Source of the DNA: Agelas oroides
Taxonomy: Eukaryota; Porifera; Demospongiae; Agelasida; Agelasidae
Direction: 5' to 3'
Length of the DNA stretch: 64,000 bases
Assembly: GCA_949130485.1 (NCBI GenBank)
Contig: OX422188.1
Location: 8,788,443-8,852,442 of the forward strand
Both the position numbers and the translations under genes were made by a program. Below the pieces are notes generated by a model. It was given only the letters and a program-made list of their open reading frames with translations, was not told the origin of the DNA and ran no database searches. This document shows, piece after piece, positions 1-64,000 of this stretch. Position 1 is the stretch's first letter. Every line of letters begins with the position of its first letter.

Positions 1-33
1 GTCCATTGTTTATCACATTGCTCAGCAGTGAGT

Positions 34-2578
34 TCACTTGGTACACACAGCACAAGCCAGTTCTCTCCCAGCTGTGTATGGAGGGCATGCAATCCCATGG
101 CAGGTTGCTTCGACGTGGTGGAATAGAGCTCCATCTTGACTTCCGCTACCTCCGGAAACAGACTCAGGGTTTCGATCAACACATTCGTACATACTGCGAT
201 GGTAATTATAGTGTTCACTCATCAGGTAGCCATTGTACTCCTGTGTCCAGGAGGAGGAGCAGGTGGTCTTTCCTGGTATCATCAGCACTGTTCCCCTGGT
301 GGAAACATAGCACACTGCACACGGCACATTGTGGTCATGAAATGCTGAGAGTGGTCCATCTCTTGTCTCATACTCAGCGCCATACAGATAATTACGCAGT
401 GTTTGTGAACCAGATGTGTACTGTAAGTAGCTTGGGTCATTAGGTAGGCAAAGGTAGTTAGCTGCCCCTCCCTTGTGATTCCACCAACTTCCAGCAGCTC
501 TTCCAGCGTACACGAGTTGTGTTCCAGTGATGTTTGGACATGTGGTCCTCCCCCACCTGGTGTACACCACACCACCCACACTGGGACCAGGGGGACCAGT
601 GGGACCAGGAAGACCAGAGGGACCAGGGATACCAGTGGGACCAGGGGGACCCAGGGGACCAGTGGGACCAGGGGGACCAGGGAGACCAGTGGGACCAGGG
701 AGACCAGGGGGACCATAGTCTCCTGTAAAGCCTTTTTCCCCTACAAAAATGATTGCAATATACAGTGGCACATTTTTTTCTATGTCAAAATTTACATGTG
801 TACAGGTATGTTTTCTTTAGCTTCGTTCCCAGGCCTCCCCTGTTTTTGTTCTTCGGTTTGCGTTTAGTATAATACATGGAAGCGGAAGAGCAGCAAAAAA
901 AACGGGGAAGGCCAGGGAACACTTATCAAGTAACGTGGACGCAAGGTGGACGTAAGGGGGCGGTGCCAGACTACAAATACATGTGCAATAAACTTGAGAA
1001 CGAGTTTCTTACCGGTCAAGTATGTGGAGTACTTGCAATCTTGTGAACGTCGGGGGTCTTGCCTAGCGACGGAGCACTCGATGATGAAGTCTAGTACATT
1101 ATTTGAATGTGGACCCCTCCACCTGTGTCCACCTGATGTCATTCACGTGATAAGTGTTCCCAGGCCTTCCCCTTTTTTCGCTGCTCCATGTATTATACTG
1201 AACACAAACTGAAGAACAAAAACGGGAGAGGCCTGGGAACGAGCCTATGCTTTCTTGTTGGGTCATAATTTTGCACATTTCTGTTGCCTTCGCTACTCAT
1301 GCATTAAAGAAGAATAGAGGACAACACAAACAGTAGTTTGCACAAGAGCATTTTGAGGCATCACCAGAACAGAGAAGGATGAAAGACTTCACCAATCAAA
1401 TGTAGCTCTCTATTACTGGACACTCGTACTACATACATTTAATGTGGCTCTCAAGTAGGTTGTAAGCTGATCATCACAAAATAGAGATCAAGGTGAGTAC
1501 ATGCACCGTTAGTTGCTGCACTATGAAAATCTGGGCCCGTCTTCCAACTTGAATGCCCCCTACTGTGCTAGCATTCTCCCAATTTATACATTGTGCTAGA
1601 CTGTTCCTTGAGTAAGGAGCTACGGACATACATGTATGTACCTTTTCGCCCGGTAGCTCCCTGTACTACTATCCCTGGGTCTCCCTTCTCCCCCTTTGTT
1701 CCGGAAGGTCCAACTAGCCCTGGGAGTCCATCACGACCGTCTCTTCCATCCCTCCCTTGCTGCTGCACTAGTAAGGGAACACTGCTGCATTCAGGGGAGG
1801 TAGTCTTCTTTGTGGATGGTGCTAATGTAGGTGGTGCTACTGCAGCACTCGCTTTTGTTTTGGGATCAACAGTAGCTACACAAGGAGATAGCACTTGTCA
1901 GAGCATTAACTCAAACTCCTCAAGCTGAAGTAATGATGAATTTTGCAGTTACTATTTTTGTGCAAATAAATTGTGGTGTAAAATTTTCATTCTACCATCA
2001 GAATAGTTTAAAGTCAAAGGTTTTAATTATTTTGTGCAAACATTTTGTATATTCAACCACAAAATTTTTGGCAAAGTCAAAGGCTACAATACAGACAGGA
2101 CCTTGGAGCGTACTTTACATGTTGCGCTTGTAGCTTTGGCTGCCATATTTACCACCAAAATATTGTCGAGAAGTTTATTCCTGTGAAGGAGAGCCAACTG
2201 GGACAGGTGTCACTGTACATACTGTTCATGAGTTAGCATAAGGTGAGCATATGCTACCACACAAGGAGTACTCAAGGTTTTGTGGTCGCAGTGCAAGTCA
2301 TTCTCTCATACTTCACATGAGCGATGTTTGAAATAGCTGATATTTGTGTATTAAAATTTTGTGGTTGGCAGACACATTTTTTTTTATACCGAAAGTTTCC
2401 TGATCTACGGTACAGTGTGTTGATTGCGAGATGAATGTCCACAAATAAGGATACACAATGTATGCATGATACTTGTATGACACAAGTACAGTAATCCATT
2501 CAGAATGTGCTTACCTGCCTCAGTTAGTTGTGTGACAAGCAGCAGCAGAGAAAGTACAGCAAGCACTCGTGCGGTCAT
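34..2578 (-). CDS. Short-chain (spongin-type) collagen gene 1, three exons
   Basis: Secreted matrix collagen of the sponge short-chain type. Exons on the minus strand: 2515-2578, 1642-1875 and 34-740, all with GT-AG introns in phase 1. They total 1005 nt, 334 aa. Exon 1 encodes a signal peptide ([18 protein letters not shown]). Exon 2 has a Ser/Thr/Pro-rich spacer and a Gly-X-Y run ([13 protein letters not shown]). Exon 3 continues with about 15 Gly-X-Y triplets and ends in a roughly 180-aa domain that starts [13 protein letters not shown] and ends ACAVCTK, rich in conserved Cys. That domain matches the 'short-chain collagen C4' family of sponges. The first intron downstream of exon 2 contains an inverted-repeat element. 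The start is the only Met that gives a signal peptide and joins in phase. Two paralogues follow on the same strand. The function as a spongin or basement-membrane-like collagen is inferred from the family. Confidence 0.85.
818..1247. mobile_element. Inverted-repeat element with 9-bp target duplication, in collagen 1 intron
   Basis: The left end starts TAGCTTCGTTCCCAGGCCT and the right end is its near reverse complement, ending GGCCTGGGAACGAGCCTA. The flanks are TGTTTTCTT (809-817) and TGCTTTCTT (1248-1256), a 9-bp duplication with one mismatch. Internal second copies of the terminal motif near 905-925 and 1157-1180 suggest a nested or compound insertion. No coding capacity was seen. It belongs to the TAGYCTC family found repeatedly in this window. 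Confidence 0.75.
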
Positions 2579-2990
2579 GGTTGCTGGTCCAGGAGTTGCA
2601 TTCAGATTTGTATACGTATCTCTATATGTTTGTATATACCTCACGGCTCGACTTGATATCTGTCTCTATAGTTGTTATTCACTAACTTACATATTATATA
2701 ACAATTATCTATGATGTTTTGGGAACAGCCCAAAAGCAACTGAGGCTAAACAATTGAAAATTTAAAGGACAAACCGGAAAATGCCAAACTTATATTCTGG
2801 GATCTTCCCAACTTGGGAGTAACTGCAACTTAGACATTGCAAAGAGTCTCCCAAATGAACTTCGGAATGGAAACACACATTGATGAGGCAAAGAGTACTT
2901 TTAAAATGGGTCACCAAGCTACATTTGTGGGTATTGATAGCCAGCTGTATGTTGCAGTTCTTAACCCCATCATGGTGGTGGTGTAGTTCT

Positions 2991-3176
2991 GGCTTTCCAG
3001 GTATCATCAGCACCGTTTCCCTGGTGGAAACATAGCACACTGCACACGGCGCATTGTGGTACTCTGCCATCCCATATATGGGCAGTCTGGTGACCAGATC
3101 GGTACTGTAAGTAGCTTGGGTCATTAGATAAGCAAAGGGAACGAGGCAAAGGTGGTTGGCTCCCCCTCCCTTTTGG
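2991..3176 (-). pseudogene. Broken fragment of a short-chain collagen C4 domain
   Basis: The minus strand still encodes blocks typical of the C4-like domain, including [20 protein letters not shown] and [16 protein letters not shown], but they lie in different frames. The rest of the domain, the Gly-X-Y tract and the signal exon are absent. It sits between collagen genes 1 and 2 in the same orientation, so it is best read as the remnant of a further tandem copy. It has no start, and its reading frame is broken. Confidence 0.75.
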
Positions 3177-3322
3177 GTGTAATGACTTTAATTTGCAGCA
3201 GGACAAGAGATTTACATATGCACAAAAGACCATTGTTTTTCTAGCACAAAGCTGTACTTATCCACAAAGTTTGGTATTGCTATACAGATGTCCATTGTTT
3301 ATCACACTGTTCAGCAGTGAGT

Positions 3323-6300
3323 TTACTTGGTACACACTGCACAAGCAAGTTCTCTCCCAGCTGTGTATGGAGGGCATGCAATCCCAGTGCAGGTTGCTTC
3401 GACGTGGTAGAACAGAGCTCCATCTTGACTTCCAGTACCTCCAGGTACAGTCTCAGGATTTCGATCAACACATTCGTACATACTGCGATGGTAATTATAG
3501 CGTTCAGTCATCAGGTAGCCATTGTACTCTTGTGTCCAGGAGGAGGGGCAGGTGGGCTTTCCTGGTATCATCAGCACTGTTCCCCTGGTGGAAATATAGC
3601 ACACTGCACACGGCACATTGTGGTCATGAAATGCTGAGAGTGGTCCACGTGATGTCTCATACTCAGCGCCATATATAAAATCCTGATATAAAGATCTAGA
3701 TATGTGCTGCAGATAGCTTGGGTCATTAGGTAGGCAGAGGCGGTTGGCTGCCCCTCCCTTGTGGTTGTAAAAGCTTCCAGCAACTCTTCCAGCATACACA
3801 AGTTGTGTTCCAGTGATGTTTGGACATGTGGTCCTCCCCCACCTGGTGTACACTGCACCACCCACACTGGGACCAGGGAGACCTGTAAATGTGATTATCA
3901 AGAGCAAAGAATACTTTAACACCAATTAAGGTGGGTTACAAACATGTTCTTATGTACTTTCCTACATACAGTGCTCCAAAGCAAGAGAGCAAATTTTCAA
4001 TTTTGGAAACTTTTAGCTGTAATGCTTGACACACACATCAAATGTGTTTACAAAGTACATAAAAGCAATGACCCAACACTTGTTATGTTTCCCCTAATTT
4101 AATTAAGTGTCACGTGATGTCTCCTCGTCAATATGGCTGCCAAAAGTCACCTCATTCAGAAAAAGTGTTTAGCATAGTATAGCCCTGTTTCTTGAAGTTA
4201 AGTGTCCAGATGTGGTGTGAAAGTAGCCTTTACTTGGAAGTTTGTTATGAGGGTAGTCAACAGGCTTCACTCCCAAGCATTGTCAGGAAAATCTCTAAAA
4301 ACTGATTTTTGAGAGGCAAAAGTGTTTAGCATAGTATAACTGTAAAACTCCGAGTTAACAGGATTTACGTGAAAGATGGCTTTTAGAAAGGTTAAAGTTT
4401 TGTTTTAAGTACTTTTCTTGGAATAGAAAACTTCCTGGAAGGTATGGGAGCGCTTTTGCGTAGTCTCGTCCCCAGACACCAAATTTTTCGCGCGCGCCCT
4501 GCGGCCTTGTCGAAAAATAGGGTCTGGACACGTTCACTGGTAAAACTGGGGCGTAATCATACGAGCGTATCGGCATGTTGTCGCACCAATCAGATTGCTC
4601 AGGTAAAGTAAATTGCGTTATGCGTCATCACAAATAGCCAGCTTGCAAATTTTTGGGCGCCAAAGCAAACGCTGCAGGTAGCGGATAATGTAATTAACAC
4701 CTACAATTACCCAATTTACTGACCGCCGTATGTAAACTTGCCCCAGTTTTCATAGTGAAAGTGTCCAGACCCTATTTTTCGAGGAGTCCGCAGGGCGCGC
4801 GCGAAAAATTAGGTCTGGGGACGAGACTAGCTTTTGCGTGGAAATAGTAACTTTCAGCCATTTTAGTGACGTATCATGGGTGGGCGTTCCTTTCATGATG
4901 TCATTAACCACAACGCGTGGCTAGGTGAACAGTATGGCTGCTGTCTTCCAATTCAAGGGGTAGTCACTTACATGTCGCCTGTAGAAGCGTTTGCGACCGC
5001 GATCAAATTTTTTGACCGGCAAAAAGTGTGCTTGATCGCTTGATTTTCAAGGGTCAAAGGTCAAATTGTAGCCGCGCGTTCTTGATTGTTGATTTTTAGC
5101 AGTTCGGCGGTCACCTTGATCCCTTGATCGGCCCCCCAAAAGGGGTTTGATCGCTTGATTCAGTTTTGATCCCGGTTGCAAACGCTTCTACACGAGACAT
5201 ATAAGTGACTACCCCTTGCAATTTGATCCACGTTGACTGGCTCTAGGTACAGAGTATGAAATCTTACAGTTTCTCGTGGTAGAGCGCACGTTGCTGACAT
5301 TGCGCAGTACTGTTTGACTCCCAGGACTCACTTCCTGGTTGCTGGGTGATCAAGCATGTCAAGGAAGTTGTGAGTTGGCTCTGAGAAGAAGTTGTAGTTG
5401 AACTTGCCACGTTTCCCACGAAGCCTAGTTAACCAAATTTCTAGCTAATACTCGGTTCGAATATGATAAATTCTAGCTGGCTGATGGTTTGTTAGCATCG
5501 TAGTGCACATCTGTGACATCACAAATTATCTGTGACATCACAACGGCTCTTCTTAAGTATGGCAAGTATATAGAGAAGCTAAAACTCGCAGCGCAGGCCG
5601 TGTACGTGCAAATAATGATGATTTGTACCGTTTATATGTGTAAATAAGATGATAGGAGGGCTTTACTATATAATTTGAAAAATTTGAAAAAATTTGCTCT
5701 TTTGCTTTGGAGCACTGTACCAGTTGTGACTTACCTTGAGGTCTAGTTGACCCTTGAGGTCCCCGAACACCTGGTTCTCCCTTCTCCCCTGCCCTTCCAG
5801 GCAGTCCATCACGACCATCTCTTCCGTTAACACCGCCTCTTCCATCCTTACCTTGCTGCAGCACTAGTGCCACTCTGTGTCGTAGGTGCTGCTGTGGACT
5901 CAGCACTCCTCTGTGGTCGGGAAATATCAGTTGCTGCTGGAATGAATTTACATGAATAAACACTTAGTGATATACAGTAAATTTTATCTTTGCGTGTAAA
6001 AAGCATTCAAGCAAGGTAATGTGCTTTTTCAAGTGGATGGTAAATATTACTGTAGTGTATCTACTCAGGTACATGCCCAAGAATTGCAGACTTTTTATCA
6101 ACTGGACAGAAATGCAGCACTAATAAATTATTCGGGACACATAGTACATTTTTAGTAAGTGAGTTGCATGAGCCTACAGGAACCTACTTACCAGGGTGTA
6201 CCTAAGTTTATGTACCTATGTATATACGTAGGCTGGGGCCATAGCTGTTGATTTCAGTTAACATGAAACAAAGATCAAAAAAGAGAATGTTGCACTCACC

Positions 6301-6360
6301 TGCAAGTTGCCTAGCAACCAGCAGCAGGGGAAGAACAGCAAGTAGCCACATAATCTTCAT
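3323..6360 (-). CDS. Short-chain (spongin-type) collagen gene 2, frame-disrupted in exon 2
   Basis: Same architecture as genes 1 and 3. Exons: 6300-6360 (signal peptide [20 protein letters not shown]), 5735-5933 (spacer plus Gly-X-Y) and 3323-3882 (short Gly-X-Y, then the intact C4-like domain ending ACAVCTK). The splice sites are conserved with gene 3, but the coding sum is 820 nt, one more than a multiple of three. Read from the signal exon, exon 2 gives [18 protein letters not shown] and then stops at TAA 5848-5850, while the collagen triplets lie in another frame. The triplet run also contains an Arg where Gly is expected (GSTRPQG). A TATA box and the whole C4 domain are preserved, so this is either a recent pseudogene, a sequencing indel, or a gene using an unusual splice. 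Confidence 0.75.
4461..4829. mobile_element. Inverted-repeat element with perfect 9-bp target duplication
   Basis: Termini are TAGTCTCGTCCCCAGAC and the matching GTCTGGGGACGAGACTA. The inverted repeat extends about 60-70 bp inward, with a GC-rich block (CGCGCGCCCTGCGG against CCGCAGGGCGCGCG). The flanks are GCTTTTGCG at 4452-4460 and GCTTTTGCG at 4830-4838, a perfect 9-bp duplication. The element is 369 bp, without coding capacity, in the second intron of collagen gene 2. Confidence 0.85.
4954..5218. mobile_element. Inverted-repeat MITE of a second family
   Basis: The ends form about 45 bp of near-perfect inverted repeat: CAAGGGGTAGTCACTTACAT on the left, and its complement ending AAGTGACTACCCCTTG on the right, including the shared core GTAGAAGCGTTTGC. 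It is 265 bp, non-coding, and lies in the same collagen 2 intron as the preceding element. Its termini do not match the TAGYCTC family. I did not find a clear target duplication. Confidence 0.7.
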
Positions 6361-6409
6361 TGCTTTGGTAATGTGTTAAGGATCTGTAACTGAGGACTTT
6401 GCTCTGTCT

Positions 6410-6418
6410 CCTTTTATA
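6410..6418 (-). promoter_or_regulatory. TATA box of collagen gene 2
   Basis: The minus strand reads ACAGTATAAAAGGAGAC about 50 bp upstream of the collagen 2 start codon. The same motif stands at the same distance in front of collagen gene 3, within a block of upstream sequence conserved between the two genes. Confidence 0.6.
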
Positions 6419-7510
6419 CTGTGCTCTCTTCTATAATTTCTCAGGTTGATAAAATCTGTACCTTACTAAAATTTGACCTATAATGACGTTCCTAGGGGGA
6501 CAAAACCTTGTATGTGTAGATTCAAGCCAGTTATGTGCTGAGTGGCAAGTACAGATAAGATGAGCTCTTTCTGGCTGCACAGGATAGAGTGATGGGGTCA
6601 GATAAACTATTCTTTGTAGCTACCATGATGTGTGGGTGTATCAAAGAAGCGGCCACAGGGTGCAGTACCCATGTCTACTAAGTGGTGCCTTGAAGGCCAG
6701 GTGCATCATGTACCCTAGGTTGCATGAGGTTTCTATGGCAACTATGGTCTACTATGTCAAAACTAATTATTGATAACTTTCGCAAAAACTTACACCCCAA
6801 GTGGAAGGGGAAAAAAAGCTGAAGTAAAGTTAAGTGTGCACAGTTGTATGACTTGTGTGAACTCTGCATTCAGCATGTAACCAGTGTTCCCCAACTGCAC
6901 TGAGTGGCGTCACCATCCAAATTTCTATACTCTGGCTTCTGTACATGCTTGGATGTGCAAGTACGCATTTGAAAATTTTACACTGTTTTCTTTCCACTTG
7001 AGGTGCGGTTAGCCTCAGAAAAAATATATAAAAAAAACCCTGGTAGTCAGAGCACTTACCCTCACATGCTTCTTGGAACAGCACTCCACAACACGTGCGC
7101 ATTATAGCTGAGATGGGCATGACCAAGCTTTGTGCGGCAAGCCTTTTTATGTTTTTGTGTGAGTACATGTCATTTACTCACACATGTGACTATACATGTA
7201 CATACATACATACACATGTATGTATATATACATATACTATAGGGAAAGTCTTGCAGCAAAACTTCAGTGGCACCTGAACGTTGGTCGGACAGTGGTGGAT
7301 CCATTGGTGCCACACAACAGATATGTACATATACATAAATTCAACATTTTTTTATGTATACCTATGCACACAACTCAAATTGTTCAGTAGTGTAATAGAA
7401 AGTCTGTTACTTCTAGGGTAAGGTTATATTCGGATAATGTAAGTCATTACCACAGAGGACAAAGTTGTTTGGTATTGGACTACAGTTGCGGATGTTCATT
7501 TATCACAAGT
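6419..7510. other. Intergenic region between collagen genes 2 and 3
   Basis: The first 200 bases contain one unit related to the 80-bp repeat found upstream of gene 3, including AGATAAGATGAGCTC. The rest shows no supported gene. Around 7190-7230 there is an AT-rich run of TACATGTA-like palindromes. Confidence 0.5.
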
Positions 7511-9530
7511 TCACTTGGTACACACTGCACAAGCCAGTTCTCTCCCAGCTGTGTATGGAGGGCATGCAATCCCATGGCAGGTTGCTTCCACAAAGTAGAA
7601 TAATGCTCCATCTTGATTTCCGGTACCTCCACGCACAGTGTCAGGGCTTTGATCGACGCATTCGAACATACTGCGATGGTTTTGATATCGTTCAGTCATC
7701 AGGTAGCCATTGTACTCCTGTGTCCAGGAGGAGGGGCAGGTGGTCTTTCCAGGTATCATCAGCACTGTTCCCCTGGTGGAAACATAGCACACTGCACACG
7801 GCACATTGTGGTTATGAAATGCTGAGAGTGGTCCATCTGAAGTCTGGTACTCTGAACCATATATGTGATCACGTTCCGTCTGGTGGCCAGGTGTATATTG
7901 TAAGAAGCTTGGGTCATTAGGTAGGCAAAGGTGGTTGGCTGCCCCTCCCTTGTGGTTGTAATAGCTTCCGGTAGCTCTTCCAGCATACACGAGTTGTGTT
8001 CCAGTGATGTTTGGACATGTGGTCCTCCCCCACCTGGTGTACACCACACCACCCACACTTGGACCAGGGAGACCTATGTCTCCTTTTTCGCCAGTGAGAC
8101 CTCTTCCCCCTACAAAGATAGTTGCAAATCACTAATAGTGTACTGCATATACAGATGTACATGAAAATTTCTTGTTGGCACATACGTAAATTGCACACAC
8201 AATGCCTTGAAAAAGGAATGTGTGAAGGCACTATGAGACAATACCATAGTGGTCGGTGATCATTTGGAAAATTGGAAAGAGCTCTAAACTACTTCTCAGG
8301 AATACTATCACAGTTAGGGAATCTACCTGTGCAAGCTGGCACATTGAATCAACTTCAGTCTTCACAAGGTGAAGCTTGAGGTACAAGCACAGTTTCGTAT
8401 GAAATGGGACAGTTATCCAACTTTGATGTCCCCAACTATGCAAGCTTTCCCCCAGGGCAACAGATAGTCTCTTCCCCAGACCCCACCCTCTCACGAAGAG
8501 AAACGGTCGGTGAACCAAGTCAAATTTCTTGGGCTAGCGCACACTTTTGCGACAGTGTCACCTAGTAATGTTCAAAACATTTTACGCCAAACCCGCTCAA
8601 AAAAGGTATGAATACTTGAGTAGAGATAATTTTACTGTTGTACAAGGGAAGTGCTACATAATAATTACAATCGCATTGGTCCTTACCACTTTTGGGGAAT
8701 AAGCCCAAGAAATTCAACTTTGTTCACCAGACTGTTTCTCGCCGGGAGGCACGCTCGGGCTGCGCATGAGACTAGGCAGCAGAATCCCTTACAAGACCAG
8801 GTTCTCTACATACGTACCTTTTGGCCCGGTAGCTCCCTGTACCACTATCCCTGGGTCTCCCTTCTCCCCCTTTGTTCCGGAGGGTCCGACTGGCCCTGGG
8901 AGTCCGTCACGACCATCTCTTCCATTGACACCATCTCTTCCATTGGTACCATCCCTGCCTTGCTGCAGCACTAAGAAAGGAGAGCCACTGTAGGGGGAGG
9001 GTCCACTGGTAGTCGGTGATGTAGGTGCTGCTGTGGACTCAGCACTCCTCTGTGGCCGGGAAATATCAGTGGCTGCCAGAAAAAAATTATCATTTGTAAA
9101 CACATGATGATATGCATTTATCACTTTGTTATGTAACAACATTCGAGCAATTATTACTGATGTGGTGTTTATGGATGGTGAATTGTTACCATTGTGTAGC
9201 TACTCCAAATAATACTGAATAGGTGAATTGTTACCATTTTATAAGGGAATGATACTGGGTTAATTAGCGAAAGAATTGCAGATTTAGTATCACATGCAGA
9301 AATGAAGGACAAGTAATCTCAAAATATATTTGTGTCATTGTAGTAAATAAGTTAAGCCCACAGGAGCCTACTCTGTAGGGTACAACTTAGTTGATACAAC
9401 TTACGTAGTTGATACCAAGAGACGAAACAAAGTTTATCAAAAGAGAGTTAAAATGTCTGTTACACTCACCTGCAAGTTGCCTAGCAACCAGCAGCAGGGG
9501 AAGAACAGCAAACAGCCGTACAGTCTTCAT
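7511..9530 (-). CDS. Short-chain (spongin-type) collagen gene 3, three exons
   Basis: Exons: 9470-9530 (signal peptide [20 protein letters not shown]), 8818-9072 (spacer from [14 protein letters not shown], then Gly-X-Y triplets [19 protein letters not shown]) and 7511-8109 ([18 protein letters not shown], then the C4-like domain, stop TGA 7511-7513). All junctions are phase 1. The total is 915 nt, 304 aa, an exact multiple of three. The gene is intact and is the closest relative of gene 2: the two share signal exon, spacer, promoter and upstream repeat unit. The expected product is a secreted trimeric short-chain collagen. The intron at 8110-8817 contains an inverted-repeat element. Confidence 0.85.
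8465..8774. mobile_element. Non-autonomous relative of the RT-bearing inverted-repeat element, in collagen 3 intron
   Basis: The left end TAGTCTCTTCCCCAGACCCC and following about 75 bases (to TTGGGCTAGCGCAC) match one end of the element at 40934-42109. The right end, with AGTGGTAAGGACCAAT on the opposite strand, matches its other end over about 100 bases. The central RT-derived sequence is missing. The flanks are GGCAACAGA (8456-8464) and GGCAGCAGA (8775-8783), a 9-bp duplication with one mismatch. It is a 310-bp internal-deletion derivative. Confidence 0.8.
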
Positions 9531-9571
9531 TGCTTCAGTGGCGATGTTGGGGAGGCTGCATTTAGTGGTCT

Positions 9572-9580
9572 CCTTTTATA
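9572..9580 (-). promoter_or_regulatory. TATA box of collagen gene 3
   Basis: The minus strand reads GGACAGTATAAAAGGAGACC, 42-50 bp upstream of the start codon at 9530. Context and spacing are conserved with gene 2. Confidence 0.6.
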
Positions 9581-9706
9581 CTGTCCTCTCTTCTAGAATT
9601 TCACAGGCTGATAAAATCTGTACCTTACTAAAATTTGATTATCAATTGACCTATCTGGACATTCCCGTAGAGACAAGGATACATATACAAACAGAGAAGA
9701 GCCTAT

Positions 9707-10036
9707 GATTGTACTGCAAGCCAGGTATGTGCTCTCTCTGGGACTGTAAACATGTTTGCTGTCTGGAGATAAGATGAGCTCTCCCTGATTGTACTGCAAG
9801 CCTGGTGTGTGCTCTCTCTGGGACTGTAAACATGTTTGCTGTCTGGAGATAAGATGAGCTCTCCCTGATTGTACTGCAAGCCTGATGTGTGCTCTCTCTG
9901 GGACTGTAAACATGTTTGCTGTCTGGAGATAAGATGAGCTCTCCCTGATTGTACTGCAAGCCTGGTGTGTGCTGAGTGGCAAGTACTCTCTGGGACTGTA
10001 AACATGTTTGCTGTCTGGAGATAAGATGAGCTCTCC
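9707..10036. repeat. 80-bp minisatellite, four copies, upstream of collagen gene 3
   Basis: Units begin GATTGTACTGCAAGCC at 9707, 9787, 9867 and 9947, so the period is 80 bp. Units are nearly identical. The last carries a short insertion (GCTGAGTGGCAAGTA). Each unit contains AGATAAG, a WGATAR-type motif. A single related unit stands upstream of collagen gene 2, so the array expanded after the gene duplication. The region from here to 11038 has no supported gene. Confidence 0.85.
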
Positions 10037-10754
10037 CTGACTCAGTGTGGGCTAGTTTTAATAGAGTGATGGAGTCAGATAAACTAGCCTTTGTACCTTG
10101 TCATGAGTTGTAGCTAGTATTTTACGTACCTCAGCACAAAGCTAGTAATTACATAGCGGAGTCAGCTGTTTGTATGAACAATCAATGGACCACACCTCCC
10201 TGAAAAAAAGCCAGGCCTAGATGTTATGCAAAGTCACCTACTGTGCAAGATGCGATTTTGGCCACTACCAGGCCTCATCAGCTGTGCTGGGGTGACTGGG
10301 AGATGAGGAATGCTATCTCATGCAAACAAAATACAGCCAGGTGGCTGGCCTTATCCATGGTTGGTAGACACATCTCGAGCGCAGTGTCTCTTCATGTATC
10401 TGTCATTCTCATTTTTGAATATCGTTGCTATGAGTGATCATAGTCATCATGTGTTATTGATTTATGAGCGCACATACTTATGTGTGTATATCTTTTGTCA
10501 CAGCCCTGGTCCCTGTAGCCAGGTATGCACATACACATATGTGACTATATTTTCGTCCCTGCATGGTACTTTGGGTGTGTACATAGCCATGTATAGTCAC
10601 TGTCAAGGAAAAGCAGGAGACGTACAATACACAATGGTGCTGGAGCAGTTGTTATGATCTTCAGAGTCTAAAAACCAACTAAAACTAAACTAAAAGTACA
10701 AATCCTATACTATGTGTTGGGGCTTTTGTACTCCTGTAGTGGACTCTTCTTTTA

Positions 10755-10862
10755 TGACTTCACACATGTACCACACCTACTGATATGTATGAGTGCTCAT
10801 GTAGTGGACTCTGACTTCACACAATGTACCACACCTACTGATATGTATGAGTGCTCATGTAT
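10755..10862. repeat. Two-copy direct repeat, period 57 bp
   Basis: Two nearly identical units start TGACTTCACACA at 10755 and 10812 and share ACCACACCTACTGATATGTA and GAGTGCTCATGTA. The region is non-coding, between the collagen 3 upstream sequence and repeat copy A. Confidence 0.75.
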
Positions 10863-11280
10863 GAGGCATACATGTATACTCTGTGCATATGTATTTCTAC
10901 TTACATATATCCCAAGAGGCAAAGAGAATAAATTTCCCAACCAGCTGAATTGCATATCATTATTAGCTAACGCCATTGTCTGATTACCAATGTATTGTTT
11001 GCTGACAAGAAGAACAGAAATTGATTTCGTTATCTTATCATGGCGTACGGTAGTACGCCATATGTAGGGATGACCCCGAAAAAAAATGGCGGCCACATTC
11101 AAAGTGCACAAATGACACGCTCGAAATGTCCGCGTTAGATAAGTCAACGGCCTCCATGAGCCATATCAGACATTATCGAGTGCTTCCATGGGCAACAGGA
11201 TCGTTAAATTTGCTGGAAAGCATCGCTAAGTACCTGACAGTCAAGTCGCTAAAAAAGGCAAATCGTCTATCTTCTGACTT

Positions 11281-11325
11281 CTTCTTCGTCTTCTTCTTCT
11301 TCTTCTTCTTCTTCTTCTTCTTCTT
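11281..11325. repeat. (CTT)n triplet run inside repeat copy A
   Basis: About 15 CTT-type triplets. Copy B has only a few bases (AAAAGAAGTCAG on its strand) at the homologous site, so the run expanded after the copies separated. Confidence 0.85.
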
Positions 11326-11694
11326 TTGCTCACCACGATAGCACGACAACGGCTGAAGCTATTACAACGATTCAAACGCGAAAGATCAGCATAAATTACT
11401 GGGTATTATACCCACCACTCATCGTTCTCAAAGAAAGAAGTCGAATTAATCGGCGATTCTCAGGTAACCCCACGCTTATGCTTGCTGCTATACGCCATTT
11501 TGTTAGAATAGAATATTCATAGCGACTACGTCAACAGAAGTTCAACAGCTACAGCACGTGAAGTTGGCATGCAGCTGCGGTTATTCTACTTCCGTAGAGA
11601 ACTTGACGATCGATTGATTCCCAAACGATTGCATATGTTGCTACTTTCATACAGCAGTTGACGTACTTGTGCTGGATTTGACAAGGAACGCAGT

Positions 11695-11856
11695 ATGCGT
11701 AACGTCCACAAGAAACGGGCGCGGGATAAGCAGAACTATCTGCGAAACAAAGAAAGCAAAAGGCAAGCGTCCCGTAACAAGTACTGGAAGAACCCGGAAA
11801 AACACTCTTACTCTCCAAGGGTTCCTTTACCACAGTTATGCCTTACCTCTTTATGA
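11695..11856 (+). pseudogene. Basic coding stub of composite repeat (copy A)
   Basis: A 53-aa reading frame starts MRNVHKKRARDKQNYLRNKE and includes SRNKYWKNPEK. Such Lys/Arg-rich units with YW-x-(N/K)PEK occur in repeat-borne proteins of sponges. The homologous frame in copy B (55739-55960) is longer, 73 aa, with three YW/PEK-like units. Neither copy contains a recognisable transposase or helicase, so both look like remnants. Confidence 0.45.
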
Positions 11857-11863
11857 CCTATCA

Positions 11864-12202
11864 AGGGCGTAGCTAGGATTTATTGAGTGAGGAGGCAATA
11901 CCTTACCGCGCGCGAAGAGCGCGGCGAAAATTTAGGTAATTAATTATTCATAACTTAACTAATTCAATTAACCAACGTTAAAAGTACGTAAATGTACAAA
12001 ATATCGAAGTTACCTTTCCTTCCACGCTTTGTAAAGAAAGTCGTTGTCAATGCTGCTGGTCTTTTCCCAACCAGGAGCGAGTGAGTTCCGATGTAATTTA
12101 CTTTGCGCATGCACTGGATACATCGCCAATGCGTGCGCGCGTTCTTACGCAGAAAAGTGAGGAGGCAACTGCCTCCTCTGCCTCATTGCTAGCTACGCCC
12201 CT
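11864..12202. mobile_element. MITE inserted in repeat copy A
   Basis: The ends are inverted (AGGGCGTAGCTAGGA on the left, CTAGCTACGCCCCTG on the right), and the subterminal GAGGAGGCAA motif is also repeated near the right end. The segment is absent from copy B at the homologous place, which dates it after the duplication. Confidence 0.75.
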
Positions 12203-13326
12203 GCCTATGTACCTGCCACCCACCATACACAACCTACACACACCTGCCCACAATGTATAACCAGCTATAGAAACTGTTCCTTGGACAACACACAACATAC
12301 AGTGTTACAACCCTGTCATACAACAGAACAGGTAGACAGTCATGTATATACCACAGTGCCTTAGAACAACCACTCACACACACATGCACATACCCAATTA
12401 GACAACAGTTACACCCATGATTCCATTGTCAAGTGGATAAGTGCAAACAGCTAACATCCTCCAGAAATCCATCAACATCAACAATAAAGTACATAACAAG
12501 TCATTTCACTTGGGGTGTGGTTACACAACAACAAAAAAAAAACAACAGAAACAAGTCACAAAAAAGTTTGCCAAACGCAAACAAGCACATGTAGGGATGA
12601 AATCCTCAAAAACCAACCAAACAAGACGGGAACGACACCACAATACTTTTACACCATCCCTACATCTTGTGCCATTTTGCCACCTGTACACAACACAAAA
12701 CCCTCTACATTTGTACTTATTAGCCCACACCAACCACAAACAAACATAGTACTTCACTCCATTCAACTATCTCACAAAATAACCCATCCTTCACAAAGCA
12801 TTACAAAATTACCACTACTCACTTCACAGCCACCTGTATACAAGACAACCCATATCTATCATGCTAAACAGGCATAAAACTTAACAACATAATGCACATT
12901 CCAACATAACACACACACTCACCACTCCTCACTCACTCCACACCTTCTACACACAACTTGGACCATACCTGCTACACTCAGTAGCAACCACCAACAACAC
13001 AACATACTCACTATGCACAACACACCCACGCCACACCCTTCCATCTACAAGACAACCCTCTTCTACACACAACTAAAAAACAAATACAAACACACAGTTT
13101 TGGCAAAATGGCACAAGATGTAGGGATGGTGTAAAAGTATTGTGGTGTCGTTCCCGTCTTGTTTGGTTGGTTTTTGAGGATTTCATCCCTACATGTGCTT
13201 GTTTGCGTTTGGCAAACTTTTTTGTGACTTGTTAGAACTATGTACTAGGAATACACACTGTCCTTTGAACTCAGTGTTCAAAGTTATCAAGTTGAGGACA
13301 TCATCAATTTGTCAATCATAATCTTG

Positions 13327-13530
<204 letters not shown>

Positions 13531-16500
13531 AGCTGCTGGTGGTGATACGTGAGACAGAGAATGATGATCTCACTGTTGTGATGCAGGAGCTCATTGAGAC
13601 CTATGCTGACCAGATAGGAGATGTGGCCGTTAACCTCTGTGCTAGTTTGGTAAGCCATGCATGTACAATGAGGAGCAGATGCTCCTTTCCTCTTCTCCTC
13701 TGTGCCAGGAGCCAGAATAACTGGCCTTTAAGTTGATATCAAAGCTAAGATAGTATCCATTATTGTGGTTCACAATAATTATGGCCCACATTTTTAAGAG
13801 TGGCAATGTCCTATTGCCACCATCTGGAATGGTTTGCCGTATGTACAATCGTGGTGCAAATCGGAAGACTTCTTCAGCAAATCAGTGCGCAAGGTGGATG
13901 GCTTTGAGCTTTGCTTTAGTCTTCCAGACCCTTCTATCATATCTTTCGGAGCTTTGTTTGCTGTGGAATAGTAGAAATGATTTCCGAAGTGGAACACTAT
14001 AAACTTTTAAGATATGTATTGCTCTGTGAAATGGCTTGCACCCAAAAATTTGTCATAAATTATGTTGTCTATGTTACTTAACCCATCACCTTCCAGCCCC
14101 TCCTAATGGCTTTGAAATGAGAGGTGGAATTCCTGTTGCTATGACATTGGGTACAATAAAAGTTCTATGGTGCTCTGGACCCCCTCAGTTTCATCTGCAT
14201 GATGCTCTGTTAGACATTTTGGGATCTGATGTTCTGGGAACAATTGATCTATCTATTGTGCAGGTTGACACCTTCAATGAGATTGTGGACCCCAGTGGTC
14301 AGAGTGATGAGGACAGCTACAAGGCTCTCACCGCACTGGGCATCCTCGCAGCAATCCAGTCTCTAGTGAAAGCCACCTTCAATGAAACACAGGTAAGTTC
14401 TATGGCCTGTCTGAAGTACTGTATAGTGGGTTATTTTTGTGGGTGGAAATTTTCATGAAGACCTCAATTGGGGGTCCTCAGAATATATTTTGCATGGTTC
14501 TAAATTTCTTGGCCTTGAAACATGAATTCAATATTGTGGGTGACAAAATATTGACAAAGTTTGCACAAAGGCTGATGTGTCAATGTCCAGCCTTGTTTAA
14601 CAAGCATTTTGGAAGGTCAGTGTTAGAACTGCACCACAGTACCTGGCTACTTGTACCTTGTACCTGACGGCATTGTGAGATGCAGGAAGCAAAAGAGAGC
14701 CACAGTTAGACACTCATGGAGCAAACTGAACTTCGGGGGTGGAAAATTTTGTGACTTGTAGGTTAACCACAAAAATTACTGCCCCATGAAAATAATGGTA
14801 CATTCTTACATGAAATTATTTTACAATTTTGTTGTTGTGCAGATTTATGTGACTGCAACATCATCACATAGTTGATGTTTGTAAGTCTTTGCTGCCACGA
14901 GAGGTGTTTTGCACTTGTGCTCGTAAGAAGTGAACCTCACGTTCTAGTTCAGAGTAGGAGCTCTGGAGCACTGTGTAGTTGTTCTCTAGTTCCGAGTAGG
15001 AGTTTTGGAGCATTGTGTAGTGGCTTTCTAGTGTTCCACAATGTTGAGTGACAAGGTCAAGGTGGGTGTGGACGCTATCTTTCATATGTACTGCCATCTC
15101 TTCCCTCCTGACTTTGTCTCTACAACCAGCAAATGAGTACTCGCATTCGACTGCCTCCCGTGGGCAGACGCTTAAATGATTATGTATGCTCCGCTGCCTC
15201 ATGGGAGGTACACCGCATTGGTTTGGACATTCCGCCTGTTGCTCCAAACACGTGAGCCAATGAACGGCAGTAACTTGATGATATGTGTCTTGAAGTCCAC
15301 AATATTCACATGTGAATGGTCGTTGAGGGCAGTTAGGACTGTGCTCTCTCAGGAACTGGTATCTTTTTACATACTTTTGACAGTGTGGGCACTGTATTGG
15401 TGCATATTGGCACTCTCCTTTGGGGTTCTTGAGGTCAAGATGAAATTCAAGCTGTTCTAAGGACCCAGTCCAGTTACACCCATGCTCCTTCAAGTAACAA
15501 TAAACCTTCAACTCGTTTATCTTGTTTCTTAGCTGTCGATTTTTAAGAGTCTTAAAACCCTGCTTCTTGCATCGTGGACAACACTGATTACCCTTCTTTT
15601 TTATTTCATTGGTGCACTTGTGGCAAAAGTGGTGTCCACAACAGCTCGTGAGCTCAGGGTTCTTCAAAACTTGTAAACATATTGGACACTGGTACTCTTC
15701 TTCCAGACTCTTGTCTACAAACTGGGGTTCAAAGTCAAAGCTACACCCACTGTCATAAGCCATAACGTATCTCCTCTCTGTAGGTTTATCTAGGTAAGAA
15801 AATATATCCATAGATTTACTATCTGAATAGGTAACACTTACCTAGGAACCTTACAGAAAGCCAGGTGGTAATCACAGTTCTATTTAACAACCACCGAGAT
15901 TGCGAAAGGTCTTAGTCGGCTGATTCTGTGGAATTCCCCAAGTCTATATTCATCTGTTATATTGTCATGTTTACTACTGAGGTGAATTACCTGAGAAAGT
16001 ACCTAATGAAATATGCATAAGGTATGTATGAGGGAGTGACTATGTACATAGCTGACTCCACAACTGGATTAGTGTGTCAGATTTATTAGGGTGAGTCACA
16101 CACTAGTAAGTTGAATGGTGGATTTATATTTTCACCATTATACTTATTCTTTTAGACTAAACTAAATGAATTTAACTCATCTGTGCACAACATAATGGTC
16201 CAGGACAATAAATACTAGGACGTCCTGATACAGCTAGCACTGGCAGTGTGAGTGAAGATGGCTACAAGAGACACTTAGAAGGAGTAGCTGGAGCAAGAGC
16301 ATCTACTGTATGTGGGCTAGAAGTGTTGTAGACAACCCTGGCTACTTACAGAGCACGGAAGGTTGCAGAGATTCTTTGATTGTCCAAGTTGAACAGCAGC
16401 GTATGTAGCATGCCTGCCATTTGTAAGAACTACGCATGACAAGCCAGGCAGTGTATTGTGTATTCAGACATTCAGTGTGTACAGTCAGCTATGGTAGCTG

Positions 16501-19500
16501 CCTAGGCAGGAGAAATGCTCCATTGTGTGATATCTCTTTATGTGAGGAGTTGTGCAGACATGTATGGTCCGTATGCTAGCTGCTCTGCATCACTCACTCA
16601 GGCTCACCCCCACAAGTGCTAATAGGCAGAGGCTTCATCATTGCAGGTCAAGCCTGAACAAGCATGCAGTATGCTTACTGCCTGTGTACTGCCCTTACCA
16701 GAGTGCAACCTACATTAACTGGTGCATATTTGTGTAATGTAAACTGTACCATGTAAGCATGCAATGATCAATCAAATGTGTATTTCATACTTTGTATAGC
16801 GAACATACTTCAAAAATTTGTCTAATAGCCCAAATACTCTGTGGGCATCTGAGCAACTCCTATGCTACGCATGTGTAGTTTATGGAAAACAAGGACTATA
16901 TGCAAGACACACAGGCCAGGCTGCTCACAGACAGCAGAAGCTGGCAGAGCTTAGGCCACTTCAAGCAAGGACTCTGTAAGAGCAATGAGCTATGCTATGA
17001 ATAGCAGCTAGTGTGAAGCGTAGCAAGCCATGTAGTAGCTCCCTCTCCATGGATGGGTGCACTACAAGAGGCAAATACAGCACAAGCCAAATACCTGCAG
17101 TACGTTTACTGGGGGGGGGGGGGGGGGGGGTATTGTATGACATCACAGGTCAATTTGAATATAAAGCTTCTTGTGCAATCACACATGTTCATATACACTG
17201 TCCATGTTAGTAAGTAAGGTAGTAATTTGTAGTGGTTTTACATTTTTGTAGTGCTAGTAGAGTTTCTTGTTTATCGAGCATCAGCAGAATTCGAGTGTAA
17301 GACACACTGTATCCACTATAGTCTAAAGTGACTTTCCAAACCTGGCACCACAATAGCTTAGATTCTTCTAAGATTGCATGAATTTGATATGCCCATATAA
17401 GGCAGTCATTGCTAGGTTTCCCAACTACCCCCTAAAATGTGCTACTGTAGCAGGTACGTCTCTAACAGATCCAAAACCATCCTTTCCTTTCAAGTGGCAA
17501 TTACAGTTTCGGTTCTTCCTTTCATTCACACTTGTTCTGTTAACTACAACTGATTCACCCTACTGGTAAATATACAACCAAGCACTTTATGTTCACATTA
17601 GTATACAGTTACATACTTTGGTCTCAAAATGCCATAGCAACCGAAGACTGATAAAAACTATTTTCTCTTCAAGGGATTCTCTTTTGAGTTCGTGTCTTAG
17701 TACATTCCAAGCATGCCAGGGGATCAAAGCTGGTAGCTTAAAGGCTCAGTTCTACTTAGTTAGGGCTTAGTTTAGTGCTTAGTGTAGACTGCAACCATAG
17801 TGTGTACCACTGTGAGGAGTATTGCCAAGGGTTGGTTTCGTATGTTGAGTAGTAGTAATATGGCAACTAGTGATAGGCTAGCGCTTATGAGACTTAAATT
17901 TGCAGACCCTGTTCCTAAGAAGTTCCTTTGCTGTATGTGCCATGAGCTCTTGACGGATCCCAGCACGACCAGCTGTTGCCGACACTACTTCTGTTATGAT
18001 TGTATCAGCCGCATTCAAGAAACCAAAAGGCCTTGCCCGAAATGCAAAAAGCCAAGTTTTTCTGTCCAACAAGACTCCCAACAGAAGGAAAGGATAAAAA
18101 CTCTGAAGGTATTCTGTCCCATGTCCGCCAGGAGAGGTGGCTGTGGGTGGATTGGGACTCTTGGAGAGCTGGATAATCATCTTAAACTGAGTGAGATGGA
18201 AGGAGAGTGTAGGCGTGTGCATGTACAGTGCCCACTGGAGTGTGGAGAGTATGTACCACGAGGGGATCTCGAGCTGCACAAAAGTATGAGATGTACTCGA
18301 CGCCAGTTTGAGTGCGTCCACTGCGGCTTTAAGGATTTTTATGAGAAGATTACCCTGGAGCACTATCATGAGTGCCTTGAACACCCAGTTATGTGTCCGA
18401 ATGATTGTCGTATGCCAGGCATCAAACGTCACCAGCTCAGTGACCACCTATCACTCAACTGCCCCCTTAGAACTGTACCCTGTGAGTTTCACTACGCTGG
18501 CTGCAATGCAGAGTTTATATACAGGGACCTGGGAAGACACTTAGAAGAAGACGTTCATAAACACCTCACTCTTGTTTCCCACCGGTGTAAAAAGCTAGAA
18601 GAAAGTAACAAGGAGCTCAAGCAGAAATGCTCAAAAATTGAAGGTGTGTGTATGGTTCTCCAGCGAGATATTCTCAGGGTGTCTGCTGATTACACTGAGC
18701 TGAAGGCCGAGATGAAAAGACATGCAGTACTTGCCCGTGGCAGGTTCACCTCTCTTCCCAATGGAGACACTATATCCTAAGTTACTCACACCAGATAGCT
18801 ATACTACAGTGCTCGCAAACATGTAATGCGACATCCCATATTATGAGCAATTCTCCTGTTTTCTATGTGTTTGTTATTTAGTCACCTTTTATGGCTTGTT
18901 GTATTGACATAAAAATTTGCTGCCTGTTCCAAAACTGCTGAGCTGTTGAGGTTTCGTTTTTGTAGTGGCCAAAGTGGAATTCTAAGTATTTCCATCGCTA
19001 TACAAGCAAAATTTACCTGTCACTTGAGTTGTATTTGAATGTCTTCTGTTGTAATTATATAGACTGGCACGAAATTGTACTTAGGGGATAACTTATACGG
19101 TGTATGGGGGTAACTTGTATGGGAGTAACTTATACAGTGGATGGGGGTAACTTATACAGTGTATGGGAGTAACTTATACAGTGTATGGGGGTAACTTATA
19201 CAGTGTATGGGAGTAACTTATACAGTGTATGGGAGTAACTTATACAGTGTATGGGGGTAACTTATACAGTGTATGGGGGTAACTTATACAGTGTATGGGA
19301 GTAACTTATACAGTGTATGGGAGTAACTTATACAGTGTATGGGGGTAACTTATACAGTGTATGGGGTTAACTTATACAGTGTATGGGGTTAACTTAATAC
19401 AGTGTATGGGAGTAACTTATACAGTGCCCTTTGCTTCCTTCATGACTGAACCTGAAAGACTGTTGTTCATGCATTGGTTTTATATGTATGTATGTATGTA

Positions 19501-22500
19501 TGTATGTACATACATACATACATATAAAACCCAATGTATGTATGTATGTATGTATGTACATACACACACGTTAGTAGAACTTTTCATGAACATATGTAGG
19601 ACCACTTTATGTAGGTGGTTAACTTTTTAGCGTGTTCCCCTTTAGTTTGAAGATACAACTTTCACTGGGAAGTGGATACCACGTACCCAACAGTTGAGCG
19701 AGTTTCCAGCCACACTTGAAGCATGATTGTTTGGAGTCGGGTAGCCTTGCTCCCAGGCTCCTCCACAGCTTGTCCCATAACCTTTCCAATTTGGGTATTC
19801 ATAGCTTCATTCCCACAGAATTTGTCATATCATATGCGCAAGAACGGGCGGCTCGAGTAAGAGCGTGTAACTCCAATAGAAGCCCATAGTCTGGTCAAAA
19901 TTATTGAACCATACTAAAAATAGAACAACCGGTCAATGCTTAGCAACAATGGCTTATGTTTATAACGCAGTTGCGCAGTACATGTTACTAGTTTTTTAGT
20001 ACTGGTGGTAAATTCCGACCGGTTTCAAATTTTACTCAAGCCACCTGTTCTTATGCGCTCTTGTATACGAAAACAGCACCAAAGGCTTGGGGAGCAAGAC
20101 TAGGTGTTCATTCAGTTGCTGATGCTAATGTATTGTGAAGCGGATTATGAACTGGTGTGTACTGCATGGTGTGGAGAGTATCGTCTTGTGTCCCTACCAC
20201 AGATTATGCAACAGATGGAAGCCACTCTCATCAACACGATAGCCACCATGTTACAGACGGGAGTCATTGGTACGTACAGTGTTATTATGATTGTAAGTCA
20301 AGTGGTACCATACCATACGCATTGTGTGACATTGTTGTGTTAATTCACTATGGTGAGTCAAGTTGTATTGAAGAGTCTAGTCTATCTTTGCATATCTATT
20401 AGTTTGTATGTATGAAACCTCACACAAAGCAGACCATAGGATTATTATGTAGGAAGAACTATTTATGCAAGCATGTCACTTAGTTCACAAGACATTCCAG
20501 GGAAAGCCACCCCCGGCATCAGAAAAACGGTGAAAGAATGTGTTTGTATGTTACGGTTTGTGTGTCACTCTGCAGACTTCTATGAGGAGATGCTAGCACT
20601 GTTAGACATGTTTACGACTGTTTCCGTGTCTCCTCAAATGTGGCAGATGATGGTCATCATCTATGACAGCTTCTCCAGGGATGGTTTTGACTATTTCACT
20701 GGTACTACACATATGTACATACTTACTGGGTGTATTACAGAAACCAAGAGCGCATAAGAACGGGCGGCTAGAGTAAGAGCGTGTAACTACGTAAAATTCG
20801 AAACTGGGCGGAATTTACCGCCAGTACTAAAAATAGTAACACATAGGCCCTATGCATTGTTGCTAAGCGCGCACGTGACCAGGTGTTCTATTTTTAGTAT
20901 GGTTCAATAATTTTGCCCGGATTACGGGCTTCTATTGGAGTTACACGCTCTTACTCTAGCCGCCCGTTCTTATGCGCTCTTGCAGAAACCCATGCATACT
21001 TGCCATGCAGGTTTGGTTTAGTACATGTGTATAAGTGTAGGTCTATTTCAGTCATATTTTGGTGTAGTCACAGTTCTTTATGGATACTTCACTAACAAAA
21101 TTATCGACATACCTAGAGACAAATTGAAACTACATAATATGTCTTCAGTTGGTAAAATATTAATGTGTACCTGTACTGGAGCTAACTCCACCTATATACA
21201 TACATATTGTGTCTCTCCAATTTCTATTACTCCTGTCCCCACCTTCAACTACAAGTGCTACAATGTTTGCAGGAGACACATTTCTAGCTCACTGTAGTAT
21301 GAGAGTATGCACTGTAACCTCGATATGGAAGTGTAACTAACAAGACATGGATGAGTGTTATGATTAGTACACCAAACAGCATGCACTCTCAAAAGAGAGT
21401 TAATGCACTTAATCTAACAGATTTTATCCCAAACAAGAAATTACTGTGAGCCAAGCCATAGGTATAGTTTTTCCAACAGTGCATCTACATAAAGTGCGTG
21501 ATCAGGTTTGCTCTCACAGATATGGGTTACATTTACATGAATAGATGGCCTGCGTGTGTATCTGTCAACATGACGCAGAAGTGTCGATGTGCTCTTGTTG
21601 CTGTATTGATGTTCTGCTTAGGACTGAATGCTGTCTTACTCCTCAGAGATGATGTCGGTGTTATACAACTTTGTGAAAGTGGACACAGACACCTTCCTCT
21701 CCATTCCCAAGTACATTGAGATTGTCATTTCCATGTGCAAAACAGTAAGTCCCTTCTGCCACCACCCATGTTCTTAGTTCCTTCTGCCACCCATTAAGTC
21801 CCTTCTGCCTGTCCTTCTGTTCTTGCGAAGCCTTTAGCTCTACCTCTCTTTAGCCTTTTAGAAAGCCTTTGTATTGTCCTTTAGGATCCAGTTACAAAAC
21901 CTTGCATTATTCGAATTAGCACAATGCAGTAACATTCCAACCTTAGTTGCTCTTTGATAGGAGTACTTACCAGTGCAATTCATACTTGAGTTCAGGTGAT
22001 TCCACTCGGCACATGTAAAAGGTCTGCTATGGGATGAACATTAACCCATTACCAACCAATACCACCTATTAACATATTCACGTATGACCAAACGACACCT
22101 CTAGATATCAGAGACTATATACCTGCCTTTCCCAGAGGTATAGCGGTTTATTACCTGTAGCTATTGTTTCATGATTTGGTGATCTTGCTGACACCAAGTA
22201 AGCACCAAAATGTCTCCTCTGCTTATCTTCAGATTCTCTCTGGTGACCCAGGAGAGGATTCCCAGGTGCATGCCTGTAAACTGCTGGAGGTCACTGTGCT
22301 CCAGTGCCACGGAAGAATAGACCCTGTGCGTATGTGTGCATGTGTGTATGTATGTATGTATGTATGTACAGTGGACTCCCACTTGCCCGGCCGCAATGGG
22401 GTCAGAGATAAGTGGAATTGCCAGATATGTGAATCATCAAGCAAATAGCATATCATTAGCACAATACTGTCATCTCTTTTCATGTCATGCTATCCATCAT

Positions 22501-25500
22501 TGGTGCAAACAATTGTCGTATCTTGGCCACTGAGTTTGCTCTGTACTGCAAGACATTTTCTCTCCTCTCAGAGGCTGGAACTAGCCACTGCTTACTCATA
22601 AATTGTTCACGTGTATGGTGTGCACTAATTAAAAACCCATGGACATGCTTGTCTGGATAATTCAAACAGCCAGATATTTGAGGACCGGATAGGCAAGGGT
22701 CCACTGTATGTGTGGTGTATTTGTATCTGTAATAGTATGTATGTAATATTCCACATCTGCTTGCCCCTTTCTCCCAGTACATCCCCAACATTGTGGAGGC
22801 TGCCCTGGAAAGACTGACAAGAGAAAGCAAGACACCAGAACTGAGAACCATGTGCCTACAAGTGGTCAGTACAACCACCACATTTAACATACTGCATCCA
22901 TGTACGATCACGTACTTCACTCTTTCTCCTACCTCGGCTCATTGTCTATTCTTTTGTTTCCTCTTTCTTTGGCCTCCCTTCTTCCCATCCCTCCCTTCTC
23001 TCCCTCCTTCTTCCCTCCCTCCTTCTTCTCTCTTCCTCTCCCTCCTTTCCCTCTTCTCCCTCCCTCCTCTCCTTCCCCATTCCCCACAGGTGATAGCTGT
23101 CCTGTACTACAATCCCTCCATGTTGCTTGGGCTACTGGAGAAGACACATTTCCCAGACAGCACAGAGGCCATTACCACCCAGTTTTTCTCACAGTGGATA
23201 AAGGACGCCGACCTCTTCATGGGGTAGGCAGTGTAATCATGTTGTACAAGATACGAATTTATACACAGATTTCAGTAATTTCATGGTACCCAAGCATGTA
23301 CAGAATGTTACAGGAGTTGGCTGTGCTTCAAGAAGTCCTATGGGTTATGCAGTATAATGTATAGCTTACATTAAATTAGGACATGACACACATGAAGCAA
23401 TAAACTTGGAAAGTCATGAATACAGAGTAAAATATAGTGCTTTTTACCTGACAATTAAGGTATATAGCTGTATTAATTTTTGACTTGTTCTAACTGCAGT
23501 GTTCATGATCGCAAAATCTCTGTGCTGGGATTCTGCTCTCTCCTCCAATGTCCTGATAAACCGGCACCAGTGCACAATCTCGCATCAAAGGTGGTCCCTG
23601 CCATTGTTGCACAACTGGAGGGACTCACAGACGCCTACAAAAGTGAGTGTATGTACATGTATATTATATGGTAGTGAAAATTTCGCGAATTTTGAGGTTT
23701 TGTGGCTATTCGCGAAAATTTTCTCCACAAAATTTGGGGATGTGCCATCTCTTGAGTGAGCAATCCGTGAAAATCTTATTTTCAACCTATTCACGACAGT
23801 TTTCTCCCGCAAAAGTATCCCACTATACGGTTCATTCCTAGCCAATACCTGGCCTCATCAGCTGTACTGGGGTAACTGGGAGTTGGGGGTATGTATCATG
23901 TCATCTGTAACAGTCTAGATCAAAAAGTGAGATGTGCTTTATTGAAGTACAAAGAGCTACAAAACTACCTGAGCTACAGAATGTGTGGCTTTGGAACAAT
24001 GACCCCTCTTTCTGCCAGCACTATCCCATGCTGTGCTCTACATCTCTACCCATCACAGTGATAGCACAAGAGGATGAGGATGAAGATGACGAAGACGAAG
24101 AAGCAGGAGACATGGACGAGGAAGGTACAGACACTACTGTACCACAAATGTTTCAATACTAGACTGTAGCCATACACTGAACAGCATGTGTATATACACC
24201 TGCTATCTGAGTCTATATAGAAAGTGTACGTGGACATGAGTATCTTCAACTGTACTAGATGGTGTAAAGACAAATGCTGAGCCCCACTATCCAACTCTCT
24301 TTTCAGTTGCAGTGTGTGTGTCTATAGGCCATGTGTAAGAGCCAATAGTGTCAGTGAATGTAAAAGGGAGGACAGTTTCAGTCAGTTCATTAGCACTGTA
24401 ACATGAAGAATGTTATTAGCTAGTAATCAATAGGTGTTACAGGTACTAAAATCATGCAGTATGCATGAGGACTGGACTCAAGATCCTTATGACAGGCAGA
24501 AATTGTCAACAAAACAAATCTAATGGATCGTATCTACATACCAAGTTACCATTCAATCCCCTTTTTACATGAAACATAAACATTCATATAGTATTATACT
24601 GTCACACTCACATATTATACAGAGAAGGAATTGGAGAGTGAGGAGGATGATGTGGATGAGGAGGGTCAAGAATATCTCAAAATGCTTGCAAAAAAGGTAA
24701 GATGTTGAAGCAAACCTCAGGAACGCATTCGACCTCTCATTGTAATGGTAGCATCAGCTATCCTGTTTAGAGGTTCTTATCAGTAATAGTGATTTTGCAG
24801 TTTCTCTACATGGCAATAGACAGGATGGTAATAACATGCCACTAGACTACCTGGGCAATACATTTGCTCTCTGGATGTTGATATGCATATTCACTATGGG
24901 AGCATTAATACAATACGCAACAAACAGCTATTTATTGAAGTGGCTGGTGCATGGATTCTTTACAAAATATAAGCTGGTGTGTGGGGATATCAATGAGTGC
25001 TCCACACCTGACCTTAAAACAGGCAAGTCGTGTGCTTAGAGCAGGGGGGGAGGAGGATGGAGATGGTGACTCTGACAGTAGTGATGAGATGACTCAAACC
25101 CTCCTCGAGATTGACTATGAGACCATCATCGATGATGAGGATGTGGTGGATGAGTTCTGCATCTTCAGAAGCATGTTGGAAGGTACTGTTACCAACTGTC
25201 ACTCAGGCCATGTGAAGTGTGTGTTAGTGATGCAGGCTTGCCTAGCGGGACAGATTGTTGACATCATGGGGTGAGGCTGAGCAAGCAGAGTCTGCAGAGC
25301 AGCATTGAGCTGTTAACCTATAGTTTTGTTCTCAGGCTGATTCTCAGCTTTTCGGTTACATGGTTATGTGACCGAAAAGCTGGAGGTGAGCCTATACTTT
25401 GTCTGTAGACTGTCACCCAGTGCTTCCAAATACCTATACATCAAGTACATTTTCGAATTTCACACTGACAGTTTTAAGGACTCTAAGCAAAGAGACAATA

Positions 25501-26115
25501 AAGGATGTGGTTTCTAGTCTCCATCTCATACTCTGTGATGTGAATCAATAGCAACATTCAATGAACTCACCACACTATGCACTCTTGTGTACTCAAAACA
25601 CTAGGGCTAGCTGCTACCAACCAGGAGTGGTACACTCTGCTGACAAGTGGGCTCACCCCAGAGCAGAAGGAGAAGATACAAAAGCTCTTTGTAACTGCAG
25701 AGCAGAGAAAAGCTGCCAGAGGTATGTACACTATAACTATACAATGTCATGTATGCCTACCCCCCACTATGTGGATGATGAGGATTTGGTTCTCTATCAG
25801 TAAGCATTAGGGCATTCTGAATAAGTTATCCCTTTCGTACCATAACCAGCCTCCAAAGTTATACTGGAAGAAACTAGGTGCACACACACATGCTAGCACA
25901 ATACTTTATGTTAGAGAAAGTAGACACACTACAAAGAGAAAAGGAAAAATCTTTACTTGATATTATGGTGTTTACCTGTATACTATGGTGTGTATTGCTG
26001 TACATGCCGTATATCACTTCTTTATGCAGACTCTCGCAAGATTGAACAAGCAGGAGGGTATCAGTTCAATATAACTCAAGTGCCAAACACTTTTGTATTT
26101 TCACCACCCTCCTAG
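13531..26115 (+). CDS. IPO7: Importin-7/8 (karyopherin-beta), C-terminal half, 14 exons; 5' part missing
   Basis: Nuclear import receptor of the importin-7/8 type, which carries cargo through the nuclear pore with Ran. Exons: 13531-13649, 14264-14392, 20203-20269, 20576-20701, 21647-21744, 22233-22325, 22778-22864, 23090-23223, 23500-23642, 24059-24124, 24623-24696, 25023-25182, 25605-25721 and 26030-26115 (stop TAG). All junctions keep phase and give about 499 aa. Recognisable blocks are VIRETENDDLT, DFYEEMLALL, SPQMWQMM, VEAALERLTRESK, YYNPSMLL, the acidic stretch from AQEDEDEDDEDEEAG to EEGQEYLKMLAKK, and IDDEDVVDEFCIF. They align in order with the second half of the animal protein, which is about 1040 aa. 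The N-terminal half (HEAT repeats and Ran-binding region) is not found upstream; instead there is a (CA)n tract and a large repeat. Intron 2 (14393-20202) hosts two other genes. Confidence 0.9.
14864..15811 (-). CDS. RING/TRAF-type zinc-finger protein A, nested in importin-7 intron
   Basis: Intronless, 315 aa, no signal peptide. A RING finger lies at residues 42-81 (CPICLQVL, CCGHHFCHKC, CCPRCKK), followed by TRAF-type zinc fingers at about 110-240 (CNWTGSLEQLEFH, CEYCGLQDTYHQV, CPNQCGVPPM, CEYSFAGC). The C-terminus has a heptad-like repeat of LQ-x-SYSELE (about 265-305), which suggests a coiled coil. The MATH/TRAF-C receptor-binding domain expected in a canonical TRAF is absent; the protein ends after the coiled coil. 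A role as an E3 ubiquitin ligase or signalling adaptor is inferred from RING-TRAF proteins. It is antisense to importin-7 and lies wholly in its second intron. The start could also be the second Met (MAYDSG). Confidence 0.85.
   Translation of the reverse strand: MDIFSYLDKPTERRYVMAYDSGCSFDFEPQFVDKSLEEEYQCPICLQVLKNPELTSCCGHHFCHKCTNEIKKKGNQCCPRCKKQGFKTLKNRQLRNKINELKVYCYLKEHGCNWTGSLEQLEFHLDLKNPKGECQYAPIQCPHCQKYVKRYQFLREHSPNCPQRPFTCEYCGLQDTYHQVTAVHWLTCLEQQAECPNQCGVPPMRQRSIHNHLSVCPREAVECEYSFAGCRDKVRREEMAVHMKDSVHTHLDLVTQHCGTLESHYTMLQNSYSELENNYTVLQSSYSELEREVHFLRAQVQNTSRGSKDLQTSTM
15812..17859. other. Spacer between the two nested TRAF-like genes
   Basis: No reading frame with recognisable similarity. 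It contains a run of about 20 G at 17111-17130 and otherwise unremarkable intron sequence. As the shared 5' flank of two divergently transcribed genes it should contain their promoters, but I see no clear TATA box. Confidence 0.5.
17860..18780 (+). CDS. RING/TRAF-type zinc-finger protein B, nested in importin-7 intron
   Basis: Intronless, about 306 aa from the Met of MATSDRLALM. Upstream in-frame Mets at 17800 and 17842 are possible, but they add a sequence without counterpart in paralogue A. The order of domains is the same as in A: RING (CCMCHELL, CCRHYFCYDC, CPKCKKP), then TRAF-type zinc fingers (GCGWIGTLGELDNH, CVHCGFKDFYEKI, CPNDCRMPGI, CEFHYAGC), then a short coiled coil (KKLEESNKELKQKCSKIEG), and no MATH domain. 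It is divergent from A and lies on the sense strand of the same importin-7 intron. The pair evidently arose by duplication, but they are now quite diverged. Ubiquitin-ligase or adaptor function is inferred from family. Confidence 0.85.
   Translation: MATSDRLALMRLKFADPVPKKFLCCMCHELLTDPSTTSCCRHYFCYDCISRIQETKRPCPKCKKPSFSVQQDSQQKERIKTLKVFCPMSARRGGCGWIGTLGELDNHLKLSEMEGECRRVHVQCPLECGEYVPRGDLELHKSMRCTRRQFECVHCGFKDFYEKITLEHYHECLEHPVMCPNDCRMPGIKRHQLSDHLSLNCPLRTVPCEFHYAGCNAEFIYRDLGRHLEEDVHKHLTLVSHRCKKLEESNKELKQKCSKIEGVCMVLQRDILRVSADYTELKAEMKRHAVLARGRFTSLPNGDTIS
19085..19430. repeat. 22-bp minisatellite in importin-7 intron
   Basis: About 15 tandem units of GTGTATGGG(G/A)GTAACTTATACA with G/A variation between units. 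The last units carry a one-base insertion (TTAATACAG). Confidence 0.9.
19483..19566. repeat. (TATG)n / (CATA)n tetranucleotide hairpin
   Basis: A TATG run is followed by its complement CATA and then repeated once more around ACCCAATG, so the strand can fold on itself. Confidence 0.7.
19835..20079. mobile_element. MITE, GGGCGGCT family, copy 1
   Basis: Inverted ends: CAAGAACGGGCGGCTCGAGT on the left, and on the right ACTCAAGCCACCTGTTCTTA followed by TGCGCTCTTG. The interior (AATTATTGAACCATACTAAA) is shared with copies at 20746-20982 and 35407-35645. It ends 123 bp before importin-7 exon 3. Confidence 0.75.
20746..20982. mobile_element. MITE, GGGCGGCT family, copy 2, with 8-bp target duplication
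   Basis: About 43 bp of nearly perfect terminal inverted repeat (AAGAGCGCATAAGAACGGGC at left; its complement at right). The flanks are CAGAAACC at 20738-20745 and CAGAAACC at 20983-20990. An 8-bp duplication points to a hAT-like transposase in trans. It is 237 bp, non-coding, in an importin-7 intron, and inverted relative to copy 1. Confidence 0.8.
22367..22708. mobile_element. TA-flanked MITE in importin-7 intron
   Basis: The ends are TACAGTGGACTCCC and GGGTCCACTGTA, with the inner blocks GCCAGATAT and CCAGATATTTG also related. TA at both borders and the CAGTGGA start resemble Tc1/mariner/pogo-type MITEs. Confidence 0.65.
23665..23845. mobile_element. Small AT-rich inverted-repeat element
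   Basis: Contains AAAATTTCGCGAATTTTGAG and TTCGCGAAAATTTTCTCC, followed by related sequence in the other orientation (CCGTGAAAATC, CACGACAGTTTTCTCC). It lies in an importin-7 intron. The motif recurs at the element with HIRAN-like sequence (49276-49653) and around 46742-46870. The boundaries are approximate. Confidence 0.45.
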
Positions 26116-26764
26116 AAGTCCATATTGCAATGATATTATTACAGTATTCTTATTATGTTCTTTTTGACCTCAAGGATTTTCTGTTGTCGTTAATGTGTAT
26201 CATAAATATTATCATTAACAATGAAGTGTATAATTTTATATAGTATAGTGTGGTTATTTATTAACTATGATATATAGGTTAGTGGACAGATAGATGATTG
26301 ATTGATAGTCACCAGCGTTTGACTGGCTGGCTGCAAAGCTATGCATGGCTGTTTTCAAAAGGAATCACCCTGGCTCGTGTATGAAATTGCGGGCAGCACT
26401 TATGCGGTGTGTGCGCGCGCAGAGGACCCGGGAGTATTCATAGCCTCGATTATTCACAGTTCACAGTGGCTTTACACAGCCCCTCCCCCACCAACTCCAC
26501 CTAGGCGTGTCGATCAGAACCGCTCACAGAAACAGCAAAACTCTGAGGTATAAGTACAACTGATGCGAGGTGTGTTATAGGAGATGGGGATTTGGGATAG
26601 AATCCGTGCTTGCTTACGGCTAGTCTCGCGATGCCAGACTCTCACAGTCTGGTTCCGCGAGACTGGCTCGCAGTATTCTTCATGCATGAGCTCATAAACA
26701 AGAATGTTGGGCCGTCTCATTCTACCTGATTGCTATTTGATGTTCTGTCGTACACAGACAAATA
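26116..26764. other. Spacer between importin-7 and the death-domain gene
   Basis: Contains the 3' flank of importin-7 and the promoter region of the next gene. A 44-bp palindrome at 26621-26664 (TAGTCTCGCGATGCCAGACT and its complement) is related to the element at 52687-52812. No gene is supported. Confidence 0.5.
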
Positions 26765-29474
26765 ATGATGCTGGGTTTTAACTTTGAGCCATATCTGATT
26801 GCCATTTGTTCGGGCTTTTTATTTCTGGTCGTTTATCTCATCTGCCACAGACGAACAAGCAAGGTAATGATAAATCACTGACTATGCATTCAAATTTGTA
26901 TTTGAGAGCTTAGTTTTACTTCCATAGTTTACTAGAACAAATCTTGTACAGTATCATCTCTTGTCTCGTGTGTTTTATAGACAAAGGCTGCTGCCGAGGG
27001 TCTTGGTTCACAAGTTAGGGAGAAACAAGGTTTGTATTAAGTTGTACACATTCACCATTGTGACTATTATTCTATTTCACTATGTGTTTTAGACCAGAAC
27101 AGTAAAGAAGGCCATGATGAGATTGATTTTGGCGAGCCTGAAGGTCAGTGGACTCAAATAAACAGTGTTTTGTTGAGATGTTGCACACATATTAATATGT
27201 ACACATACCATGAATAAATAGCTCATACCGTGCTCCTTGTAATATAACAGGGAGCAAGGTATGAAACCTGAGTACTGTTATTATTAATCACTGTCATACA
27301 CTCATACCGTAAAAGCTTTAATTAAGGCACTTCTCTAATGAAAGCGCCCTTATGACAGGAAGCCAATTTTTCTCGCTCTAATGTGGGCACTCTTTGGCGG
27401 CATAAATATTTTTTGAAGGGCGCTTTCTATTTAGAGAGATTTCACACCCGACTTGTACGACGTTCGAGACTGCTAGTTCTTCGACTGTTGCTGAGCCTTT
27501 CATTGATCTCTGGACTCCAAACATGCTTGTATTCATGATAGTTTCATATAACAAACTCCAGTTCGACCGTTGTCAGTGTAGCCATACTCAGCTCTTTCAA
27601 ACTTCACAAGCGAAGTTCATTGGAAAGGTGTCAGTTGAGCTCAAATTCGAAGGCACCTCTCTAAACAAGGTGCCCCCAAGGGTCCGAAATAATTAATTTC
27701 ACTCCAAACAAGGCACCTTTGTGGATCATAATTATTTTTTAACAGTGCCTTAATTAAAGCTTTTGCGGTAGTCTTTTCTTTTTTACTAATTAACACACCA
27801 GTGAAATTGACCCTTAAATGGATTACCAGCATGAAGCTGTAGTCTGCTTACAAGTGGCAGCTCGCACTTATGATTGTAAAGTGAAATTGGATGTTGGTTG
27901 CCCACCATCATAGAGCAATGTATAAGGAACCTATATTATAATTAGCTGCAGTTTATTAGGTTCATAGCAAACAAGGCAGCAACACATAGTTACAGATACA
28001 TTTATGAAAATGGTCCACAGTTACCAGGCATAATTATGGATATATAGTACTGACTGGTTACCATTTTAAAGTAGTTCCACTATGTTTTTTAAGCAACAAC
28101 CCTACACTAAGCACACTACTGGATTCATTTATTCATAACATGCAACTAACACAATTAATTAAATCAAATATTTCTAGAAGTTGATCTTCCTGATACACAA
28201 GTCAAATAACTTAGCATACATTTTTAACATTAATTGTGTGATTGGTTATTGCATGATGCATGTGCTGTGTTAAATTTTTATCCATGTAGATAGTGGAGAA
28301 GAACCAGATTTTGCAGATCTTGCCAGTACCATTGTGTTAGAACTCTGCGATAAGAATAAGTGGCAAGAACTAGCTCGGGAACTTGGATTCAGAAGGACCT
28401 TCATCCAGGATACCAAAAAGAAGAACTCAGAGGGTGATAGTCACTGTTTTGCCGCAGTATTTGTGGCATGGAAGAAGCGTGCCAGACCAAAATTCACCTG
28501 GGGATCTCTGATCAATGCATTAATATCTATCAATGAACCAGAGCTGGCAGAGACACTGGGTGAGAAAATAATCAGTCCAATTTTATGCATGTTTCTTACA
28601 ACCAGTATATATTATATGATATTATATATCTCTGCAGATGACCATTTGATAAAAGACAAGCCACTTGGTAAGTAATCCAAAATAGTAGTGGCCTGCACTA
28701 AGGTCAATTGATCATTACTTGGCTGTTTTGTAGTCAGATTAATATATGCTATGTCCAAATCCCAGTGTCAAAATACAAAACTTCTTAATATATTATTATA
28801 ATGCTGCTATATATACAGTCATATTTACATAAATGTATAAGCTACATGCCTGAGCACAGTACTGAAGGGTTTTAGCAACACTGCCGTCATAACATAGTAA
28901 GGGAAAAGTTGAGCATATATTCTATGAGCAATCACTACAGTTAACCATCCTGTTCATTCATACTTCAAACACCAATTTCATGTAGCCCCATTCCCAGATG
29001 GAAAGCCGGGCAGGGCCTATAGGAACAAGGCTAAATTCCATGAGTGCAATAGCAACTTTCATTACAGCAAAAAATACTTAGTTACCCATCACATCTGGTC
29101 TGTGTACTGCAGCAAAACATCTAGAACCCAAAGATCTGCAGCATCCCATCAAGTGGCGAAGGCCTGGAGATCCGCCCGGAGCCACCCCTCGCTCCACCGA
29201 CATTATCAAACACCTCAGCCAAAGAAAGCTTTGGAGAGAGCTTGGATACAATTTCAGGGTTGATGTCGATGGAATCCAAACAGACAATTACCGAAATGAA
29301 GAAAAGTGCTCTCGCTCGGTTTTTGACCAATGGATTAAAGGCCAGAGTGCTCGTGGCAAGAAGGATGACCGGCCACGTGTTTGGGCAACTGTCATCAGTG
29401 CACTCAAAGAAAGTGGTGGAACAGATCTTGCCACCGAGTTAAAAATTGCCCTCAATAACCAAGTTGAAGTGTGA
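26765..29474 (+). CDS. Membrane-anchored protein with two death-type domains, six exons
   Basis: Exons: 26765-26863, 26981-27029, 27093-27143, 28290-28559, 28638-28667 and 29113-29474 (TGA). The total is 861 nt, 286 aa. Every junction is in phase. Exon 1 encodes about eight residues and then a hydrophobic segment (LIAICSGFLFLVVYLICH) followed by basic HRRTSK, so the protein is probably single-pass with almost no extracellular part. Exon 4 encodes a death-domain-like helical bundle (ELCDKNKWQELARELGF, WKKRARPKFTWGSLINAL). The last exon has a second, more diverged one (DIIKHLSQRKLWRELGYNF, WATVISALKESGGTDLATEL). Death domains assemble signalling complexes by homotypic contact; a cytoplasmic adaptor role is inferred. 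No caspase, kinase or TIR domain is present. The first ATG is immediately followed by a second Met. Confidence 0.75.
27305..27770. mobile_element. TA-flanked MITE in death-domain gene intron
   Basis: Perfect-looking 23-bp inverted ends: TACCGTAAAAGCTTTAATTA at left and TAATTAAAGCTTTTGCGGTA at right. TA at each border suggests Tc1/mariner-type target choice. The interior contains GAAAGCGCCC and GGGCGCTTTC as a second inverted block. Confidence 0.8.
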
Positions 29475-30375
29475 GGACCTAAAGTATATAGTGTTGACTT
29501 GTGTAGCTAGATAATACTATATTTTACTGTTATGCACTAAAACCTGATTAAGCAGTGTTGTATTTAATTTTTTTTTTTATTGTAGATTTGTGCTTTGTTT
29601 TGTGAGATTACTTCCTGTAGTAGGCATGTTGGAGTAGTAAGGTTATTTGATTTAAAAGGACTGAACCTTGGATATGTATTATGTTAAAAAGTATAAAGTT
29701 GTTTAACACAGCATCTAATACATACTACTGTCAACAAGTTGTAAATATAGTTACTTTAGATGAGAAGCCAGCTGCATGTTCAAGGATCCACAATAACATG
29801 TACCAGGGTAGATTTATGCATGCCACAGTTGTTTTCTTGCTACCTGAGTCCTTCACAAGAATTTTTGTTAGCAATGTGTCTGTCAGTGTGTCTATGGCGT
29901 ATGGGCCAGACCTTGTTAGGGAGGTCAATACAGATATAGCTATAGTCATACAGCCAAACAGGATAAACACAAGAGTATTATTTTGTGAGCTCATAATGAT
30001 TATGCTGCGATTATGTGAATCAGCCTTTCTTCTCTCTCCCTCCATGATGCATTGATGATGCCTTGACACCTTTTACAAATGATATTTAGTGACGGAGTTT
30101 AAAGTGAATGCGGAAAGGGTGGGGGGGGGGGGGGCAGGTTCACGTGGGGGGGCCCATCTTACCAGTATAAGATGGGGCCAACAAGCAAAACTTGATACAC
30201 CGGACCAAATTTTGCGCACCAGTACGGCTAGGCCTAATTTACTTATATAAACAACGGCGACTGCACGCATTTCACTAGTTTTCAACTCAGCCGTGCGGAC
30301 GGAAGGTCGGGCCGTGACATATAGGCTAGTGCAGTGAACCAGGCTTGCTACCATATTTGCGTCCGTAATTAAACT
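29475..30375. other. Intergenic region
   Basis: 3' flank of the death-domain gene and 5' flank of the PLP enzyme. It contains a run of about 14 G at 30121-30134. Open frames here are short and resemble nothing I recognise. Confidence 0.5.
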
Positions 30376-33300
30376 ATGGTTGATAAAGCTCAGGCTGCGC
30401 GCTCCTGGAGGAAGGAGCTTCCCGAATGGAAGCTTGCTCCTGAAACGGAGCTGGTGAGACGCAACTACGAGGAGAGTCTGCGGGGATCGCACGAGCCCCG
30501 GCCACTGGTGCCGCCCATTTTTGCCTCCTCCACGTACGTTCTGGAGAACGCCAAGGAGGGCGAGGAGATCGCCAACACCGCAGGAGCCGTGAGTTGCTGA
30601 CAGATATATCTATAGTAGACCCCTGTAGTTCGATCTTGATCTGCCTTCTTCAGGCCGCATAGATAACCTGAGACCCTATACAGTTCTACAAACTAGCAAC
30701 GTGAACCCAGTGACATTCACTTTCAGTTTAAAAAGAACATACTTGAAACGGCAACAGCTTAGAAATGCAACTGATTTGCAAAAACAGGAATGATATTCCT
30801 GCAATTGTACATTCAAAAAAATGGGAGTGTTATTACTTGTCATTTCTGCATAATTTGAGCTGTCTTCATTCTGCATATTGTGTGCCTACTGAGAAAACTT
30901 TTTAATCACTGGTTTTTCAGCCTATATGCTAGCACCTACAAATACATGAATGCTACTCCAATGTGACAATGTAACTGATGAAGAGCATAGATTGCTGGTG
31001 TTGGTCATGCCAGTATTTAACATGCAACTTTAAAGGTGATGAGATCCTTTAAATACTTTGACTTGTAATTGTGGGGTTACAAGTTACTAAGGTACCAGTT
31101 AACAAGTTACTATATAAGGTACCAGGGTACATGGTAGACAGTTTTGCACTCTTCTTAACCATCTTCATTATATGTACACACGTGCCTCCTCTTCAGAATG
31201 GCTACATGTACACTCGCTGGGGCAACCCCACTGTGGATGCTGCAGCAAATACACTTGCACGACTGGAAGGGGCAGCTGGATCACTCTTGTTCTCTTCTGG
31301 AATGGCTGCCATTGTCACCAGCATGCTCACCTTTCTCAAGAGTGGAGACCACGTTGTGAGTAAAAGTCTTGGAGCAAGACAGGCTATAGTGTGGAGACTG
31401 ATGGACTCACAATCCACAATCCTATGCAGTATTACTGCTACATTTCCTTCTCCTATTTCCTTTCCTCTCTACTTACTCCCAACCTCTTTGCCTCCTTCTT
31501 CTCCCTCCTCTTCTCCCTTCATTTGCTCTCCCTCCTCCACATTGTCTTCCTGTGCCTCCACAGGTAATCTCCCAACCATGCTATGGGGGTGTCAATCTCT
31601 TCATGAACTACCTGCAGAAGATAGGTGTGGAAGTGACATGGGTGAAGGAGAACAGCATTGAGCAGTACAAACAGGCAGTAAAAAGCAACACTAAGGTGAG
31701 TGCATACATACAATCCACAGAAATATAACCCGATAACTGCTTTGCAATAGAAACTCAGTAATCAAATCAATGATATGACCACATGCAGATTCTCTATGGA
31801 GAGAGCCCTGCAAACCCCACCATGTCTGTCCTTGATCTCGAGGCCTTTGGTGAACTGGGCAAGTCTCTCCCAGAAGTGATCTCCATGGTAGACTGCACCT
31901 TTGCTTCTCCCTTCCTTGTCCAGCCCATCAAGTATGGTGTGGACATCAGCATTCATAGCTGGTAAGAGTAGGTGGATGGATAGGTTGCATGTTCAATGCA
32001 GCTGGATTCTCTGCCAATAGTGTCAATAGGTCTTCATATGTCATCACTGAAATTGGTTTTCATTTTCAGTTTTGGTTGGGCTAGTATAGTGACTGTACTG
32101 CTAGAGTAGGGGAGTGAAGCTGAAATAGCTACTGTAATAAGTACTATAGCTACTATGTATATGTAACCAGAATTCATTAATTCGGAGGTCTCTGCAGGTG
32201 GTATATGTATAAACACTGAATATTGTGCTAGCTTGGACCTGAATGCAGTGAATACACATATTGATAATAAGTTGTCATGATTGTATGTTTAGCAGGAGGG
32301 GTGGGGTATCTTGATCAAGATTTGTGTGGGTGTACTGACATTGGAATGCTAGCAGCTGCATTTAGGCTATTTGTGTCATTATTACATCATGAATAGATTA
32401 GCTATCTAGTCTCTGCTTGCCTTAGTCAAGTGTGGGTGAAATCATTGCTTCTGGATTGCAACAAAGATCATTTAAACTAGCTGGTTTAGTGGTGTGGCTG
32501 AATGGAAATTTTTGGTGCGTTGGGACATTTTCAATCACCTGCTTATAACTGTTTCAGAAGTTGATGCTTTTCTCATAATTATGCTGTTATAGACTGATTA
32601 CAGTTTCTGAGGTACAAATCAGTTAAATTAAGTTACCTATTGTAACCTAATATTTTGGTCGAAACCCGGCCTATGGTAGGCTACTACAGTGGAAAAGTCT
32701 TCAATAGGGACACCCTTGCAACCAAAAATGTGTGAGGTGTTCTTAATTCACAGGGAAAATTGCACCTATTTATGAAGTTCGGACATGTTCTTGTTCCTCA
32801 TTTGCAAGGTATCCTTAATTCAGATAGAGTTGTCCTTTAACCGTATGGCTCAAAATCCTGAAAAGTGTAAGTGATTGCATATCAATCTCTCTGTTTCAGC
32901 ACCAAGTACCTTGCTGGCCACACCGACCTGTTGGGTGGTGCTGTCTCCTTTGGCAACCATGAACTGGGCTCTCAGATAGACCAGATGCAGAAGTTATTTG
33001 GAAACAATATGGTAGGTGCACTAGCTCAATGGAAATTTTTAAGAGTCTATGAGATACACAAACGTTATGTCTGCCTAAATCTGACAGTTATTTTATCAAA
33101 CATTCAATATGATGACCTTAGCCACGAAGTCTAAAAATTAGTGGTGTTGGGAACAAGATCTGTAATGAAATCTGCTTATATCGCAGCAGTCACTTAACAT
33201 ACATTTAGCTAGTCTGCCATTATATATAACTCTCAGCCTCGAATATCTTAGTTTAAGCCATGAGCCTATTCCCGCATAAAAACTGTTTGGGCATGTCTTT

Positions 33301-35260
33301 TATCTCCTACAGTCACCATTTGATGCATTTTTGCTCCACCGAAGTTTGAAGACCCTGGCTGTAAGAATGGAGAGACACTCGGAGAATGCTATGGCCATAG
33401 CCAAGTTCTTGGAGGCACACCCTAAGGTGCAGTGGCGGTTCCACTGTAATGACATGCAGAACTCCTGCCCGGCATTGTTTAGCCTCATTACCAGGCTATA
33501 GAGTCTCTCAAGAAAGTGTACACTTAGAGCATCTTGACTTCCTTAACTGTAAATTTGGAAAGCTGGCAGTAGCTATACCTGTAACGGTGATGAGGAACAG
33601 AGGACTGTATTTTCACAAATATAAAAGTGCTGACTGGGTGCCATGTAATCCGTGGCCTCCACCAACACCTACACTAAAAGAAGTGTGTACAAGAGCAGTG
33701 ATATAAATGATTGCTTTCCACACTGTACAGGTACAGCGTGTCCACTATCCAGGCCTTCCCTCTCACCCAGACCATGAAATTGCTAAGAGACAGATGAAGC
33801 TTTTCTCAGGAATGATTTCCTTTGAGCTGCATGGAGGGTTGGAGAATGGCATCAAAATGGCAGAGGTGAGTGAGAATATTGATCTAGATGGAGAATGTAT
33901 AGCAGAAACAGAATGGTGTGGGTAGGTTTTCAGCAACAACCCTTATCTGTCAATTGCCGACTATATCCAATTCTTGAAAAGACCAAAAAACATTGATAGC
34001 TTGACCAGCTTTGGAGTTGAAATGCATGCAGCTAGCTGCTGATAACATTAAAAAGTTTAGCCCATCTGGAAAATGCATGTAGTATTACTAATTGTGTGTG
34101 CTCTGACAAGTGTTTTTGTTGTTGTTTTTTTTTGTTGTTGTTGTTGTTGTTGTTGTTGTTTGTTTTTGAATGGACATAGGATAATCAGGTGGGCATAGGA
34201 AAAGATAAGTACACAATTTGAGAAGCCGCTTGACTTCCTCACTTGTGGGTGTATTATTGGGAGATTAGGAATCCATAATGGTTAGGACAGAATTTGTATA
34301 TATGTTTATAACTCAGTTGCATTGGTGTGACCAATGAATCCCAACAAGTAAGTTTTCATGAAAGTCCACTGATAAAGGAGCTTCTTTTTTTAATTATAAA
34401 CCAGTCTCTTCAAGATCAAAGCATTAGCTAAAGAAGAAGCTTCTCAAGTACACTTTGAATTTAAGGTGTTCAGAAGACCAATTCACAAGCATCCCTTGAA
34501 TTAATGCCATGCACCATGCAAAATATGGTTGTAATGCCATACAAAACATGGAATCTGTACATATGGAGGATGAACATGTTTTTTATGTGGTAGCTACATA
34601 CAGTGATATCTGTCTAAGCTGCAGTCAGTAACTCAACTGCTAATTATTATGACTTGCGCCTACAAGGACATTCACACTTGCACATTCAGAGCATGAAGTT
34701 GGCAGTTATGGCAGTCAGCCTTGGAGGGGTGGAGACACTGGTGGAGCATCCTGCCTCTACAACACACAATGATAAGTGCGTGCCCCGAGAGGTGAAAATT
34801 GCCAGTGGCATCACAGATGGACTCCTCAGACTAAGGTCCCGATTACCTCACACACACACAACCCACTGTGCTCTCACAAGTTTATTGTGCAATCTGTACA
34901 TGTCTATGCATGAGCTCATCTGTGTGGTAAGAATGCATGGCCACTATATATTAATAGTGCTTTTCAGTAAATCAAATATAATCAGAGAGACGTGGTGTTG
35001 ATATTCAACCATCAAACTAGTCTCATTCCCAGACCCTCGGTACAGTGTGTGTACTGTACCAAGGGTCTGGGAACGAGACTACAGTCAAACTAGCAGTAAT
35101 TCCAAGGCAAGAGCATTAACTTAGACAATTGGACTCATAGCATTGTATTATTGTGACAAAATGACATGATCATTCCTTTCTCACATTCCTCTGCAGTGTT
35201 GGTATTGAGGATGTGGAAGACTTGAAGCAGGACTTGGAACAAGCCTTGGACAAGATTTGA
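30376..35260 (+). CDS. PLP-dependent Cys/Met metabolism enzyme (cystathionine or methionine gamma-lyase-like), nine exons
   Basis: Exons: 30376-30588, 31197-31355, 31564-31695, 31789-31961, 32900-33011, 33313-33426, 33731-33865, 34690-34835 and 35197-35260. The total is 1248 nt, 415 aa, the usual length for the family. Landmarks in order: [10 protein letters not shown] (family YxRxGNPT), [41 protein letters not shown] with the PLP-binding Asp, [12 protein letters not shown] where Lys forms the Schiff base, [40 protein letters not shown] and [18 protein letters not shown]. It is a cytosolic fold-type I transsulfuration enzyme acting on cystathionine, methionine or related substrates. The residues do not let me choose between gamma-lyase subtypes. 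The donor after exon 6 (GTGCAG) is weak. Confidence 0.85.
34117..34165. repeat. (TTG)n triplet run in intron
   Basis: About 10 TTG triplets bordered by T runs, in the intron between exons 7 and 8 of the PLP enzyme. Confidence 0.8.
35018..35081. mobile_element. 64-bp palindromic micro-element of the TAGYCTC family
   Basis: Left arm TAGTCTCATTCCCAGACCCT, right arm its complement ending GGGTCTGGGAACGAGACTA, with a loop of about 10 bases (GTACAGTG type). The flanks CCATCAAAC (35009-35017) and CAGTCAAAC (35082-35090) match at 7 of 9 positions. It lies in the last intron of the PLP enzyme. Confidence 0.7.
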
Positions 35261-35406
35261 TGCCCCTCACATTTGAGCTGAATAAGGCTTGATGTTTACA
35301 GCTGCATATGAATACCATTCTTATTGTTTTCTTTAGTTATAGTGGCTTCTATTGTAGTTAGTGTTAGATTTTGTTGTGGGACCCAAGATACATGTGCATG
35401 AGCTAT

Positions 35407-35645
35407 ACTAGTACAGGCGGCTTGAGTAAGAGCATGTAATAGAAGCCCATAGTCCGGTCAAAATTATTCAACCATACTAAAAATAAAACACCCAGTTATG
35501 TGCCTAGCAACAATAGCTTATGTCTACACAGCATTCACAGTACATGTTACTATTTTTAGTACTGGCGGTAAATTTCGACCCATTTCAAATTTTACGGAGT
35601 TACACACTCCTACTCTGGCCGCCTGTTCTTATGTGCTCTTGTAGT
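35407..35645. mobile_element. MITE, GGGCGGCT family, copy 3
   Basis: Matches the copies near 20 kb over its length (AGGCGGCTTGAGTAAGAGC, AATTATTCAACCATACTAAA, GCCTGTTCTTATGTGCTCTTG). The left terminus lacks about 16 bases. The rest of 35261-36128 has no supported gene. Confidence 0.75.
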
Positions 35646-36128
35646 CTGCTATTGTGTTCAACAAGTTACAGACTGTATCTGCCATATCATACATTAGTAG
35701 CAGAAACAAGCCCAGCTCATATGAGCTTGGCAATACTTTGGTGCAACAGATCAGCATCAACATGATAAGTACTTTAATGTTCAAATTTAGACAATGACAG
35801 CTACTTAGTACTGGATATTGACAATGTACACTAGCCAAGAAATGCAATTTCATAACCAAATGCTTTGACACACTGTACAGTGGTCATCATCAGTGAGGTT
35901 TAACGCTGCATAGTACACAGTGCAAAACAGCGATGTCTACATATTACTGGCTCTTCACTAAATTTTTCATCACACTCGTTTGCACAATACAAAATGCCAC
36001 ACACATACAACTATTCCTAGTATACTACTGAGTGACAATTTTCTAACTAAGCTTACTAAAAGTCCACTGCAGCCCTTTTAATCAGTAATCAAAATACTAA
36101 CATAATAATACCTAGCCTAGCTATTACT

Positions 36129-38363
36129 TTACAGCAATGGAATAGCCAAGGTCAGAAGTGCTAGCACAATCGCAAGGTTGAAAGCAAGTTCATTTCTGGC
36201 ATTTCCACTTGTAGTTGCACCAGTGGGTGAAGGGTTATCAGGGTCAAACATCAGTTTTTCATTAAAGTCCGTCACTTCCCAAGTGAAATTTCCACATGTA
36301 CGCATTCCGTCTGGAGGTGGATTCTGTTGTGCTTGAGCTTCGTTTATGATCATGGCCATTCCTTCAAGTTGGTGACTCTCAATGTGGCAGTGAAGAAACC
36401 AGTAACCAGGGTTGTCCGAAATAAACTGAATTGCTACATAGCCTCGTGCTGGTGCAATAATGGTATCTTTTCTTATGGTATATTCATTGAGTGTGATATT
36501 GGGTGCACGACCCGGTCTCCACTGAGGCATTGTGCATGTATCATCATCTACAGTACCAAAGTCATTGTTACGGCATGTTATATCTTGAGTACTTCGTTCC
36601 ACAAAACCAGTTGTGTTGTCATATTCACCATAACCAGTAGCTACAACATGGAAACTGTGCCCGTGTAGGTGTATGGGGTGGCTAAAACTCCCCTCACTGC
36701 CAACTGCACTAAAAATAAATCGGATTGTCTCATTGTAGGGAATGTCCACTATAAATGAGCATTTGCAACCATCCTCGCAACGTTGATTTTCATCACAAAT
36801 GTTATCACCCATCTGCTCTCCCTGAGTTTGAGGAGGAACACTTGTGAAGAGAAAATTTCGACCATTAATCGAGCTTGTTCGATCAGCATGCTCAAATCCT
36901 AAATTGAAAAAGTATTCCATGGCTGGCTCTAATGATGGGAGTTCACTTGGTGGAGTAGGCATGAACAGTCGAATTCGGTGAAAGCTTATGCAGCTAATGT
37001 TGTATGATGGGTGAAATGCTTGAAATGGACAATTCAGCATTGAACATCCACTGCTTTCACACATTCTGGGGATGTCGTTGATTGACCCATACTCAGTTGA
37101 CATTGGTGGTTGTGTTCTTGAATAATGTAGAATTGCATGAGCATTGTGATCAAGAAATCTGTAAGGAGCTTGACTTCGAGATGTCGTGTTGATTTCTAAA
37201 GTTTCAGCTCGTATCCAGTAGTCGTTTTGTATAGTCTGACTTGCATCAAGAACAAAGTCATAACGTTCACCCGTATGAATGACAATATAGTCCACTTCAA
37301 TAGGCTCAGTGAGATATCCATCGATAGCTATCACTGTCAGCTTGTGAGCATCAATTGAGAAGCGATAGGCATAAAGCCCCTGGGCACCAATCAGTCGAAA
37401 TCTGTACATGCTACCCGGTTCCACTTCAAATACTTCCAAAAGTGAGCTTGGAAAGGGTACATTTGGGTGTCTTCCCCTGGAATTGATGATGCCTGACCAA
37501 TAGGGAACTGGACCAACTTCACTATCGTCAGGTGCACGTGTAGATTCATATACAGTGTACATGGGAGTAGGTACTTTACCAACCTCTTTTCCTTCAAAGA
37601 ACCCTAAACCTCCATGAAGCTGGGTAAACAAATCGAGAGATGCTTCTTCCTGCCAGTCAGACAGTAGCAGGGTGTGATCTTCTGGACGATCTACAAACTG
37701 AATTGGGTAATTTACTGCATCCCTTTCCCTAACAATGAGACCACCATACAGCCCATCAGTTCGTTGTGCACCACTGTGCGAGTGGTACCAAAATGTTCCA
37801 CTTGGAATCGCCTTGAAAATGTATCGGAATGATGTTGCTGGTCCAATTGGACAATGTGAAATAAGCCCAACTCCATCCATCCATGGGGTATTTCTTTGGT
37901 GCATGCCGTGCCAGTGGATTGATATTCCTTCCGTTGCAAGGTTATTAAGTACGTCGACAACAACCGTTTGATTTTCATAAACAATTAAGTTTGGCCCAGG
38001 TACTTGTCCATTGACAGCAATCACAGAACGATATGTGCTGCTATCAACAGTGATAGCATCAGTGCAGCTTGGATCAGTTACATTTAGACAGCGGTTTCGG
38101 TTTCGAACTGACGACAGAAAGCCATTGTTTATATAGAACACCTCACCTTCTGTTCCACGCATTCGACCATCTGGAGCAAGCCTGTATTTGGTGAAGGTCT
38201 GGAAGTGTTCAATTACGAACACAAACTCACACTCGTCAAAAGATGCACTGCATATGCATGTTTTTTGTCCATGATTGCACTCGACTCGTTCAGCTTGAGC
38301 TTGAAAGTTGCCAACAACCAGCAAAGTAGCCAGAAGACCACCCCAGAACAGATTTGTTGCCAT
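36129..38363 (-). CDS. Multicopper oxidase (laccase-like), intronless, probably secreted and GPI-anchored
   Basis: 744 aa from the Met of MATNLFWGG; an upstream in-frame Met at 38405 would put 14 residues before the signal peptide. The first 25 residues form a signal peptide. After a Cys-rich N-terminal segment come three cupredoxin domains. The four copper-binding motifs are all present: HWHGMHQRNTPWMDG, GTFWYHSHSGAQ, HPIHLHGHSFHV and GYWFLHCHIESHQLEGM, where Cys and the following His bridge the type 1 and trinuclear centres and Met is the predicted axial ligand. The last about 20 residues are hydrophobic (LAIVLALLTLAIPLL) after a small-residue stretch, typical of GPI attachment. It should oxidise phenols or metal ions at the cell surface with reduction of oxygen to water; the substrate is unknown. 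It has no intron, unlike its neighbours. Confidence 0.88.
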   Translation of the reverse strand: MATNLFWGGLLATLLVVGNFQAQAERVECNHGQKTCICSASFDECEFVFVIEHFQTFTKYRLAPDGRMRGTEGEVFYINNGFLSSVRNRNRCLNVTDPSCTDAITVDSSTYRSVIAVNGQVPGPNLIVYENQTVVVDVLNNLATEGISIHWHGMHQRNTPWMDGVGLISHCPIGPATSFRYIFKAIPSGTFWYHSHSGAQRTDGLYGGLIVRERDAVNYPIQFVDRPEDHTLLLSDWQEEASLDLFTQLHGGLGFFEGKEVGKVPTPMYTVYESTRAPDDSEVGPVPYWSGIINSRGRHPNVPFPSSLLEVFEVEPGSMYRFRLIGAQGLYAYRFSIDAHKLTVIAIDGYLTEPIEVDYIVIHTGERYDFVLDASQTIQNDYWIRAETLEINTTSRSQAPYRFLDHNAHAILHYSRTQPPMSTEYGSINDIPRMCESSGCSMLNCPFQAFHPSYNISCISFHRIRLFMPTPPSELPSLEPAMEYFFNLGFEHADRTSSINGRNFLFTSVPPQTQGEQMGDNICDENQRCEDGCKCSFIVDIPYNETIRFIFSAVGSEGSFSHPIHLHGHSFHVVATGYGEYDNTTGFVERSTQDITCRNNDFGTVDDDTCTMPQWRPGRAPNITLNEYTIRKDTIIAPARGYVAIQFISDNPGYWFLHCHIESHQLEGMAMIINEAQAQQNPPPDGMRTCGNFTWEVTDFNEKLMFDPDNPSPTGATTSGNARNELAFNLAIVLALLTLAIPLL

Positions 38364-38653
38364 AGGAATCAGCAAGCTATCACATGTATAGAGAGTACAA
38401 ATCAAACTGTAATTTCACTGCTAAAACTACACTCAGTTAAGTAACCGCAAGTAGTTTTGAGGTACATTTCAGTCCTCTCATATATACAGGTACTGTTGAT
38501 TTCAGCTCTCTTTGAACACTGATGCTGTAGCTACACAGTAAGCATTTCACTGACTTCATAAGTGGATCAGACAGAGTTTGTGGCTGATAAATCGTTGGAC
38601 AATTAACTATGCCCACAACTAGACTTGTGTTCAAAGGGAGTTGAAATTAACAG

Positions 38654-38792
38654 TAGGTTGAGGGAATGAGTAGCAAATCACTCATGTGTGCCTAATTGAA
38701 TAATGGCAATGCTGTGTTTGATGTAGCTCTTGCATTATAAATCAATTAGGCACGATTGATTTGCTCCTCTGCAGTCATTCCCTCAACCTGTA
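38654..38792. mobile_element. Short inverted-repeat element
   Basis: Left end GGTTGAGGGAATGAGTAGCA, right end with CAGTCATTCCCTCAACC, and the subterminal pair GCCTAATTGA/TCAATTAGGC. It is 139 bp, non-coding. It lies immediately beside the palindrome at 38797-38868. Confidence 0.65.
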
Positions 38793-38796
38793 CACC

Positions 38797-38868
38797 TCGC
38801 CTTGTTCCCAGGCCACTCCCAGATTTACAGCTGCGAGATAAAATCTGGGAGTGGCCTGGGAACGAAGA
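38797..38868. mobile_element. Palindromic micro-element, TAGYCTC family (diverged)
   Basis: Arms CCTTGTTCCCAGGCCACTCC and GGAGTGGCCTGGGAACGAAG around a central loop with ACAGCTGCGA. The terminal bases have diverged and I cannot fix a 9-bp duplication. Confidence 0.55.
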
Positions 38869-40648
38869 TTACCCACCGTTAATTGCTTCTGGTAGGGTAT
38901 AGGGTCCAGCAGGTCTAAACACCAGCAGAAACGTGCGTGGGAGGGTACAGGGCAAGGTACAGTTAGTACCTCTGATTAGTTGTTAGAACAAGGCTATAAC
39001 CTACCTGCAAAGATCCGTACCTTATAAAGGTGAACTGTACATGTACATACACCACATATAGTTTATGCATCTTGCATGCAGTTCAGAAAGATTTTAGCAT
39101 GGACCAATGCCTTTTTGCTTTACATAGTGCTTATACCTCTGGTCTGAGTAAACTCCCTTGTCTTTGTAGCAAATTCAGCTGTTGTAGTGTGTTTTCCATG
39201 ACTGGCTTATTGTTGTTTTAACCCTTGCTTTTCCTTTCTAAACATTGGAGTACTGTAACAATTGGAGTTGCAATATATAGTGTGGGAACTGTACACAGGC
39301 TACAAAAAATTCATTGACATTACAAGTAAAGAACAATGCTTTCTTGTGTGTGCATGGTAGCTACTCACGAACAGTGAAACAGGACCATCACGTGTACGAG
39401 CATGGTAGCTAGGCTGATTAAACACAGAGATACAGAGATAATAAATAATGGTATAGAAATAAATAAATGTATGAACCATGACATGTGCATGATAGTATGC
39501 ATGGTTACTAATAGTTGAGGTGAGGACTGGGTTTGGGGGTTATATATATAGGGGTCCAGATTCATGGGGACATCTGCTGTAAACCAGTTCCTCCCGCCTC
39601 TGCCACCACTTCCTTACTTCCTCCATAGCTAATGAATGCACTCATCCACCCTATATCTCCCACTTCCCTCTCCAAACCTTCTGTGCTCCTCCCCAACAAC
39701 AGTGCCATCTTTCACTCATCCTCCACCCTTCCATACTCTTATTTTGTGGGGGGTGATGGATGGTGATTATATAGTGTTTAAATAGTATATAGCTACTCAC
39801 CAGTTCAATGAACCCTGAAACTGGAGTAACCCACTCTGTAAAGTTACTTTAACTAAGTAGTTTTTGCAGTGAATTCCATCCACTCGTGTTCCTTCCATTA
39901 GCCTTTACCTTGGCAGGTCCTGCATGCCTAGTGTTGCCCGGTACTAGCATTGAAGGATTACGATACCAAGATACCACATGCAGCGAGGGAGTAAGTGCAT
40001 ACACAATCTTTTCCAAGCTAATACTTTCCGCCCCGCAGCGCGATGGATATCTCAGCCTCAGGCCTTTTGTGCGCATTTCGTGCGGCAAGCGACGAAACGC
40101 GCGACGCAAATGCGTTGATCTGCACGAGACTGCGCATGACCGCACCGGCCACGATTCCACGAACTGAGGCTTACCTTGTCGGGCGCTCGGTATAAAAAAT
40201 TTTTTTGAGACACTAAATAGTGACCTGGAGATCTGCAATTTGAACAATACCAGTCTCTGCTGTGTTTAACAAAAAGTGTATTCACATGCACTCGTGTACG
40301 GTCACAGCTTGAAGTTGAGTAGGTCACAGATATACAAATAAAATCATACACGCGATTACAAAACTCGCGACTCACCTGTGTTTTCAAATCATACACGCGA
40401 TTACAGACATGCGAGACATGACAAGATTACAAACCTCGCGACTCACCTGTGTTATGTTCCAAATGTTGAGTCAGATATCGCGAACCGTAATTTTTGTCAA
40501 TATCACAGCTCCTAAATAAATTACCTATGTACTACTCTGCTTAAATACGCCTAGCCAGTGCGCGCGCAAAAGGGTGGTACAATTTGCGCATGCGCAGTTT
40601 CTTTGGGGACTGTCCACCACAGTATAACAAGCATTCGGCTTGAATCCC
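38869..40648. other. Intergenic region with a MITE half
   Basis: No gene is supported. 39805-39871 (CAGTTCAATGAACCCTGAAA to TTTTTGCAGTG) is a single arm related to the ends of the element at 42739-43184. 40330-40445 contains a duplicated ATACACGCGATTACA / ACTCGCGACTCACCTGTGTT motif. A minus-strand open frame at 39849-40247 has no recognisable similarity. Confidence 0.5.
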
Positions 40649-40704
40649 TAGCCTCGTTCCCAGGCTCTCCCCGCTAAGGAGGGGGGAGCCTGGGAACGAG
40701 GCTA
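40649..40704. mobile_element. 56-bp palindromic micro-element with perfect 9-bp target duplication
   Basis: Arms TAGCCTCGTTCCCAGGCTCT and its complement ending CCTGGGAACGAGGCTA, loop around CGCTAAGG. The flanks are TTGAATCCC at 40640-40648 and TTGAATCCC at 40705-40713. This is the smallest unit of the family here: essentially two termini joined. Confidence 0.85.
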
Positions 40705-40933
40705 TTGAATCCCTACAAGACTTGGTGAAACTGAACTTGGTTAGCTAAGTCCCCCAGTGACTCCAGTCTGCTCTAACTAACGGGCACCTCCTTCACTATC
40801 TTTGGCACACAAAATTAATTTTCTGTATTTAGCATGCAACCACAGTGTTTGCACAGTCTGTACCCAGTGGCTTCACCCCCTTCTGGCTTATCTAAGGATG
40901 CTTAGTGTCTACTTTTTGCAATAGATATAGTAC

Positions 40934-42109
40934 TAGTCCCATGCCAAACCCGCGCACGCCCCCCAGCAAGAAATGGTCTGGTGAACGAAGTTGAATTCCT
41001 TGGGCTTATTCCCCAAAAGTGGTAAGGACCAATGAGATTGCAAGATGCCTGAGCATTTACCCGCAGCAGAAGAACACTTCCAAGGTTCTGGTGTCAACAT
41101 CACTATCCAGGGACATAGATACCTCAGTGCCCCTTTAGGGTCAAAGTCCTTTGTAGAAGAGTTCATCCGGGATAATATCAGCTGTTGGGGTTCTGAGATC
41201 AAACGTCTATCCGAGATCGCTAAATTCCAACCTCATGCTGTCTTTACCCATGCCCTTACGAGCAGATGGACGTTCCTCATGCGCACAACAACCAGTTCAA
41301 GGCCTGCACAGAAGTGACCACTCCCCTCGTGGAGCTCATCTGCCAACGGAACCCCAATTACCCCAAGCTCTCACGGCAAGAGCAGAGGCAAATGAAGTCC
41401 ACACTTTGCACAAGGAACCGAAGAGAAACCACCAAAGAGGCTGAGCTATTGAAGCCCAAACTATTAGGGGCTGGGCAAAGGGCAATGGAACAAGCCAGCG
41501 AAAAAGGTGCCTCTGCATGGCTCACAGCCATCCCCATGTCCAAACACGGCTTTAACCTTCACAAACAGGCTTTCAGAGATGCCCTCTGCCTTAGGTTTGG
41601 CTGGACGCCAACAAGGCTAGCTACACACTGCCCATGTGGCCAACCATTTAGTGTTAGCCACGCGTTTAGCTGCCCAAAGGGTGCTATGCCTTCTATCCGA
41701 CACAATGCTATCAGAGACATCACTACACAACTTCTCACAGAGGTATGCCCAAACGTTTGTGTCGAACCCACTCTCCAGCCGTTGACTGGAGACAGATTCC
41801 CCCTCAGAAGCACCAATACTGAGGAAGGCGCAAGACTTGACATCAAGGCCCTAAATTTCTGGGATGAAAGCAAACAATCAACCTTCTTTGATGTCAGAAG
41901 CTTCAACTCCCAAGCACCAACAAATTGTACTTCCTCCACCGACGCTTGCTACAGAAGACATGAACGTGAGAAGAGGAGAGCATACGAACAGCATGTCCTC
42001 GAAGTGGAGAATGGTACCTTTACTCCTCTGGTGCGCTAGCCCAAGAAGTTAGACTTGGTTCACCAAACTGTTTCTTCTCGTGAGAGGGCGGGGTCTGGGG
42101 ATGAGACTA
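40934..42109 (+). mobile_element. Inverted-repeat element carrying reverse-transcriptase-derived sequence, perfect 9-bp target duplication
   Basis: The termini are about 72-bp imperfect inverted repeats: left TAGTCCCATGCC...TTGGGC, right GCCCAAG...GGATGAGACTA. The flanks are ATATAGTAC at 40925-40933 and again at 42110-42118. The interior encodes, in two overlapping frames (about 41045-41317 and 41266-42039), the region downstream of the RT palm in a class of invertebrate RT proteins. A block after the palm (GSGVNITIQGHRYLSA, LTSRWTFLMRT) is followed by EKGASAWLTAIPMSKHGFNL, a CPCGQPFSVSHAFSC zinc knuckle and an endonuclease-like segment (ARLDIKALNFW, FFDVRSFNSQAPTN). The palm is missing, and about 60 residues seem deleted at the frame switch. 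No transposase is visible. Confidence 0.8.
41266..42039 (+). pseudogene. RT-protein C-terminal fragment inside the inverted-repeat element
   Basis: The longer frame, 257 aa, is open from the frame switch to TAG, close to the right inverted repeat. It has the Cys-x-Cys-Gly...His-x3-Cys knuckle and the LTEVCPNVCVEPTLQPLTGD block typical of these repeat-borne proteins. The catalytic RT motif is absent, so it is not an autonomous polymerase. Confidence 0.75.
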
Positions 42110-44895
42110 ATATAGTACAACTGGATTTGGAACACCCATTAAAAAAATTAACACTTGGGTTGCCTGGTCATGTTTAATCATTTCTAGGACTGCAAATAGG
42201 AAATAAAATTTGAGTGGCCTCACTCTCTGATATTGACATATATGTGTTGGGTACAGGACTATACACAATATACATGTTTCTCAGTTACGGGCACCCCCTG
42301 GTCCCATGCTGCCCAGATAAGAGAGGTTTTACTGCATAGCGATAGTCCACATGCACAATATAAACAGGATCAACCACTTCAGCCAGTCTCTTCCCAATGT
42401 TACGAAAAATTCCCAGCTAGGGTTGATCCTACCCGCATCAGGTTGCTGGCTCAGATGCAGTTACCTCTCACTGGCTGGATCCTTAGCCCATGTATCTTCC
42501 ACCCATGGTTACACTTCAGGATTCAATGACTCCTTTGATGAATGTAGTTACATGAATAGCCCAAGTTTCACTAGATGGCATTATTCATGAAAGGGTGCAG
42601 TAAACTAGACTACCACCATTTAAAAAACATAGCCACCCCCAAATTCCTATACCTGTTTTGAGCAGCTAGGAGCAAAGGCTACAATAACCCTAGTACTATC
42701 TATCTATGTAAAGGAGCTAGAGACTTGGAGCACACATGCACTGCAAAAACTACTTAGTTAAAACAACCTCTGAGTGGTTACTCCAGTTTCAGGGTTCACT
42801 GAACAGGTAAGTACTATTAGGAGAATTCACAAACATATCACCATCCATTGTTCCCTAACAATTCCGTCACGCTTCATTAGGAAGCAAAGATCTACCACAG
42901 ACACTTGTCTGTGGTAGCTTGATGGAATTGTGAGGGGGGTGATGGATAGTTTTTGAACCAGATAATAGCCACCAGATGGACCATAAGAAGTGGTATGCAT
43001 GTGCATTAGCTAGCAGACAAGTGTCTGTGCTAGCTCTTAGCTTCGTAATAAAGCTTGATGGAATTGTGGAGAGGATGGTGGAATGGTTGTAAATTCTCTT
43101 CATAGCATATGCACGAGTTCAATGAACCTTGAAACTGGAGTAACCACTCTGTGAGGTTACTTTAACCAAGCAGTTTTTTCAGTGTGTTCAACAGTGTTGT
43201 AGTAATGGTAGTTGTTTGTAATTATGCTGTAATGGATTACTTATTGTGAAAGTGATCCATGCTGTGGTTGTTCAGTCTGGCTTCCAAAGCTAGGCTGGAT
43301 GGAGGGTAGTGGCGTTAAATATTAGTGAAGCAGGTTTTCAAACATGCTAGCAATATGATTGTGTCTGCATGGCCACCAGTATGTGAATTTCTAACTCCAC
43401 AACAGTAAGTATGTAATCATTACCTGCTTTCCCAGGAATCAATTTATGCTGTAAGCAATTCCAAATTAGCGTAATTACATGACAATGGTCATGCAACATG
43501 TGTCGTGTTGTTACAAGACCACTGAACCAGTTGGTGGTCTGAAAACAAGGCTTTCAGAGATTCTATTATATGTGAATGTGAATTCTGCCTTGCTTGGATT
43601 GGGTTGTCTACTATCTGTTAATTGCAATTAGTAAGTAATAATTACAGTTGAAATTGTGCATATTAATTTACCAAGCAGCTTGTTTTGTTTGCAATTACTT
43701 CTAAATAAGTAATAATTGCAAACCAGCTTCCTTGTAATTAATTGTTGTAATTTATTGTTTTGAAGACTTTTACCTTGAGGTTAATGATTACATTAGGAAA
43801 TTAATTGACAACAACCCTGATGTTCAACATCAGGCATGTAACAAAGTTGTTGCAAAGGGTGCTTTTCTCTCCCCACCTATTTATGCTGCAGTACATGCAA
43901 TTATGTTAAGCAAGCACTAAAGAAGCAGCACTGTGCAAGAGCCGGGAAGGCAGACACCATTTTGCTGTTAGGCATTGCAGGATCACTACATGTGTACATA
44001 AATAGGGCTAGACTAACAACACAAGGTGGGCGTATTTTTCGAGAGAAATATCACAACTCTCGAAAATTTGCCCAACCCCCCTCCTTGAGGAGCCACTGAA
44101 GTTCATCGCCCTTGGGCATATTTTTGAGAGATTATGGTAATTGGACTATCATTAGCAGTCAAGATCTTGTATACTTGCCTGCATACCATACTCTAGGTAC
44201 ATTGCTTGCAGCCACCCTTTCAGCAGCTCATACTCTTCATAACAAGCCATTACTCCCATGATATTGTTTACCATGGTTGCTAAGCAATAATTGTACCGCT
44301 ATCTGGTACTATATCAGCACTATAATCTTGCAATCAGATGGTATCAGCCCACACTTATACTCCTTTGCAGGTTGCTTGTCCTGTGACTGTTAGCAACAGG
44401 CTGTGACATCTCAATTAGTGATTTGCAAGACTAGTGCCTTGACTGAGACTAATTGTCTGTTCATATACTAATGTGACAAACCACTATTGGGTATGTCACA
44501 CCTATTGCTAGTGCCTAGTAGTCACCAGACAAGCAACTTGGAAAGGACTGGGACCCAAGGCTCTACTCAGCAACAGTGAAGGACTGGGAATGAGGCTACA
44601 CTTCATACTCCCTATAGCCTCATTCCCAGACCTCCTCAGCTCCAGTGAAGGACTGGGACCCAAGGCTTTACCTACTTCAGCAGCCTTATACTCCCTAACC
44701 TCATTCTCAGGCCTTCTCCAGCGTTTGTTGTGAAAGCCTGGAACAAGGTTATATGCTGCCTTGTTTCCACAGTATGAATAAAATCAGCCATAGATCAATC
44801 TCTTCTGTTTTATAAACACATGACATAATTTTAACCTATAAAACTTGAGTTTTATCTCAAGATACAATATCAGTGGCATATAAACGAGTGGTTCC
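42110..44895. other. Repeat-rich intergenic region
   Basis: No gene is supported. It contains a 26-bp palindrome at 42892-42917 (ACCACAGACACTTGTCTGTG core), a hairpin at 43687-43723 (GTTTGCAATTACTT and complement), and a cluster at 44540-44760 of TAGYCTC-type fragments (GCCTCATTCCCAGACCTCC, GGACTGGGAATGAGGCT). Confidence 0.5.
42739..43184. mobile_element. MITE with about 70-bp inverted ends
   Basis: Left end CACTGCAAAAACTACTTAGT and GTTACTCCAGTTTCAGGGTT; right end AACCTTGAAACTGGAGTAAC and CAGTTTTTTCAGTG. A lone arm of the same family is at 39805-39871, and a diverged one at about 60810-60870. Confidence 0.75.
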
Positions 44896-51532
<6,637 letters not shown>

Positions 51533-52072
51533 CTGAGGGGGGGAGGGGGAAGGAAGGAGGGAAGGGGAAGGAAGGAGGGAAGGAAGAGGGAGGAAGGGGC
51601 GAGGAGTAGAAAGGGAAAGGAAGGGAGGAGATGGAGGAGAGGGAGCAAAATGGAAGGAGAGAAGAAAAAAAGGGAATGGGGTGAGGGAAGGGGAGAGGTG
51701 AGAGAAGGGGAGGCAGGGAAGGAGGAGTGAGGGAGGGGGACAACCGGAACATCAGCTGTAACGGTATGAGCATCACCCTGCACATAATCTTTGCTGTGCT
51801 TGTGTATAGTAACTAAACTAACTGTAGCTGACTAGTAGCTGGTTAAGGTTACGATGAACACCTGTCCTATCTCAGAATTCAATAAATGCGCTTGAATGTC
51901 AGCGTTATAACTCTAGAGTGCTTGGAGGTATTTTAGCGCTTCAAAAGCCTATGGAGATACCGAAGACCAGGCTATACACAATGCTCTTTTGGTCATAACA
52001 GCTCTAGCAGCTTATAATCCACACCATCCAGAACAAAGCCTTCACATAAACTCTCTTGCGTCAAATTTCTGC

Positions 52073-52225
52073 TTACTGACGGCCCTCAAACTCACCGTTT
52101 TCGGCTATTAGTCTCCTAGCACAAGTATCTAGGTCGAGTCGATGGCAATTTTCAAGCAGCGCTCGAAATGTAGGCGCTACATAAAATTTTGAGTAGCATT
52201 CTTCGTAAACCACGACCGAAAAAGC
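52073..52225 (-). CDS. Unrecognised candidate exon, possibly the 5' exon of eIF3m or of a small separate gene
   Basis: An open frame from Met (MAFSVVVYEECYSKFYVAPT) to GEFEGRQ and a stop, about 50 aa, soluble, no known domain. A good donor (AACG|GTGAGT) lies near its end in phase 1, but the first certain eIF3m exon (51532) must be entered in phase 0. A direct join would give an immediate stop. In the next frame, without a gap, a coding-looking stretch continues (CEGFVLDGVDYKLLELL). So either there is a small missing exon, or a frameshift in a separate short gene. I cannot decide. Confidence 0.3.
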   Translation of the reverse strand, partial: AFSVVVYEECYSKFYVAPTFRALLENCHRLDLDTCARRLIAENGEFEGRQ

Positions 52226-53380
52226 CATTTTCTGACAGTTTGTCCAGAACTTTTTTGGCAAAACTTGACGAGTCGACCTCGAAAATTTAGTACGGAAGGC
52301 CGCTGAGCTGTTATCTTCCGCAGAAAATAGAAGTAGTTCGCTAAAATTGACGCAAAGTTAGTAACGGTAGGAATGCATTCGGACTTGCGGGGTATACGTC
52401 ATGAATATAATTATAAATAAGCGCGCGCACAGCTTGTTCATCGTAACCTTAAGTTGCAAGCCTGCAGTACTACAGTCATGGAGGCTATGCTACAACTTGT
52501 GCAGGACAAGAGATTCTTACTACCATGCAGTCATGGAGGCTATGCTACAACTTGTGCAGGACAACAGATTCTTCCAGGTGGTGACACTGCAGCAGGTCCT
52601 ACAGTCAAGTGACTGAGGCGTCTCGCCGAAATTTTACCCAATTGAGTGGGAGATGGTGAAACATCAATTGAGATTGGACTACAGACAGTCTCGCGAAGCC
52701 AGACTCTCACATGATGCGAGATATACTCAACCAAGAGCACCCGTGACTCAACATATGCAAAGGACCAGACTCTCGCATACTTGTTGTGTGAGAGTCTGCC
52801 TTCACGAGACTAGCCTATATACAGTCTCACATAACCAAACTCTCATGTTTAGTATGTCCCACATCTACCAATCATTAATTTTGTAATATTACCAGCAGAG
52901 TCTGGCTAATTTGTGAGATAGTCTGGTTCCCAGACGTACACTGTAAGAGCCTCGGTGCTACTTAAAAGGAAGGAGGCACCTTTGTCTACTGAGGACAAAA
53001 CTGGACTTGAGTTTACATCAAGCGACAAGTGGTGTATAAGCAGCTCTTCCTACAATCTAGCTGCTGATGAGGATGGAATCAAACTACATCATACAGTGAT
53101 GTAGGTGAATGATGGAAGTGGGCATTAAATGGACCTATATATTTTTCCCTCACACACGAACTACACTCACCTGCTCTTCCTCAGAGATATCAATTAAAGC
53201 AGAAAATGCAGTAATAGGAGTGTTCATATCGAGCGCCCTTGGGCACTTTACCACCCTTCTCGCTGTAAGCTACACATGTACTTAGAGAGATCCGACACGA
53301 GGCTAAACTACTACGCATGCGCGTAAGGCAATTGTAAACACACCCACTACCCAGCAAACCATGGCTCAGAGGTAGCTACC
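52226..53380. other. Intergenic region with a small tandem duplication
   Basis: A roughly 55-bp unit (CAGTCATGGAGGCTATGCTA, CAACTTGTGCAGGACAA) is present twice at 52472-52574. It contains ATGGAGGCTATG, so it may be 5' transcribed sequence, but no gene is supported. The rest has only the element at 52687-52812. Confidence 0.5.
52687..52812. mobile_element. Inverted-repeat element, AGTCTCGCGAAGCC family
   Basis: Left end AGTCTCGCGAAGCCAGACTC, right end GAGTCTGCCTTCACGAGACT. It is 126 bp. A 44-bp palindromic relative is at 26621-26664, and a fragment near 58765. Confidence 0.65.
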
Positions 53381-54184
53381 AAAGTTGCCGTTGTGAGTGG
53401 CGGGAATAAGGGCATTGGGCTGGCAATCGTAAGAAGACTCTGCAAAGATTTCGAAGGAGACGTTTACCTTACTGCGAGGAGTGAGGAGAGGGGGAAAGAA
53501 GCGGTAGCAAAGCTGCAGGCTGAGGGTTTGAAGCCACAATTTCATCAACTCGACATCACATCGGGTGAGTCCATTGAAGCTCTAAAGCAGCACATGATCA
53601 AGAAATATGGGGGCGTAGATGTACTCGTCAATAATGCTGGTATGGCATACAAAAAGGCGTCAACTGCACCATTTATTGAATCAGCAACCAACACGCTCAA
53701 GACAAACTTCACTGGAACACTGAACATCTCAAAGGCATTTCTACCAATCATCCGACCACATGGACGAGTTGTCAATGTATCCTCCTCAGTTGGCCACCTG
53801 AAAATACTGCGCAAAGATCTTCAAGATAAGTTCTCCAGTCCGCACCTCACAGAAGCCGAGCTAGTCTCCCTCATGGATCAGTTTGTGAAGGACATTGCTG
53901 ATGGCAAGCACACAGAAAGAGGCTGGCCAAACACTGCTTATGGTACATCAAAAATCGGTATGACTGCTTTGACCAAAGTCCATGCAAGGGAGATGGCAAA
54001 GTTGGAAAAAGAGGACATTTTGGTGAACGCTTGTTGCCCTGGATGGGTGAGGACTGACATGGCCGGATACAATGCTACCCTTTCTCCTGACGAGGGTGCT
54101 GAGACTCCTGTGCATCTTGCTCTGCTGCCGCCTGGCAGCCCCAGCGGAGAGTTCTGGAAGAACAAGACTGTTGTACAGTGGTAG
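53381..54184 (+). CDS. CBR1: Carbonyl reductase [NADPH] 1-like short-chain dehydrogenase, intronless, no in-frame ATG
   Basis: The SDR fold is complete: the NADPH-binding motif (VVSGGNKGIGLA), LDVLVNNAG-type VDVLVNNAGMAY, the catalytic Ser region (VVNVSSSVGH), catalytic Tyr and Lys in TAYGTSKIG, and the family signature NACCPGWVRTDMAG. It ends TVVQW like animal CBR1, and length and order fit CBR1 (about 277 aa). It should reduce carbonyl compounds with NADPH in the cytosol. The frame upstream of KVAVVSGG has no Met before a stop at about 53318. An ATG in good context at 53361 (MAQR) is followed in its own frame by TAG and lies two bases out of the SDR frame. It is intronless, unlike vertebrate CBR1, so a retrocopy or a small indel at the start is possible. 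Confidence 0.85.
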   Translation, partial: KVAVVSGGNKGIGLAIVRRLCKDFEGDVYLTARSEERGKEAVAKLQAEGLKPQFHQLDITSGESIEALKQHMIKKYGGVDVLVNNAGMAYKKASTAPFIESATNTLKTNFTGTLNISKAFLPIIRPHGRVVNVSSSVGHLKILRKDLQDKFSSPHLTEAELVSLMDQFVKDIADGKHTERGWPNTAYGTSKIGMTALTKVHAREMAKLEKEDILVNACCPGWVRTDMAGYNATLSPDEGAETPVHLALLPPGSPSGEFWKNKTVVQW

Positions 54185-54336
54185 TGGTAGTAGATAGGCT
54201 TTCCTTTTTATGTACATGTACATACATCATCATGATTCTGAATAACACTCCTTGTACCAATACCGACTTCCTTAATTGGGGCAAGCATGAGTGAGTAACA
54301 CACTATGTATATATATACATACGCATCCATTGAGAA

Positions 54337-54667
54337 TAGACCTTATCCAGGGGTGTGGCTTCAAGATAAGCAATCGTTATTTGTGTTGCCATGGTAATGC
54401 CATTTTTATATGAGATTTCTTATAGTCCAACTGACTCAAATCTAAAATATGAAAGTCATTATGGTTGAATCGTCAAACTTTGACTATGGTGAGTGACAAC
54501 TTTTTGCCACTCACCATAGGACTCCATTTTTAAGCCAAAGTTTGGCGATTTTTTATAAAGCCAATAACTTTCATATTTGAGATTTGAGTCATTTGGACTG
54601 TTGGTATTACCATGGCAACATAAATAATGGTTGCTAACCTTGAAGCCACACCCCCTGTAAGGTCTAT
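54337..54667. mobile_element. MITE with about 60-bp inverted ends
   Basis: Left TAGACCTTATCCAGGGGTGT followed by GGCTTCAAGATAAGC; right GCTAACCTTGAAGCCACACC to TAAGGTCTA. The subterminal block GTTGCCATGGTAAT is also inverted. A central small hairpin is formed by GGTGAGTGACAAC and TGCCACTCACCAT. Confidence 0.8.
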
Positions 54668-54871
54668 AGCAGCAGGAGCTTATGATCTCCACATACATGT
54701 AGCAGTTCACAAGCTCCTGATAGCAGTATATACACATGCAGCTGCACCCCAAGCTGTGGAAGCTGCAATCTCATACTATACACTGCACAGCATTCTTTCA
54801 CTGAATTACCATGTAGTATATTATATTTCCTACAGGAGTCAACCATGCATATGAAATAACGAGAGATATAC

Positions 54872-56577
54872 AAGTCACAAAAAAGTTTGCCAAACGCAAA
54901 CAAGCACATGTAGGGATGAAATCCTCAAAAACCAACCAAACAAGACGGGAACGACACCACAATACTTTTACACCATCCCTACATCTTGTGCCATTTTGCC
55001 AAAACTGTGTGTTTGTATTTGTTTTTTAGTTGTGTGTAGAAGAGGGTTGTCTTGTAGATGGAAGGGTGTGGCGTGGGTGTGTTGTGCATAGTGAATATGT
55101 TGTGTTGTTGGTGGTTGCTACTGAGTGTAGCAGGTATGGTCCAAGTTGTGTGTAGAAGGTGTGGAGTGAGTGAGGAGTGGTGAGTGTGTGTGGTATGTTG
55201 GAATGTGCATTATGTTGTTAAGTTTTATGCCTGTTTAGCATGATAGATATGGGTTGTCTTGTATACAGGTGGCTGTGAAGTGAGTAGTGGTAATTTTGTA
55301 ATGCTTTGTGAAGGATGGGTTATTTTGTGAGATAGTTGAATGGAGTGAAGTACTATGTTTGTTTGTGGTTGGTGTGGGCTAATAATTACAAATGTAGAGG
55401 GTTTTGTGTTGTGTACAGGTGGCAAAATGGCACAAGATGTAGGGATGGTGTAAAAGTATTGTGGTGTCGTTCCCGTCTTGTTTGGTTGGTTTTTGAGGAT
55501 TTCATCCCTACATGTGCTTGTTTGCGTTTGGCAAACTTTTTTGTGACTTGTTTCTGTTGTTGTTTTTTTTGTTGTTGTGTAACCACACCCCAAGTGAAAT
55601 GACTTGTTATGTAGTTTATTGTTGATGTTGATGGATTTCTGGAGGATGTTAGCTGTTTGCACTTATCCACTTGACAATGGAATCATGGGTGTAACTGTTG
55701 TCTAATTGGGTATGTGCATGTGTGTGTGAGTGGTTGTTCTAAGGCACTGTGGTCTCGGGGTCCTCCCAATAACGGGTATGGGAAGATGCCCTTTTCTTTT
55801 CAGGGTTCTTCCAATAACTAGTAAGAGAGTACGCCCGGGAAGATGCCCTTTGTTTTTCCGGTTTCTTCCAGTACTTGTTACGGGACGCTTGCCTTTTGCT
55901 TTCTTTGTTTCGCAGATAGTTCTGCTTATCCCGCGCCCGTTTCTTGTGGACGTTACGCATACTGCGTTCCTTGTCAAATCCAGCACAAGTACGTCAACTG
56001 CTGTATGAAAGTAGCAACATATGCAATCGTTTGGGAATCAATCGATCGTCAAGTTCTCTACGGAAGTAGAATAACCGCAGCTGCATGCCAACTTCACGTG
56101 CTGTAGCTGTTGAACTTCTGTTGACGTAATCGCTATGAATATTCTATTCTAACAAAATGGCGTATAGCAGCAAGCATAAGCGTGGGGTTACCTGAGAATC
56201 GCCGATTAATTCGACTTCTTTCTTTGAGAACGATGAGTGGTGGGTACAATACCCAGTAATTTATGCTGATCTTTCGCGTTTGAATCGTTGTAATAGCTTC
56301 AGCCGTTGTCGTGCTATCGTGGTGAGCAAAAGAAGTCAGAAGATAGACGATTTGCCTTTTTTAGCGACTTGATGTCAGGTATACTTAGCGATGCTTTCCA
56401 GCAAATTTAACGATCCTGTTGCCCATGGAAGCACTCGATAATGTCTGATATGGCTCATGGAGGCCGTTGACTTATCTAACGCGGACATTTCGAGCGTGTC
56501 ATTTGTGCACTTTGAATGTGGCCGCCATTTTTTTTCGGGGTCATCCCTACATATGGCGTACTACCGTACGCCATGAT
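54872..56577 (-). mobile_element. Composite repeat element, copy B
   Basis: Inverted copy of 11039-13234: same outer palindrome (GGCGTACTACCGTACGCC), same protein stub, and same internal inverted repeat (CAAGTCACAAAAAAGTTTGC at 54872 and its complement near 55425-55555). It lacks the MITE and the CTT expansion of copy A, so it is closer to the ancestral form. Confidence 0.75.
55739..55960 (-). pseudogene. Basic coding stub of composite repeat (copy B)
   Basis: 73 aa, starts MRNVHKKRARDKQNYLRNKE, contains SRNKYWKKPEK, TSYWKNPEKKRASS and TRYWEDPE. It is longer than the copy A version because the MITE did not interrupt it. No enzymatic domain. Confidence 0.45.
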
Positions 56578-56829
56578 ATAGTTTGTACTTGTTTCAAGAG
56601 AATACTGCAGCATTTAGGCCAGCCACCTGACTGCTCTTGCATGCATAAGGAAGTAGTTCTCATTTTCTTTTTCAGTCATGCACCCTAGCTGCATTGTAAG
56701 ACTGAAATGTGTCCTGCGTCAACTGTCATACAAATTAAGGTGATTTATTATTGGTTGTTCCTATATTATGCGAGTTAATGTAGCATACATGCATAATTAT
56801 AGCTACCTAGCTACAGTGATTCACTAAAG

Positions 56830-58014
56830 TCAAAGGGGTAAGTTTTGGTCGTAAAAAGTGCACATGTACACAGTTGAAGGCATTGGTTGCAAACCAGTAT
56901 ACCTCCCCCATTGCTGATAGAGGTCAGGAGTAGAAGCCAACATAACGATAACTTGGAGAGTAATATTCCTCATCACGGGAGGGGTGCATAGAACAGATTC
57001 CAACAGAACTGGGAAAGAAAGGTTCTTGGGACCAATTCGATTCATTCGCTTGATAACAGCATTCTTACGAACAGCACCAGCCGGATCCTCACCAGTCTTC
57101 CAGTGATCAGAGTTCACTTGCACTAAGAACCAACGCCTCCCCGCTCCAATCCACCAGAGGTCTTGGACTCGGTTTCTTGCTCTCGTTATCACCACAGCTT
57201 CTCCTGGCCAAATTCCACCCACAATAAAGTAACATGGAGCACTGACAGGATGTGTCGATAGCTTGTGTACAGCACTTTCAAAATCTAGTGCATTGGCTAA
57301 TGTATCTCGAATGAGAGTAAAGATTAATGCATGAGCATTAGTCATGGCTATTTCAATGATGTTATTCTGCCACTTTCCAGGAGTATCCTTCGCATTTAGT
57401 GCTATGGTAAATTCATTAGGCTTCTGGCCTGTTTGAAGTCCAACGTATCCAGCCCACGTTGATCCAGTGTAGACTGTCTTCCCAAGTCTCTGGAAATCAA
57501 CTGTTATGCTAAGCTTTTTGTACGTATCTGTATACTTCACGCTGTGCTCGTACAGGCTATCGAGCGTCCTAGCCGTGTAGATCAATCCATTTTCTGCTTG
57601 TGCTATAACAGTTGTGCAAGCCGCTGCAGTTGTAGTGCTTCTCTTACTGTAACCATCTAATTCGTACATCAAATTTACCAGAAAAAGATGGCTAGCTGAG
57701 ACCCCAGCAGCCCTAGCAATCTCTACAATCTCTTCGCCATACGGATATGGAAGGACGTTTCTCACGTCAAAACCGGGAGAGACTGCCCAGCTGTAGAGGC
57801 CAGGCGGAGTTATTTTCTGAGCAAAACTGGCTAGGGTGGCAATTGTCTCCCGATTATCATCCACCACTTCTTTCCATCGCTCCTCCGGTGGCAGATCGAG
57901 ATTGACGACATACCTCCTCCCTGGAATTACGGTGTTGTTACAGGCAGCCTGCACCGTGACAGGCCACAGCTGCTGTATCAGGAGGGGAAGCAACAGGTGA
58001 AAGTACGTTTGCAT
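56830..58014 (-). CDS. NAAA: Acid amidase of the NAAA / acid ceramidase family, intronless
   Basis: 394 aa from the Met of MQTYFHLLLPLLIQQLW, which gives a signal peptide; upstream in-frame Met codons back to 58113 would precede it. The mature N-terminus has the family's proenzyme part (RRYVVNLDLPPEERW). The beta chain begins at the catalytic Cys about residue 133 (AACTTVIAQ), with the conserved Arg in YTARTLD. Further family blocks are VYTGSTWAGYVGLQTGQ, CYFIVGGIWPGEAVVITR, and VQVNSDHWKTGEDP. It should be a lysosomal Ntn-type hydrolase activated by self-cleavage before that Cys, acting on N-acylethanolamines or ceramide; the closer subfamily is judged from memory. It has a single exon, unlike vertebrate relatives. 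Confidence 0.82.
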   Translation of the reverse strand: MQTYFHLLLPLLIQQLWPVTVQAACNNTVIPGRRYVVNLDLPPEERWKEVVDDNRETIATLASFAQKITPPGLYSWAVSPGFDVRNVLPYPYGEEIVEIARAAGVSASHLFLVNLMYELDGYSKRSTTTAAACTTVIAQAENGLIYTARTLDSLYEHSVKYTDTYKKLSITVDFQRLGKTVYTGSTWAGYVGLQTGQKPNEFTIALNAKDTPGKWQNNIIEIAMTNAHALIFTLIRDTLANALDFESAVHKLSTHPVSAPCYFIVGGIWPGEAVVITRARNRVQDLWWIGAGRRWFLVQVNSDHWKTGEDPAGAVRKNAVIKRMNRIGPKNLSFPVLLESVLCTPPVMRNITLQVIVMLASTPDLYQQWGRYTGLQPMPSTVYMCTFYDQNLPL

Positions 58015-60960
58015 ATCGGTCTTGCTATCACAGTCACGTAAGCGGTGTAGATTGTTAATTAACCCATTGGTCACCGTTTCAATGTTCAATACAGAGGCGG
58101 AGACAGCAACCAAGAAGTGGGGGGGCTCATGTTCTAAATGTTAAGCTGTGGGGGTGTGGAAACGAGATGATATTGTATTTCTCTGTACAACTAGTAGAAA
58201 AATTGGGGGGGGCTGAGCCCCCCCAATCTGAAAAGTGGGAGGGCCTAAGCCCCCCTGCCCCCCCTATATCTCCGCCCCTGTAATATATTATCCTGTTGCC
58301 CTGTCCTGACGCAGGGGAGGTCGGACACGGTTGAACTTTACTAATTAAAATGGCTGAGGTCACACTAATTGATCTTGGATGTTGCAAGGTAGCTAGAAAG
58401 CTTTTTAGCTTTTTCTATGACTGGCCCCAGCCTTATTAAGTTTAATCTTGTTGAAAACTGGGGCCCCACCTCAGTAAAAGTTGAGAGAGCTAGTCTGTTG
58501 AGATACGAAAAATTAATTAGTGTGACCTTAATTAGTAAAGTTCGACTGTGTCCGACCTCCTCTGGTCCTGACCCGCAACCGTCAGCCTCATTCCTGGTCT
58601 TCGCCGCCATCCAGTTTTTGATCGCTTTGACGAAAACGTTTTTGCATAATGCAAGCACAAAAACTGAAGCCGGGGAAGGCCTGGGAACGAGGCGGCTAAG
58701 CAACCAACATCAAAAGATGACCTAGTCTCATTCCTAGTCCTTCCCACATTCTAGTTTTTGATTAGTCTTGCATAGCCAGACTCTCGCCGGAAGGGAGAGT
58801 CCGGTGAACTGCCCATATAAGACTAGTCTCATTCCCAGACCCTTAGCAAGACCCCCAGAAAGAAAGAAGGAGGGTCTGGTGAATATAGTACAAAATTTCT
58901 GAGCACCGACAAATTTTGGAGGTGACAATCTGATTGGTTCATCTGCCAATTATCTTGTATGTACTGGGCTTCCTAAATGGAGTTCAATCCACAGATTAAA
59001 CAGAGTTAATAGGATGGCATTTCCCTCTGGTACTAGATGGGGTGTGGGAATTATTAGCATGCGCAAGAAGCATCCAGGCCATGTGAAGAACTTAGCACCA
59101 CAGTCGGCTACCTTTTCCCTCCCTCCCATTCCCTCCAATTGTGGCGTTATTATAAGTACTCCTTCCAGGGGTGGTGTATATAGTAGAAGGCAAATGTCTG
59201 TGATGTCATATCATACATGCATACTATTTCATACTTCTTTTCTCTCTGTCTGTAATTCAACAGACATGAACCGTCCTGGACCGGTGGTTGCCCCTTACAA
59301 GGCCCCCTCAACTTTTCCCCCAAAATGCAGAAGCCATGAAATTGGTAAGAGAAATAGTGACTAGAACTAACGGCTATTGGGGGGAGCATCTTGTCTAGCA
59401 ACAAGAACAGGACCTCCTTCCAAACCTCTCATAAGACCAGGCCACTGCCCGTAGGTTGAGTACAAATCACTGTACAACTGACATTAACCTCAAATAGCTA
59501 CTTAGCTTTGCTCATCACACCTTTAAAGACGTAGCTACTTAGCACAGTTCCAATTTACTGAAGCCCAGCAAGTAACTTCAAAGGCTTAGCTTTAGTGACA
59601 TTCAGTATCATTGCTAGCCTATAGTTGAATTATTCCTCTCTGCGTGTGTGTATATCGTATCGAGGGTCTGGGAACGAGACTAATTGGGGCGAGTGTGAGC
59701 GAGCCCCACATGCATGTGCACTAGCGAGTTGGCTGGAGGATTCTCGATATGTATGGTACATACGTGATTCCGTATATCTCTATAATCTATTTAAGCGGCG
59801 CCCTGCCCCAGGTCTGGGCACGAGACCAACTGGCATAGGTAAGAGGTCAATAGCATATTTCTTGTTGCACGTGGCGCATTGCGCATGCACAATTGTAGTC
59901 CTTGGCATACTGCTTGCTCAGGCTCGCCCCACAATGCCCTGCATTCATCTAGTATAAAACTTATTCCAACGAAGCCAGCTGCAATTATTGCGAAGCAATG
60001 TAAACTAGTGCAGCTACTTATCGCACACCCAGTTGGGGTGGGTGTTGGAACAAGTCTGTGGGAGTCTGGCTACACCAAGACTAGTTTTTGACCACTTACA
60101 GTGTGCAAAATGAAGGGGGGATCTACATAAATGACACTAACAGAGGGAAGGGAGGTCCCTACTGTAATACTGGATAGTGGGAAAGCTGGGACTAACAAGG
60201 CTAAAAACGATATTGTTCATGGTGGTCGCTATATCTGATGCTCACTACACTTAGAGGTTACATTTGCTAGCCACCACTAACAAGGCATAGCTACATACAA
60301 GCCAGGTCATTACTTTCTCTGCAGTGTTGCTTATTTACAGTAGCTGTGTGAACACATGCCTCCACAAACCTTCATGTAGCTACATACCAATACAATATAT
60401 TATTGTGCAAACATTGCTACACTTAGGCCATGCATATTTGTAGTGTAGAGAATTTGACAGTTTCAGTAGTGCCTAATTTATAAATGCAGTGAACAGGTAG
60501 GTCAAAGAGTAGCCAGCTGGCTTGGTTTATAATTAGTAATTAGTAAATGTACTAATTGTGGTACATAACCAAAGGTTACCCTGGTTACAGAAAAGTTGAA
60601 CAGACAGTGGTTATGAGAAGTCACCTAAGTTGCATACAAGGCAATCAGCTGTCCAAATTATCTTGTGAGAAGAATCACTGTACATGAAATTTGAGTAATG
60701 TTCCCACACAGATGTTCTGTGGTGTTCCCATGCCTGTTTAAATTTAACACCCCTGCAGTGCTAGCATACCAAGTTAGTCAAATAGCTCAAAAGTTCATGT
60801 GCTAGCTACACTGCAAAAGAAAAAACTCGGTTGTTTTAACTACGGGAGTGGTTACCCTGGTTACTGACAAGCTTAATAGACATCGATATCAGAGTTTATG
60901 TTGACTAATTGTATAAGACAACCAGAGTGGGAGCAAGTCCAGATGATCTTACAAATGTGA
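58015..60960. other. Repeat-rich region, no gene supported
   Basis: Includes the MITE at 58302-58575, a palindrome around 58200-58225 (GGGGGGGCTGAGCCCCCCC), and TAGYCTC-type fragments near 58665-58695, 58823 and 59660. A short acceptor-ATG-donor segment near 59265-59343 could be an exon but has no similarity I recognise. Confidence 0.5.
58302..58575. mobile_element. MITE with about 50-bp inverted ends
   Basis: Left GGGGAGGTCGGACACGGTTG and AACTTTACTAATTAA; right TTAATTAGTAAAGTT and CGACTGTGTCCGACCTCC. It lies upstream of the acid amidase gene. Confidence 0.75.
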
Positions 60961-61889
60961 TCTTGCAGATATAAAAGCTGCTAAATATTTGACCTAGCTT
61001 GAACACCAGCTTTGGATTCTAGCGACTCGTTCACGTTCGACTTGGTACCATTCTTCGATGCTTTCGCAAGTGTCCAAACTCAGAAACAACTTTTCCAAAG
61101 CGTTACTTGGAGTCACCATGCTTCTCGTCGATGTTTGAGTAGCTACATGCCAGTACAGTCCGTTTCATGCGTGCTTTGATGACTAGACAACATTCGAGTG
61201 CCATTGCATGTAACAAGGATCCAAGCTCAAAAATAGTATTTCCAGAGCCTCCCTCCCGTGCGATATTGGTCCGCCTAAGCATGTTCCATCACTATGTATA
61301 CCAGCCCCCCTTTTTGAAAATCCTGGATCTGCCCCTGTAGCTGCTCAGGTCAGATGTTCAGATAGCTGTAATGTGCATTGGGTGATTTTGTTATGTTTGT
61401 GGTTGTAAGATATGTACCCTTATATGTACACTCCAAAAACAACATGCTCAGGACAGATGTTCAGCACTTACAACATAAACCTCCACTAAACACTATCTCT
61501 TCACCTTATCTTGGGTGGGCATCATTACCATGTACAGTAATAAAATAACACCTTGCGTAGTTGCCATGGTAACAGTGCATTTTTATTATTGGCTACATTT
61601 TGACTATCATAGGTAAAGAATATGAAGGCTAAATGACTAACTTTGCACGTTTACACTCCAGGGGTGTTATATACAGGCATGGGAACACCTTTTTTTAATG
61701 GCTTGAAAAAAAATTCATATAATTAGTATAATTAACAGCATGGTTTCCAGTGCAATTGCTATTAATCCCAAATTACACGAGAAAACATGCTGTTACTTGT
61801 TAATCATATACTCTGCCTAGTTTACAGTATGAGTATGAGTATGTATGTGATGTGGTGGTTTATAGTATACAAGTTTACAGTAAACTGTA

Positions 61890-62018
61890 TAGTTTACACC
61901 AAATTGTTGTCACTTACAAGTTACAAGTTTACATTATGTTAATATAGTTTACAGCAAATTGTTGTCGCTTACAAGTTACAAGTTTACATTATGTTAATAT
62001 AGCTTACAGCAAATTGCT
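61890..62018. repeat. 55-bp direct repeat, just over two copies
   Basis: The unit contains AAATTGTTGTC, TTACAAGTTACAAGTTTACA and TTATGTTAATATAG; unit starts are at about 61901, 61956 and 62011 (partial). Confidence 0.8.
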
Positions 62019-62025
62019 ACTGACC

Positions 62026-62447
62026 AATCAGTGAGTGATTACACCTTGCACGGGTTTTGTAGTTTTTGTATTTTTTGTCCAATCAGAATCTTTCCTACCT
62101 GTGCAATTACAAAAATAATCATATACTTATTTAGAGTCAATACATTTACTCCCATAGAAAGGTGTGCAATTATTTTTGTAATTGCACGGGTACGAAAGCT
62201 TCTGATTGGACGAGCGGTACAAAAACTACAAAACCGTGCAAACTGTAATCGCGCGTTGATTGGACGATGCGGCGTTATATAGCAACGGCGTTAGTATAGC
62301 AACGACGCACTTCTATAAAAAAAAGTGCGTCGTTGCTAACGCCGTATAGCTGAGAGTGTGTAGCGTTATAGATGGCTAGTTTGCCTGCTTCGGAGCACAC
62401 CTTTCTATGGGAGTAAATGTATTGACACTAAATAAGTATATGATTAT
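62026..62447. repeat. Nested inverted repeats (interleaved hairpins)
   Basis: Three inverted pairs overlap: CCAATCAGTGAGTGATTACA to its relative ending at about 62265; TGCAATTACAAAAATAATC with its complement near 62170; and ATACTTATTTAGAGTCAATA (with CATTTACTCCCATAGAAAGG) with its complement at 62393-62447. Inside lies a separate hairpin (AACGACGCACTTCTAT / AAGTGCGTCGTTGCTAAC). This looks like MITEs inserted into one another. Confidence 0.75.
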
Positions 62448-62597
62448 GAGTTGAATCAGTAACTGTGCATGTCAATACATGGCCCCTGAGTGTAGTGCCT
62501 TACTTATGTGAGTTCTCTACTCACTAGTGTAATCTAATTAATCTGTAAAGCCATCAAGAAATGTTAGCTATGATGTAAAAATAGAAAAGCCAACAGC

Positions 62598-62761
62598 TGC
62601 CAAGAATCAAAACCAGGACACCTGGCTTGAGCTACCATATATGTACTGTACAGGTGCAGGATGTAATGGTTTCCCTGGTTACAGAAAAGTTGAACAGACA
62701 GTTGCCAAAAAATCAAAACCAGGATACCTGGCTTGAGCTACCATATATGTACTGTACAGGG
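62598..62761. repeat. Direct duplication of about 57 bp, spaced 106 bp
   Basis: AAATCAAAACCAGGAYACCT, GGCTTGAGCTACCATATATG and TACTGTACAGG occur twice with few mismatches. Confidence 0.8.
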
Positions 62762-64000
62762 GATACTGAATGCCCAAGTGGCGTAGCCAAGATGATCAAG
62801 TTACGTGGGCACAGCATGGGCACACTCAGTGCGTGCGTAATATGCATCTGCTAGGGGACCTAGGGCATGCTCCCACCACAAATCCATACGTAAAGTTTTT
62901 ACTTGTTTTGTGTGTGTGTTGATGATGTGGTCAGACTGGGGGTGGAGCCTTGGAGAGAGTGCAAATTTTTATTTTAGCTGAGGGACTAAAAATTGAGTTT
63001 TTTGGCATTATCAGGTAGAGAAAGCAGTTTGGTACAAACTTTTTGTGAATCTTGTGTACAATTTGACATTACCCATCCATCCGTCCACATTACTCGGAGA
63101 TCTGTGATTCAAGGTTGTCCTACCTTAAGTAGCTATAAGACATTGTGTATATGCCAACTACAGATCCATGAGAAGGCAGTTAAATACATCAAACAGGTTC
63201 TTCAGTTTGGTAAACTTTTAGTTCAGCAACTATGCTTGAGGCTAATCTCCCCACAATAAATACAACTGTTATGATTTCATATCATTATCACGTACTCCTT
63301 GAAAAATACCAACAAGTGGAAAAAATGACCATGGTGGCAAGAGTTTATTACAGCAAGAGTGTGCAACTCCCATATGCATATGGTTCTACACCCGCCATCT
63401 GGACAGTGGACGTAGGCATTCAGCAGTGAACATTCTAATCTGTGAAAACACAGCAGCAAAGAGGCAGGCTTTTGCCATACCTAGCACCTAGAATGGCTTC
63501 AGCAGGAAGTTACTTATCTGAATATGCTGTGACCAATGGGTGTACACATAACTGAAATGTTCAGATAAACTAGTCCTTGGCGTTTCCCAAAGCGATTATT
63601 ACAGCCATAAGTGCAACAGCTCACTACCATCTTTGAGGCACTTGCCCACCAGGGGGTGTAACTGACACGTGAGCACGAGGTGTGAATAAGTTAAGCGTTC
63701 TCACCGAAAGCATGTATGTACAAAGTAGAACACTTTCCATACTTTAATGCACTGCAAATATTGTGTTGGGGGTTAGATAACTGAAGTTCAGATAAATGAC
63801 TTCCTACCGTTGTGTACCGTTAAGTCCCTGCACTAAGCATATCGTTCACTGCTATTGCTTACGTCATACTGTCGGTGTAAAAAACGGGAGTTGCACACAT
63901 TGAGCTACTTTGCATTACGTAACAGTATACAGTATAGATACTTTCACAATTGAGGTGTGATGGAATTTTGATAAGATGCAAATTATACTCAAAGCGATAA

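Follow-up and report, generated by a model that had tools for sequence, protein, structure and literature searches.

A single-copy MITE-LINE patchwork in Agelas oroides with the look of a repair or decay scar

The element at positions 40934-42109 of the window (the whole 64,000-nucleotide stretch of A. oroides DNA that was analysed) is a clean example of transposon-in-transposon patchwork, in which the middle of a MITE has been swapped for a piece of a LINE retrotransposon. The membership of its ends in a MITE family with 9-bp duplications, the missing centre, the internal position of both LINE ends and the uniqueness of the junctions are direct observations. The locus has the appearance of a single scar left by repair or decay, rather than of a new kind of mobile element. 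The explanation placed first here, tentatively, is that of a single-copy 'Pack-TIR'-like scar, a break in a resident MITE having been patched from a LINE by gap filling; insertion of a LINE into the MITE followed by a deletion is almost as likely.

Ends and target duplication of the window element

The element is 1176 bp long. Its inverted ends and perfect 9-bp duplication, noted in the preliminary description with an end length of about 72 bp, were confirmed: the terminal inverted repeats (TIRs) of ~73 bp at 40934-41006 and 42037-42109 scored 33 in local alignment, where the best of 1000 shuffles reached 13, and the left and right flanks are identical at 9/9 positions. TIRs of the family begin TAGTCTCGTGCC. 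The features of the two MITE copies in the window are:

40925..40933, + strand: left copy of the target-site duplication, ATATAGTAC
40934..41046, + strand: left MITE part, TIR ~40934-41006 followed by 40 bp of subterminal MITE sequence
41047..42032, + strand: internal piece of a LINE-type retrotransposon, truncated at both ends, ~residues 640-1027 of the frame of the long LINE copy L033
41224..42039, + strand: 271-codon open frame, stop to stop, covering most of the LINE piece
41234..41235, + strand: loss of 9 bp from the LINE piece, compared with copies L002, L004, L007 and L008
41286..41287, + strand: ~166-bp deletion in the LINE piece compared with longer copies, with ~1 nt of overlap at its junction
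42031..42109, + strand: right MITE part, TIR ~42037-42109, with GT (2 nt) in common with the LINE piece
42110..42118, + strand: right copy of the target-site duplication, ATATAGTAC
8465..8774, - strand: second, cargo-free MITE copy, with an 8/9 duplication in its flanks 8456-8464 and 8775-8783

The window element matches elements of ~323 bp, such as L009-L013 and the copy at 8465-8774, over 113 bp at its left end and 79 bp at its right end. The left part showed 88-90 % identity to the copies listed, with matches ending at query positions 111-114. The central ~131 bp of the MITE, ~41 % of the element, are absent from the window copy, and a 985-bp LINE piece stands in their place. The copy at 8465-8774 does have both ends and no retroelement part, as had been noted; it is a full member of the MITE family, flanked by GGCAACAGA and GGCAGCAGA. 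It had also been offered as evidence that the retroelement-bearing unit moves, and since it is cargo-free it says nothing on that.

A high-copy MITE family with a 9-bp target duplication

The genome assembly (259 Mb, 141 contigs) was searched with words from both ends of the element, allowing up to 3 mismatches. A 34-base word from the left part had 1380 matches (706+674) and one from the right part 1142 (571+571), with 0 matches for the backward control word of either side. The ends of the window element belong to a high-copy MITE of ~323 bp with a 9-bp target duplication. Its copies are short, numerous (well over a thousand) and nearly uniform in size (281-328 bp when aligned end to end); they carry TIRs and are flanked by a duplication of strictly fixed length. 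Flanks were compared in the 30 copies that gave exactly one end-to-end match, all others being left out (the flanks of L023 and L024 are identical). The flanking duplication agreed at 8 or 9 of 9 positions in 25 and at 9/9 in 15, as the preliminary description had anticipated for many copies. Mispaired flanks reached 8 of 9 in 0/870 cases and 7 in 4/870. Some of the five misses (L017, L082) agree by eye once the flanks are offset by one or a few bases.

The contents of the family were sampled at 80 of the 100 zero-mismatch left ends listed (C1 to C3:14.3 Mb; 1380 in total), 44 of which were classed by word spacing only and 36 by reading. For each of the former, a listed right end lies at a distance of 146-209 bases, and of 205-209 bases in 36 cases. 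Among the latter, 24 have both ends and no foreign cargo (L056 was called complete by eye), one (L059) has both ends and a nested insertion of ~410 bp, and in 11 no right end occurs within the stretch read, which extended to ~3.8 kb in seven cases and ~0.6 kb in four. A longer element may be present at those 11 ends, two of which (L075 and L076) appear to be duplicates of a single locus; 56 listed right ends with no listed partner lie outside the sample. No captured filler was seen in the 80 sampled left ends, counting the 11 with no right end in the stretch read, so the varied cargo predicted earlier did not appear there.

In L059 (G000:C3:3194800-3201000) the nested insertion is a LINE-like 3' piece with an (ATT)n tail, situated at the TAATTATTA site of the MITE.

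The internal LINE piece

Seven close copies of the filler (L029-L035) share ~96.5-99.5 % mutual identity over their common LINE parts. Since they vary in 5' extent and have a common 3' end and an AT-repeat tail, the filler was assigned to a non-LTR retrotransposon. Compared with the close copies, the window piece shows 92-93 % identity in its last 746 bp and 90-91 % in its first 240 bp. The seven copies run 373-396 bp beyond the window break to the common 3' end; the window piece thus ends ~390 bp before the retroelement 3' end and is without ~85 codons and a short 3' region.

The longest open frame, that of L033, has 1112 residues, of which 452-639 give an RT-like match (RVT_1, E 4.8e-5, 23.6 bits, under the Pfam cut-off of 29.6). 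The window piece, whose residue numbers were obtained by arithmetic from alignments, starts just behind this domain, so the RT domain is absent. The earlier term 'RT-derived' accordingly holds for origin from a retroelement protein and fails for the RT domain itself. The 271-codon frame terminates at a stop just within the right MITE part; it had no Pfam match at E 0.01, and the L033 frame had no match in PDB at E 10. No nearby LINE parent was found: the only other copy on contig C6 among the matches listed is 5.4 Mb away and no closer in sequence than the others. At L021 and L029 a LINE piece lies near a MITE, the two being separate neighbours (in L029 the MITE is ~0.8 kb past the LINE 3' end), and L026 has an internal LINE piece and no MITE match.

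The long copies L032 and L033 (G000:C20:2240900-2250800 and 2285800-2295700), with open frames of 798 and 1112 residues, sit between arrays of a ~192-bp tandem repeat, visible as shifted self-matches. Their C-terminal part has a C-x-C...H...C motif, noticed by eye, and possibly an endonuclease-like stretch.

Junctions and copy number of the chimera

As only 40 of 1691 candidates were scored in the genome search with the window element, the junctions were searched separately. At up to 3 mismatches in 259 Mb, the 30-base word across the left junction and the 29-base word across the right junction each occur once, in the window. The MITE-LINE chimera is therefore single-copy in the assembly. No second copy of either junction was found in the 259 Mb, hence no sign of multiplication, and the earlier proposal that the RT-bearing unit moves or has moved as one finds no support. 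The left and right MITE parts and the LINE piece overlap by at most 1 nt at the left junction and by 2 nt at the right one (by eye).

Gap filling or nested insertion

According to the favoured explanation, a break would have arisen inside a resident copy of the high-copy ~323-bp MITE, already flanked by its 9-bp duplication. Repair would then have used a LINE retrotransposon at another place in the genome as the template for a patch, the ends of the patch being joined at 1-2 nt of common sequence. Such a patch would replace the central ~131 bp of the MITE and leave both ends and the duplication intact. We infer both the repair route and that the patching took place at the window site rather than in a donor that jumped later. 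The attraction of gap filling is that a single event accounts for the loss of the MITE centre, for LINE ends that are both internal, and for the survival of the MITE ends and their duplication. The absence of the MITE centre and a filler with neither the RT-like domain nor the LINE 3' end speak for it, as do the overlaps of ~1 and 2 nt, the unique junctions and the similar substitution rates of shell and filler; overlaps as short as 1-2 nt often arise by chance. Against it stand the two further deletions in the LINE piece (~166 bp and 9 bp), the failure to find a nearby LINE parent among the matches listed, and a gap of ~41 % of the MITE, compared with a median of 4.6 % in the survey of animal Pack-TIRs (PMC8277862).

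It also counts against gap filling that a nested LINE insertion followed by a deletion yields an identical sequence. A 5'-truncated LINE could have entered the resident MITE by target-primed reverse transcription, and one later deletion could have removed the last ~390 bp of the LINE together with the remaining MITE middle. This course of events is nearly as probable as gap filling. Variation of the 5' extent with one common 3' end in the seven close copies agrees with it, the left junction is what an ordinary 5' truncation could leave, the window piece already has two more deletions, and the LINE-like piece with an (ATT)n tail in the middle of the L059 MITE shows that such landings occur. It needs two events, however, compared with one for capture, and no LINE 3' tail, LINE target duplication or MITE centre remains at the window. 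The capture of a retroelement fragment suggested in the preliminary description is compatible with an internal piece standing where the MITE middle belongs; it is plausible, not proven.

The ages of shell and filler were also compared. States found only in the window amounted to 22/746 in the LINE filler and 7/192 in the MITE shell (Fisher p=0.64; comparison set of 8 LINE and 25 MITE copies, with L033 and L038 left out on the LINE side). These states show no difference that would make the shell older than its filler; with similar rates, patch and shell need not differ in age. Compared with the family majority, the shell differs at 20/192 positions (10.4 %), or 10/160 (6.2 %) off CpG, and 4/26 MITE copies diverge more than it does. 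Gap filling in a resident copy allows a shell more diverged from the family than most copies and does not need it. Neither count on shell and filler shows which part came first. Changes found only in the window fell 6/3/10 on codon positions 1/2/3 (19 among 636 sites, L033 and L038 again left out), and they do not settle whether the LINE piece decayed before or after arrival.

Other origins

Capture could also have happened in a donor MITE elsewhere, the chimera then transposing to the window as a unit and generating the 9-bp duplication. The perfect duplication (9/9) and the agreement of the window-only substitution rates of shell and filler would fit, and a transposase acting on these ends would then be able to carry a ~1.2-kb element with retroelement cargo. 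This origin is nevertheless unlikely: neither junction has a second copy in 259 Mb, perfect duplications are ordinary in the family (15/30 copies), and a patch made shortly after insertion would give agreeing rates too.

A class of RT elements with TIRs and 9-bp duplications, the other possibility raised at the outset, was rejected as highly improbable, since the retroelement-derived sequence between the TIRs, the one point in its favour, contains no RT-like domain, 7/7 close LINE copies read reach their common 3' end from varied 5' extents unbounded by these TIRs, and no captured cargo was seen at the 80 sampled left ends (11 with no right end in the stretch read).

Candidate transposases

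The 9-bp duplication and TIRs of ~73 bp fall within the 8-11 bp duplications and long TIRs of the MULE superfamily. These features suggest a MULE-type transposase and do not prove one. Other superfamilies, such as KDZ and Merlin, also make duplications of 7-9 bp, so the combination is not decisive for MULE. Both kinds of transposase are present in the genome, with at least 119 matches to the MULE domain (PF10551; 150 of 194 candidates scored) and 34 to the KDZ domain (PF18758). A full copy with a MULE transposase had been named as a possible support for capture. No MITE ends were found around the MULE domain in the nine loci read (L059-L067; stretches of 2.8-6.2 kb, which may not reach the element ends), nor around the KDZ transposase in 2/34 loci read (L068 and L069, with the same reservation on length). 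L064 matches a MITE end over 24 bases (E 0.26) and L069 the MITE right end over 18 bp (E 0.1), outside the segment it has in common with L068; both matches were set aside as weak. L059 and L060 represent one MULE family, the MULE copy that adjoins the L059 MITE being almost the same as that in L060. The L059 MITE is a complete element in its own right, and so is the MITE next to the MULE in L061. L059 has in addition a second, partial MITE match.

A second, shorter TIR family, beginning TAGCCTCGT, was noticed in L051 (G000:C1:22389524-22393524), where a member is flanked (by eye) by a 9-bp duplication, GTAATGACC, and lies inside a MITE that is one of the 11 left ends with no right end in the stretch read, suggesting that the short TIR family and the MITE family use the same kind of transposase. 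A window hairpin at ~40645-40702 looks like a short member of the family beginning TAGCCTCGT.

Comparison with known systems

Patchwork of this kind is known, and the window locus adds a new case. Tan et al. 2021 (PMC8277862) reported 370 Pack-TIRs in 100 animal genomes and attributed single-copy animal cases mostly to transposition-independent gap filling. Microhomology of 1-36 bp (median 2) was present at one or both breakpoints in 67.6 % of cases, and breakpoints were skewed to the element interior, with a median gap of 4.6 % of the element. Like these, the window element is single-copy and has a foreign filler between the ends of a TIR element (the 985-bp LINE piece), short junction overlaps, interior breakpoints and an intact duplication. 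Its gap of ~41 % is larger, and its filler is a piece of a repeated retrotransposon and duplicates no non-TE sequence, whereas the survey apparently counted captured non-TE sequence.

With plant Pack-MULEs, as described in PMC3903597 and PMC8277862, the element shares long TIRs, a duplication in the 8-11 bp range and a foreign fragment between the ends. It differs from them in that the cargo is neither multicopy nor a host gene fragment and no MULE transposase was tied to the ends. Nested retrotransposon insertions are common in maize and rice MULEs according to PMC3903597, and the window element resembles them and L059 in having retroelement-derived sequence within a TIR element; the difference is that both the 3' end of the retroelement and the centre of the MITE are gone from the window element. 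The family as a whole resembles the coral CMITEs (PMC2872659) in short and uniform size, high copy number, TIRs and a duplication of fixed length, whereas CMITEs have a TTAA duplication and short TIRs in place of 9 bp and ~73 bp. The locus also shows that a single scar can pass for a new RT-bearing TIR element at first reading.

Other features of the window

An uninterrupted 761-codon frame for a multicopper oxidase with three Cu-oxidase domains lies at 36129-38414 (- strand). Two divergent open frames at 14864-15841 (- strand) and 17788-18780 (+ strand), ~2 kb apart and with RING-like and zf-TRAF matches, possibly represent a local gene duplication.
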